Counted from the first letter of the stretch, positions 1 to 40,133 are shown. The stretch: DNA of 40,133 bases from a virus (IMGVR_UViG_3300045585_000064:1-40133), one strand, 5' to 3'. The notes: generated from the sequence alone by a model not told the origin. Translations and numbers: made by a program.

Positions 1-28
1 CTTTAATATGCCTAACTTAGAGGACTAG
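1..28 (+). CDS. small terminase subunit, 3' end (duplicate fragment)
   Basis: The last codons and TAG stop of the small terminase gene, present here only because of the terminal overlap. The full gene is at 39633-40034. The GAGG near its end serves as ribosome binding site for the gene starting at 32. Confidence 0.9.
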
Positions 29-127
29 AAAATGGCGATTTATGAGACAGCTAAAGACGATTTGTTACAGTTACTTGAAGATCACATTTACGAATATTGT
101 GAATTTGCAGAATCTCATGAGGAATTC
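1..127. repeat. terminal direct repeat, left copy (circular overlap)
   Basis: Identical to 40007-40133. It starts inside the last codons of the small terminase gene and ends inside the next gene, so it respects no gene boundary. The length of 127 is a standard maximum k-mer size of de Bruijn assemblers. The simplest reading is an assembler overlap from a circular or circularly permuted genome, not a physical T7-like terminal repeat, although T7-like repeats of similar size exist. Confidence 0.95.
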
Positions 128-202
128 GCTACTGAGGCCGACGGCATTATAAGCGTATTAGAATATGCACATTTTTTGTTAAGTAGCAGAAAAAGTAGTT
201 GA
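32..202 (+). CDS. small acidic protein, 56 aa
   Basis: Begins MAIYETAKDDLLQLLEDH and ends in TGA. A GAGG ribosome binding site lies about 9 bases before the ATG, inside the end of the small terminase gene, so it is probably translated with it. The product is acidic and mostly helical, with no export signal and no family I recognise. The TGA stop is embedded in the TTGACA box of the promoter at 199-226, so the gene end and the promoter share bases. A partial second copy lies at 40038-40133. Confidence 0.75.
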   Translation: MAIYETAKDDLLQLLEDHIYEYCEFAESHEEFATEADGIISVLEYAHFLLSSRKSS

Positions 203-226
203 CAAGAATAAAAATATCTGTATAAT
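199..226 (+). promoter_or_regulatory. sigma70-like promoter
   Basis: TTGACA at 199-204 and TATAAT at 221-226 with a 16-bp spacer: both boxes perfect. Predicted start is near 233, at the foot of the hairpin that opens the ncRNA. The 16-bp spacer recurs at the promoters at 822, 2685 and 37408. Confidence 0.88.
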
Positions 227-233
227 TATACTT

Positions 234-307
234 AATCGCTGATTGATAAGAGTTCTGATCGAAGGGGGCCACGTGAAGAATTCAAGTTAATCGGCGATTT
301 TTCTTTT
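234..307 (+). promoter_or_regulatory. terminator-like hairpin at the 5' end of the ncRNA
   Basis: An 11-bp stem (234-244 with 289-299, one G-U) followed at once by TTTTTCTTTT. The layout is that of an intrinsic terminator, but the loop is 44 nt, long for one. It may be an attenuator or a structural element of the RNA. Confidence 0.4.
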
Positions 308-420
308 AGTAACAAACCCGAAACACTTAAATACTGTGCAAAAAGAGGGTGAATATACGGAAGCCGACGCAAAGATCGGCTCTTTACATGGGGTCGGGAC
401 TACTCGGCCGAAAAGCACTT

Positions 421-461
421 AACCCTTATATGTCTATACATTAGATGTATAAGGGTTTTTT
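421..461 (+). terminator. intrinsic terminator of the ncRNA
   Basis: AACCCTTATA (421-430) pairs perfectly with TATAAGGGTT (448-457). An inner TCTA/TAGA stem extends it, and a T run reaches 461. It ends the transcript started at about 233 and separates the ncRNA from the genes from 526. Confidence 0.88.
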
Positions 462-525
462 CTATTGTATATGTACAAAATAAATAACAAAATAGGCACA
501 TAAACAATACATAAGAGGCCCTAAA

Positions 526-666
526 ATGAAAACAATAGAAGATTACGAAGAAGAATTAAACTATTTGTATAAAAAACAGATTTATGAAGGCTCTATGGAG
601 TGGGTAGAGGAGAGAATCGAGGAAGTTTTAGATATTTTAAAAGGAGCTAAAAATGAGTCATTTTGA
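526..666 (+). CDS. small helical acidic protein, 46 aa
   Basis: Starts MKTIEDYEEELNYLYKKQ; highly charged, probably coiled coil. The ATG follows AAGAGGCCCTAAA, a leader that recurs almost unchanged before the genes at 884 and 3024. Its end overlaps the start of the next gene (653) by 14 bases in another frame, a usual sign of coupled translation. No family recognised. Confidence 0.7.
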   Translation: MKTIEDYEEELNYLYKKQIYEGSMEWVEERIEEVLDILKGAKNESF

Positions 667-808
667 AATTAGCATGCTGAAAAGCATGGTGCGCATAGTG
701 GGCCTATTTCTACTGCCGTTCTTTATTCAATACGCAGTAGCTACGCTAATTGCCGCAGAAGTACTAGGAATAATAGAGGAAACTGCCGAAGAAGACAGTA
801 AAAAATAA
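653..808 (+). CDS. small membrane protein, 51 aa
   Basis: One hydrophobic segment (about residues 13-40, including GLFLLPFFIQYAVATLIAA) followed by an acidic tail ending EETAEEDSKK, which would leave the C-terminus in an aqueous compartment. AAGGAG lies 7-8 bases before the ATG and the gene overlaps the end of its predecessor. Function unknown; takeover or superinfection proteins of this size are common in early phage regions. Confidence 0.7.
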   Translation: MSHFEISMLKSMVRIVGLFLLPFFIQYAVATLIAAEVLGIIEETAEEDSKK

Positions 809-821
809 GGGTTTTTAGTTG

Positions 822-849
822 TTGACAAATCGTATATGTGGCGTATTAT
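822..849 (+). promoter_or_regulatory. sigma70-like promoter
   Basis: TTGACA (822-827), 16-bp spacer, TATTAT (844-849). It lies just after the stop of the gene at 653 and 35 bases before the ATG at 884, and should drive the early gene cluster that follows. Confidence 0.8.
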
Positions 850-883
850 TGAACCTAACGAAACGAATTAAAGAGGCCCTAAA

Positions 884-1072
884 ATGATTAAATACATATA
901 CGAAATAGTAGCAGTAGAGACAGTCGAAGAAGACGGCAAAAAATCGCTGGCCCCCATCGGCGACGCTCTCTACTCAGACGACAAGCTAATAGCTCAATGT
1001 TTAGCCGAGCAAATGGCGCAAGTATATAAAAGAGCCGAGAAGGTTCTAGTATACGAAAACCTACTACAGTAA
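884..1072 (+). CDS. small hypothetical protein, 62 aa
   Basis: First gene after the promoter at 822-849. The leader AAGAGGCCCTAAA places GAGG about 8 bases before ATG. The product begins MIKYIYEIVAVETVEEDGK and has the look of small soluble phage proteins in which a short beta strand is followed by a helix (ALYSDDKLIAQCLAEQMA). It carries one octamer at 948-955, read as LAP. No recognised family. Confidence 0.7.
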   Translation: MIKYIYEIVAVETVEEDGKKSLAPIGDALYSDDKLIAQCLAEQMAQVYKRAEKVLVYENLLQ

Positions 1073-1084
1073 CAGGAGGCTAAA

Positions 1085-1264
1085 ATGAGTAAAGTACAGG
1101 AAATCAAAGATAAAATAGTCGAATACGAAAAAGCCAAACAATATCACCTTGATAATTCTCTAAAAACACAACTGATTTCCAATAGAGAGTTTAAAATAGG
1201 AATACGATGCGGAAAGCAAATAAAAAGATTACAAGAAAAATTGAAGCAAGCAGAGAGGGAATAA
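1085..1264 (+). CDS. small basic coiled-coil protein, 59 aa
   Basis: ATG follows AGGAGGCTAAA, a near-perfect Shine-Dalgarno at good distance. The sequence begins MSKVQEIKDKIVEYEKAKQ and is lysine/glutamate-rich with heptad-like spacing through its C-terminal half (KQIKRLQEKLKQAE). Sits 12 bases after the previous stop, in the same operon. Unknown function. Confidence 0.7.
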   Translation: MSKVQEIKDKIVEYEKAKQYHLDNSLKTQLISNREFKIGIRCGKQIKRLQEKLKQAERE

Positions 1265-1284
1265 CAAAGTAACAGGAGGTTAAA

Positions 1285-1374
1285 ATGACCATACTAATCA
1301 TATCAGCTTTCATATTAACACATGCGCTATTTATAGCAGCAGCAGTAATTAACTACGTTGAAATAGGAGAGTAA
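1285..1374 (+). CDS. single-pass membrane micropeptide, 29 aa
   Basis: Reads MTILIISAFILTHALFIAAA then VINYVEIGE. Almost the whole chain is one hydrophobic helix. AGGAGG lies just before the ATG and the stop is one base from the ATG of the next gene, so position and signals support a true gene despite its size. Confidence 0.6.
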   Translation: MTILIISAFILTHALFIAAAVINYVEIGE

Positions 1375-1375
1375 A

Positions 1376-1657
1376 ATGAAAACTTTGCTACAGAAGATGG
1401 AAGATACGATTATCGGCATAGAAAACGAGGCGTTTGAGATTGGGGAAGCAGTATATGATGCATACCCAAGCAAAAACGTCGACGACGAGTATGCAGAAAT
1501 CTACGAAATTGCAGTAAGATATCAAAAACTAAAACTACAAGTCGAGCATTTCGAGTCTCAGTTAAAAGCGTATTTAGGGCCGATTGGATACGGCTCCGCA
1601 GAAAAAAGCGTAATCAAACTAAACGAAAAAGAATCTAAACAACTTTTAGGGGAATAA
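1376..1657 (+). CDS. hypothetical acidic protein, 93 aa
   Basis: Begins MKTLLQKMEDTIIGIENEA and ends KESKQLLGE. Acidic and mainly helical, with a central YQKLKLQVEHFESQL stretch suited to a coiled coil. The GGAGAG at the end of the previous gene is its ribosome binding site. No family recognised. Confidence 0.72.
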   Translation: MKTLLQKMEDTIIGIENEAFEIGEAVYDAYPSKNVDDEYAEIYEIAVRYQKLKLQVEHFESQLKAYLGPIGYGSAEKSVIKLNEKESKQLLGE

Positions 1658-1658
1658 A

Positions 1659-1913
1659 ATGGGTATGATACTGGCCCCCAAGAAGTATCTGTTGTTCAAA
1701 CTATGTCAAGATAAAAGTAAGAATTGGCATTGGGTAGTTGCAGGAGACGCAGATAATAAAGCCGATTGTGCAACACTAGCCTATGATTTAGAAAATGTTT
1801 ATATCTGGCGCAAGTTTAGAGAAGAAGACGCACAGGAGTTTTTAAGATTATTACAAGAATGTAACGAAGTTACATATAAAATAGAGCCAACAAACGAATT
1901 ATTATTAAAATAA
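1659..1913 (+). CDS. hypothetical protein, 84 aa
   Basis: Begins MGMILAPKKYLLFK; the Met at 1665 is an alternative start. TTAGGGG at the end of the preceding gene is the likely ribosome binding site. Contains WHWVVAGDADNKAD and WRKFREEDAQEFLRLLQE, a small alpha/beta look. The octamer at 1672-1679 encodes LAP near the N-terminus. Function unknown. Confidence 0.7.
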   Translation: MGMILAPKKYLLFKLCQDKSKNWHWVVAGDADNKADCATLAYDLENVYIWRKFREEDAQEFLRLLQECNEVTYKIEPTNELLLK

Positions 1914-1934
1914 TAAAGACATAAACCTTAAAAT

Positions 1935-1975
1935 AGTGTAAACTAGAGGAGAATACTTAGACTCTAGGGGACACT
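1935..1975 (+). promoter_or_regulatory. hairpin holding the ribosome binding site of the first ClpP-like gene
   Basis: AGTGT (1935-1939) pairs with ACACT (1971-1975), and CTAGAG (1943-1948) with CTCTAG (1962-1967), separated by a symmetrical internal loop AAA/GGG. The AGGGG that would bind 16S rRNA (1966-1970) lies in this 3' arm, ending 5 bases before ATG at 1976. Folding would hide it, so this may be a translational switch or a protein-binding site. Confidence 0.5.
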
Positions 1976-2614
1976 ATGCACAAACAGGCTAAAAACACGC
2001 TAATTTTTCTATTGGCGCTATTATTCTTAGCTGTATCAATAAGAGTAAGCGAAGCATTAAAAGAAAAACAAGAGCCGACTAATACATTTTACATAATACA
2101 CGAAATAGACGACGGAGAGTATCATCAGAAAATAGAGAGAACACTGTTAAACGCCAAAAAAGGAGATAGAATACTAATTAACATCGATTCTCCTGGGGGC
2201 CACTCAGATATGTCTATAAGAATTTCTGCTGCAATTTTAAAAACTAAAGCTACTGTAACGTGCAAAGTAGGGAAAATGGCTGCAAGCGGGGCAGCAATAA
2301 TATTAGCAAGCTGCCATAAGGTAGAAATACCAAATGATTCGTATATATTATTTCACACAGTAAGGACTCCGGATATATTTGGAAACCCAATATTTTATAA
2401 TGACCCAATACTTACACCAACAGAAAGAGACTATCTTATTAAATTAATATTAGGCGCAAAAGAAAAAACTACGCAAATACTAACGAAATGGCAAACAAGA
2501 GCTATTTATATATATAATCTAGATATTTGGATGTCGGGCGAGCAATATAAAGAGCAGATTTGTAAATTGGCCAACAGGTGCGAATGGAACAGGAAGATAA
2601 TTCGTAGTAAATAA
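1976..2614 (+). CDS. ClpP/S49-like serine peptidase with N-terminal membrane signal
   Basis: 212 aa. Residues 8-22 form a hydrophobic stretch after a basic start (MHKQAKN), so the protein should be exported or anchored with its body outside the cytoplasm. SPGG (72-75) matches the ClpP substrate-binding turn. MAASGAA carries the presumed nucleophile Ser104; His127 in YILFHT is the presumed base; the late WMSGEQ recalls the ClpP FMSAEEA segment. About as long as ClpP. A similar exported protein follows at 3024 with the same 23-residue Ser-His spacing. Its own hairpin leader and downstream terminator suggest separate control. Whether it is active, and its substrate, are unknown. Confidence 0.75.
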   Translation: MHKQAKNTLIFLLALLFLAVSIRVSEALKEKQEPTNTFYIIHEIDDGEYHQKIERTLLNAKKGDRILINIDSPGGHSDMSIRISAAILKTKATVTCKVGKMAASGAAIILASCHKVEIPNDSYILFHTVRTPDIFGNPIFYNDPILTPTERDYLIKLILGAKEKTTQILTKWQTRAIYIYNLDIWMSGEQYKEQICKLANRCEWNRKIIRSK

Positions 2615-2636
2615 AAGACAATAAAATATAAAGAAT

Positions 2637-2659
2637 AACCCGCTAAATGCGGGTTTTTT
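2637..2659 (+). terminator. intrinsic terminator
   Basis: AACCCGC (2637-2643), loop TAAAT, GCGGGTT (2649-2655), then T run to 2659. Lies after the first ClpP-like gene and before a new promoter (2685), marking an operon boundary. Confidence 0.9.
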
Positions 2660-2684
2660 CTTTTGTACTTAGGGTTTTTATATG

Positions 2685-2712
2685 TTGACAGGGCGCTAAA
2701 CAAGAGTAAGAT
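2685..2712 (+). promoter_or_regulatory. sigma70-like promoter
   Basis: TTGACA (2685-2690), 16-bp spacer, TAAGAT (2707-2712). It restarts transcription immediately after the terminator at 2637-2659. Confidence 0.72.
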
Positions 2713-2742
2713 TGGCACTAACAAGTCAACAGGAGAGTAAAA

Positions 2743-2952
2743 ATGGACTATACATACAGAACAGATAAGATGCTAGAGACTCTTAAAAGCGTCATAGAAA
2801 TGAAAAACGCATTTAGAGCACTAAATAAAGCAGATGTGTTAGAAGGCTTAACAAAAGAACAAAAAATAAAGCTGGAAGAACGCATAAATGAGATAGAACT
2901 AAGCGTAGAGCACGTAGGCAGATTATGTAAGAGAGTGTTTGAACACTTATAG
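2743..2952 (+). CDS. small helical protein, 69 aa
   Basis: Begins MDYTYRTDKMLETLKSV. CAGGAGAG precedes the ATG. Almost fully helical, with charged heptads (KEQKIKLEERINEIELSVE), so a coiled coil is likely. It sits between the two ClpP-like genes. A role as their partner is possible but not shown by the sequence. Confidence 0.72.
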   Translation: MDYTYRTDKMLETLKSVIEMKNAFRALNKADVLEGLTKEQKIKLEERINEIELSVEHVGRLCKRVFEHL

Positions 2953-2962
2953 AAAATACCTA

Positions 2963-2990
2963 TATACAAGTATTGAATCAAGAGTATTAT
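2963..2990 (+). promoter_or_regulatory. possible weak promoter
   Basis: TATACA (2963-2968, 4 of 6 matches to TTGACA), 16-bp spacer, TATTAT (2985-2990), placed 34 bases before the second ClpP-like gene. The spacing agrees with the stronger promoters; the -35 box is poor. Confidence 0.35.
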
Positions 2991-3023
2991 TGAGTCATGG
3001 ATACACGTAAGAAAGGCCCTAAA

Positions 3024-3584
3024 ATGAAAAAGTCAATTTTGATAGCTGCGCTAATATCAGCAAGCATAGTAACTGCAAAAGCAGAGTTAATATTCACAGA
3101 CGTCCCAAGCCCTCTTATGAACGGCTCAGTAGAGGGGGCCAAATTAGTCAGCAAATTAAAAGGTATGAAAGACGGCGACGCAAACATACTATATTTTAAT
3201 GCGTTAGGCGGCGAAGTGGCCGAAGGCTTTAAAATAGGCGCAGAACTAAATAAAAATTCACATAGAACAGTATGCGTGTTAAAAACAGCAGGCTCTATGG
3301 CCGCAATACTTCTAGGAGCATGCACAAACATAAAACTTCTAGACAACTCTAAAGTATTAATACATGCCGCAAGAGACAAAGATAAAGACGGCAAGCCAGT
3401 TTTTGATACAGAAGACGTTAAAAAAACTAACGAAATATTTAAAAAGGTGCTGGCCCCCATATTAACCGAAGAAGAAATGACAGCAGTATTTGTAGATCAT
3501 AAAGATTTAATCATGTCAGGTGAGGAGTATGTAACCAGACGCAGAATGGCAGATAAATACTCAACAGAAGGAGCAGCGAAATGA
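3024..3584 (+). CDS. second exported ClpP/S49-like serine peptidase
   Basis: 186 aa from this start, chosen because AAAGGCCCTAAA lies directly before the ATG and the protein then opens with a textbook signal peptide (MKKSILIAALISASIVTAKA, predicted cleavage before Glu21). The in-frame codon at 2997 would bury the signal. Presumed catalytic residues are Ser91 (TAGSMAA) and His114 (KVLIHA), 23 apart as in the protein at 1976, and LIMSGEEY matches its WMSGEQY. The substrate turn is ALGGE instead of SPGG. Predicted periplasmic in a Gram-negative host. The stop overlaps the next gene by 4 bases. Confidence 0.75.
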   Translation: MKKSILIAALISASIVTAKAELIFTDVPSPLMNGSVEGAKLVSKLKGMKDGDANILYFNALGGEVAEGFKIGAELNKNSHRTVCVLKTAGSMAAILLGACTNIKLLDNSKVLIHAARDKDKDGKPVFDTEDVKKTNEIFKKVLAPILTEEEMTAVFVDHKDLIMSGEEYVTRRRMADKYSTEGAAK

Positions 3585-3844
3585 TTAAGCAACTAGACAA
3601 ACATACACTAATTACAAAACGAGATAGCGAGTTTTTTATAGTGTGGGTAGGTAAAAGAAACACGTGGGAAATTGCGTATTTTAACAATACTCAAGATATA
3701 CTAGATTTAGATTTACTAGAAGGAAGAAAAGGGTCTATAATGCAAAGCATATTAGAGTTAACCGACCACAGTAAAAAAATATATTTTGCAGAGACTGAGG
3801 AGGACGTAAACAACATAATCGGAGTTAAAGTATGGGCAACATAA
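3581..3844 (+). CDS. hypothetical protein, 87 aa
   Basis: ATGA overlap with the preceding peptidase gene, with GAAGGAG upstream, so translation is coupled. Begins MIKQLDKHTLITKRDSEFF. Alternating strand-like and helical stretches; soluble. No recognised family. Confidence 0.72.
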   Translation: MIKQLDKHTLITKRDSEFFIVWVGKRNTWEIAYFNNTQDILDLDLLEGRKGSIMQSILELTDHSKKIYFAETEEDVNNIIGVKVWAT

Positions 3845-4062
3845 AAACGATTATAAGAGAAATCAAACATATTGAAGACTATATAAGATTTCAAAGCGAA
3901 ATAGAAAGAATGGGCATAGAAGTATTGGAGAAGACGGGAAGTAAAACAATGTTGCAGGCAATGCTTGAGTTAGGGTTAGAAATAGAACAGGCAGAGAAAG
4001 CACATCAGGAACTGTGTTTTAGATTGGAGAGAGAATATGGACTACGTAAGCATTATATCTAA
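3832..4062 (+). CDS. helical protein, 76 aa
   Basis: Begins MGNIKTIIREIKHIEDYI and overlaps the previous gene by 13 bases in another frame. Long amphipathic helices with heptad-like spacing (LEIEQAEKAHQELCFRLE). GGAGTTAAAG precedes the start. Function unknown. Confidence 0.68.
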   Translation: MGNIKTIIREIKHIEDYIRFQSEIERMGIEVLEKTGSKTMLQAMLELGLEIEQAEKAHQELCFRLEREYGLRKHYI

Positions 4063-4189
4063 TCTATGTTACGAGATAGCTGCGCTCGAGAAAAAACTAG
4101 ACGAGCTTAAACGAGAACTAGATAAAGAAAGCCGAGAATATAGAAAATCAATTCAAAAGGAGCAGAAAAATGTTAACCCGTTTAATTAA
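4037..4189 (+). CDS. small coiled-coil protein, 50 aa
   Basis: Begins MDYVSIISNLCYEIAALEKK and runs to KNVNPFN. Strong heptads over residues 14-40. GGAGAGAGAAT directly precedes the ATG, which lies inside the end of the previous gene. Its own 3' end overlaps the next gene by 20 bases, continuing the chain of out-of-frame overlaps. Confidence 0.65.
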   Translation: MDYVSIISNLCYEIAALEKKLDELKRELDKESREYRKSIQKEQKNVNPFN

Positions 4190-4340
4190 TGAATCAATAA
4201 TTCTAATAACAACAATTATTTTAAGCACAATAGTAGTCGTGACGGGCTTAGCTAAAGTGTTATTTAACGCCCCAACATACTTAATACACATATTTGTGCA
4301 GAACCACAAAGATATAAGACAAAAAGTGCTTAGTAAATAA
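4170..4340 (+). CDS. small membrane protein, 56 aa
   Basis: Begins MLTRLINESIILITTIILST; residues 8-30 form a membrane helix, and a second weaker hydrophobic patch (FNAPTYLIHIF) follows before a basic tail. AAAAGGAGCAGAAAA lies before the ATG. Located immediately upstream of the unfoldase gene. Function unknown. Confidence 0.68.
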   Translation: MLTRLINESIILITTIILSTIVVVTGLAKVLFNAPTYLIHIFVQNHKDIRQKVLSK

Positions 4341-4358
4341 TAAAGAAAGGCCAACAAT

Positions 4359-5375
4359 ATGAATTCGTTAGAATATATAACCGTAAATCAGCTTGCAGAA
4401 ATTCAAGATGAATTCAGAGAAGCTGCAAAAAACGCGCTAGGACTCGTACACCCAAAACGATTAATAAGCAATTTAGATAGAGTTGTTATAGGGCAAGACG
4501 AAGCCAAAAAGAAACTAGCTACAGCAGTTTTCACACACGTAACTAAACAATACATGCTTAGTTTGCCAAACCACAGCGAAAAATATGGAAATAAGAACAA
4601 CATTTTGTTAATGGGGCCATCAGGAGTAGGGAAAACCCTTATGATCAGAACGATAGCAGCGATGACAAATTTGCCGCTAATAGAAATTGACGCCACCAAC
4701 ATCACGCCCTCAGGCTATGTAGGACGAAACTTTGATATAGAGTTTAGAAATATAGTTAAAGATACTGTAGAGAAGTATGGCCCTCGAAAATCAAATTTCT
4801 CTATTGTTTTTATAGATGAGATTGACAAGGTTTGCGGCGAGGACATGAGTCGCCAAGGCTGGAATAAGAGCATACAGGCATCGTTTTTAAAATATGTAGA
4901 GGGGCGAGACGTCGACGGGGCGACAAAGTTTCAAGTATCAGATTCGCCAGGAATAAGCTCAAGTACTATGTTATTTGTATTCGGAGGAAACTTTGAACAA
5001 GTAAGAAATAACAGAATAGTAAAGGCTAATATGGGGTTCACAGGTAAACTAGACATAGAGACACAACGAACAGAAGTGCACGATGAGCTCATTAGAGCAG
5101 GAGTCATGCCTGAGTTAGCAGGGCGAATCGCATCTGTTGCTGAACTTCAAAAGCTTACGAAAGAGCAATATAAACAAGTATTAACAGAATCAGAAGTAAG
5201 CCCATATAAAGACTACTTAAAAATGTTTAGATTCTTAGGAGAAGACGGCACTCTGAGCGAGGAGGAGATCGACGTCGCGGTGGACGAGGCATATAATAGC
5301 GATACAGGGTTAAGAAGTATTAACAGCATCCTATCAAAGGTATATTCTGAAAAAATATACAATTTAAACTTTTAG
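4359..5375 (+). CDS. ClpX-like AAA+ protein unfoldase
   Basis: 338 aa. Walker A GPSGVGKT (86-93), Walker B IVFIDE (149-154), and the GYVG pore loop (119-122) that grips substrate in ClpX/HslU. MGF (225-227) falls where ClpX has its IGF loop, the element that docks on ClpP; MPELAGRI matches the ClpX IPEFIGRL block that ends in the sensor arginine. It lacks the ClpX N-terminal zinc domain and is shorter than the usual 420 or so residues, so substrate choice must differ. The MGF tripeptide argues for ClpX over HslU. It could drive host ClpP, the HslV-like protein at 8317, or act alone as a chaperone. The two exported ClpP-like proteins should not meet it in the cytoplasm. Confidence 0.88.
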   Translation: MNSLEYITVNQLAEIQDEFREAAKNALGLVHPKRLISNLDRVVIGQDEAKKKLATAVFTHVTKQYMLSLPNHSEKYGNKNNILLMGPSGVGKTLMIRTIAAMTNLPLIEIDATNITPSGYVGRNFDIEFRNIVKDTVEKYGPRKSNFSIVFIDEIDKVCGEDMSRQGWNKSIQASFLKYVEGRDVDGATKFQVSDSPGISSSTMLFVFGGNFEQVRNNRIVKANMGFTGKLDIETQRTEVHDELIRAGVMPELAGRIASVAELQKLTKEQYKQVLTESEVSPYKDYLKMFRFLGEDGTLSEEEIDVAVDEAYNSDTGLRSINSILSKVYSEKIYNLNF

Positions 5376-5384
5376 GAGGTAAAA

Positions 5385-5645
5385 ATGTTAAAGCACGCGA
5401 TATCGGCTTCATACACACTCATGAAACCTATACACACTAATTATTGGAAGGCAAGAAAAAGTGCAGAAAAAGCGATAAATAGCGAAGATATGCCAATATT
5501 AAATATGTGGTTACGATTGTGTTGGTTAAGAGCGAGTACATCGCTATATGAAATATTTGTAGCTTGGGCAGGCTTATATAGAAAGTATGTTATGGGAGAG
5601 GACAAATGTCACAAAGTAAAAGAAAATCTACACTGGAGGCCATAA
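5385..5645 (+). CDS. hypothetical protein, 86 aa
   Basis: Begins MLKHAISASYTLMKPIH, 9 bases after the unfoldase stop, with AGGAGG before the ATG. Basic and tryptophan-rich, with an amphipathic central part (MWLRLCWLRASTSLYEIF) that might lie on a membrane. Its end overlaps the next gene by 40 bases. No family recognised. Confidence 0.68.
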   Translation: MLKHAISASYTLMKPIHTNYWKARKSAEKAINSEDMPILNMWLRLCWLRASTSLYEIFVAWAGLYRKYVMGEDKCHKVKENLHWRP

Positions 5646-5818
5646 TAAACGCATTGTTAGGATACGTGATAAATTCAATAATAGCGTATTACACAATGCA
5701 CGCTTTAGGCTACCACATAACTATAGAGGAAAATTTGTCTATAGGCGTTCTGTTTGTAACAGTATCATTTATTAAAACATATTTGTTAAGACGATTATTT
5801 ACAATGGGCGAGAAATAA
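5606..5818 (+). CDS. DUF7220-like two-helix membrane protein, 70 aa
   Basis: Pattern MSQSKRKSTLEAIINALLGY ... ITIEENLSIGVLFVTVSF ... LLRRLF matches a small membrane protein family widespread in phages (I recall it as DUF7220), with two transmembrane helices and a basic C-terminus. GGGAGAGG precedes the ATG, which lies within the previous gene. Its stop shares bases with the next start (TAATG). Biochemical role unknown. Confidence 0.72.
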   Translation: MSQSKRKSTLEAIINALLGYVINSIIAYYTMHALGYHITIEENLSIGVLFVTVSFIKTYLLRRLFTMGEK

Positions 5819-6126
5819 TGAAAAACTACCAAGACAGTGCACAAGGCTTCGACGAAGAGGGAATAAGGAGCTTAACAGATTACTACTCAGTAAATAAAGC
5901 ATATAAAAGAATAAGAGTTCTTAGGTGGGCAGGTACAGTAAGCTACCTAATAGGGATGTCGCTTACAGCACTTAATATTTACCCACTAAATTTAATATTT
6001 GGTGCTTTGGGTGGCCTTCTGTGGTTTACTGTAGGTAAGAGTTGGGGAGACAGGGCGTTATGTACAGCAGAGGGGGCCAGCTTTTTAATATATGCGAGCG
6101 GGCTTATACTGCTAATTTTTAAATAA
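5818..6126 (+). CDS. membrane protein with two to three helices, 102 aa
   Basis: A soluble N-terminus (about 35 residues) is followed by hydrophobic segments around WAGTVSYLIGMSLTALNIY, LNLIFGALGGLLWFTVG and FLIYASGLILLIF. The NIYPLN motif and helix layout recall small phage membrane proteins of the DUF6552 type; the match is by eye only. Coupled to the previous gene by TAATG. Confidence 0.68.
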   Translation: MKNYQDSAQGFDEEGIRSLTDYYSVNKAYKRIRVLRWAGTVSYLIGMSLTALNIYPLNLIFGALGGLLWFTVGKSWGDRALCTAEGASFLIYASGLILLIFK

Positions 6127-6136
6127 AGAGGTTGAT

Positions 6137-6415
6137 ATGAAACTAGAAATTAAAAAGCAAGAAAATAAAATTGTAACATTACCTAAGCCTACTTTAGAGG
6201 AAAGTGTAGAATACTTAAGTAAAGAAGTAGATAACCTAAAATTAATTAATGACATGGTGGAAGAATCATTTCGCAACGCAACAATACAGTCAGCGTACGA
6301 GCTTAAAAAGGCCATAGAATCAGGAAGCCTAGAAGAAATAAGAGAGTGCGCCATAAACTTGTTTAGGTTCATGGGAATTCGGCCAGAGCATTTTCTAGAC
6401 CTAGACAGAAAGTAG
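6137..6415 (+). CDS. hypothetical protein, 92 aa
   Basis: Begins MKLEIKKQENKIVTLPKP; GAGG precedes the ATG. Acidic helical body with a long helix around residues 20-75. The C-terminus FRFMGIRPEHFLDLDRK is compact. Lies between two membrane-protein genes. No recognised family. Confidence 0.7.
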   Translation: MKLEIKKQENKIVTLPKPTLEESVEYLSKEVDNLKLINDMVEESFRNATIQSAYELKKAIESGSLEEIRECAINLFRFMGIRPEHFLDLDRK

Positions 6416-6423
6416 GAGTTAGT

Positions 6424-7296
6424 ATGATTAAGTTAAAATGGCCCCCTCTTCTAACAGCGCTGCTGCTATTAATAATAATTGCAGAAATAGCATCTACAAG
6501 CTACATTCCAGAGTTTCGTAAGATATTTTATGGGGCGCTAGAAGTAAAAAGTAAAGCAGACATAGCGTATGCTGTGTTCGTGTTCATTGTTGTCAGTTCA
6601 ATACTTACAGCAAGCCAAAGTCTAAAGAGATTTGTTGCAGCTACAATAAGTTTAAATCTAAGGGGCCAACTAACAAAAAGGCTAACTAAATTCTGGCAGC
6701 CTCATAAAACGCTAGAAAACACGTCTCAACGTATAAACGAAGACACCAAACTCGCCACAGAGCTAGCTCTAAAAGTTTTAATAGAGATGGTTATATCAGG
6801 GGCCATAGTAATAGTGCTCGTTATCGAATCTAGAGGCGATAAAATATTACTAGCTGCGGCACTAGCGTATACAGTAGTAGTTAGCATATTTGCTAAGTTT
6901 TTTAAGCCTAAATTAATAAACACTGAAATTGCACTACAGCGCGCCGAGGCAACGCACAGGCACAATCTGTCAGAGGCCATAGTAAAAGATAATAGAGGCA
7001 AATTGGCCGCAACTCTGCAAGACTTCAGAGAAGTAGCAAACAAATATACTAGCAACTTACGAGTATTACTCGGCTATTCCACGTTCTCGGCCGCACAAAA
7101 CAACTTCTCGATTCTGGCCCCCTGGTTAATACTGATTCCAATGTATCTATTAGGTAGTATATCATTAGGCGAGCTCATGTCGAAAGTATCGAAGTTTGAG
7201 TTGATTGTGATAAATAGTACGATATTGATAACCTTGTATCCAGAAATGACTAAAGCACAGGCATCGTGGATACGTATTAAGGAGTTTTTAAAATGA
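6424..7296 (+). CDS. SbmA/BacA-like membrane protein (ABC-type transmembrane domain)
   Basis: 290 aa with about six hydrophobic helices. SQRINEDT (101-108), preceded by LRGQLTKRLTKFWQ, reproduces the SbmA/BacA signature in which LR...W...SQR(V/I)QEDT follows the second helix pair; a later QRAEATHRHNL and the final ITL-type helix (GSISLGELMSKVSKF) also agree. No nucleotide-binding domain is fused and none is encoded nearby, as in SbmA, which is driven by the proton gradient. SbmA has about 406 residues, so this is a short form. Ribosome binding site TAGGAG. In bacteria these proteins import peptides across the inner membrane. Why a phage carries one is unknown. Confidence 0.72.
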   Translation: MIKLKWPPLLTALLLLIIIAEIASTSYIPEFRKIFYGALEVKSKADIAYAVFVFIVVSSILTASQSLKRFVAATISLNLRGQLTKRLTKFWQPHKTLENTSQRINEDTKLATELALKVLIEMVISGAIVIVLVIESRGDKILLAAALAYTVVVSIFAKFFKPKLINTEIALQRAEATHRHNLSEAIVKDNRGKLAATLQDFREVANKYTSNLRVLLGYSTFSAAQNNFSILAPWLILIPMYLLGSISLGELMSKVSKFELIVINSTILITLYPEMTKAQASWIRIKEFLK

Positions 7297-7469
7297 AAAG
7301 ATCAGATGCAAACACCATACAAATATCTTACGACGAATTTGCAGACTTATTAGAGACCGCAGTGAATGCAGGTTTTAAAGTTAGTATAGACGGATTTAAC
7401 GAAGATATTGAAGAGACTCTTAAGGACGAGGTTTTCAAAATCATGCTAGATAAGAGGCTTTTAAAATGA
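7293..7469 (+). CDS. small acidic protein, 58 aa
   Basis: Begins MKRSDANTIQISYDEFADLL. AAGGAG lies upstream and the ATG overlaps the stop of the SbmA-like gene (ATGA); its own stop overlaps the next ATG in the same way. Soluble, alpha/beta-like. Unknown function. Confidence 0.7.
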   Translation: MKRSDANTIQISYDEFADLLETAVNAGFKVSIDGFNEDIEETLKDEVFKIMLDKRLLK

Positions 7470-7783
7470 GAATAGCTTTAGATTATGACGAGACGTATAC
7501 CTTAGATAAAGGTTTTTGGGGAACATTTATAAATTATGCTAAGCTAAGCGGGCACGACATAAGGATTGTCACTGCTAGAGATAAAAATATCGACACAATA
7601 AAAGAAGATTTAGGTATCGAAGTAATCTACTGTAATGGAGTAGCTAAAAGGTATTATGTAGAAAGAAACACAGGTTTTAGGCCAGATATTTGGATAGACG
7701 ACTGTCCCGAGAATATTATAAATAATAGCACGTATACAGAAGAAGAGTTGTATTTGTGGAGAAAAGAGAGAGGGATACTATGA
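7466..7783 (+). CDS. HAD-superfamily phosphatase-like protein
   Basis: 105 aa. LDYDET (residues 4-9) is the HAD motif DxDx(T/E)T with the nucleophile at Asp6; IVTARD is motif II; IDDCPE is the acidic motif IV. A minimal HAD core without a cap, as in small phage nucleotidases and kinase-phosphatase domains. Next to a nucleotide pyrophosphohydrolase-like gene, so nucleotide or nucleic-acid 3'-phosphate turnover is plausible. Overlaps its neighbours by 4 bases on each side. Confidence 0.75.
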   Translation: MRIALDYDETYTLDKGFWGTFINYAKLSGHDIRIVTARDKNIDTIKEDLGIEVIYCNGVAKRYYVERNTGFRPDIWIDDCPENIINNSTYTEEELYLWRKERGIL

Positions 7784-8133
7784 AAGAATTTGACAGCGGG
7801 GCAAAAAAAGATAATGCTGGAAAATTGCCATATCACTTGATAACAAAAGAGATGATGGATGCTTTAGCAGAGGCGCTAGAGTTAGGCATAAAAAAGGGCT
7901 ACGGAGAAAATAATTGGCAAAAAGGCTTGCCGTTAGCTAGCGTAAGCGTAGCAGCCTCTTTAAGGCACACATTCAAATATTTAGCAGGAGAAGACTTAAA
8001 CGTAGAAAAAGGTATTAATGGAGAGGAAATTATTGTACATCATTTATGCTGTGCTATGGTAAACTTAGGGATGGCGATAACTCAGATTAAGAGAGATCGT
8101 AAGGACTTAGATGATAGATATATAGGAGAGTGA
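7780..8133 (+). CDS. dATP/dGTP diphosphohydrolase-like protein (DUF5664 family)
   Basis: 117 aa from the ATG overlapping the previous stop, preceded by GAGAGAGGG; an in-frame ATG at 7756 is less likely. Signature elements of the family in order: DNAGKLPYHLI, ALAEALELGIKKGYG, NNWQKGLP, SLRHTFKYLAGED and a late histidine pair (VHHL) before a helix. I recall this family as the N-terminal domain named after viral dATP/dGTP diphosphohydrolases such as MazZ. It would act on the cellular dNTP pool during replication. No PurZ gene is present, so a Z-genome is not implied. Confidence 0.75.
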   Translation: MKEFDSGAKKDNAGKLPYHLITKEMMDALAEALELGIKKGYGENNWQKGLPLASVSVAASLRHTFKYLAGEDLNVEKGINGEEIIVHHLCCAMVNLGMAITQIKRDRKDLDDRYIGE

Positions 8134-8135
8134 GA

Positions 8136-8315
8136 ATGTCTAAGAAAGCTGAAGCAGATAAAGAGGTCGGTCTATCAAATATTTTAAAATCTCTGAAAGA
8201 AACAGAGAAAGTGGTATTGGAAGTAGGGCCCAGTAGCAGGGATTTTGGACTAGCTCAAAATATTTATATAGAAGTGTCAAAGCTAATTAAGAGACTCGAA
8301 AATTTAGGAGTTTAA
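8136..8315 (+). CDS. small helical protein, 59 aa
   Basis: Starts MSKKAEADKEVGLSNILK; the ATG at 8136 has AGGAG about 7 bases upstream, better than an in-frame GTG at 8130. Two helical stretches with a proline/serine link (EVGPSSRDF). Sits directly before the Ntn hydrolase gene. Unknown role. Confidence 0.68.
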   Translation: MSKKAEADKEVGLSNILKSLKETEKVVLEVGPSSRDFGLAQNIYIEVSKLIKRLENLGV

Positions 8316-8316
8316 T

Positions 8317-8886
8317 ATGACGTGCATAGTCCTGAGTAGAGACGATAAAAATATGTATATAGCTGGAGATAGGAGAGTAGCAAGCGATTCTAGCTACTTT
8401 AAATATCCCGTAGCTAAAGTTGCTAATAAGCACGGAGTACTCATAGGTGGGGCAGGACGCATGTCTCTTATGGAGGAGATATTGTACGGCTGTGAGTTTC
8501 CTAAAAAACTAAAGTCTCAATCGGACGCTGCATATATTAGAAAGACCATATACTCGACTATTTTTAATTACATAAAAGACCTTGAAGATTCATTAGATTC
8601 AGAGGATAGAGATATAACGTTTTTAATCGGCTATGCTGGAGTAGGCTTCGAGTTAGATTTAGACGACAAAGGGGTAGATTTCGGAATGGTGGAGCTACCA
8701 TATAGCATCGGGAGCGGAGCGCCGTATGCCAGAGGCGCTCTAGCGGCATTAAAACAAGGAAACACCACAGAACAAGAAAGATTGATGACTGCGCTGTCGG
8801 CAGCAGCGTCGTGTGACACAGGATGTAGTTTCGATTGCGACATATTAATTGAGAGCATTAACAGGAGGGGCCATGTAGAGAGCTAA
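8317..8886 (+). CDS. HslV / proteasome-beta-like Ntn hydrolase
   Basis: 189 aa beginning MTCIVLSRDDK. Removing Met leaves Thr1 as N-terminal nucleophile, with no propeptide needed. Numbering from Thr1, AGDRR gives Asp17 and PVAKV gives Lys33: the classic proteasome/HslV residues at their exact positions. GGAG (43-46) and SIGSGAPYARGALAAL match the HslV IGSGGNYA segment that carries the catalytic-site Ser/Gly. The C-terminal TALSAAASCDTGC recalls the HslV helix before ICIYTN. Ribosome binding site AGGAG. Similar peptidases form double rings that need an ATPase; the only candidate here is the unfoldase at 4359. Confidence 0.82.
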   Translation: MTCIVLSRDDKNMYIAGDRRVASDSSYFKYPVAKVANKHGVLIGGAGRMSLMEEILYGCEFPKKLKSQSDAAYIRKTIYSTIFNYIKDLEDSLDSEDRDITFLIGYAGVGFELDLDDKGVDFGMVELPYSIGSGAPYARGALAALKQGNTTEQERLMTALSAAASCDTGCSFDCDILIESINRRGHVES

Positions 8887-8930
8887 ATAAAAGAAAGTTA
8901 AACACTTAGATATTAATAGGAGAATATTAA

Positions 8931-9503
8931 ATGAACGACAAAGTAAAACCATACGTTACACCAGTATTAAAAGTTTTATACACCAACTTAATGGAGGCTA
9001 GGGCAAACCAGTTTTACCCAAACAACCCGCCAACATTTAGTGTTAAAACATCTATCGACGGCTCAACACCTGAAGGGATGCAACTTAAAAAGTTAATTCG
9101 CGCAGCCAACCCCAAATACGTAAAGACCTCAAAAACAGATGAAAATGGGGATACGGTAGTGTTTCCTAATGGGGAATTTCACGTAGAGTTTAAGGCAGAT
9201 GCTGGAAACCCCCCTAAAGTGTATATTAAAAACTCTGATACGGGCGCCATCGAGCTAGTAAAAGGGAAAGATATCCCTTACATAAATGCCAATAAGTATG
9301 GCGACGTGGCCGAAGCTGTGGTTGGATTTACTATTGTGGATAAAGTTAGTGAGAAACATGGCCCATACCAAGTAATGCGCCTGTCTGCAATAACATTCAC
9401 ATCCATTAGCCTAGGAGATCGCGCTAAATCAGCAGGAGCGTCGATTAGCAATCAGGAGTATGCTGACGAGGAAATTGAGAAGTTGATGAAGGCAGCAGTT
9501 TAA
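8931..9503 (+). CDS. single-stranded DNA-binding protein (T7 gp2.5-like / OB-fold)
   Basis: 190 aa. Begins MNDKVKPYVTPVLKVLYTNL; the middle is beta-rich with many lysines and aromatics (FHVEFKADAGNPPKVYIKN), and the tail is acidic (YADEEIEKLM), as in ssDNA-binding proteins that recruit partners by an acidic C-terminus. It sits directly before the DNA polymerase, the place of the ssDNA-binding gene in many podoviruses. AGGAGA precedes the ATG. Assigned from layout and context, not from a diagnostic motif. Confidence 0.6.
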   Translation: MNDKVKPYVTPVLKVLYTNLMEARANQFYPNNPPTFSVKTSIDGSTPEGMQLKKLIRAANPKYVKTSKTDENGDTVVFPNGEFHVEFKADAGNPPKVYIKNSDTGAIELVKGKDIPYINANKYGDVAEAVVGFTIVDKVSEKHGPYQVMRLSAITFTSISLGDRAKSAGASISNQEYADEEIEKLMKAAV

Positions 9504-9541
9504 TTCTATATGGCCCCCATAACATTTAATGAAAGACACTA

Positions 9542-11611
9542 ATGTTAGCTATAGACTTTGAGACGCATTTAATAGGTAACGACAGTCTGGCCCCAAAGCC
9601 AGTCTGCGTTTCTTATTATGACGGCAAAAAAGACGGTTTAATTGTTGGCATGTCCGAGATGGAGCAGTACCTAGAGTATGCACTGTCGCAAGAGAAATTA
9701 GTAGCTCATTATTTCAAATTTGAAGGGACTGTGATATACAGACATTTCCCTAAACTAAGAGAGAAGTTACTCTCCGCTATAGAAGAGGGTCGCGTCTATT
9801 GCACCAAAGTAGCAGAAGAGGTATTAAGCGCTCAAAGAAAACGTTTGGCAGGGGGGGCCACGCTCTCTGACTGTGTTATGCGCTACTTTAAAGAAGATAT
9901 CTCGGCAGGCAAGAAGGGCGCCGATGTTTGGCGCTTAAGATATGGTGAGCTAGAGGGCAAACCTCTAAGCCTATGGCCTAAAGAGGCAGTAGACTATGCT
10001 ATATCAGATTCTATTTGGGCATATAAAGTAGCAGACATTCAAGCCGAAGCAGTAGATTTAGATGTCGCTAAGTTCACCACACGAGCAGAACTATATCTAG
10101 GGCTGATGGGTAATACAGGGATTTTAGTAAATCAAGATAGAGTTAATCAGCTTGAGAAAGAGCTATTACAACTTCTGGCCCCCAGTAGGCAGTATCTACT
10201 AGAGAATGACTTCATGTACTACGATAAGAAGGGAGTAATACATACTAGAAATAAGCGCCTATCAGAATACATTGAGAAAAATGTAGAAGTTCCTATAAGA
10301 ACAGATAAGGGCGGCATAAGCCTCAGCAGCGAGAACTTAGATAATTACGATTTAGAAAACCTGCCGCCGCTAAAGCACTATAAAGACTCGTTAGAGTATT
10401 CTAAGATGGTTAATGCCTTCGTCCCAAGACTTAAGTCGGCCGCCCCATATTTATTCACAGACTATAAAGGCAGCGTCAAAACAGGGAGAACGTCCTCAAG
10501 AACTTCAGACCACTACCCCTCTGTAAACATTCAACAAATGCCCAGAAAGGTCGAGAATGTAACATACGACGTTAGAAACTGTTTTGTCCCAAGACCAGGC
10601 TACTATATAGTAAGTATAGATTATTCGGCGCTAGAACTGTCTACATGCGCAAATCAGCTATTTAACCACTATGGCGAATCTGCCATGTTGAGAATATTAA
10701 ACGCAGGCAATGAGCCGCTAGACCTTCACACAGAACTTGGCAGAAGGCTAATGCAACTCTCTACTGGTAAGCACGTAACATACGAGGAATTCTTTAAAAA
10801 TAAGAAGATGGCCCCCTATGCAGGATTTAGACAACTAGCAAAACCTCTAAATTTAGGGTTCCCCGGAGGGATTGGGTACGTCACCATGAGGAGTTTACTA
10901 TACAAAGAAGGCATCAGACCTAAATACGTAAATATTACAAAAGGTCTTAACTTGAAACCTGAGCAATCAGAAGAGGCTGTAATGTTCTTATTAAGAAGAT
11001 TTCAGCATAAGTATAAGAATTTAAGGTGTGAGCAAATAGGTAGAAACCAATATTGTTTAGTAGCGGACGAGTTGGTAGAATTAAAACAAGAGATGTTTAA
11101 GCTGTATCCAGATTTAGAGGACTTCTTAAAAGAGGGCCATAAGCAATATTTAACAGGTAAATCAAAACAAGTTAAAAATAATTTTGGAGAATGGAAGAAA
11201 GAGGAGCTTTATTCCTACTCTATACCAGGCGGAATTGTTAGAGATAACTGTACTTATACTGAGCTATGTAACGGATATTTAATGCAGAGCGCGGCAGCTA
11301 AGGGGGCCAAAGAGGCTGTTTGTAGAGCAGTTAAGAAGTATTATGGGGGCGATTGGCTGCGCCCTCTAGCTTTTATACATGACGAGATATTGGCCGAGGT
11401 TAAGATTTGCAATATAACCTATGAATTGGTAGAGGACTTGGCTACCATTATGATAGACTCTATGAGGTCGGCACTACCTCATGTTAGGATTGCGGTAGAG
11501 GCCGATATTATGGACGCTTGGAAGAAAGAAGGAGGCTTTTATCAAAAAACATTTTTCAAGAATGCTGGCGAAAATACTTTAAGAAGTTATAACGAGAAGG
11601 GGAAAATATAA
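9542..11611 (+). CDS. family A DNA polymerase with 3'-5' exonuclease domain
   Basis: 689 aa, close to T7 gp5 (704). Exonuclease motif I is LAIDFET (Asp5, Glu7) at the N-terminus. Polymerase motif A is SIDYSALELST, motif B is RQLAKPLNLGFPGGIGY, motif C is FIHDEI. GRTSSRTSDHYPSVNIQQMP precedes motif A as in phage replicases. No separate primase or helicase gene is seen, so host enzymes must supply those steps. The ribosome binding site is weak (AAAG); a TGGCCCCC octamer (9511) inside a small TATGG/CCATA hairpin lies 24 bases upstream. Four octamers lie inside the gene. Confidence 0.95.
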   Translation: MLAIDFETHLIGNDSLAPKPVCVSYYDGKKDGLIVGMSEMEQYLEYALSQEKLVAHYFKFEGTVIYRHFPKLREKLLSAIEEGRVYCTKVAEEVLSAQRKRLAGGATLSDCVMRYFKEDISAGKKGADVWRLRYGELEGKPLSLWPKEAVDYAISDSIWAYKVADIQAEAVDLDVAKFTTRAELYLGLMGNTGILVNQDRVNQLEKELLQLLAPSRQYLLENDFMYYDKKGVIHTRNKRLSEYIEKNVEVPIRTDKGGISLSSENLDNYDLENLPPLKHYKDSLEYSKMVNAFVPRLKSAAPYLFTDYKGSVKTGRTSSRTSDHYPSVNIQQMPRKVENVTYDVRNCFVPRPGYYIVSIDYSALELSTCANQLFNHYGESAMLRILNAGNEPLDLHTELGRRLMQLSTGKHVTYEEFFKNKKMAPYAGFRQLAKPLNLGFPGGIGYVTMRSLLYKEGIRPKYVNITKGLNLKPEQSEEAVMFLLRRFQHKYKNLRCEQIGRNQYCLVADELVELKQEMFKLYPDLEDFLKEGHKQYLTGKSKQVKNNFGEWKKEELYSYSIPGGIVRDNCTYTELCNGYLMQSAAAKGAKEAVCRAVKKYYGGDWLRPLAFIHDEILAEVKICNITYELVEDLATIMIDSMRSALPHVRIAVEADIMDAWKKEGGFYQKTFFKNAGENTLRSYNEKGKI

Positions 11612-11811
11612 TGCAATACTTTATAGATTTTAAATTAGGCGGAATGTCAGATAGGGCAGTTATACCTAGAATCGGCAAACTAGATTCTGCAATAGATACA
11701 ATTAGAGAACTTCAAAACGAGGGGGCTCATAACATACAAATACGAGCCTACGACGATGAAGAAAAATTTTATTTTAGATTATTATTAGTTGAAGGAGAGA
11801 TAAATGAGTGA
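11611..11811 (+). CDS. hypothetical protein, 66 aa
   Basis: Coupled to the polymerase stop (TAATG), with AAGGGG upstream. Begins MQYFIDFKLGGMSDRAVIPR and looks like a small alpha/beta protein (strand, helix DSAIDTIRELQNEG, strand, strand). No recognised family. Confidence 0.7.
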   Translation: MQYFIDFKLGGMSDRAVIPRIGKLDSAIDTIRELQNEGAHNIQIRAYDDEEKFYFRLLLVEGEINE

Positions 11812-12016
11812 TGATTACAGTCAACGTGCGGCAAGAGGCCAAGCGTACAACCTAGCAATTCAAACCTCTATAGCTGACGGCAAGCATGGCGACAGAGGGT
11901 ATGTGCTTAAGCAGTATCTTAAACACTTGTCTATGGCAGAGGCCCTACAGAAGGCATCAATAGAACAGATTAAAAATATAATCAAACAACACGAAAGCGA
12001 ACAAGATGAAGATTAA
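11804..12016 (+). CDS. hypothetical protein, 70 aa
   Basis: Begins MSDDYSQRAARGQAYNLAIQ; helical, ends in an acidic tail (HESEQDED). GAAGGAGAG precedes the ATG. It overlaps the gene before by 8 bases and the exonuclease after by 11, so all three are probably translated together. The ARGQAYNLA opening is like small proteins found beside phage replication genes, but I cannot name a function. Confidence 0.7.
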   Translation: MSDDYSQRAARGQAYNLAIQTSIADGKHGDRGYVLKQYLKHLSMAEALQKASIEQIKNIIKQHESEQDED

Positions 12017-12704
12017 TGCTAAGCCGTACGTGACAGCCACCGACGCAGAATGGAAGGCTCTAAGAAAGCAGATAATAACTGCTACTGAGAGCGCATATCT
12101 ATTAGGCTTAGACTCTTGGAAGTCCGCAGCAAAAATGCTAAAAGAAAAGGAAGAGGAGTTCTCTCTTGCAGACAACCCGTATCTTTTCTTAGGCAGGAGC
12201 CTCGAGCAAGCGGTTGTAGACTACACTAATAAAGCACTAGAACGCGACTTTAAGCTCTTTGAGACAGAAGCAGGCAAGATAATATATGCAGACTTAGAGG
12301 TAGGTTTGGGGGCCACCCCTGACGCTCAAGAGGGCGACGTATTATTAGAGTGTAAGACAACGGGCCCTAAGAATCACTTTTTATGGGCAGACAGCCCCCC
12401 TATTAAATATCTTGCGCAGCTTCAAACGCAGCTACTTTGCACAAATAGAACAGAAGGGTTTCTGGCTATATTATTAACGAACCTGGCCCCCGACCACCAT
12501 AAGATGACATTAAAAGAATATCTATCTACTAAGTTACATGTATTTAAGTGTGAAATTGATTTGAGATTCGCAGACATACTATTAGCAGAGTTAGTTAGGC
12601 TTAAAGAATATAGAAACGAGGGCATATTTTTTAGGTCTGACCCCGACATTAAAGATGAAGCTATAGGATGTCTAAACAGTTGTTATGAAAAAGTTATCTT
12701 TTAA
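12006..12704 (+). CDS. YqaJ / lambda-exonuclease-like recombination nuclease
   Basis: 232 aa. ITATESAYLLGLDSW is the N-terminal helix of YqaJ-type enzymes. NPYLFLGRSLEQAV contains the conserved Gly and Glu. GATPDAQEGDVLLECKTTG is the catalytic D...ExK (PD-(D/E)xK) block, and YLAQLQTQL the downstream Gln helix. Such exonucleases resect double-stranded ends for annealing-type recombination. No annealase was recognised nearby, though the ssDNA-binding protein at 8931 might serve. Weak ribosome binding site; translation is probably coupled to the overlapping gene upstream. Confidence 0.85.
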   Translation: MKINAKPYVTATDAEWKALRKQIITATESAYLLGLDSWKSAAKMLKEKEEEFSLADNPYLFLGRSLEQAVVDYTNKALERDFKLFETEAGKIIYADLEVGLGATPDAQEGDVLLECKTTGPKNHFLWADSPPIKYLAQLQTQLLCTNRTEGFLAILLTNLAPDHHKMTLKEYLSTKLHVFKCEIDLRFADILLAELVRLKEYRNEGIFFRSDPDIKDEAIGCLNSCYEKVIF

Positions 12705-12716
12705 GGGGGCCATATA

Positions 12717-12992
12717 GTGAAGTATACATTAGCAGTGGTGTATGTGTACGGGCCAGCCCCACATCCGTATACGCTATGGGAAGAGGTACGAGTTAGTTCT
12801 ACACGAGTTTTAAAGTATCTTAAATTAGCCGAAAATTTGAAAAGAATTTTCAATAAGACTGGGCAGGCTCAAGAAGAATTTGGAAATTGGGTAATAGTTA
12901 GTCTTTACGATTGCGATGATAATCTTTTAATAGAGACGGACGACCCAAACGAAATTAGAAACTACTTAAAGGAGAGTGGGCAACATGAGTAA
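12717..12992 (+). CDS. hypothetical protein with GTG start, 91 aa
   Basis: The start is GTG. The only ribosome binding site in reach is AAGGGGG (12703-12709), which is part of a GGGGGCCA octamer, so the repeat doubles as a translation signal. Begins (M)KYTLAVVYVYGPAPHPYTLW and has an alpha/beta look. Overlaps the next gene by 8 bases. No family recognised. Confidence 0.65.
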   Translation: MKYTLAVVYVYGPAPHPYTLWEEVRVSSTRVLKYLKLAENLKRIFNKTGQAQEEFGNWVIVSLYDCDDNLLIETDDPNEIRNYLKESGQHE

Positions 12993-13785
12993 GAATATTA
13001 AACAATCAGGCCCGAAGATTCTAATATTTGATATAGAGACGGCACCTATAATAGGCCACGTTTGGAGTCTTTGGGAGAATAATGTAGCACTAAATCAAGT
13101 GGTCTCAGATTGGCACGTCTTGAGTTGGTCTGCAAAATGGCTAGACTCTAAAAAAGTAATGTATAAAGATCAAAGAGGCGTAAAGCCCGTACAAGACGAC
13201 TCTAAGTTACTTTTAGGTATTTGGAAATTATTAGATGAGGCAGACATAGTAATATCAAAAAACGGGATTAAATTTGATAGTAAGAAACTTAATGCAAGAT
13301 TTATACTCAACGGCTTTCAGCCACCAAGTAGTTATAAACACATAGATTTAGAGCAAGTAGCACGCAAGAAGTTTTGTTTTACTAGCAACAAGCTAGAGTA
13401 TTTAACGGATAAATTGTGCACAAAGTATAAAAAACAGAAGCATAAGAAATATCCTGGTCATGAGTTGTGGGTTGAGTGTCTTAAAGGCAATGTTGACGCT
13501 TGGAATTCTATGCAGAAATACAATACGTTTGATGTACTATCTACTGAGGAACTATATACAAAGTTAATACCTTGGGATACGTCACGAGAGGATTTCAATA
13601 AGTATACAGAGTCTAATGACTATGTTTGTAAGTGCGGTAATTCAGATTTTCATAAACGAGGGTTTTACTATTCTGCAACAGGCAAGTTCCAAAAGCATAG
13701 GTGTAAACACTGTGGCGCAGAATATAGAGATTCTGTAAACTTGCTAACTAAAGAAAAGAGAAAATCTTTATTACGAGGAGTTTAA
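12985..13785 (+). CDS. DEDD-type exonuclease (RNase H-like) with C-terminal zinc ribbon
   Basis: 266 aa from ATG at 12985; an in-frame GTG at 12976 has no better signal. FDIET (Asp16, Glu18) is exonuclease motif I; NGIKFDSKKL motif II; YNTFDVLSTEELY motif III with its aspartate. The fold resembles the YprB / RNase_H_2 type. A zinc ribbon follows: CKCG ... CKHCG around a basic, aromatic loop, and the tail KEKRKSLLRGV is basic, fitting nucleic-acid binding. A second exonuclease besides the YqaJ-type enzyme just upstream; it may process replication or recombination ends. Confidence 0.8.
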   Translation: MSKNIKQSGPKILIFDIETAPIIGHVWSLWENNVALNQVVSDWHVLSWSAKWLDSKKVMYKDQRGVKPVQDDSKLLLGIWKLLDEADIVISKNGIKFDSKKLNARFILNGFQPPSSYKHIDLEQVARKKFCFTSNKLEYLTDKLCTKYKKQKHKKYPGHELWVECLKGNVDAWNSMQKYNTFDVLSTEELYTKLIPWDTSREDFNKYTESNDYVCKCGNSDFHKRGFYYSATGKFQKHRCKHCGAEYRDSVNLLTKEKRKSLLRGV

Positions 13786-13786
13786 A

Positions 13787-14056
13787 ATGATTGGATACTT
13801 AGTTATGGGAGAGGCCGGAGCCTATGATGATTGGAGAGTCTGGCCAATCAAGGTATACTTTAATAAAGAGCGGGCAAAGGAGCACGTTAATCTAGCAACA
13901 AATAGATTAAAAAAGATTTTACTAAAGCATGAGCCGAGAGAAGCAGAAGAATTGGGATTATTTATATCTGAGTATGACCCAAAGAGTTTAGGCAGTGCTT
14001 GGGACATTCCTACATACCACATAAAAGAAGTAGACATAGAGAAGGAGATAATATGA
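13787..14056 (+). CDS. hypothetical small phage protein, 89 aa
   Basis: Begins MIGYLVMGEAGAYDDWRVWP, then FNKERAKEHVNLATNRLKK. The strand-turn-DDW-strand-helix opening is shared by many small phage proteins of unknown role. CGAGGAG lies before the ATG; its stop overlaps the next ATG. Confidence 0.7.
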   Translation: MIGYLVMGEAGAYDDWRVWPIKVYFNKERAKEHVNLATNRLKKILLKHEPREAEELGLFISEYDPKSLGSAWDIPTYHIKEVDIEKEII

Positions 14057-14349
14057 AAATGTCAGAAGTTTTTAACGAGGTAGATGTGATAACGAGCATA
14101 GACTTACGTTGCGAAAAAAGGCCATTTGCTCACGGAAACTTTACTATAGTAAGTTTTTTAGGGTATAAAGAAGTATCTCCCAAAAAATTTAAGATAGTTA
14201 TCAAGGCTGAGCATTATTTCGATGAATTACTACTTGATGGGCCAGCCAGATTTTTGAAGCAGATTAAACGATATGGCGCAAATAAAATAGACTTTGGCAG
14301 AAAATTTAAGCGCTCTGAAGAAGAGGGCTTTTATGAGGAAATAGTATGA
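14053..14349 (+). CDS. hypothetical protein, 98 aa
   Basis: Start taken at 14053 because GAAGGAG lies 7 bases upstream and the ATG overlaps the previous stop. Begins MKMSEVFNEVDVITSIDLRC; mixed alpha/beta, with a basic C-terminal half (FLKQIKRYGANKIDFGRKFK). ATGA overlap with the next gene. Unknown function. Confidence 0.7.
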   Translation: MKMSEVFNEVDVITSIDLRCEKRPFAHGNFTIVSFLGYKEVSPKKFKIVIKAEHYFDELLLDGPARFLKQIKRYGANKIDFGRKFKRSEEEGFYEEIV

Positions 14350-14543
14350 ACACACTAGATCAAGATATCGAGAGGATTAAAAGCGACATTTGTAGGTTAG
14401 AGGATGATATCGAATCTTCTGAGGATAACTTATCTTGGATGAAATCTTGTTTAATGTATCTGCGAGAAGATTTGGCAAGATGTGAACAAGATATTATCTC
14501 TAATAGAGTTAATTTAGAAATGTATAGAGGAGTATCAGAATGA
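14346..14543 (+). CDS. coiled-coil protein, 65 aa
   Basis: Begins MNTLDQDIERIKSDICRLED and keeps heptad spacing to the end, with four cysteine or methionine positions in the centre. Overlaps by ATGA on both sides. Probably an oligomerising accessory protein; no function can be assigned. Confidence 0.7.
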   Translation: MNTLDQDIERIKSDICRLEDDIESSEDNLSWMKSCLMYLREDLARCEQDIISNRVNLEMYRGVSE

Positions 14544-14773
14544 AGGTTTATATACTAGTTAAAACTACAGAATATGGCAAATCGATTGAGTCTGTTTTCG
14601 ATAGTTTAGAGGGGGCCAAGGACTATTATTTGTATAATGAGCTAGAAGATCGGAGGAGGCGTCAACGTTGCATATATGAAGTGATGTCGTTTGAAGTGGC
14701 GTCAAAAGGAGGCAAACCTCACAGGCTAATTATGTTAACTGAAAAAGAATATGAAGAAAAGATTAATGTTTAG
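14540..14773 (+). CDS. hypothetical small phage protein, 77 aa
   Basis: Begins MKVYILVKTTEYGKSIESVF then DSLEGAKDYY: the MKVYIL strand, an F-D/S turn and an A-containing helix are typical of small phage proteins of the DUF7336 kind (recalled, not searched). An octamer (14611) encodes the EGAK of this turn. Strongly charged arginine cluster EDRRRRQRC. Function unknown. Confidence 0.68.
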   Translation: MKVYILVKTTEYGKSIESVFDSLEGAKDYYLYNELEDRRRRQRCIYEVMSFEVASKGGKPHRLIMLTEKEYEEKINV

Positions 14774-14809
14774 TATCTTTAACTAACTTAGATATCGAAA
14801 GGAAATACG

Positions 14810-15028
14810 ATGAATCCATTTTGCCCAATGTCCCCGGTTTTAGGAGAAAATACGACGAACACACATAATGAGGTATTCGCTTTGCGAAAATATGTAAATG
14901 GTAGAGAAACAAGTTTAACGGTATTTGATAGTTCTCGAAAGTTAGCGAAGGAAATTATTAGTCAATTAGATAACGCTACTTATGAGGATAACGAGACGTT
15001 TAAAATAGAGATTGTTATTAAGATTTAG
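14810..15028 (+). CDS. last rightward gene, hypothetical protein, 72 aa
   Basis: Begins MNPFCPMSPVLGENTTNTHN; GAAAGGAAA precedes the ATG. Its last 11 bases overlap the 3' end of the leftward resolvase gene, and no intrinsic terminator is visible between the two. Same small alpha/beta look as its neighbours (FDSSRKLAKEIISQL). Unknown function. Confidence 0.65.
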   Translation: MNPFCPMSPVLGENTTNTHNEVFALRKYVNGRETSLTVFDSSRKLAKEIISQLDNATYEDNETFKIEIVIKI

Positions 15029-15500
15029 CATCCTTAACCCACTTAGCTATTAAGAGGGACTCGGCTCGGCCGTCGTCCTTCTTTCTTTTTATAGGGGCAT
15101 CAGGGAAGAACTTTAGTGCAAGAAGCCTTGAATCCTCTTTAGTGGTCTTTATAAGCCCGTAGTGCTTCTTCCACGTCTGAGGTATAACATCGAACCTACG
15201 CACGTTTAAGAGGTTTAGAGTAGCTAATAAGGCCCCGTAATTCTTGCCAAAAGTAAAAGACGATCTAGGCGTGTCTCCAAACCCTCTACTAACATCATAT
15301 ATTGCTTGCACTCGCTCTACTGCCAGCATCTCAAAAGGGATTTTAAGGGCAGCTAAACTATCTAATAGCTCAACACTATCCAACTCGTATTTGTCACCCA
15401 TCTCTCTATATGGCAGATCGTCACAATAAATAACATTATCTTCAGAGTCTATAACTGAAATGGCCCCCTGCTTACCCGGGTCTGCTCCTATGTAATACAT
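15018..15500 (-). CDS. RuvC-like Holliday junction resolvase
   Basis: 160 aa. IGADPGKQGA carries Asp7 of the RNase H-fold active site, AVERVQA gives Glu62, and DDGRAESLLIA (Asp142/143, Glu147) is the signature C-terminal helix of phage RuvC-like resolvases. It would resolve branched DNA before packaging. It is the last gene of the leftward late arm, downstream of the lysis genes, while the other recombination genes lie on the opposite arm. One octamer (15461) encodes the GAI part of its first strand. Confidence 0.85.
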   Translation of the reverse strand: MYYIGADPGKQGAISVIDSEDNVIYCDDLPYREMGDKYELDSVELLDSLAALKIPFEMLAVERVQAIYDVSRGFGDTPRSSFTFGKNYGALLATLNLLNVRRFDVIPQTWKKHYGLIKTTKEDSRLLALKFFPDAPIKRKKDDGRAESLLIAKWVKDAKS

Positions 15501-15501
15501 A

Positions 15502-15801
15502 TTATTTTCTCATACACGTTAATAAATATTCGTAATGCTCTCTATCTTCACTGTCCTTAACCCAAGTGTCGTTAGACACTCTTAACCTGTGCTTCCCATC
15601 TTTAGCCATGCACCAAGGGTTTATTGCGTCATTTTCTGTTAGAGGTATGTACGAGTCAATCTCATCTAAATTGTTTAATGTCTTAGAGAGCCTTATTTTT
15701 TCTTTACTGCGCAAGGCTCTGTGCCACATCTTTTTGTCGCTCTTCTCAGACTCGGCAGTAGTAAAGCCGCAGAAAGGGCTATGTTTTACGCTTCTACTCA
15801 T
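15502..15801 (-). CDS. hypothetical protein, 99 aa
   Basis: Begins MSRSVKHSPFCGFTTAESEK then KKMWHRALRSKEK. This basic opening with SRS-K-P-G and S-K-D-K spacing is seen in small phage and plasmid proteins of unknown role. Overlaps the previous gene by one base. Soluble, no membrane segment. Confidence 0.7.
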   Translation of the reverse strand: MSRSVKHSPFCGFTTAESEKSDKKMWHRALRSKEKIRLSKTLNNLDEIDSYIPLTENDAINPWCMAKDGKHRLRVSNDTWVKDSEDREHYEYLLTCMRK

Positions 15802-16025
15802 TAGCGCTCTGCAATCTTATCTAATTTAGCCTCAATACGATCTAGTCGATCGTTGATGTACTCTTTGTGTAGATTAATAACTTTCTCTACAGACTCGAAG
15901 TCATTGTGGTCGGCCTTATCTTTTAACTGAGATTTGAGGTCTAGCACTTGGTGTTGAACATACCCAATGGCCGCCATAATCGGCACAGCAACGTAAGTTT
16001 GAACGCTTTGTAATATGTCCAACAT
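15801..16025 (-). CDS. small protein with N-terminal hydrophobic helix and coiled coil, 74 aa
   Basis: Residues 1-24 (MLDILQSVQTYVAVPIMAAI) are hydrophobic; the rest is a heptad coiled coil ending NDRLDRIEAKLDKIAER. AAGGA precedes the ATG. It lies in the lysis cassette between the lysozyme and two small genes, so it may be a membrane lysis accessory protein, such as an inner-membrane spanin-like or holin-modulating protein. No partner outer-membrane spanin lipoprotein was found. Confidence 0.65.
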   Translation of the reverse strand: MLDILQSVQTYVAVPIMAAIGYVQHQVLDLKSQLKDKADHNDFESVEKVINLHKEYINDRLDRIEAKLDKIAER

Positions 16026-16035
16026 GATAAAGTCC

Positions 16036-16458
16036 TTAGAAGATAAGCATCGACGCTTCCTCTGCGCGCCTAGCTATTAGTCCTGGCAGTTTTCTATGGC
16101 CTGCATATACCCACTTATTTATTTCTCTCTTGGCCCCCTCTAAGTCGTCAGATTCTACCTTCCGTCTTAAGGTGCTATTTTTATATCTGTTTTCGCCTAA
16201 GTTATATACGAAATCTGCTAATGCCATTAATGTACTTCCTGATACTTTTGGGCTATATTTCAATACTGCTGCTATACATTTAGCAGCATCTAATCTCATA
16301 GCTTGCTCTGCTTGCTCTTTAGTCCATACAGAATCTACAGATACTTGGGGGCCAGTGGTTCCATAACCTATTGTAAGCACTCCAGCAGGGCAAAAATACG
16401 CCTTTAGGCGCAGGCCCTCATATTTTCTAATCAATCTGTATAGAGGTTCAAAATTCAT
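16036..16458 (-). CDS. endolysin, T4-lysozyme-type muramidase (GH24)
   Basis: 140 aa. KYEGLRLKAYFCPAGVLTIG shows the family triad with its fixed spacing: Glu14, Cys23 (in the place of Asp) and Thr29. LADFVYNLGE and GLIARRAEEA are the usual later motifs. No signal peptide or anchor at the N-terminus, so it should need the holin encoded just upstream to reach the cell wall. Starts at the stop codon of the holin gene (TAATG). Confidence 0.92.
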   Translation of the reverse strand: MNFEPLYRLIRKYEGLRLKAYFCPAGVLTIGYGTTGPQVSVDSVWTKEQAEQAMRLDAAKCIAAVLKYSPKVSGSTLMALADFVYNLGENRYKNSTLRRKVESDDLEGAKREINKWVYAGHRKLPGLIARRAEEASMLIF

Positions 16459-16922
16459 TATTTGTGCTCTTTACTTAAACTTCTGTTAGCAAAGTAAAAC
16501 CCTAATACTACGCCGAGCATAGTGACGTCAAATTCGTTTATTACGAAATTTCTACTTATTATGGAGCCCACCCAAATCGCTAATGATATGGTCGCAGCGG
16601 CAGGACGTATGGCCCCATTCCAAGCATCTATAACTTTAATTCCGATAGGCTTAATTGCCTCTACTGTAGCGAGAGCGAAACCTTGAGCATCTATTTTATT
16701 TAGATCAGCCTCCGATTGAACTTGAATTTGCTTAATCCCTAGTTCAGTAACTGTTTTAAGTCTCAATAGCTCTCTTGACGCAGCGTCTGCATCTAGTTGA
16801 GCCTGAAGCCTCATTCTGGCCATCTCTTGCACATGGTCTTGCTTTTTAGTGAAAAAGTCTGATACCCAACCAAAGATGTATCTAAACGCCGCACTACCTA
16901 AGAAACCGATTATTGCTTCCAC
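16458..16922 (-). CDS. holin of the 3TM family
   Basis: 154 aa with a GTG start; GGAG lies 7 bases upstream. A first hydrophobic stretch at residues 4-20, a charged coiled-coil middle, then two C-terminal membrane helices. AWNGAIRPAAATISLAIWVG and LGVVLGFYFANRSL match the W-N-x-x-x-R-P and F-W/F-x-N/D-R-x-L pattern of the GTA_holin_3TM family. Directly upstream of the lysozyme, as expected. The GTG overlaps the end of the micropeptide gene at 16910-17014. Confidence 0.78.
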   Translation of the reverse strand: MEAIIGFLGSAAFRYIFGWVSDFFTKKQDHVQEMARMRLQAQLDADAASRELLRLKTVTELGIKQIQVQSEADLNKIDAQGFALATVEAIKPIGIKVIDAWNGAIRPAAATISLAIWVGSIISRNFVINEFDVTMLGVVLGFYFANRSLSKEHK

Positions 16923-17014
16923 GAATTACTCCACAATATATTAATTAACATTATTAATGCTGCGGCTAATAATAGAATTATCCAAAAGGGGGCCAACAAC
17001 ATCTTTCTTATCAT
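16910..17014 (-). CDS. single-pass membrane micropeptide, 34 aa
   Basis: Reads MIRKMLLAPFWIILLLAAAL then IMLINILWSNSWKQ. Basic start, one long hydrophobic helix. The ATG lies one base after the stop of the gene at 17016 and its 3' end overlaps the holin start by 13 bases in another frame. The LAP of its sequence comes from an octamer (16988). The position suggests a second small holin or a holin regulator. Confidence 0.55.
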   Translation of the reverse strand: MIRKMLLAPFWIILLLAAALIMLINILWSNSWKQ

Positions 17015-17015
17015 T

Positions 17016-17264
17016 TTACAAACCTGCTAAAGGGTCTGCGGACTTTAATTCTTCTATACTAGCTGCGTCGTTTATAAGCGGCGAATTTGTCGCATCTCTT
17101 AGAAGATTTTTAATATCTACTATTCTCGCCATTTCTTCGCTATCGTTAGCTTCTAAAGCTCTGATATATAGAGCGTCATATTTTTTAAATAGTCCGTCTC
17201 TAGCTATACGAATTTGGTCTTTCTTTATTTCTTTTGCTTTGTTTAAGTCTATCTTTATAGCCAT
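17016..17264 (-). CDS. small tail-fibre-region protein, 82 aa
   Basis: Begins MAIKIDLNKAKEIKKDQIRI and contains RDATNSPLINDAASIEELKS. The D-x-NKA-x-x-I-x-x-x-x-IR opening and the RDAT block are seen in small proteins encoded behind phage tail fibres, some thought to be fibre assembly chaperones. Single base between its stop and the next ATG. Confidence 0.7.
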   Translation of the reverse strand: MAIKIDLNKAKEIKKDQIRIARDGLFKKYDALYIRALEANDSEEMARIVDIKNLLRDATNSPLINDAASIEELKSADPLAGL

Positions 17265-17265
17265 T

Positions 17266-17460
17266 TTAATCTTCCCATGTCCAAGCGTCTCTAAATTCTC
17301 TATCTTCAGGTATTTCAGAAGAATCTACAATCTTATATGGTTGCCCTGAAGGCACTAAGTGAACTAGTGACTCTATAGAATTGTTGCTTAAATATTCCTC
17401 AGATGGGATTATTACTGCTACCCCACCTGCATCGTTTTTGTATATTATTCTAGAGCTCAT
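17266..17460 (-). CDS. small tail-fibre-associated protein, 64 aa
   Basis: Start placed at 17460 (MSSRIIYKNDAGGVAVIIP), preceded by AAGGTAG; a longer frame to 17526 overlaps the fibre gene and has an unnatural Cys/Arg-rich opening. The RIIYKNDAGGVAVIIPS strand and the late PYKIVDSSEIPEDREFRDAW are a familiar combination in small proteins just downstream of tail fibre genes in several phages. Role unproven. Confidence 0.72.
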   Translation of the reverse strand: MSSRIIYKNDAGGVAVIIPSEEYLSNNSIESLVHLVPSGQPYKIVDSSEIPEDREFRDAWTWED

Positions 17461-17465
17461 ATATT

Positions 17466-19673
17466 CTACCTTACTATAACAACGTTTACATAAGTTGGGT
17501 CTGCTGCAACTATTGGGTCTGCGCACCGCAATGTTGAGATTCTAACAGAACCTACTGCGCTTGACTGATGTGTTACTGTCATACCGTTAGCTGCAGACAT
17601 TTCAGTAGCAATAGCAGCCACAGAAAAATTTGCATCAGGCATACTTGTCGTAAAATTCACTGTATAGTCGCCTGTCCCGTTGTCTGTAATGCTAGATACG
17701 TTACCGCTAGCACGAATAGCGACGGTTCCGGTGCCGTTAAAGTTAACCCAGGCGCGCACCCCGTAGGCTACTACACTGCTCCCGTAGCCAGAATTAAACT
17801 TCATATTACCTGAAGTGTCCACAGACCATCTAAAAGCAGTATCGTCTGCTAAGGCAAACTCATTGCTTGTATCTCCCCTCAGACCAAAGTACCAATTTTT
17901 GCCGCTATTAGTATACTGAATTGTAGCGTTGTCAGAAGCCCCCGCTCTACGTATTGCCGCAGTGCCTCCATAAACGTCTAATTTAAAGCTAGGGGAAGTT
18001 GTCCCTATCCCTAAGTTGCCGCTAGAATCTATGGCCCCCACGTCTGACGAGTTTGTATTAAGTACTATTTTCCCTGTGCCTGACGATGCAATATTTATAT
18101 TTCCATTAGCATTTGTACTAGAAACTGTGTTGCCGTCTAATCTTAGATTATCTACATTACATTGTCCAGTAACATTAAGTGTACCTGACCCATCAGTAGT
18201 AAATCCGCTATCTCCTGCTAATGCTCCTGCATTGTTAAATTGAATCTGGGTGTTTGAGCCTCCGGGAGATGTTGGATTTGTTACAATGCTCATATTTCCT
18301 GAGCCGTCGGACTTAAAAAATCCTGTGCTATCTGCATTAGGGAGAATCCAAGTAACGTCTGAAGCAATACTAGAAGGAGCCTGAAAACCTACTTTATTTG
18401 AGCCGTTGTCAGTATCTTCACTTAGATAGATGCTTGAGGGGCCAGAAGAGTCGGCAGGCAACACTACAGATTTTGGCAGGCTTATGGTTGGGTTTCCAGA
18501 TACCCCATTTCCATTAGTTACAGACACTTGATTGCTCGTACCTGTTATAGTGCGGCCAGTAAAAGTATCTGCTGAGGTCTGTGTTACTATCCCATTAGTA
18601 TTGTAGGAGGCCAAAGCCGCTAAAGTAGCATCGTACCCTTGTACACTTGAACCGATATTAGATGTATACAGAACCGTGCCGCCTGTGCCTAAAGCTACAG
18701 AAGAGCCGTCTGTTCCTGTAAACGTTAGGGTATTTGAGGCGCTAAGGGTTTTCCCGTTAGATATTGTTAGCGTACCTGTCCCAGCGGTAATAGTTACGCC
18801 GTTAATGGTGGTGGCTGTGGCTGCCCCTAAAGTGGGGGTTACGAGCGTAGGAGAGGTCGCCCTTACCACGCCACCGGAACCTGTGTACGACGCCCCACCT
18901 AGTGTAGTAAGCATTGCGTCTGTAGTAGTATCGTCTAGTACGCTTCTGGCTGCTGAAGTTACTGTGGTAACATCTGCTGTACCTGAGCCTGTGAAATACG
19001 GAACTTTATCTGCGGCGCTAGTAAGGCCCGCCAACGCAGCCAACTCAGCATCATATGCCTGTACATCGGTACCTATTGTTAAGCCTAAAGAAGCTCTAGC
19101 TGTAGCGCCCGTTTCAACTGTGAACCCTGTGCCATCTCCAACAATAAAGCCTCCATCTGTAGGCGTTAGATCGGCCGTTAAATTAGCAGATTCTGGGCTT
19201 ACTGCCTCAAAACCTGTGGCCCCAGTATTTACCCTAAGTATATATCCAGCAGTTAAAGTGCCTAAAGTTGTGTTAAAGCTAGAGTAATCTGGCCCAGCTT
19301 TAATCGAAGAATCTATGCTTTTTTTCTGTTCTTGAATAATTTTAATATTTTTATCCAAGGCTTCATTTACTGTATCAGAAGCAAACGCCCCTCTTTCTTG
19401 AAAATCTACAGCCTGAGTTACTGGGGTGGCCCCCGATAGGATTAGTTTTTCTCCCGATGCTGGGGCAGTTAACATAGTAACTGTACCAGTCCCATCAGCA
19501 TTAATACTTACAGTATAGTGAGTAGTAATCGTTTTTGTAGTATATACCCCAGCAGAGGATTTAATCTGCACCAATATCTCAGTATTTGCAGATATGGGAA
19601 AATCGAAATCGAAAGCTGTAGTGCTACCGTTTCCAGAGTAAACTATGCTGCGATCATTACTTGCTACTGTCAT
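17466..19673 (-). CDS. tail fibre protein
   Basis: 735 aa. The first 120 residues ([19 protein letters not shown] ... [20 protein letters not shown]) match the T7 tail-fibre N-terminal domain, which attaches to the tail, and end in a short coiled coil ([16 protein letters not shown]). The remaining chain is repetitive, Gly/Ser/Thr/Ala-rich ([39 protein letters not shown]), forming long beta-structured shaft segments. The last 90 residues ([20 protein letters not shown]) resemble fibre tip domains. Probably the main host-recognition protein. Confidence 0.88.
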
Positions 19674-19733
19674 TTTAGAAGCCTTAAATTATTAATAGGT
19701 CTTTAATTATTCTACCATATTGACATTTAATCG

Positions 19734-22187
19734 TCAATGTGTTAGTGCTCTAGGTAAACGTCTGGGGGCCAGTTCTCCTGGTGCCCAATACATCTCCCTG
19801 TTGTCTCGCTCCATAAGTCGTTGTTCTTCCTTAGAAAAAGAATTATACGCCTTAGGGTCTGCGACTTTTTGTATTTGGTCTTTTATTAGCCTATCTATAG
19901 CTAGTTTGTACTGCCAGACCGATGTTCCTGGAACGTAGCTAGCCATTTCATCAAATACGTCGTACATGGCCTTTTGCCACACTTCCTCTGGTATAGAATC
20001 TAATGCTACGTATTGAAAGCCTGCATATGCTGCGGCCTTTATCTTGACAAACATGGTGTACGCGGCCCCGATATATGGCCCCCCGAGCGCTTTAGCCACA
20101 TCTCCTGAATCCCTACTTCTTAGGATTCTGTCTACGTTATCTCCGAAAGGGATGGTTCTTAAGAAAGCTACTCCCCAATACTTAGGGTCTGTAACATCAT
20201 AAAAATCCTCGCCATTCGCTATTGCTTTTAATTGCAAACTAAATGCTGTCATTATTGCAGAATATACTGTAACTGCCATAATTTGGCCTACTTTGCTTGA
20301 TTTTGTAGCAAAAAGTATGTTATTTGCAGCTAATTGAGCCTGAACGTGCGTAAGCGAAAGGTTGTAGCTCATTAGCCCACCAACAGAAGATTTAAATGTT
20401 CTTCCTATAGACCCTGCTTTTAAGTCTGCCCCCATAGCTGTCTGTATTAATGCTGAGGGTTCAGGTATGCTTGCCCTAGTGTGTGCTACCCTTATTGCTG
20501 CCCACTGCTCGAACAGTCTTTGATCTTCTTTGAACATTCTGTTCATGTCGATCTCGCCATCCTTGCTAAAAGACCTAATCTTCTCCCATTGCTCAGAGGT
20601 GAAATTATTGCCTTCTAGCCATTTTTTATTAGCTTTAGGGAGGTTTTTAAACTCTAAGTGTGTTAAAAGCCCATATTCTGCCTGATATGAGAGTTCGACT
20701 GCTACTTTTATATTTGTCGTGTGAGGTGTCAACAAAGATATTCTAAATACTGCATCTGCTGCCCTTCTAGCTCTTTGAGAGGCTCTGGACGTTAATACGT
20801 CCTCTCCCATACGTGCTGAACCTGTGCTGCCTGTAGTAGCTCCATCTATAACTGCTGCTATCTCTGCTGCCTGCCTTCTTGCAGTCTTTTGCATGTTGGG
20901 GGCCAGAAACTTCGGCGTAAACATTCTTGCGTAATTTTTAGCTATTGTGCCGTAATGTATTCCTGCTACCTTGGCCATACGCTTTGTAACTGCGTGATCT
21001 GTCAAACTGGTTAAAAACGCGCTGCCTAAAGACTTCGCCATCGTTAGGTATCTCACTGTAGCTAAGATGTTTCCTAACGTTTTCTGCTCATAGCCTTGTA
21101 AATTACCTGTTAATGTGTTAAATATTTGTTCGTTCTCTGCGAAAAACTTACTTGCTTTTGCAGATTTACTTACGGATTCGGGGGCCAGCGCAGTTTGAGT
21201 CTTTTCTATTGCGCTTAATATTTTAAACGTCTGCTCATACTTAGGGCCGAATACTCTAGTTAGTGCTTGCTCTCTGCTTAAGTCCTGAATATCTCTAATC
21301 ATAGCCTCGAAAATGTCGCCGTTAGAGTATGCATAAAAGGTATCTAGATACGCTTCTGCTGATTTGTATACGAACTTAGCATCACTTCTGCCGCCTCGTA
21401 CAGAAGTTTTAACAACAGCCTTACCTTCTTTAGCTGCGTCTGAAGCGCCGTTTGTTATAACTCTTTTGTACGTATCCGATAAAGACTGCTTAATTTCTGC
21501 CTCAGTCTTGCCCTTATAAACCTCTTGTAAGTCTAAGTTTTTGTACATCCTATCTACAAACGCCTGTTCTCCCTGCGCCCTAAGGTTGTCTGAATCGAAG
21601 CTGATAACTCGCCTATTTTTGTTATAATCGATAATGGCCCCCTTGTTTTGAAGGTCTTTAATTATTCCCTTCTCTACTTGTATGAAACTCTGAGCCATTC
21701 TCTCTATTTCAGGACGGCCAACCTTATTACCAAATAAGGCAGATACCAGTTCCTCAATATCTTGAATTCTGGTTTTTGCGTTTAAGTCGAATCCTCCAGG
21801 TATCTTAGACCTATAATGCTCTATTGCTTCATGAATAGTTTGAAAATTCTTCCCTTCATATACTTTAGTTAGCGACCACACGTCTGCGGGGACAGCTTCA
21901 TCGTACTTAAATTTCCCTGTGTAGTCGTAGTCTAAGAGCGCCCGTATACCTTGCTGAGGGTTTTCTTTTATCTTATCCACTAGAATTGCTTGCTGTTTAG
22001 CTGCTAACAAATCTTTTTTATTTTGCCTCAAGAGGTCAAATTTTAACCTGCCTAATTCTTCTGTAGATACTTCTTTATTTTGTCTCTTTATGTAGTTATC
22101 TACCTTAGTTTTTAGCTTATCTGCTGTTAACTTGCTAACTTCTTTTAGAGATACTTGAGTATTAATACATCTAATAAAAGAACCCAT
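19734..22187 (-). CDS. internal virion / ejection protein, 817 aa
   Basis: Third of three large proteins in the place of T7 gp14-gp16. Long and mostly helical; a central hydrophobic part (LTMAKSLGSAFLTSLTDHAV, and later AVTVYSAIMTAFSLQLKA) could insert in a membrane during ejection, as expected for gp16-like proteins. Ends EMYWAPGELAPRRLPRALTH, with the octamer at 19764 covering LAP. No enzymatic domain recognised in this part; the transglycosylase is on the protein at 24064. Coupled to the preceding gene by TAATG, with AAGGTG upstream. Confidence 0.75.
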   Translation of the reverse strand: MGSFIRCINTQVSLKEVSKLTADKLKTKVDNYIKRQNKEVSTEELGRLKFDLLRQNKKDLLAAKQQAILVDKIKENPQQGIRALLDYDYTGKFKYDEAVPADVWSLTKVYEGKNFQTIHEAIEHYRSKIPGGFDLNAKTRIQDIEELVSALFGNKVGRPEIERMAQSFIQVEKGIIKDLQNKGAIIDYNKNRRVISFDSDNLRAQGEQAFVDRMYKNLDLQEVYKGKTEAEIKQSLSDTYKRVITNGASDAAKEGKAVVKTSVRGGRSDAKFVYKSAEAYLDTFYAYSNGDIFEAMIRDIQDLSREQALTRVFGPKYEQTFKILSAIEKTQTALAPESVSKSAKASKFFAENEQIFNTLTGNLQGYEQKTLGNILATVRYLTMAKSLGSAFLTSLTDHAVTKRMAKVAGIHYGTIAKNYARMFTPKFLAPNMQKTARRQAAEIAAVIDGATTGSTGSARMGEDVLTSRASQRARRAADAVFRISLLTPHTTNIKVAVELSYQAEYGLLTHLEFKNLPKANKKWLEGNNFTSEQWEKIRSFSKDGEIDMNRMFKEDQRLFEQWAAIRVAHTRASIPEPSALIQTAMGADLKAGSIGRTFKSSVGGLMSYNLSLTHVQAQLAANNILFATKSSKVGQIMAVTVYSAIMTAFSLQLKAIANGEDFYDVTDPKYWGVAFLRTIPFGDNVDRILRSRDSGDVAKALGGPYIGAAYTMFVKIKAAAYAGFQYVALDSIPEEVWQKAMYDVFDEMASYVPGTSVWQYKLAIDRLIKDQIQKVADPKAYNSFSKEEQRLMERDNREMYWAPGELAPRRLPRALTH

Positions 22188-24064
22188 TATTCACCTTTAT
22201 TTATCTTTGGCTTTTGTGCGTCTTGAAGCATGCAAGTCATTATTTTGTCTAATGCAGATTGTTCGTCTGCTGCTTCTTGAGCTAACTGTTTAACGTTAAC
22301 TTGTGTGCCGTCTTCTAAATCTATAGACATTGTATCATATTTAGAGTCATTAATTATCTCTGCTCTCAATTCTTCGTATGCTTTTAAGTCTTCTACTGAT
22401 ATTTCATTAAGGTCTAAATTGTCCTTTATCTCTAGCGTTATTGCCTCATTTTCTAAGTTGGGCATCTCTCTAACCTTAGAGTTAACATTCTCGCCGGTAG
22501 CTTTTGCTATCTCTAAATCTACTTCGTCTGCGCCGCTCTCTAGCTTAACTCTAGTGTCTGCGTATCTGTTTGCAGCTTGAATCTGAGTCTCTCCTGGCAG
22601 TCTTTGGCTAGCAACATCATAAAGCTCCCTTAGCTGCTCTAATCTATCTGCCTCCTGAGTAGATAGTTGGCCGAAGTCTTCCTTAAACTCTAACTCTGTC
22701 ATCTCCTTTAGATGGTTTGCAGTAAATGGATTATTGGTTAATTCATCTGGAGATAGTGGGGTGCCGTCTGCTTTTATAGCTGCCTCGGTAGGAGCGTAAG
22801 ATATATTATTTTGTTGATCTAACAATTCTTGTAGTCTATCTTGTTGCTCGGGGGCCAACGTACCTTCTTTGCTTGCTTTTTGTAGTGTTGCTAATTCTTG
22901 TTCTTCTATAGGTAGTAGGCCGCCTTCTTTTACGTTTTGGCGTATTGGGAGGCCGGTCTTATCTATTATCTCTTGCTGTAGCTCGTTTAACTCGTCTGCT
23001 TGCTTTTTGGTGGCCTCGCCCCCTTGCGACTCTATCTTAGCCTCTAGTTTTTCTGCTTTAGCTATTAGTGCCTCAGGAATTAGTTCGTCTGCTACTTTAC
23101 CTAATTGCAATGCTTGTGCGTTATACGATCTAGCTATGGCCCCTATGCCTACAGATAACCCTGCGCCTAGAAACCCTCCTACTGCAGTCTCAAATACGAT
23201 CTCTTTAGCTGCTTGCCCAGTACTAACTTCTTCTCCCAGTATTTCTCTACGATATTTAACATCCGAGGGTTTCGTTGGAGCAACTACTGCCGCAGCCACC
23301 GCTGTGTTTGCTGCAAGTATTCTAGGCAGCTGAGGTAGTATTGCTTCTCCTGCTCTTAATGTTAATGCTTGGCCCCCTAAAGGTAACGTTGCTACGGCTA
23401 TTGGGTGTGTCGAATATCCTGCCAAAGCCCCTAGAATTTGCCCTACTTTCCCTGATGTACTTGCATTATCTAATACTTCTTTTTCTTTTGCTGCCTCTTG
23501 TTTAAGTCTATTTATGTCCATCTGCCGCAATTCGTCAGAAGTACTTAATCCTAATTGTGGGTTATTCTTTACTATTTCATCATATTTATCTGGATTTCTA
23601 GCTAAATCTAACTGGCTCCCTATTCCGTCAGATAATAATTTAGGGTTTGCCTTGTATATTTTTTGGTATGCGTCCTCCCACTGAGGCCCTAACTTTCCTT
23701 GGGCCGCCCCCATCCCTGCTCGTTTGTATGCGTCACTAAAAGACGCTTTAACATTCTCAACAAATCCAGACTGCTCGTCTAAAGACTCTGAATTTAATAT
23801 CTCCTGAGAAGTTTGTAGCCCTAAATCTGGGTTATCTGTAACTAACTGATCGTATCTTGAAGCATCTCTAGATAAGTCTAGCCCGCTTCCAATTCCCTGT
23901 AACAAATCTGGGCGAGACTTAGCTATCTTTTGGTATGCCGAATCCCACGCAGAATCAGAAGGTATAACTTCCTCTTGAGGTATTAAAGCATCTGGAGTTG
24001 TGGCTCCTTTAGCTAAATCCCCCAACTCCCCTTTAGTTGTGTATACGTCTGAGTAAATGTCCAT
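22187..24064 (-). CDS. internal virion protein with duplicated N-terminal module, 625 aa
   Basis: Residues about 40-90 and 129-180 repeat one module: W-[DE]-x-AYQKI ... LLxxGIGSxLDL[SA]R ... YDx[LI]V..NP[DQ]LGL.TS[QD]E[IL]. A hydrophobic stretch (about 205-310: ILGALAGYSTHPIAVATLPL and GGFLGAGLSVGIGAIA) suggests membrane interaction. The C-terminal half is acidic and helical. Same position as ejection proteins in T7-like phages. Start overlaps the stop of the transglycosylase protein. Confidence 0.72.
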   Translation of the reverse strand: MDIYSDVYTTKGELGDLAKGATTPDALIPQEEVIPSDSAWDSAYQKIAKSRPDLLQGIGSGLDLSRDASRYDQLVTDNPDLGLQTSQEILNSESLDEQSGFVENVKASFSDAYKRAGMGAAQGKLGPQWEDAYQKIYKANPKLLSDGIGSQLDLARNPDKYDEIVKNNPQLGLSTSDELRQMDINRLKQEAAKEKEVLDNASTSGKVGQILGALAGYSTHPIAVATLPLGGQALTLRAGEAILPQLPRILAANTAVAAAVVAPTKPSDVKYRREILGEEVSTGQAAKEIVFETAVGGFLGAGLSVGIGAIARSYNAQALQLGKVADELIPEALIAKAEKLEAKIESQGGEATKKQADELNELQQEIIDKTGLPIRQNVKEGGLLPIEEQELATLQKASKEGTLAPEQQDRLQELLDQQNNISYAPTEAAIKADGTPLSPDELTNNPFTANHLKEMTELEFKEDFGQLSTQEADRLEQLRELYDVASQRLPGETQIQAANRYADTRVKLESGADEVDLEIAKATGENVNSKVREMPNLENEAITLEIKDNLDLNEISVEDLKAYEELRAEIINDSKYDTMSIDLEDGTQVNVKQLAQEAADEQSALDKIMTCMLQDAQKPKINKGE

Positions 24065-26721
24065 TAATTATGTCTCTGTTGTAATTTGCTGTAGATACCC
24101 TTTACTTTTTGAACATATTCTTTTGTTTCTTTTATATTAGGTACTTTACCTTTAACTCTGCCCATACCTGCGTTATATGCAGATAGTGCTAAATCTAAGT
24201 TGCCCTTATATTTATTAAGTAAAAAAGCTATATATTTCGTACCTATAGCAATATTATTCTCTGGTGTCCCTGTCTGTTTAATGCCTACGTCTTTTGCTGC
24301 CCCGTCAGTTATCTGCATTAATCCTCTGGCCCCTTTATTAGAAACTGCTCCAGCATTTCCAGAAGACTCAGTTAATATTATAGATTTTATCAGATTTTCA
24401 TTAATATTGTTAATACTTGCGCTATTTGATATCGCTGACGAGTAGGGGGCCAGTTTCTCTTTGTGTGTTTGGTACGCATTTTGTACAAAAGATGATACGT
24501 CTGCTACGGCCACGACTCCTTGCGTTTCTTGCGGGCTTGCGGCTACTGAAAAGTCTACCATATTAACAAAGCTCTTAGCGTCAAAGTTGTTTCTGCTTTG
24601 CTGCTGAACTTTAACTGGGCCGCCTCCTGTCCTATTATCCATTATCTGTCTATAATCTAGCTTAAACGGCTCTCCTGTAGCTGCGTTTAATACTGGGGTG
24701 TATCCAGTTTCGCTAGCTTTTGACGGCAACATAACTAAATACGTCCCTGGGCCATATTGCTGTAATTTAGCATTTGTTAGCTGAGAGGCCATACCTGAAT
24801 TAAAGCCCTTCCACCCTCCGAGAGATTGGATGTCAGAATCTCTAATGCCCTTTATCCAATTCTCAAATCCGTCTGAATCCATCCCTGCTACTGGGGGAAC
24901 TATTTTAGATTGTGACGAAGTGAATAATCCGCCTAAAGTAGGTCTACCTAAAACTGTTATAGGCTTACCTCCTTGAGCTTCTGTTACAGCATCTCTAAAC
25001 CTATTTAGATTAAACGTTCCTGAGTAGTCTTTCTCTGCGGTGGCCTTTTGTGCGTATATAGCTCTAGCCATAGACAGTACGTCATTTGTATACGCAGAGT
25101 TAACTGTTTCTGGCATGTTCGACTGAACTACATTGTTTACATATTTCTTTAAGTCGTCTGAAGATATATTAAGCCCTAAGTTCTTATCTTCTTTAATTGC
25201 AGAAAGTCCTTGTAATACTTTAGATGCAGTATCTTCTCTGCCTGACAAAACTAAGGTTCCTATTAGAGCATTTTGTCTATCCCCATTTTTTGCCATATCC
25301 CTAAACAACACTAGGCTTTTAGAACCCATACCTCCTACAACTTGACCTAAGAAAGCTGCTTGTTGATCGGGGGCCATAGAGTTCATTTTTTTACTTATAG
25401 CGTCTAACTCTTGTTTAGTGACCCCGCTGGACTCTACGCCATATCTAGATTGTATCTGGGCCGCGTCTTGTCTTCTTTTAGCTAGCTGGCCCCTTACGTC
25501 GCCGTTTAAATCTAATGGCTGATATCCCTGTACTGTGTTCTGAGATATAGCATACGCGTAAGGGTCTTTTTGTAGATTATTGTTGATGTTGTCGTTAGTT
25601 CTTTTTAGTGTTTCATACGCAGTCCCCATATTTCCTGAGCGCTCATACTCAAATAGAACTTGTTGCCTTTGTTCTGGCGACAGTGTGGAAAACTGAGATA
25701 TTGCGTGTGCCTTTTGCGCTAAAATATTAATGTCTTTTACTAGATTATTGGCTTTTGGAGTACCTAGTCCTGACGCTTGGTTTTTTAGGTTCTCTATGCT
25801 AGCTGGGTCTAATCTGCCTCCGTTTTCTATTACCTTATTCATTTCTGTGTAAGTATCTTTTAAGGTATCTACGGCCGCGTTTTGTGCAGCTGCTGCTTCC
25901 TGCGCCCTTCTGGCAACTTCCTGCTGTGCCTTTAAATTTAGATGTTGTTTCTTAACTTCGTCTAAATATATCCCATTTTGCTTTAAGTAGCTATCATCTG
26001 TACCTGGGGCCGTACCTAACATAACTGCTTGTGGGTCGGCTTGAATTAGATTTTGCCCTCTAACCATACCGACAGTAGTTTTAAAATTCTTTTCCATATC
26101 GGCGGCTTGCGCAGGATGGATTACTCCATTAGCTACGTAGCCTTGTAATTGCTTTTGAAATTCCAATAGCGATTCTGCTGACACTGAAGGTGTGCCTGCT
26201 ATAGCTGCATTAGATAGAGTATCGTATGAGTTTTGAGCTTGCCCTAACATCCAGTTGTTGGCTTGCTTGCGAGTTTCTGCAAAGGACTCTGCTTGTCTAT
26301 TCGTTATAACATTATTAAACGACTGCTTAAATCTCCCTGAAATAAGCGGGCTTGCCTGTGTAGAATATTTATTGTAGATATCGTTACCTATCTTGCCTAT
26401 ATCTTCTGTTAACGTGCCGAAAGTTGGGTTGCCGTTATCGTCTAATATCTTGTTTTGTCTATCGTTAACCGCCTTGGTGAAGTCTAACATTGCGCTAGAA
26501 TATACTTTAGAATACTCTGCATCTGCTAAAGAGGACTTTAATTCTGCAAAATACTTAGCATTTTCTTGGCTTTGTTGCAGCGCTGTTTGGGCAACTACGT
26601 TTGCAGTCTGAGATATTTGGCTGCCTAATTGAGCTTGGCTCTGAATAGCAGACATCCCAGTATCAGGACTTATCCCTTGCTGTAGAGTATCTTGTCTTTG
26701 TGGTGGTAGTATTTGTGCCAC
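24064..26721 (-). CDS. internal virion protein with C-terminal lytic transglycosylase (SLT)
   Basis: 885 aa. The first 700 residues are helical and glutamine-rich (QAQLGSQISQTANVVAQTAL), gp15-like. The last 120 form an SLT domain: ILTESSGN with catalytic Glu785, GARGLMQI and ALSAYNAGMGRVKG, all canonical. It would cut peptidoglycan during DNA entry. T7 carries this activity at the N-terminus of gp16; here it is at the C-terminus of the first large ejection protein. Starts 15 bases after the gp14-like gene. Confidence 0.88.
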   Translation of the reverse strand: MAQILPPQRQDTLQQGISPDTGMSAIQSQAQLGSQISQTANVVAQTALQQSQENAKYFAELKSSLADAEYSKVYSSAMLDFTKAVNDRQNKILDDNGNPTFGTLTEDIGKIGNDIYNKYSTQASPLISGRFKQSFNNVITNRQAESFAETRKQANNWMLGQAQNSYDTLSNAAIAGTPSVSAESLLEFQKQLQGYVANGVIHPAQAADMEKNFKTTVGMVRGQNLIQADPQAVMLGTAPGTDDSYLKQNGIYLDEVKKQHLNLKAQQEVARRAQEAAAAQNAAVDTLKDTYTEMNKVIENGGRLDPASIENLKNQASGLGTPKANNLVKDINILAQKAHAISQFSTLSPEQRQQVLFEYERSGNMGTAYETLKRTNDNINNNLQKDPYAYAISQNTVQGYQPLDLNGDVRGQLAKRRQDAAQIQSRYGVESSGVTKQELDAISKKMNSMAPDQQAAFLGQVVGGMGSKSLVLFRDMAKNGDRQNALIGTLVLSGREDTASKVLQGLSAIKEDKNLGLNISSDDLKKYVNNVVQSNMPETVNSAYTNDVLSMARAIYAQKATAEKDYSGTFNLNRFRDAVTEAQGGKPITVLGRPTLGGLFTSSQSKIVPPVAGMDSDGFENWIKGIRDSDIQSLGGWKGFNSGMASQLTNAKLQQYGPGTYLVMLPSKASETGYTPVLNAATGEPFKLDYRQIMDNRTGGGPVKVQQQSRNNFDAKSFVNMVDFSVAASPQETQGVVAVADVSSFVQNAYQTHKEKLAPYSSAISNSASINNINENLIKSIILTESSGNAGAVSNKGARGLMQITDGAAKDVGIKQTGTPENNIAIGTKYIAFLLNKYKGNLDLALSAYNAGMGRVKGKVPNIKETKEYVQKVKGIYSKLQQRHN

Positions 26722-26736
26722 GTTTTGCCCCTTTGC

Positions 26737-27339
26737 CTACTTATACGCGCTCATAGCAGACATTGCTAGAGATGCAAATCCAGACATAGCTGCTCCTGTT
26801 TGTTGTGATTCTATCTGAGACTTCTGTACTGCTGCATTATATTCAGCTATTCTAGCCTGGTTTTCGCTAGTTACGCTTTGAACTCTTGCCTGATATTGCA
26901 AATAATTCTGCTGATTTATGGCTGAAAGTCTTAGCTGATTTGCTTGTCTATCAAATTCATTTAAGGACGATGCTTGTAGTAATCTATACGATTGAGATGA
27001 GGGGGCCAGATTGTTTGCTGCTGCCCTGTTTTGCATACTAGACATGTATGCTACTTGATTACTGTTGAATGTTTGAAGCTGCGTGTTTAAGTTCTGCTGT
27101 AATATAGATATGTTATACTGCGCGTTCGATATTGCTTGATCGCCTGCTTGTCTATATGCAGATGCAGACATTGCGCCGCCTTGCTGTGCTAAATCGGCCG
27201 CTTGAGAATACTGTTGGAGATTTGAGAATAGCGCCCCTATCCCTGCCCCTATACCCATCGTATCGCTTGTTTTTTGCGATAGTCCGAAATACTGAGATGC
27301 TGCCGATATTCCGCTAGTTATATCTGTCGTATTAAACAT
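26737..27339 (-). CDS. internal virion protein, gp14-like, 200 aa
   Basis: Gln/Ser/Ala-rich helical protein (NAQYNISILQQNLNTQLQTF) with a glycine-rich hydrophobic N-terminal segment (MGIGAGIGALFSNL) and a C-terminal one (AAMSGFASLAMSAMSAYK). Size and place (after the GNAT-like gene, before two large ejection proteins) match T7 gp14, a component of the trans-envelope channel. Confidence 0.72.
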   Translation of the reverse strand: MFNTTDITSGISAASQYFGLSQKTSDTMGIGAGIGALFSNLQQYSQAADLAQQGGAMSASAYRQAGDQAISNAQYNISILQQNLNTQLQTFNSNQVAYMSSMQNRAAANNLAPSSQSYRLLQASSLNEFDRQANQLRLSAINQQNYLQYQARVQSVTSENQARIAEYNAAVQKSQIESQQTGAAMSGFASLAMSAMSAYK

Positions 27340-27343
27340 TGCT

Positions 27344-27796
27344 TTATACTACCTTGCCCATATAATAATAGTTGCCGAAATCTTTGGCCCCCAGTTCTTG
27401 CTTTCCTTCAATACGAAACCCCAATCTTGTTAAGAATGCTAAGGCTTCTTTATCGTCTTCTCTACAATACGCTTCGACTTTAGCTATTGAATTTTGCTTA
27501 ATATACTCGTTAAGTTTTTTACTTACATTTCTAAAGAATGCAAACTTATTAATTTGTATTTCCTTAGACGCTAAACACCAAACAGAGGCTCTTTTTTCTT
27601 TAAACTCGAACGCCCCAAACATTGCTATTGCGTCCCCAAAAGAATCATACAGCGTATAACAAACCCCTATTTTTTTATACATCTCCACGTTTTGAATTAG
27701 TTCGTGGAACGCAAAATCTTTTCTTACATAATCTCGACCATTGTCGTACAAATTTTTTAAATCTAAGAATACTACTTCGTTAGATATTTTTTTCAT
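27344..27796 (-). CDS. GNAT-fold protein, gp13 position
   Basis: 150 aa. YDSFGDAIAMFGAFEFKEKR, then a helix FAFFRNVSKKLNEYI, then AKVEAYCREDDKEALAFLTR LGFRIEG: the late 'ALAFLTRLGF' is the C-terminal GNAT motif. Many podoviruses have such a protein between tail tubular protein B and the gp14-like protein, and T7 gp13 occupies this place. The acetyl-CoA loop is poorly conserved, so a structural or assembly role is more likely than catalysis. Overlaps tail tubular B by 4 bases. Confidence 0.68.
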   Translation of the reverse strand: MKKISNEVVFLDLKNLYDNGRDYVRKDFAFHELIQNVEMYKKIGVCYTLYDSFGDAIAMFGAFEFKEKRASVWCLASKEIQINKFAFFRNVSKKLNEYIKQNSIAKVEAYCREDDKEALAFLTRLGFRIEGKQELGAKDFGNYYYMGKVV

Positions 27797-30180
27797 TTTA
27801 TTTTGGCCTCTGAGTTACCGAACATGGCTAATAGCACTAAAGGATACGGCGAACTGGTTGAAAAGCTTAAATTTGTGTTTGTGTCCCACCCAATATTACC
27901 ATATTCTATGTCTCCTGTATATAGCGGTACAGGACTATCCATAATATCTGCTGTAGTTCTACTCGGTTTAAACTGCCCATTTAATAGCGGTATAGTGGAC
28001 TTATACACTCTAGCCTGTGGTTTTGTAAATCTTACTAATTGCCCCTGTAATATATTTACTCCACCTTGCTCCTGTAGCATTCCTGAAACTACTGTTTCGT
28101 ACGGCAACCCAATAACTACCTCTGCCCCGTCTACATCTAAATTAATGCTGCCTGACGAAACGGTTTGGTTGCTTGCTTCAGAGCCGTCTATTTTTACTTG
28201 TACTTCTTTTCCCTCTAAATGGCCTAACCCAGAAACTGCCGATACTATCAGATGCGCCTCGCCGCCTGATGTATATGTGGTGTAAGATGTACTGTTTACT
28301 CCAGATAATTCAAACGTATTTGTTGTTTTATTTGCTACAGTATACGTATACTCATTAACTTCTGTCATCCCTTCGACATTCTTTATTTTTATGACGTCTC
28401 CGTTTGAGAATCCGTGAGAGTTGCAGGTTACTACCGCAGGGTTTGCTTTGGTTATCCCTGTTATGGTTTTAGGTTCTGAGTATACTAAATACGAATCTGA
28501 AAAGCCGTCTGTCTCGTCCTCACCTGTGCCAGAGTCTAATATTTCAATATATCTCTTTTCTGTGCCATTTATGTTTCTTTTTACTATGACGTAAATATCT
28601 TCTTTTAGCCCATTAACTATTACCTGAGCGTCCTCGAATTCCCCGTCAGTAGTTATTTTTGTGGCCCCCAATACTTGAGGATTCTTACTATATGTCATAG
28701 CTATTAAGTCGCCGCTATCCAATGTTATTAGTATCATGGGATATGGATATCTAGCCCTACTCATTCTTTTTGCGCCGTCTTTAAGCAGGTGTGAAAACGG
28801 TAGAGATATTTCTTGAGAACCGTAAGAATCTGACACGTAGTCGTAAGACATCGTTAAAATTCTGTTTTTAGTTCCTTTAAGATATAGTAGTTCGCCCTCT
28901 AAAATAATCGGTATTTGCCCACCTGAGCCTTCTCTTGTTCTTATTACTTCTCCTACATTAGACGGTGTGAGGGGGCCAGAGCCTCCTGTTCCTATACTGC
29001 TCTCTCCTCCTACGCCTCCTGTTATAGTATCTCTTAAGCCGCCTAACCAGCTAACTGTACTATTTACAGTGCTATTTACTGATATAGAATCTGCGTCGTT
29101 AACGCCCTCTCCAAAATTCTCGAAGTCGCTAGATTGGCTGAACCAGATTTTATTGGGCTCGCTGGACGTGCTTGCTGCGATTAGCCTCTGCTGATTTGAG
29201 CCTACTACTGCTGGATATCCTTGAGTGCTGCTCCAAGACGGCTGCTCTAAAGTTGCAGATATTGATGCGTCTGTTGACGATAATGTTTTCTGAACTTCAG
29301 CCTTAACTATCGTAGAACTGCTTACTTCGGTAATCAGGCATTTTCCGTTATTTATTCGGATATACATCCCCAAATGGTAGGATTTAAATGCTGCTGCCCC
29401 TGAGGTTATAGTTATAATAGAACCTAATGTTCTCCCTGACGGAGTAAACGTCCCTATCGGGCTTAAGTCTAATTTTGTCCCGTTTGCAGATATTGCTGAT
29501 GTGCTAGGGAAAGCCTCTAAAATATCGCACACAGCTTGCGTTGAGCTTGTTACAGATGTTATGGCGGCCCTACCTGCGCCTGTTAAATTAACTATTTGTC
29601 TTCCTACATCATAAGCTAAAAATGTGGCGCTGCCTGCAGTAAACGTAACTCCTGAGCCTGTGGTTGCTCCTGGGGTTATTGTATAGGGTATGGTTTCCCC
29701 GTATTCGTCTGTAGGGGGTGGGTACGAACTTATATTAGATAGCGTCCATGATGTTGTATCTGAACGTACTAGTTTTGCTGGGTAATGTGAGCCATGAAAT
29801 AGATATAAAACTGTGCCTATCTGAACATATTGTATGTCGTCTATTTCGTCTTGAGTGTATGTTGTAGCTACTTCGTATGGTGAGCCTCCGCTTAATACTT
29901 GGCCCCCAGAATAATAAAATCTAATATATTGATGCCCAAACTCTAGCATATAGCCTTGTTCAGACAAATAATTATACGGAATTAATCTAACTTTTTTAGT
30001 AGAGTCTTTTACTTCTTTTACAAACCTAAATCCGTTTCTTCTTACTATAGGGCCTCTTGTATCCACAAAACAATTAGTAGCTACATCTAAACCGTTTTTG
30101 TATACCTCTTCGTTTACTCTACCCTTTAAATATGGGGATATTTCTCCTCTAGAGAAATTAAATTGCCCTACTACTGCCAT
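27793..30180 (-). CDS. tail tubular protein B (gp12-like)
   Basis: 795 aa, same size as T7 gp12. The opening GQFNFSRGEISPYLKGRVN and FVDTRGPIVRRNGFRFV are hallmark N-terminal motifs of the tail tube/stabilisation protein, followed by a beta-propeller-like body. Residues around 580-640 (TGITKANPAVVTCNSHGFSN) look like an inserted Ig-like or adhesion module. Forms the lower tail nozzle. Start shares a base with the stop of tail tubular A. Confidence 0.88.
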   Translation of the reverse strand: MAVVGQFNFSRGEISPYLKGRVNEEVYKNGLDVATNCFVDTRGPIVRRNGFRFVKEVKDSTKKVRLIPYNYLSEQGYMLEFGHQYIRFYYSGGQVLSGGSPYEVATTYTQDEIDDIQYVQIGTVLYLFHGSHYPAKLVRSDTTSWTLSNISSYPPPTDEYGETIPYTITPGATTGSGVTFTAGSATFLAYDVGRQIVNLTGAGRAAITSVTSSTQAVCDILEAFPSTSAISANGTKLDLSPIGTFTPSGRTLGSIITITSGAAAFKSYHLGMYIRINNGKCLITEVSSSTIVKAEVQKTLSSTDASISATLEQPSWSSTQGYPAVVGSNQQRLIAASTSSEPNKIWFSQSSDFENFGEGVNDADSISVNSTVNSTVSWLGGLRDTITGGVGGESSIGTGGSGPLTPSNVGEVIRTREGSGGQIPIILEGELLYLKGTKNRILTMSYDYVSDSYGSQEISLPFSHLLKDGAKRMSRARYPYPMILITLDSGDLIAMTYSKNPQVLGATKITTDGEFEDAQVIVNGLKEDIYVIVKRNINGTEKRYIEILDSGTGEDETDGFSDSYLVYSEPKTITGITKANPAVVTCNSHGFSNGDVIKIKNVEGMTEVNEYTYTVANKTTNTFELSGVNSTSYTTYTSGGEAHLIVSAVSGLGHLEGKEVQVKIDGSEASNQTVSSGSINLDVDGAEVVIGLPYETVVSGMLQEQGGVNILQGQLVRFTKPQARVYKSTIPLLNGQFKPSRTTADIMDSPVPLYTGDIEYGNIGWDTNTNLSFSTSSPYPLVLLAMFGNSEAKIK

Positions 30181-30740
30181 TATCTCACCCTTAGTATATT
30201 AGCTTTATTGAAATTAGATTTGTTTTTGGGTGTCCTCTGTTTATCTGTTAATTTACGTCCTTGGATAATTGCTGCTCTATATTCTTGGTCTGCAACTTGA
30301 AGTAAATCTACGCCAGCATATTTTGACATGCTATATATCAGTTTAGCTATCAGGGCCTTTTGCATTAGGGGGCCAGCGCTTTCTGTGTCTATTAAGCATT
30401 TATACCTGATTGTTATAGTGCTGTCGTCTGAGTATATTTTCCCATTTTCTGTCAAATACTCACTAGTAGCATCTATAAGTTCTAGCGCCCCTAAAAACTT
30501 TGGGTTTTCTGGGAGTAGATATGCGTAATCGAACCCATTTATTGGGGTTTCGTCTAATGGGGCAAGCTCTCGCGTATAGTAAGTTTCTGGCCACGAGCCT
30601 TCTATTATTGTTTGTTCTAAACAATGGTCGTAAACTGCCTTTAAAGTATTAGCTTCTGCGCTACCTTGATTTATACTCGCTATGGTTTCTGCGCCAATTC
30701 GTACTAATACTATATTACATATTGCAACTTGACTTGCCAT
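30180..30740 (-). CDS. tail tubular protein A (gp11-like)
   Basis: 186 aa. ASQVAICNIVLVRIGAETIA and the helix EANTLKAVYDHCLEQTI, then YLLPENPKF and IRYKCLIDTES, are the typical series in gp11-like adaptor proteins that join connector to nozzle. T7 gp11 has 196 residues. AAGGAT precedes the ATG. A UUCG-capped hairpin separates it from the preceding gene. Confidence 0.88.
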   Translation of the reverse strand: MASQVAICNIVLVRIGAETIASINQGSAEANTLKAVYDHCLEQTIIEGSWPETYYTRELAPLDETPINGFDYAYLLPENPKFLGALELIDATSEYLTENGKIYSDDSTITIRYKCLIDTESAGPLMQKALIAKLIYSMSKYAGVDLLQVADQEYRAAIIQGRKLTDKQRTPKNKSNFNKANILRVR

Positions 30741-30753
30741 TTAAAATCCTTGA

Positions 30754-30771
30754 GAGGGGCCGAAGCCCCTC
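30754..30771 (-). terminator. UUCG-capped hairpin between decoration and tail genes
   Basis: Read on the minus strand: GAGGGGC, loop TTCG, GCCCCTC, a perfect 7-bp GC-rich stem with the most stable tetraloop. No immediate U run; the next bases are TCAAGGATTTT, which also hold the ribosome binding site of tail tubular A. It may act as a weak terminator or protect the upstream capsid and decoration mRNA from 3' decay. Confidence 0.6.
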
Positions 30772-30779
30772 GTATTTAG

Positions 30780-31274
30780 TTACTCAATGTAGGTAACGAT
30801 TGCAGCAACTGTACCTGCTGCTGTAGTTCCAACTGGAAACGATACACCTAAATAGTATTTATCGTAAGCCGTCGGTTTCGTGCTTTCGCCTGCTAATTCC
30901 CATGCTTTTTTATTGATAGTATCAATATTTTTAGCACTAAAGCGATATTCCGTCATTGCGGTAGCTGCGGTTGCTACGTCTACGGATGCTGCAAATGCAT
31001 CTGCATCTACTGCTGTAAACGTTGCGGTTGAGCCGCTTCCTACGAGTTTATACAGGCCGACGTGCATCGTCGTTCCTGTACCTAAGTCATCGGTAGCTAC
31101 TTTAACGCTAGATACTAGAGCATCGACTGGAATCTCTAGTTTTACCATTCCGATATCGTCGTTTGCGCCGTCGCTAACTTCGATAAAATCTTGAACGGTT
31201 TTCGGGCGAGATGGTACTCTAACTAAAGTACCTGCTAACGCACTGGTTAGCTTACTGCTTTTTTCTGTTGCCAT
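30780..31274 (-). CDS. probable head decoration or capsid-associated protein, 164 aa
   Basis: Begins MATEKSSKLTSALAGTLVRV; beta-rich and Ala/Thr/Val-rich (GTGTTMHVGLYKLVGSGSTA). Lies 16 bases after the major capsid gene, between two strong RNA structures, in the place of decoration proteins. Codons differ from the neighbourhood (more GCA/GTA/ACG), as for a highly made protein, and no GGGGGCCA octamer occurs in it. No named family. Confidence 0.6.
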   Translation of the reverse strand: MATEKSSKLTSALAGTLVRVPSRPKTVQDFIEVSDGANDDIGMVKLEIPVDALVSSVKVATDDLGTGTTMHVGLYKLVGSGSTATFTAVDADAFAASVDVATAATAMTEYRFSAKNIDTINKKAWELAGESTKPTAYDKYYLGVSFPVGTTAAGTVAAIVTYIE

Positions 31275-31290
31275 TTTATGTTTCCTTTAA

Positions 31291-32238
31291 TTATTCAGTA
31301 GTTGCGCAAAGTGCACGAACAACTTTAGCTTCGTCCATACGAATAGCACCGATTTTGCCCTCTGCTACAAACTGCCATGGGCTGCCTGCATACATAGTGT
31401 CTAATTGGTGCATACGAACTGATGGAGCATCCCAAATACCGAGCTTAACTGCTGACGGCACATAGAAATATGCATACTCATTGCTTGAGCTTTTTAATGC
31501 TGTTTCCGTTAGCAATTCGCTTGGTATGAACACCATTCCTGCATAACCACCTAAGCGTTTGTCTGCCTTGGCTTCGATCAACCCTAAATTTCCTACGAAA
31601 TCCATGCGGCTTTGAGCTAAAGCTTGTAGACGTTTGAATAGGTACGTAAGTTGTTTGGTTGATGCTACACAAACAGGAACTTCGCCATCTTCCAGAGCGT
31701 AATTTTCACTTAAGATTTTTAAAGCTGTTTGTACTTTACCCTCGTGTAACATATTAGCAGGTGTTCCACTAACTACGTTAGCAACAGAATCTACAGCAAT
31801 AGTATTGTTACTGTCGAAAGAGGCAGTACTTGTAGAACCGCCGGTTTTAATGTTAGCTGAACCACCTAATGCACTAAGAATGATTCTATCTTTAGCGCGA
31901 CCCATAGTTTTCGCTAAATCTGCTGCTATAGCACTTCTGGGGTCTGCCATCATCATATCCATCGTATAACGATCGATAGTTTCTGATTTAAATAGAATCT
32001 GACCACTTAGAATACGACTTTCGTATGAACCTTCTTCCAAAGGAATCGGGTAGAACTTCTGATCAATAACAGTGGCTTCGCCTGCTTTACCCTTGCGTGG
32101 GAAGGAAACGGTTTCACCAGAAACTGCTATTTGTTCTACAGTATTCTCTAATTTTGACCCTTTTTGTTGGAGTTCCAACTGAAAAGTGTCTGTGAACATC
32201 TGCTTAAAGACATCCAACTCTGCGCCTGAAATCGCCAT
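31291..32238 (-). CDS. major capsid protein
   Basis: 315 aa from ATG at 32238 (MAISGAELDVFKQMFTDTF); AAAGGTG lies 6 bases upstream, and a GTG at 32247 falls within that site and is not the start. Conserved capsid features: VSFPRKGKAGEATV, YESRILSGQILFKSETID, MMMADPRSAIAADLAKTMGR, and a C-terminal PWQFVAEGKIGAIRMDEAKV. Resembles the phage capsid family of many podoviruses and siphoviruses. Codon use is unlike most other genes here and the octamer is absent. Preceded by a 190-base structured leader with a terminator. Confidence 0.9.
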   Translation of the reverse strand: MAISGAELDVFKQMFTDTFQLELQQKGSKLENTVEQIAVSGETVSFPRKGKAGEATVIDQKFYPIPLEEGSYESRILSGQILFKSETIDRYTMDMMMADPRSAIAADLAKTMGRAKDRIILSALGGSANIKTGGSTSTASFDSNNTIAVDSVANVVSGTPANMLHEGKVQTALKILSENYALEDGEVPVCVASTKQLTYLFKRLQALAQSRMDFVGNLGLIEAKADKRLGGYAGMVFIPSELLTETALKSSSNEYAYFYVPSAVKLGIWDAPSVRMHQLDTMYAGSPWQFVAEGKIGAIRMDEAKVVRALCATTE

Positions 32239-32432
32239 AATTAACACCTTTTAATAGTTTATGTTAAGTTAAAAAATATATGGGCTAATTCCCATATAAA
32301 TATTGAAGGGTACTAATTGGTGGGTTATGGCTACAGCCGCCCGAATGTGCCTTTTCTGGGGCCATGAGGTTATCCCATACTTACACATATAAACACTCAG
32401 TGCCCTTCGGAGTCCTGAGCGTTTAATGAACA
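32239..32432 (-). promoter_or_regulatory. structured leader of the major capsid gene
   Basis: The largest intergenic gap inside the late operon. On the minus strand it contains AAACGCTCAG paired with CTGAGTGTTT (one G-U) around a CTCCGAAGGG cap, then ATGGC paired with GCCAT enclosing GGCACATTCGGGCGGCTG, then the terminator at 32271-32298, then the AAAGGTG ribosome binding site. No reading frame or clear promoter is seen. Probable role: partial termination or RNA processing to set capsid expression. Confidence 0.5.
32271..32298 (-). terminator. intrinsic terminator just upstream of the capsid gene
   Basis: On the minus strand TATATGGG (32298-32291), loop AATTAG, CCCATATA (32284-32277), then six T (32276-32271). 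An 8-bp perfect stem plus U run. It lies about 33 bases before the capsid ATG, so full termination would silence capsid expression; regulated read-through or a hidden downstream start is implied. Confidence 0.75.
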
Positions 32433-33254
32433 CTATTTTTTAATGCTTATTAATTTTCCATATAAAGTCTTTAACTTCTCCCCAGCCTCCTTATAGCCTC
32501 TGCTTGCTGGGTTTAGGAAATCTTGAGACTTTCTTATTTCATTAATTTGAGCTTTAATAGACTCTTCGCTGTCTACTTGACCTGACCCGTTTACGCTAAT
32601 TATCTTACTATTTCCTTCTGCAGAATTTTTACCTAACTCTGCAAGCATAGATAATAGTAGAGGGTTATTTGCTAGTGGGGAGGCTAAAAGCTCTTTTGCA
32701 CTATCTCCGAATTTATCTACTAATTCTTTAGCTGTATTTTTAGCTAATGATATGTTTTTATCGTAATCGTTGCCCCACAATTTTTTAACGGACTCCTCGT
32801 CTGCCTTTGCCTTCTCTTGAATGGCCTCTAACATTTTAGAGTGTCTGTCGTTGTGAATAGCTAAAATTTCTTTGACTTGAGCATCTGTAAGATTGGCTTT
32901 GTGCATACGCTCTAAAGAATCTTTCAAATCCTCGAAAGTCTCGCCTGTAGTTAACTCTGGCAAATTATACTTATCTACTGACTCGGGCCGCCCCAACTTG
33001 CCATAAAACTCTGCTAATTCTTGCTCTGTGGCCCCCTCTCCTGGAACCTTAACGCTAGAGCCGATTAACTTTTGAGCATTTACATAGCTCTTAGCTAAAC
33101 TCTCTACGTCTTTAAATTTACTTAATGTAGCGTTCCCTTTTAGCTCATCGCTTAGTGAATCTATCCAAGATACAGGTTTGCTTTCAACTACTTGTTGAGG
33201 CTCTACTGCTTCTACCGTCTCTACTTGCTGAACTTCTAAACTTTCGTCGCTCAT
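32433..33254 (-). CDS. scaffolding / capsid assembly protein
   Basis: 273 aa. An acidic, glutamine-rich start (VEAVEPQQVVESKPVSW) followed by GNATLSKFKDVESLAKSYVN, GSSVKVPGEGATEQELAEFY and GRPESVDKYNLP, the usual order in podovirus scaffolds (T7 gp9-like position, directly before the capsid). A charged helical middle and a short basic C-terminus (GEKLKTLYGKLISIKK), which in such proteins binds the coat. Overlaps the Bbp19-like gene by one base. Confidence 0.85.
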   Translation of the reverse strand: MSDESLEVQQVETVEAVEPQQVVESKPVSWIDSLSDELKGNATLSKFKDVESLAKSYVNAQKLIGSSVKVPGEGATEQELAEFYGKLGRPESVDKYNLPELTTGETFEDLKDSLERMHKANLTDAQVKEILAIHNDRHSKMLEAIQEKAKADEESVKKLWGNDYDKNISLAKNTAKELVDKFGDSAKELLASPLANNPLLLSMLAELGKNSAEGNSKIISVNGSGQVDSEESIKAQINEIRKSQDFLNPASRGYKEAGEKLKTLYGKLISIKK

Positions 33255-33469
33255 TAAATATCCCCATCCACCTTTAAATACTTATTAAACATCTTAACTA
33301 AATCTGCTTGACCTAACGCATAATACGTGTCGTATATGTTTTCTCTCTTACTTGAGGTATTTACATATGAATTATTAAGATATTTTAACACAAATTTTCC
33401 GTCTTGTGTTGCAGCAAGCCTTTTTATGGCTGCCACTATCTTTTTTCTGTCTCTAAGGTCTTTATCCAT
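33254..33469 (-). CDS. Bbp19-like structural protein, 71 aa
   Basis: TQDGKFVLKYLNNSYVNTSS and a later DTYYALGQADLVKMFNKYL follow the Bbp19-like pattern (x-x-x-G-x-x-x-L-x-x-L, then Y/F-N-x-G-x-x-x-L-x-x-x-L). Such small proteins lie between connector and scaffold genes in many podoviruses; their exact job in head assembly is not established. Confidence 0.7.
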   Translation of the reverse strand: MDKDLRDRKKIVAAIKRLAATQDGKFVLKYLNNSYVNTSSKRENIYDTYYALGQADLVKMFNKYLKVDGDI

Positions 33470-33471
33470 AA

Positions 33472-35085
33472 TTATTGCATTTGTCCTCTAGCCTGCTTGG
33501 CTTGCATATCTGCCACCTTTACTCCTGACTCAAGAGCTTGTTGTGCTGCTGCTTGTTGTTGCTGTTGTTGTAATGCTTGATAATATTCTTCTTGGCCTTT
33601 AATAACTGCCTCTGGCACACCTTGCGACCTTCCAACAATAAGTGCTGCTTGATACGGGTCAAAAATATTGAGCACTTCTGGTTTTAATTGTGCCAATCCG
33701 CCTAATTGCTGCGCGTAAGACAATATGCTGGTAGCTTCTTTAATTTTTTGCGATCTGGTTATTTGGCTTACAAACTCAACTTTAATATCTATTCCAGCTA
33801 CCTTTAATTGCTCTGGCAGTTGAGGGAATTTGTTAGCTCTGAATAATATTGAAAACAGTCTTACGTTTAAGGGGGCCAGCCATTCTCTGTCTAATCTGCC
33901 TGTTACTGGGCCTAAGATTCTGTCTGTTTCCTCTAGCCTGCGTGCCACTTCGTAGGCGCTCATTTCTCCAGTCTGTGTCCGATCTGGTAGCAATACTTTA
34001 TCTAAGAAGAACACTCTCTTGATTGTTCGCTCTATGTTCTCTAATCCAAACTGTGCGCTATTTAAGTCGCATGCTGGTATTATAGGCTCTACTACCTCGT
34101 TCCCGTCTAACTGGTTGATTGTCCCTGCCGTTATATCGATATCTACTGTAGCGTTGGTTTTTAGTGGGGGATTTACGTTTTTCTCTAGCCCCTCCATCAT
34201 GAGTTGTCTTAAGTAGTTTGCAGACTTAACTTCTGGGATTGCTAGGTGGCCTGGCCCCCTGCCTATATCTTCTCCTGGGAGAGTTTCCCAACGGACTACA
34301 AATACTGGGAACTCCCAATATCCACCTACTTTTACTACTTTTCCGGCCTTAACCTCTACTACACAAGATTCAAATGGCTTTTCTTTGTTTCCTATAGGGG
34401 TTTTACCTACATACTTTTTAGGGTAAATAGCTAATATAAAGTCGTAATACTCGTCACATTCGCCTTTTTCTACCGCCTTTTTAATATCGTCTGATACTGC
34501 GTCGCCATATAATTCGTATGCTACGGACGCTCTTAGGCTCTTTTTAATATATATAGTGTCTACTAAACCCTTTGAGTTTTGTGTCCATACGCAGTTTGCT
34601 GGATGTAGCGCCGTAAAGAAAATCCCAGAAAACTTGCCGCCCTCATCGAAGTCGTCTTCTTCTAACATTAAAATAGCGTTGCCTGTGGCACAGAGCATCT
34701 GAAAGCATTTTGCTGCTTCTGAATCTAAATTAGACTGTGCTATGTAGTCGTGGCATATTTTAGATGCTTTTTCATACCACAAAGAAACTTCGTGAATATC
34801 GTTTAATTCGTCTCTGGTGTCTTTTATTACAGGCTTCTCTGTTGGGTTGGAGAAATCCTTTAAAACGGCTGCTAAGTCCCTGCAACTAATCACTGCCTCA
34901 GCATTCATTAAATTTATTGTTTTGCTCTCACCCTTTGTCGTATATTCAGGGTTAGTCAAATTCATGTTCTGAGTAGGCAGAATATATGTGAATATGTCTT
35001 TCCAAATAGTTTCGCTGTTCTTTCTCTCTATGGAGTTGAACAGGCTATTAGTCTTTTTAATGATCGTTTGAGCTTTACTGTCCAT
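33472..35085 (-). CDS. head-tail connector / portal protein (T7 gp8-like)
   Basis: 537 aa, same size as T7 gp8 (536). ETIWKDIFTYILPTQNMNLT at the start, RDLAAVLKDFSNPTEKP, GNAILMLEED, and the C-terminal TGEMSAYEVARRLEETDRIL GPVTGRL block are standard for the head-to-tail connecting family. The last 60 residues are glutamine/alanine-rich (EEYYQALQQQQQQAAAQQAL), which would form the barrel helix. A dodecameric DNA gate at one vertex. Confidence 0.92.
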   Translation of the reverse strand: MDSKAQTIIKKTNSLFNSIERKNSETIWKDIFTYILPTQNMNLTNPEYTTKGESKTINLMNAEAVISCRDLAAVLKDFSNPTEKPVIKDTRDELNDIHEVSLWYEKASKICHDYIAQSNLDSEAAKCFQMLCATGNAILMLEEDDFDEGGKFSGIFFTALHPANCVWTQNSKGLVDTIYIKKSLRASVAYELYGDAVSDDIKKAVEKGECDEYYDFILAIYPKKYVGKTPIGNKEKPFESCVVEVKAGKVVKVGGYWEFPVFVVRWETLPGEDIGRGPGHLAIPEVKSANYLRQLMMEGLEKNVNPPLKTNATVDIDITAGTINQLDGNEVVEPIIPACDLNSAQFGLENIERTIKRVFFLDKVLLPDRTQTGEMSAYEVARRLEETDRILGPVTGRLDREWLAPLNVRLFSILFRANKFPQLPEQLKVAGIDIKVEFVSQITRSQKIKEATSILSYAQQLGGLAQLKPEVLNIFDPYQAALIVGRSQGVPEAVIKGQEEYYQALQQQQQQAAAQQALESGVKVADMQAKQARGQMQ

Positions 35086-35384
35086 TATATGCCTAGTTTG
35101 ATTGCTTTAGTAATATCTATTTGGGGCGTATCGTCTTCGCCTATACCAAGTATGTTCCCTTTGGCATACATAGCATTTGCAGATATGGCTTTTCTTCTTT
35201 GCGAGGCTATATCTAAGGGGCTAGTTGTTTCTGTAGCTGGAGTTGCTTCTGGTGCTACTTTAACCGGCTCTGGAGGGGGAGGTAATTTTATCGGTTCTGG
35301 CATAGAGGGTAGAGAAGGCTTAGATGCTTGAGAAAGAGCATACGAAGCTACTGCCATAATTAACATTGGAGCTACTGTTGCCAT
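35085..35384 (-). CDS. proline-rich small protein, 99 aa
   Basis: A hydrophobic N-terminus (VAPMLIMAVASYALSQA) is followed by a proline-rich stretch (PSMPEPIKLPPPPEPVKVAP), then ASQRRKAISANAMYAKGNIL. Small proteins with this arrangement sit near portal genes in several phages; the ARRR/RRKA-x-x-A ... TLLG-type ending is familiar but unnamed. Coupled to the portal gene (shared base). May be a minor virion part. Confidence 0.65.
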   Translation of the reverse strand: MATVAPMLIMAVASYALSQASKPSLPSMPEPIKLPPPPEPVKVAPEATPATETTSPLDIASQRRKAISANAMYAKGNILGIGEDDTPQIDITKAIKLGI

Positions 35385-35385
35385 T

Positions 35386-35877
35386 TTAGAAACCGTATTT
35401 ACCTGTTGTCTGTTGATATTCTACTAGAGGTAGCCCCAGTATCCCTGTCTGCGGCCGAACTGCTGGCCCACCGATTCTTCTTTGAGAAGCATTAGCCTGT
35501 GCGTTTAATACGTTGGTTTGTTCGGTTTTAGCCTTTTGTTCTGCTACCTGCCTATCGTATTCTGCTTTATTTTCTGCAACTTTTCTGTCATATTCTAAGT
35601 AGTAGTTGTCCATATACCGGTACTGGTATAACTGACTGGCCTGCTCTACTGATATAAGCCCTGGAATATTTCCGTCATTATTTCCCACCCCTTGTGTTGG
35701 GGTAAGGTTTGGGCTATTTAAAAACTGATTGATTCTGACCGTATCTGTAGGGTCTATTCCAGTTAAATATGAAACATACGCGTTAACCATGTTTCTTTCA
35801 GGGGCCACAAACGGAGCCGATTTAGGGGTATTTATAGCTTTTTTAGCCTGATTAAAGTTTGGTGATCTAGCTGCCAT
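35386..35877 (-). CDS. hypothetical late protein, 163 aa
   Basis: Begins MAARSPNFNQAKKAINTPKS. Contains a charged coiled coil (DNYYLEYDRKVAENKAEYDR) flanked by Pro/Asn-rich disordered ends. Lies between large terminase and the proline-rich protein; a role in assembly or as a minor virion protein is possible. No family recognised. Confidence 0.65.
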   Translation of the reverse strand: MAARSPNFNQAKKAINTPKSAPFVAPERNMVNAYVSYLTGIDPTDTVRINQFLNSPNLTPTQGVGNNDGNIPGLISVEQASQLYQYRYMDNYYLEYDRKVAENKAEYDRQVAEQKAKTEQTNVLNAQANASQRRIGGPAVRPQTGILGLPLVEYQQTTGKYGF

Positions 35878-35878
35878 A

Positions 35879-37303
35879 TTACCACTTTATAGATAGTCCT
35901 GTTTTAGCCTTCCTAGCTTGCAGCTTTTTGCCGCCTTCTAAAAAGTATTCGTGATTCTTCATTGCGGATGCCATGCCCATAACTGCTAAAGCATCTGCTG
36001 CATGTATTTCCTTGCCTTTAATAGGTACGTCTGAGAAACACTTAGATTTGCCGTCATATTTTCTGCGCAACCTCTCAATCTGTTTAAAGGGAGTTGCGAC
36101 ATTATCTGACACGTATATAGTATGAAATATCTGCCTCAGAGCGTTAATAGCGTCTATTTTCCTATGAGGCTTATCTACTTTCTTAGTTTTCCCAGATACA
36201 TTAAAGTCTTTTAATAATCTATCATAAATACCTTGAGTTGTCAATAGCTCGTACATTTGAACTTTTCTGTGGCCTGCATCGTGTGGCATATAGTGTGTGC
36301 CGTATGTATACCCCTTGTTCTTTAATACTTTTACGTATTCTGATGGGGGCTTGCTATTATCCTCGTGATAGTCTATTAATATTCTGCGGCTGCCTATGTT
36401 TTGGCAGAACCAGATAACATTCATATCATCGATACCTATATCCCAGTACGTGTCGACAGTTCGATTTGGGTCGTATGTATAAGGCCCCATGCGCCCTTCT
36501 TGCTTTAATTTCTCTATTAAATCCCCATAAAACGAGCCTGTAGACATTTCCCCGAAAGAGCACATATACTCTTTCATAGCTGTGTCGTAGTCCATCCCTT
36601 CTACACCAGCATCTATATCTGGCTGGATGTCTTTGTCCCAGTCTAAAAGTTTGGTATCCTCGATAGTTCTTTCGTCCACATACCACTTATTAGGCATTTT
36701 TAAGGCTGCCTCTCTTAAGTGATAGAACTGATTGTGCCCATTTGGTGTTGAATTAACTATTAAAAACCCTTTATTCGCTTTAAGTATAGGTTCTATAATT
36801 GCTGTAGTTCCTCCGTATTCAGAGAAAGCATATTCAGATATTACTATGCCGTCCGCGCCAGCTCCTCTGTTAGACTCTTTAACTTTGTCTATACCTAATA
36901 GCATAACTATAGACCCGTTTTTAAAGTATAGGTTAGGGTCGTTTTTTGTTGGGTATTTTTTTATGAGTTCACTCGGAACCATATCTAACCAGCTATTCTT
37001 ATTCTCATCTAGTCCCAAACAAACGATTTTATATGCTTGATTTTGTTGTGGGAACATGTGCCAGTACACCCCCTTTTTTGCCGCCCCCATAATACAGAGA
37101 AAAGCAAAACACGTGTAATCCTTACCGGCCCTTCTGTGCCAATTAAATAAGAACCTGTCGTAACCGCCGGAGGCGAGGCAATTATCTATTAATATTTTTA
37201 ATAGCTCTTTTTGGTGAGGACGTAATATTACGTTTTGAGGAATAGTTAGTTCTTTTACTGACATATTATTGTGTTGACTCGCTTTGCTCGTCGAGGGGGC
37301 CAT
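35879..37303 (-). CDS. large terminase subunit
   Basis: 474 aa if started at 37303, 461 if at 37264 (MSVKELTIPQNVI). FNWHRRAGKDYTCF is the Walker A variant; GIVISEYAF is Walker B with its catalytic Glu; NSTPNGHNQFYHL is the coupling motif; DIGIDDMNVIWFC opens the nuclease domain, whose later acids are HDAG and HAADAL. The start is unsettled: 37303 has AAAGGG only 2 bases away and falls on an octamer (37295), while 37264 has no ribosome binding site. First gene of the leftward arm, with a promoter at 37333-37361. Confidence 0.93.
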   Translation of the reverse strand: MAPSTSKASQHNNMSVKELTIPQNVILRPHQKELLKILIDNCLASGGYDRFLFNWHRRAGKDYTCFAFLCIMGAAKKGVYWHMFPQQNQAYKIVCLGLDENKNSWLDMVPSELIKKYPTKNDPNLYFKNGSIVMLLGIDKVKESNRGAGADGIVISEYAFSEYGGTTAIIEPILKANKGFLIVNSTPNGHNQFYHLREAALKMPNKWYVDERTIEDTKLLDWDKDIQPDIDAGVEGMDYDTAMKEYMCSFGEMSTGSFYGDLIEKLKQEGRMGPYTYDPNRTVDTYWDIGIDDMNVIWFCQNIGSRRILIDYHEDNSKPPSEYVKVLKNKGYTYGTHYMPHDAGHRKVQMYELLTTQGIYDRLLKDFNVSGKTKKVDKPHRKIDAINALRQIFHTIYVSDNVATPFKQIERLRRKYDGKSKCFSDVPIKGKEIHAADALAVMGMASAMKNHEYFLEGGKKLQARKAKTGLSIKW

Positions 37304-37332
37304 CGCCCTTTATGTATTTATAGATATTAAGA

Positions 37333-37361
37333 ATTCTAATATATTAAGGGGTTGTAGTCAA
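37333..37361 (-). promoter_or_regulatory. leftward promoter of the late arm
   Basis: On the minus strand TTGACT (37361-37356), 17-bp spacer, TAGAAT (37338-37333). The predicted start lies about 20 bases before the upstream candidate start of the large terminase. It stands back to back with the rightward promoter at 37408. Confidence 0.65.
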
Positions 37362-37407
37362 ATTATTAATAGTATATTACTAAATATTTCATAATGTGAA
37401 ATAATAC

Positions 37408-37435
37408 TTGACAGGATTTTTCGCCCCTGTATAAT
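37408..37435 (+). promoter_or_regulatory. strong sigma70-like promoter, rightward
   Basis: TTGACA (37408-37413), 16-bp spacer, TATAAT (37430-37435): both boxes perfect. It would transcribe the palindrome at 37481 and the slippery-site gene at 37533. Confidence 0.85.
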
Positions 37436-37460
37436 GCTTTTAACAGTATATATCTACTAT

Positions 37461-37552
37461 ATGAGAAGTGCCTGGCCCCCTTATATTAAGCTTAATATAA
37501 GATTATACAAGTGGGGGTTTAAGGACAACTATATGCTAAAAAAACGCTTCTC
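37461..37552 (+). promoter_or_regulatory. nested inverted repeats in the leader of the slippery gene
   Basis: ATGAGAAG (37461-37468) pairs with CTTCTCAT (37547-37554 region), GGCCCCC (37474-37480) can pair with GTGGGGGTT (37511-37519) across the loop, and between them lies the perfect palindrome TTATATTAAGCTTAATATAA (37481-37500). Folding would place the AAGGA ribosome binding site and the A7 run inside the outer stem. Confidence 0.5.
37481..37500. repeat. perfect 20-bp palindrome
   Basis: TTATATTAAGCTTAATATAA reads the same on both strands. About 46 bases downstream of the promoter -10 box. Could be an operator for a dimeric regulator or an RNA hairpin. Confidence 0.9.
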
Positions 37553-37678
37553 ATCTTATTATTTGTTTTAGGCGCTCTCGCGTCAGCCTATCTCATCATC
37601 TTCACCTCTAGCTATTGGCCGATATTTACTTTCATAGCTAATCTTATAGCCCTGCACGGCACAATAACTGAGTTTTAG
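37533..37678 (+). CDS. small membrane protein requiring a -1 frameshift on A7
   Basis: AAGGA ribosome binding site at 37521-37525, ATG at 37533. In frame zero the gene stops after 12 codons (TAG 37569-37571). At ATG CTA AAA AAA C the seven A (37538-37544) form a slippery site. A -1 slip there, or one extra A in the mRNA, gives a 48-aa product MLKKTLLILLFVLGALASAY LIIF... with two hydrophobic helices and an end ITEF-stop at 37676-37678. The same promoter (37408) serves it. The shifted product looks like a real holin-sized or signal-peptide-bearing membrane protein, while the unshifted one does not. A missing base in the assembly would look the same. Confidence 0.5.
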
Positions 37679-38102
37679 CGCCCCTGGCGCACGCGCCTTC
37701 TTAAAACGCCCATAGAGGGCGCACATCTAAATACTACCCTACATATCTAAAATTTTAGATCGTCGCTTATACGCTCTATACGCCTTAAATAGCGGCCATT
37801 TTAGCACATAAAAATGCCCGCAAAATACATAAATTAATATTAAATAGGGCCTAAAGGCCGTAAAAAGATCGCCTCAAAATGCATAAAATAAAGCCTCGAA
37901 AATGCACAAAATCGACTAAATCAAGCACTTATAAATGCTCTACGCCTCTTTTACCTCCCTTCGATTCCACATGCCTGAGCAGACTTAAAACCCTCGATAC
38001 CCCTCTAAATACCCCCTACCTATAACTAGATAGGTATTTTCGTTATTCACTTTAAAGAGATTTACATAATCATTACATGAGTGCAATCAATTACTTAAAG
38101 CA

Positions 38103-38129
38103 TATTAATATTGTTGCATAAATACAACA
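38103..38129. repeat. 27-bp direct repeat, copy 1, with internal dyad
   Basis: Pairs with 38260-38286 (25 of 27 identical). Its core TGTTGCATAAATACAACA (38112-38129) has TGTTG/CAACA arms around an AT-rich centre, an operator-like shape. Confidence 0.8.
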
Positions 38130-38189
38130 CTCACTTAATTAAGATTACATTAATACTCACATGAGCTTGTACTCAAGGGGGCCAAGAGT

Positions 38190-38204
38190 GTGCAAAATGT
38201 GCAC
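38190..38204. repeat. inverted repeat GTGCA-N5-TGCAC
   Basis: GTGCA (38190-38194), AAATG, TGCAC (38200-38204). It lies 6 bases after an octamer copy (38177-38184) in non-coding DNA. Possible protein-binding site. Confidence 0.55.
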
Positions 38205-38259
38205 GCGCAAGTCAAGCATCATTAATTATATTTAATATATCTATACAAGTTATTGATAT

Positions 38260-38286
38260 TATTAATAGTGTTGCGTAAATACAACA
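38260..38286. repeat. 27-bp direct repeat, copy 2, with internal dyad
   Basis: Second copy, 157 bp from the first; core TGTTGCGTAAATACAACA (38269-38286) differs by one base. Two such copies in non-coding DNA suggest paired operators or iterons. Confidence 0.8.
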
Positions 38287-38387
38287 GAGAGTAATCGAAC
38301 CTGGGCGCCATTTTAATTATTCTTGACAAAAATATGTTAGTTGCGCGAAGAGTTAGAGATATAGTTGAGGCACTAAAAATGCTGAGA

Positions 38388-38402
38388 GTTGAGGCGCTCA
38401 AC
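38388..38402. repeat. inverted repeat GTTGAG-GCG-CTCAAC
   Basis: Perfect 6-bp arms with a 3-bp centre. Possible operator or short RNA hairpin. No terminator-type U run follows. Confidence 0.55.
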
Positions 38403-38525
38403 AAGAGAATAAGACTGTGAAGATGAGCGAAGATAGCAGAAGATAGCGTAAGTTAGTGCGAGCACTAGCTAAAACTGATTTAAACGAGCTATAAGCGATT
38501 TTATGCTATTAGGTATGCTTAGGTA

Positions 38526-38951
38526 TTACTCGTTTAATTTGGCGGCTGCTGAGGCTATATTTTTAAGATTGTGGAGCTTTATTACGCTTTTAGCAAACTG
38601 TAGTAACTCAAGCTCAGATGCATTTTGCTTCATTCTATTAGCTAGATCGCATATTACTTGTACGTTGCCAGGTATGTAGCCTTTAGACGAGTCTATTCTG
38701 TCTAAACTAGCATTAGTAGCGACTCTGCCTTCGCCTCGTGTATGAGTAATCTTGTAAGATAAATATGGGCAATATTCAGGTATTTTAATATCTTCTAGAG
38801 ATATAGAAAACTCTATAAGATCGCGTTTTGCACGCTGTTTTGCAGATTGAAATAACCTATATGCAGGATTTTCTGCATAGAACTTCTCTAGGCTTTTTCT
38901 GAACTTATTTTTATGTCTTAAATAGTATTCTCGGCGGTAAGAACTAGTCAT
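38526..38951 (-). CDS. HNH-type endonuclease
   Basis: 141 aa with a basic N-terminus (YRREYYLRHKNKFRKSLEKF). IPEYCPYLSYKI, then NASLDRIDSSKGYIPGNVQV ICDLANRMKQNA, is the conserved block of a phage HNH-like family (Cys-Pro-x-Leu; SLDRID; GY-x-x-GNV; N-x-MK). AGGAG lies before the ATG. It stands alone on the minus strand within the regulatory region, as free-standing homing endonucleases often do, but could also help packaging, where HNH proteins assist terminase in some phages. An 18-bp palindrome (38977) overlaps its promoter region. Confidence 0.72.
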   Translation of the reverse strand: MTSSYRREYYLRHKNKFRKSLEKFYAENPAYRLFQSAKQRAKRDLIEFSISLEDIKIPEYCPYLSYKITHTRGEGRVATNASLDRIDSSKGYIPGNVQVICDLANRMKQNASELELLQFAKSVIKLHNLKNIASAAAKLNE

Positions 38952-38976
38952 AGATATCTCCTAAAACGCGATGTAT

Positions 38977-38994
38977 ATATTTCAAGTGAAATAT
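38977..38994. promoter_or_regulatory. 18-bp palindrome, operator-like
   Basis: ATATTTCA, centre AG, TGAAATAT: perfect 8-bp arms, 26 bases before the HNH start codon. Confidence 0.6.
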
Positions 38995-39024
38995 TAACAC
39001 ATAAACAAAGCTAAGTCAAAATAT

Positions 39025-39086
39025 CTATATGTAGTGTCTAAGATGAGGATTTTATTGAGATATATACTATATGTAGTGTATATAGT
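39025..39086. repeat. 13-bp direct repeat pair, 42 bp apart, one within a dyad
   Basis: CTATATGTAGTGT at 39025-39037 and 39067-39079. A 42-bp shift is four helical turns, so both face the same side. The second copy lies within ACTATAT-N7-ATATAGT (39066-39086). Confidence 0.6.
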
Positions 39087-39160
39087 ATTATAATGAGCGC
39101 TCGTAAACTCGCGCTAAATATAGGGGGCCCTTAAATCACTCCCCTGCAGCGCTGATACTG

Positions 39161-39189
39161 ATTGTACAGTTTAGAACGAGAGTTGTCAA
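39161..39189 (-). promoter_or_regulatory. leftward promoter upstream of the HNH gene
   Basis: On the minus strand TTGACA (39189-39184), 17-bp spacer, TACAAT (39166-39161). The repeats at 39025-39086 and 38977 lie downstream, where bound proteins could block it. Confidence 0.65.
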
Positions 39190-39235
39190 GCAATTTTTAA
39201 CGACTATTAATATTTGGGCGTAGAAAGGGCTCGCA

Positions 39236-39244
39236 TGATATAAT
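39236..39244 (+). promoter_or_regulatory. extended -10 promoter of the rightward arm
   Basis: TGATATAAT: TG one base before a perfect TATAAT (39239-39244). No good -35 box. Start expected near 39251, about 20 bases before the ATG at 39271. Confidence 0.55.
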
Positions 39245-39270
39245 TGCACATAAATATTTAGGAGAGAATC

Positions 39271-39438
39271 ATGTGGCTTTTAATTGTATTCTTAGCGCTT
39301 AACTTGATTAATTTATTGGTCACAGTCTATATTCATTTTGGCGCAATGGCTGCAACGGCGCTTATTCTTAGTAGTGTACTAGGGGCGCTGATTTTTGCTG
39401 CCTTCGTTATGCATTGGGTAAGAAAAAAACTATTTTAG
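39271..39438 (+). CDS. small membrane protein, 55 aa
   Basis: Begins MWLLIVFLALNLINLLVTVY and has a second hydrophobic helix (ALILSSVLGALIFAAFVM) before HWVRKKLF. Two helices with a basic C-terminus, so a hairpin with both ends likely in the cytoplasm. GGAGAG precedes the ATG. First gene of the rightward arm. Unknown function. Confidence 0.7.
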   Translation: MWLLIVFLALNLINLLVTVYIHFGAMAATALILSSVLGALIFAAFVMHWVRKKLF

Positions 39439-39450
39439 AGGCAGAATAAA

Positions 39451-39633
39451 ATGTTAAGTAAGAAATTAAGAATAAAGATGAGATTAAAGTTTGCGTTAGC
39501 GCTAATCGGCTTATATGGGTATTTTGCACTAATGATATTAGTAAACATAAATTTCTTTTGGATTTGGTTAGCTGCCACAACTATAAGTCTGCCGATTGTT
39601 ATAGTGTGCGCTAAACAGCTGGAGATAATATAA
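39451..39633 (+). CDS. small membrane protein, 60 aa
   Basis: A basic start (MLSKKLRIKMRLKF) and two hydrophobic helices (ALALIGLYGYFALMILV; WIWLAATTISLPIVIV). GAGG upstream. The stop shares a base with the small terminase ATG, so they are translated together. Together with the gene at 39271 it makes a pair of early membrane proteins of unknown role. Confidence 0.7.
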   Translation: MLSKKLRIKMRLKFALALIGLYGYFALMILVNINFFWIWLAATTISLPIVIVCAKQLEII

Positions 39634-40034
39634 TGGCAGGCGTAGCTGGAATGAAGCATAAAAAGCTGAAATACAGCGATAGGTTAGGGCGCAGAGTATG
39701 CGAGCTTATGGAGCAAGGGCACACGCTCGTAGAAATTTGCAGAATGATGGCCCCCTTAGATATCGAGCCGAGCAATATATTGTCTTGGCGCAGAGATAAC
39801 CCAGATTTTGATGCTATGTACTCGCTGGCGAAAGACAGTCGCACAGAATTGTGGGTCGATCAAATGTACGAATTAGCAAGCTCGCCAATCGAGGACAGCT
39901 TAGAGTTGGCGCAGCGGCGAATGAAGATAGATGTGTTAAAAACACTATACAACAGACACAAAGCCAAAGAAGATAAGAAAAAACCGAATGAAAGTGTGCA
40001 GTATCACTTTAATATGCCTAACTTAGAGGACTAG
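39633..40034 (+). CDS. small terminase subunit (Sf6-like)
   Basis: 133 aa. YSDRLGRRVCELMEQGHTLV EICRMM, then SNILSWRRDNPDFDAMYSLA, is the helix-turn-helix pattern of Sf6-type small terminases, followed by the helical ELWVDQMYELAS oligomer segment and a basic, disordered end (KAKEDKKKPNES). It recognises the packaging start on phage DNA. It is encoded on the opposite strand from the large subunit and starts about 2.3 kb from that gene's start. GGAG lies about 10 bases upstream. One octamer (39748) encodes MAPL. Confidence 0.8.
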   Translation: MAGVAGMKHKKLKYSDRLGRRVCELMEQGHTLVEICRMMAPLDIEPSNILSWRRDNPDFDAMYSLAKDSRTELWVDQMYELASSPIEDSLELAQRRMKIDVLKTLYNRHKAKEDKKKPNESVQYHFNMPNLED

Positions 40035-40133
40035 AAAATGGCGATTTATGAGACAGCTAAAGACGATTTGTTACAGTTACTTGAAGATCACATTTACGAA
40101 TATTGTGAATTTGCAGAATCTCATGAGGAATTC
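40007..40133. repeat. terminal direct repeat, right copy
   Basis: Identical to 1-127; see the left copy. Joining the copies restores an uninterrupted small terminase gene followed by the 56-aa gene. Confidence 0.95.
40038..40133 (+). CDS. 5' part of the 56-aa acidic protein (duplicate fragment)
   Basis: First 32 codons of the gene annotated in full at 32-202, cut by the window end. Not a separate gene. Confidence 0.9.
   Translation, partial: MAIYETAKDDLLQLLEDHIYEYCEFAESHEEF

Follow-up and report, generated by a model that had tools for sequence, protein, structure and literature searches.

Predicted exported ClpP-like peptidases and a reduced ClpX-like unfoldase form a compact cassette in the early region of a 40-kb phage lineage

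The window analysed here, a linear IMG/VR virus record of 40,133 bp (IMGVR_UViG_3300045585_000064), carries four genuine genes for proteins that cut or unfold other proteins: two ClpP-like serine peptidases with predicted export signals, a reduced ClpX-like AAA+ unfoldase and a proteasome/HslV-like peptidase. As judged from synteny with related contigs, the conserved unit is an exported ClpP-like peptidase together with the ClpX-like unfoldase, usually accompanied by an SbmA-like membrane protein, and the HslV-like gene appears to be inherited apart from it. We regard the chances as about even that these genes represent an early-region protease cassette for host takeover, close to which lies a proteasome-type peptidase gene with an inheritance of its own. 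An earlier note on this DNA had recognized the two ClpP-like peptidases, the ClpX-type unfoldase and the Thr1/Asp17/Lys33 peptidase, and profile searches, alignments and structure models confirmed both the families and the active sites. The note had grouped these four genes as one set, a grouping that is replaced by the conserved unit described above, to which the SbmA-like protein, unlisted at the time, usually belongs.

All four open reading frames (1976-2614, 3024-3584, 4359-5375 and 8317-8886) are on the plus strand and are followed, on the same strand, by SSB-like, DNA polymerase and exonuclease genes, whereas the structural genes of the window occupy the opposite strand. The early location away from the capsid genes, as originally proposed, holds by this gene order, and early expression is presumed from it. 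Three proteins served as synteny anchors or lineage marker: a protein with a dATP/dGTP pyrophosphohydrolase N-domain (7756-8133, plus strand; PF18909, 2.4e-17; 54-57% identity in the relatives G121 and G122, see below), the putative single-strand-binding-like replication protein (8931-9503, plus strand) and the family A DNA polymerase (9542-11611, plus strand; phrog_17, 9e-39). Family searches with the second of these gave no match; its position suggests the single-strand-binding role, and proteins with 27-29% identity are encoded immediately upstream of the polymerase in G121, G122 and G071. For the polymerase itself the values are 49-51% in these three contigs and 40-51% in G050. In the late region, the gene at 32433-33254 encodes a phrog_3742 protein that matches phrog_458 'protease' less strongly and may serve in capsid assembly or as a scaffold.

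The two ClpP-like peptidases are divergent members of their family. The first (1976-2614, plus strand, 212 amino acids, exported or membrane-anchored by prediction) matches PF00574 with an E-value of 1.5e-6 and phrog_1827 with 4e-21, has a hydrophobic N-terminus at residues 9-27 and the triad Ser104/His127/Asp183. The second (3024-3584, plus strand, 186 amino acids; PF00574, 8e-6) has a predicted Sec-type signal, MKKSILIAALISASIVTAKA, and the triad Ser91/His114/Asp161; its start is likely at 3024 rather than 2997, because the former has the better Shine-Dalgarno sequence. With 28.7 and 26.2 bits, respectively, both exceed the Pfam CLP_protease cut-off of 20.2, and both triads line up with the Ser, His and Asp of ClpP. 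The fold was modelled for the protein of 3024 only (pLDDT 82), and the top PDB match of this model is ClpP (E-value 2e-7). Thus, the two proteins share the fold and the triad with ClpP, but their scores against the ClpP-type NCBIfam equivalogs (about 19-23 bits) are far below the cut-offs, and they are not predicted to be cytoplasmic: both N-termini have basic residues followed by a hydrophobic stretch, in the case of 3024 with an AKA-type cleavage site. These features, as read from hydropathy, support the export signals and the two compartments proposed in the earlier note. Among the five exported ClpP-like proteins of the window (two) and its relatives (three), which have pairwise identities of 20-43%, all five have a complete Ser-His-Asp triad and the basic and hydrophobic N-terminus; the latter is present neither in T5.042 nor in the cytosolic ClpP of G071. 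It may be that the predicted exported proteins require a ring.

ClpP-fold proteases outside the cytoplasm are also found among bacterial proteins such as NfeD and SppA, and the protein of 1976 matches NfeD1b_N and SppA weakly, below the cut-off. However, the bacterial proteases are longer, whereas the phage proteins retain the ClpP-type His and Asp. A scan of genome contigs with the reduced ClpX retrieved apparent housekeeping ClpX genes from a wide range of bacteria. When ten of these bacterial genomes were searched with a profile of the exported ClpP-like proteins, no short exported ClpP-like protein was found; the matches were mainly housekeeping-type ClpP and longer ClpP-fold proteins that resemble NfeD and SppA in length and N-terminus. 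A plasmid collection contained no match to 1976 or 3024.

The unfoldase (4359-5375, plus strand, 338 amino acids) is clearly related to ClpX (NCBIfam ClpX, 5e-54; phrog_4339, 2e-54; ClpX in the PDB, 6e-40). It has Walker A and B motifs, the arginine finger, sensor 2, a GYVG pore loop and an MGF docking loop, the last being shorter than in ClpX, and it lacks the zinc domain as well as the C-terminal tail. With 183.7 bits against a cut-off of 359 it falls short of the NCBIfam ClpX equivalog. Neither is it an HslU: it scores 116 bits against the HslU cut-off of 362, its match to HslU in the PDB covers mainly residues 31-135, and no HslU-type insertion was found in the protein. The only PADLOC matches were weak ones to AAA+ proteins. 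In ClpX, the IGF loop is the contact with ClpP, as named in the title of PDB entry 6wr2, the zinc domain binds adaptors and the RKH motif recognizes the ssrA tag. The IGF or MGF loop and the ATPase motifs are retained in all four unfoldases of the lineage; the N-terminal zinc-binding domain is missing from all four, which have no CxxC pairs, and the RKH motif from three, including that of the window. An altered choice of substrates is therefore to be expected. Since the triads, the ATPase motifs and the IGF/MGF loop have all been kept, activity and docking to ClpP appear to be under selection. The retention of this loop, and a ClpP gene that overlaps the end of one of the unfoldase genes, argue for ClpP as the probable partner.

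Single-protein queries of viral contigs with the four window proteins identified no close relatives. Alignments of the portal, ClpX and polymerase proteins, however, led to four contigs that share the DNA polymerase with the window, so that the lineage sample comprises five genomes: G121 (IMGVR_UViG_3300049855_000314, 39.5 kb, locus L281), which is collinear with the window along most of its genome, G050 (IMGVR_UViG_3300009009_000007, 39.7 kb, L273), and the fragments G122 (IMGVR_UViG_3300019871_000008, 20.7 kb, L283) and G071 (IMGVR_UViG_3300006919_000937, 16.2 kb, L173). An exported ClpP-like gene adjoins the gene for a ClpX-like protein without zinc domain in four of the five, and three of these have the SbmA-like gene as well. 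G121 encodes an exported ClpP-like protein (1021-1572), a reduced ClpX (2067-3083) and an SbmA-like protein (3165-4082), and G122 a ClpP-like (3762-4304), a ClpX-like (5099-6223) and an SbmA-like protein (6791-7726). In both, the SbmA-like gene is beside the ClpX-like gene; in G122, a gene for an MPTase-PolyVal zincin metallopeptidase (6220-6777, 4e-26) lies between the two. In G071, the exported ClpP-like (1753-2472) and ClpX-like (2481-3473) genes are followed by one for a canonical cytosolic ClpP (3470-4060; PF00574, 1.5e-84) that lacks a hydrophobic N-terminus and overlaps the end of the unfoldase gene. The order, exported ClpP-like and then reduced ClpX-like, is constant in the four genomes although the identity among the ClpX-like proteins is only 31-55%. 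Scattered and degenerate genes in relatives would have counted against the original observation; instead, they are syntenic and retain their active sites. No SbmA-like gene was found in the 16.2-kb fragment of G071, and G050 lacks the exported ClpP-like, ClpX-like and SbmA-like genes altogether, so no part of the cassette is essential to the lineage.

The SbmA/BacA-like protein of the window (6424-7296, plus strand, 290 amino acids) is 45% identical to its homologues in G121 and G122. It matches PF05992 with an E-value of 4.6e-12 (46.5 bits, cut-off 24) and has five hydrophobic segments, which suggests that it could be involved in the movement of peptides across the inner membrane. Compared with the SbmA/BacA transporters, with which it shares PF05992, it is shorter, covers only positions 90-366 of the 413 of the model and is encoded by a phage. 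No match to it was present among 50,697 phage records, and a literature search found no phage SbmA-like proteins. Another small membrane protein, of the DUF6552 family, is encoded at 5818-6126; its copy in G121 is located after the DNA polymerase gene (8819-9028).

The proteasome/HslV-like Ntn peptidase (8317-8886, plus strand, 189 amino acids; phrog_1040 'peptidase HslV family', 5e-17) has Thr1, Asp17 and Lys33, which are invariant among 28 viral homologues. Its model (pLDDT 92) has the proteasome fold, with BPH (6e-10) and HslV (6e-9) as structural matches and helices at residues 49-58 and 70-92. It thus shares the fold and catalytic residues of HslV but reaches only 22 bits against the equivalog cut-off of 137. 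The phage proteasome homologues of phrog_1040 (those of the T5-like phage S132 and of Vibrio phage 2.058.O, and the PPH and AAH proteins of PMC8665760) likewise have Thr1/Asp17/Lys33 and an early-region location and lack an AAA+ partner, but the identity of the window protein to those aligned is only 20-28%. The protein is also different from PPH, which is defined by about 140 residues and a missing helix H2 (PMC8665760): in its model, this helix is present. Fuchs et al. reported that the new proteasome homologues, including those of phages, do not co-occur with AAA+ interactors, and BPH has no known unfoldase (PMC8665760). In G050, two tandem HslV-like genes (15423-16127 and 16202-16876) are found at the same position, upstream of the genes for the SSB-like protein and the polymerase; no HslV-like gene was found in the corresponding interval of G121, G122 or G071.

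Starting from the families, active-site residues, synteny and domain loss, we infer the following course of events. The ClpX-like unfoldase would dock with its MGF loop on a ClpP barrel, that of the host in the case of the window and the phage's own in G071, and would thread a set of substrates unlike that of host ClpX, since it has lost both the zinc domain for adaptors and the RKH motif for the ssrA tag. Beyond the inner membrane, the exported ClpP-like peptidases would act without ATP on envelope proteins that are short or unfolded, or on peptides; if their signals are functional, they cannot meet the cytoplasmic unfoldase. The SbmA-like protein might carry peptides across the inner membrane and in this way be functionally tied to the exported peptidases, and the HslV-like protein would act as a BPH-type, ATP-independent peptidase. 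It is tempting to connect the two compartments by a peptide route, in which the ClpP-like proteins cut periplasmic envelope proteins or incoming peptides, the SbmA-like protein imports the products, and the reduced ClpX degrades proteins inside with host ClpP. In this way, peptide toxins would be disarmed or amino acids salvaged by the phage in the course of infection; we consider this extension a long shot.

Several other explanations were weighed against the host-takeover cassette. The earlier note had implied a cytoplasmic pair in which the unfoldase feeds the HslV-like peptidase, as in a phage HslUV-type machine. Both proteins are without export signals and have intact ATPase and peptidase sites, and their genes lie on the same strand, 3 kb apart. 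However, their phyletic patterns in the lineage are opposite, G050 having HslV-like genes without the unfoldase, and G121, G122 and G071 the unfoldase without HslV. Among viral contigs with a ClpX-like gene, a ClpP-like gene is also present in 22 of 50 but an HslV-like gene in none, and of 49 contigs with an HslV-like gene, eight encode a ClpP that exceeds the cut-off, and none has more than a weak AAA+ match; as these contigs are often fragments, absence from any single one is weak evidence. The sole AAA+ candidate partner is not an HslU and does not co-occur with HslV-like genes; it lacks the HslU-type insertion and has kept the loop for contact with ClpP, and the closest fold of the peptidase is BPH, all of which make such a machine very improbable. 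Alternatively, the reduced ClpX could be a protease-free chaperone that remodels replication or assembly complexes of the phage, with the exported ClpP-like proteins as unrelated passengers of the early region. ClpX acts without a protease in phage Mu transposition, and no cytosolic ClpP was found in the window, G121 or G122. A replication role has also been proposed for the ClpX of phage Atu_ph07 by its authors (PMC6102473), and the cassette lies immediately upstream of the replication genes. Nevertheless, this is an unlikely explanation, as the IGF/MGF loop, needed only for docking to ClpP, is kept in all four unfoldases, the ClpP gene of G071 overlaps the unfoldase gene, and an exported ClpP-like gene is adjacent in all four genomes.

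The exported peptidases could also guard the occupied cell by cutting outer-membrane or periplasmic receptors, thus blocking superinfection, or by cutting peptide toxins, with the SbmA-like protein in the same envelope role. The export signals, intact triads and membrane-protein neighbours (SbmA-like and DUF6552) would fit, but no receptor-cutting homologue was found, the close relative G050 persists without the cassette, and the exported ClpP-like proteins have no match in PADLOC, which covers host defence and not superinfection exclusion; we regard a guarding role as distinctly doubtful. Finally, the genes may be hitch-hiking accessories without a joint function, brought together because early regions gather such genes: lone ClpP-like or HslV-like genes also occur among the early genes of T5-like and jumbo phages, and the gene set varies across the five lineage members. 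The order of exported ClpP-like and reduced ClpX genes in four genomes, at 31-55% ClpX-like identity and with active sites kept, speaks against mere proximity, and we do not think it probable.

For phage-encoded Clp genes in general, the genes are known, but their role has largely been a matter of guesswork. The combination had been thought to be absent from described phages; this does not hold, since Salicola phage SCTP-2 (ClpX, ClpP, two HslV-like proteins and ClpS), Salmonella phage S132 (a ClpP-like and an HslV-like protein), Atu_ph07 and PA5oct carry several such genes. Six of 13 named records contained two or more of these families, the ClpX-like match of PM135 being weak, and SCTP-2 contained all three; as most of these records had been picked for having one family, the value is no frequency. 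Like the window, Atu_ph07 and PA5oct encode a ClpX-type unfoldase with a ClpP; the Clp set of Atu_ph07 has been published (PMC6102473), and in a survey of jumbo phages, ClpP and ClpS were suggested to act on the host and ClpX to serve as a translocase (PMC7824862). In contrast to the 40-kb window, however, Atu_ph07, PA5oct and SCTP-2 have genomes of 287-490 kb, full-length ClpX proteins with the cysteine residues of the N-terminal zinc domain, and canonical ClpP proteins (PF00574 E-values down to 9e-81), whereas the ClpP-like proteins of the window are divergent, exported by prediction and accompanied by an SbmA-like protein. The top phage family for 1976 and 3024 is that of T5.042 (phrog_1827), likewise a divergent early-region ClpP, but T5.042 has no hydrophobic N-terminus and T5 no ClpX-like match. 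Thus, several Clp/HslV genes in one phage are already known, and what is new is the compact cassette of exported ClpP-like, reduced ClpX and SbmA-like proteins. It opens two questions, whether phages retarget host ClpP by an unfoldase of altered specificity and whether they carry out proteolysis beyond the inner membrane; moreover, an SbmA-like protein in a phage would bear on the uptake of peptides by infected cells. Of several phage-filed records with ClpX that resembled useful relatives, two, MT835536 and MD-2021a (loci L003 and L015), were rejected, as they hold clpP-clpX loci of bacteria; contaminants of this kind raise the number of ClpX genes counted in phage collections. Three phrog_1040 matches were observed in Aeromonas phage 2L372X.
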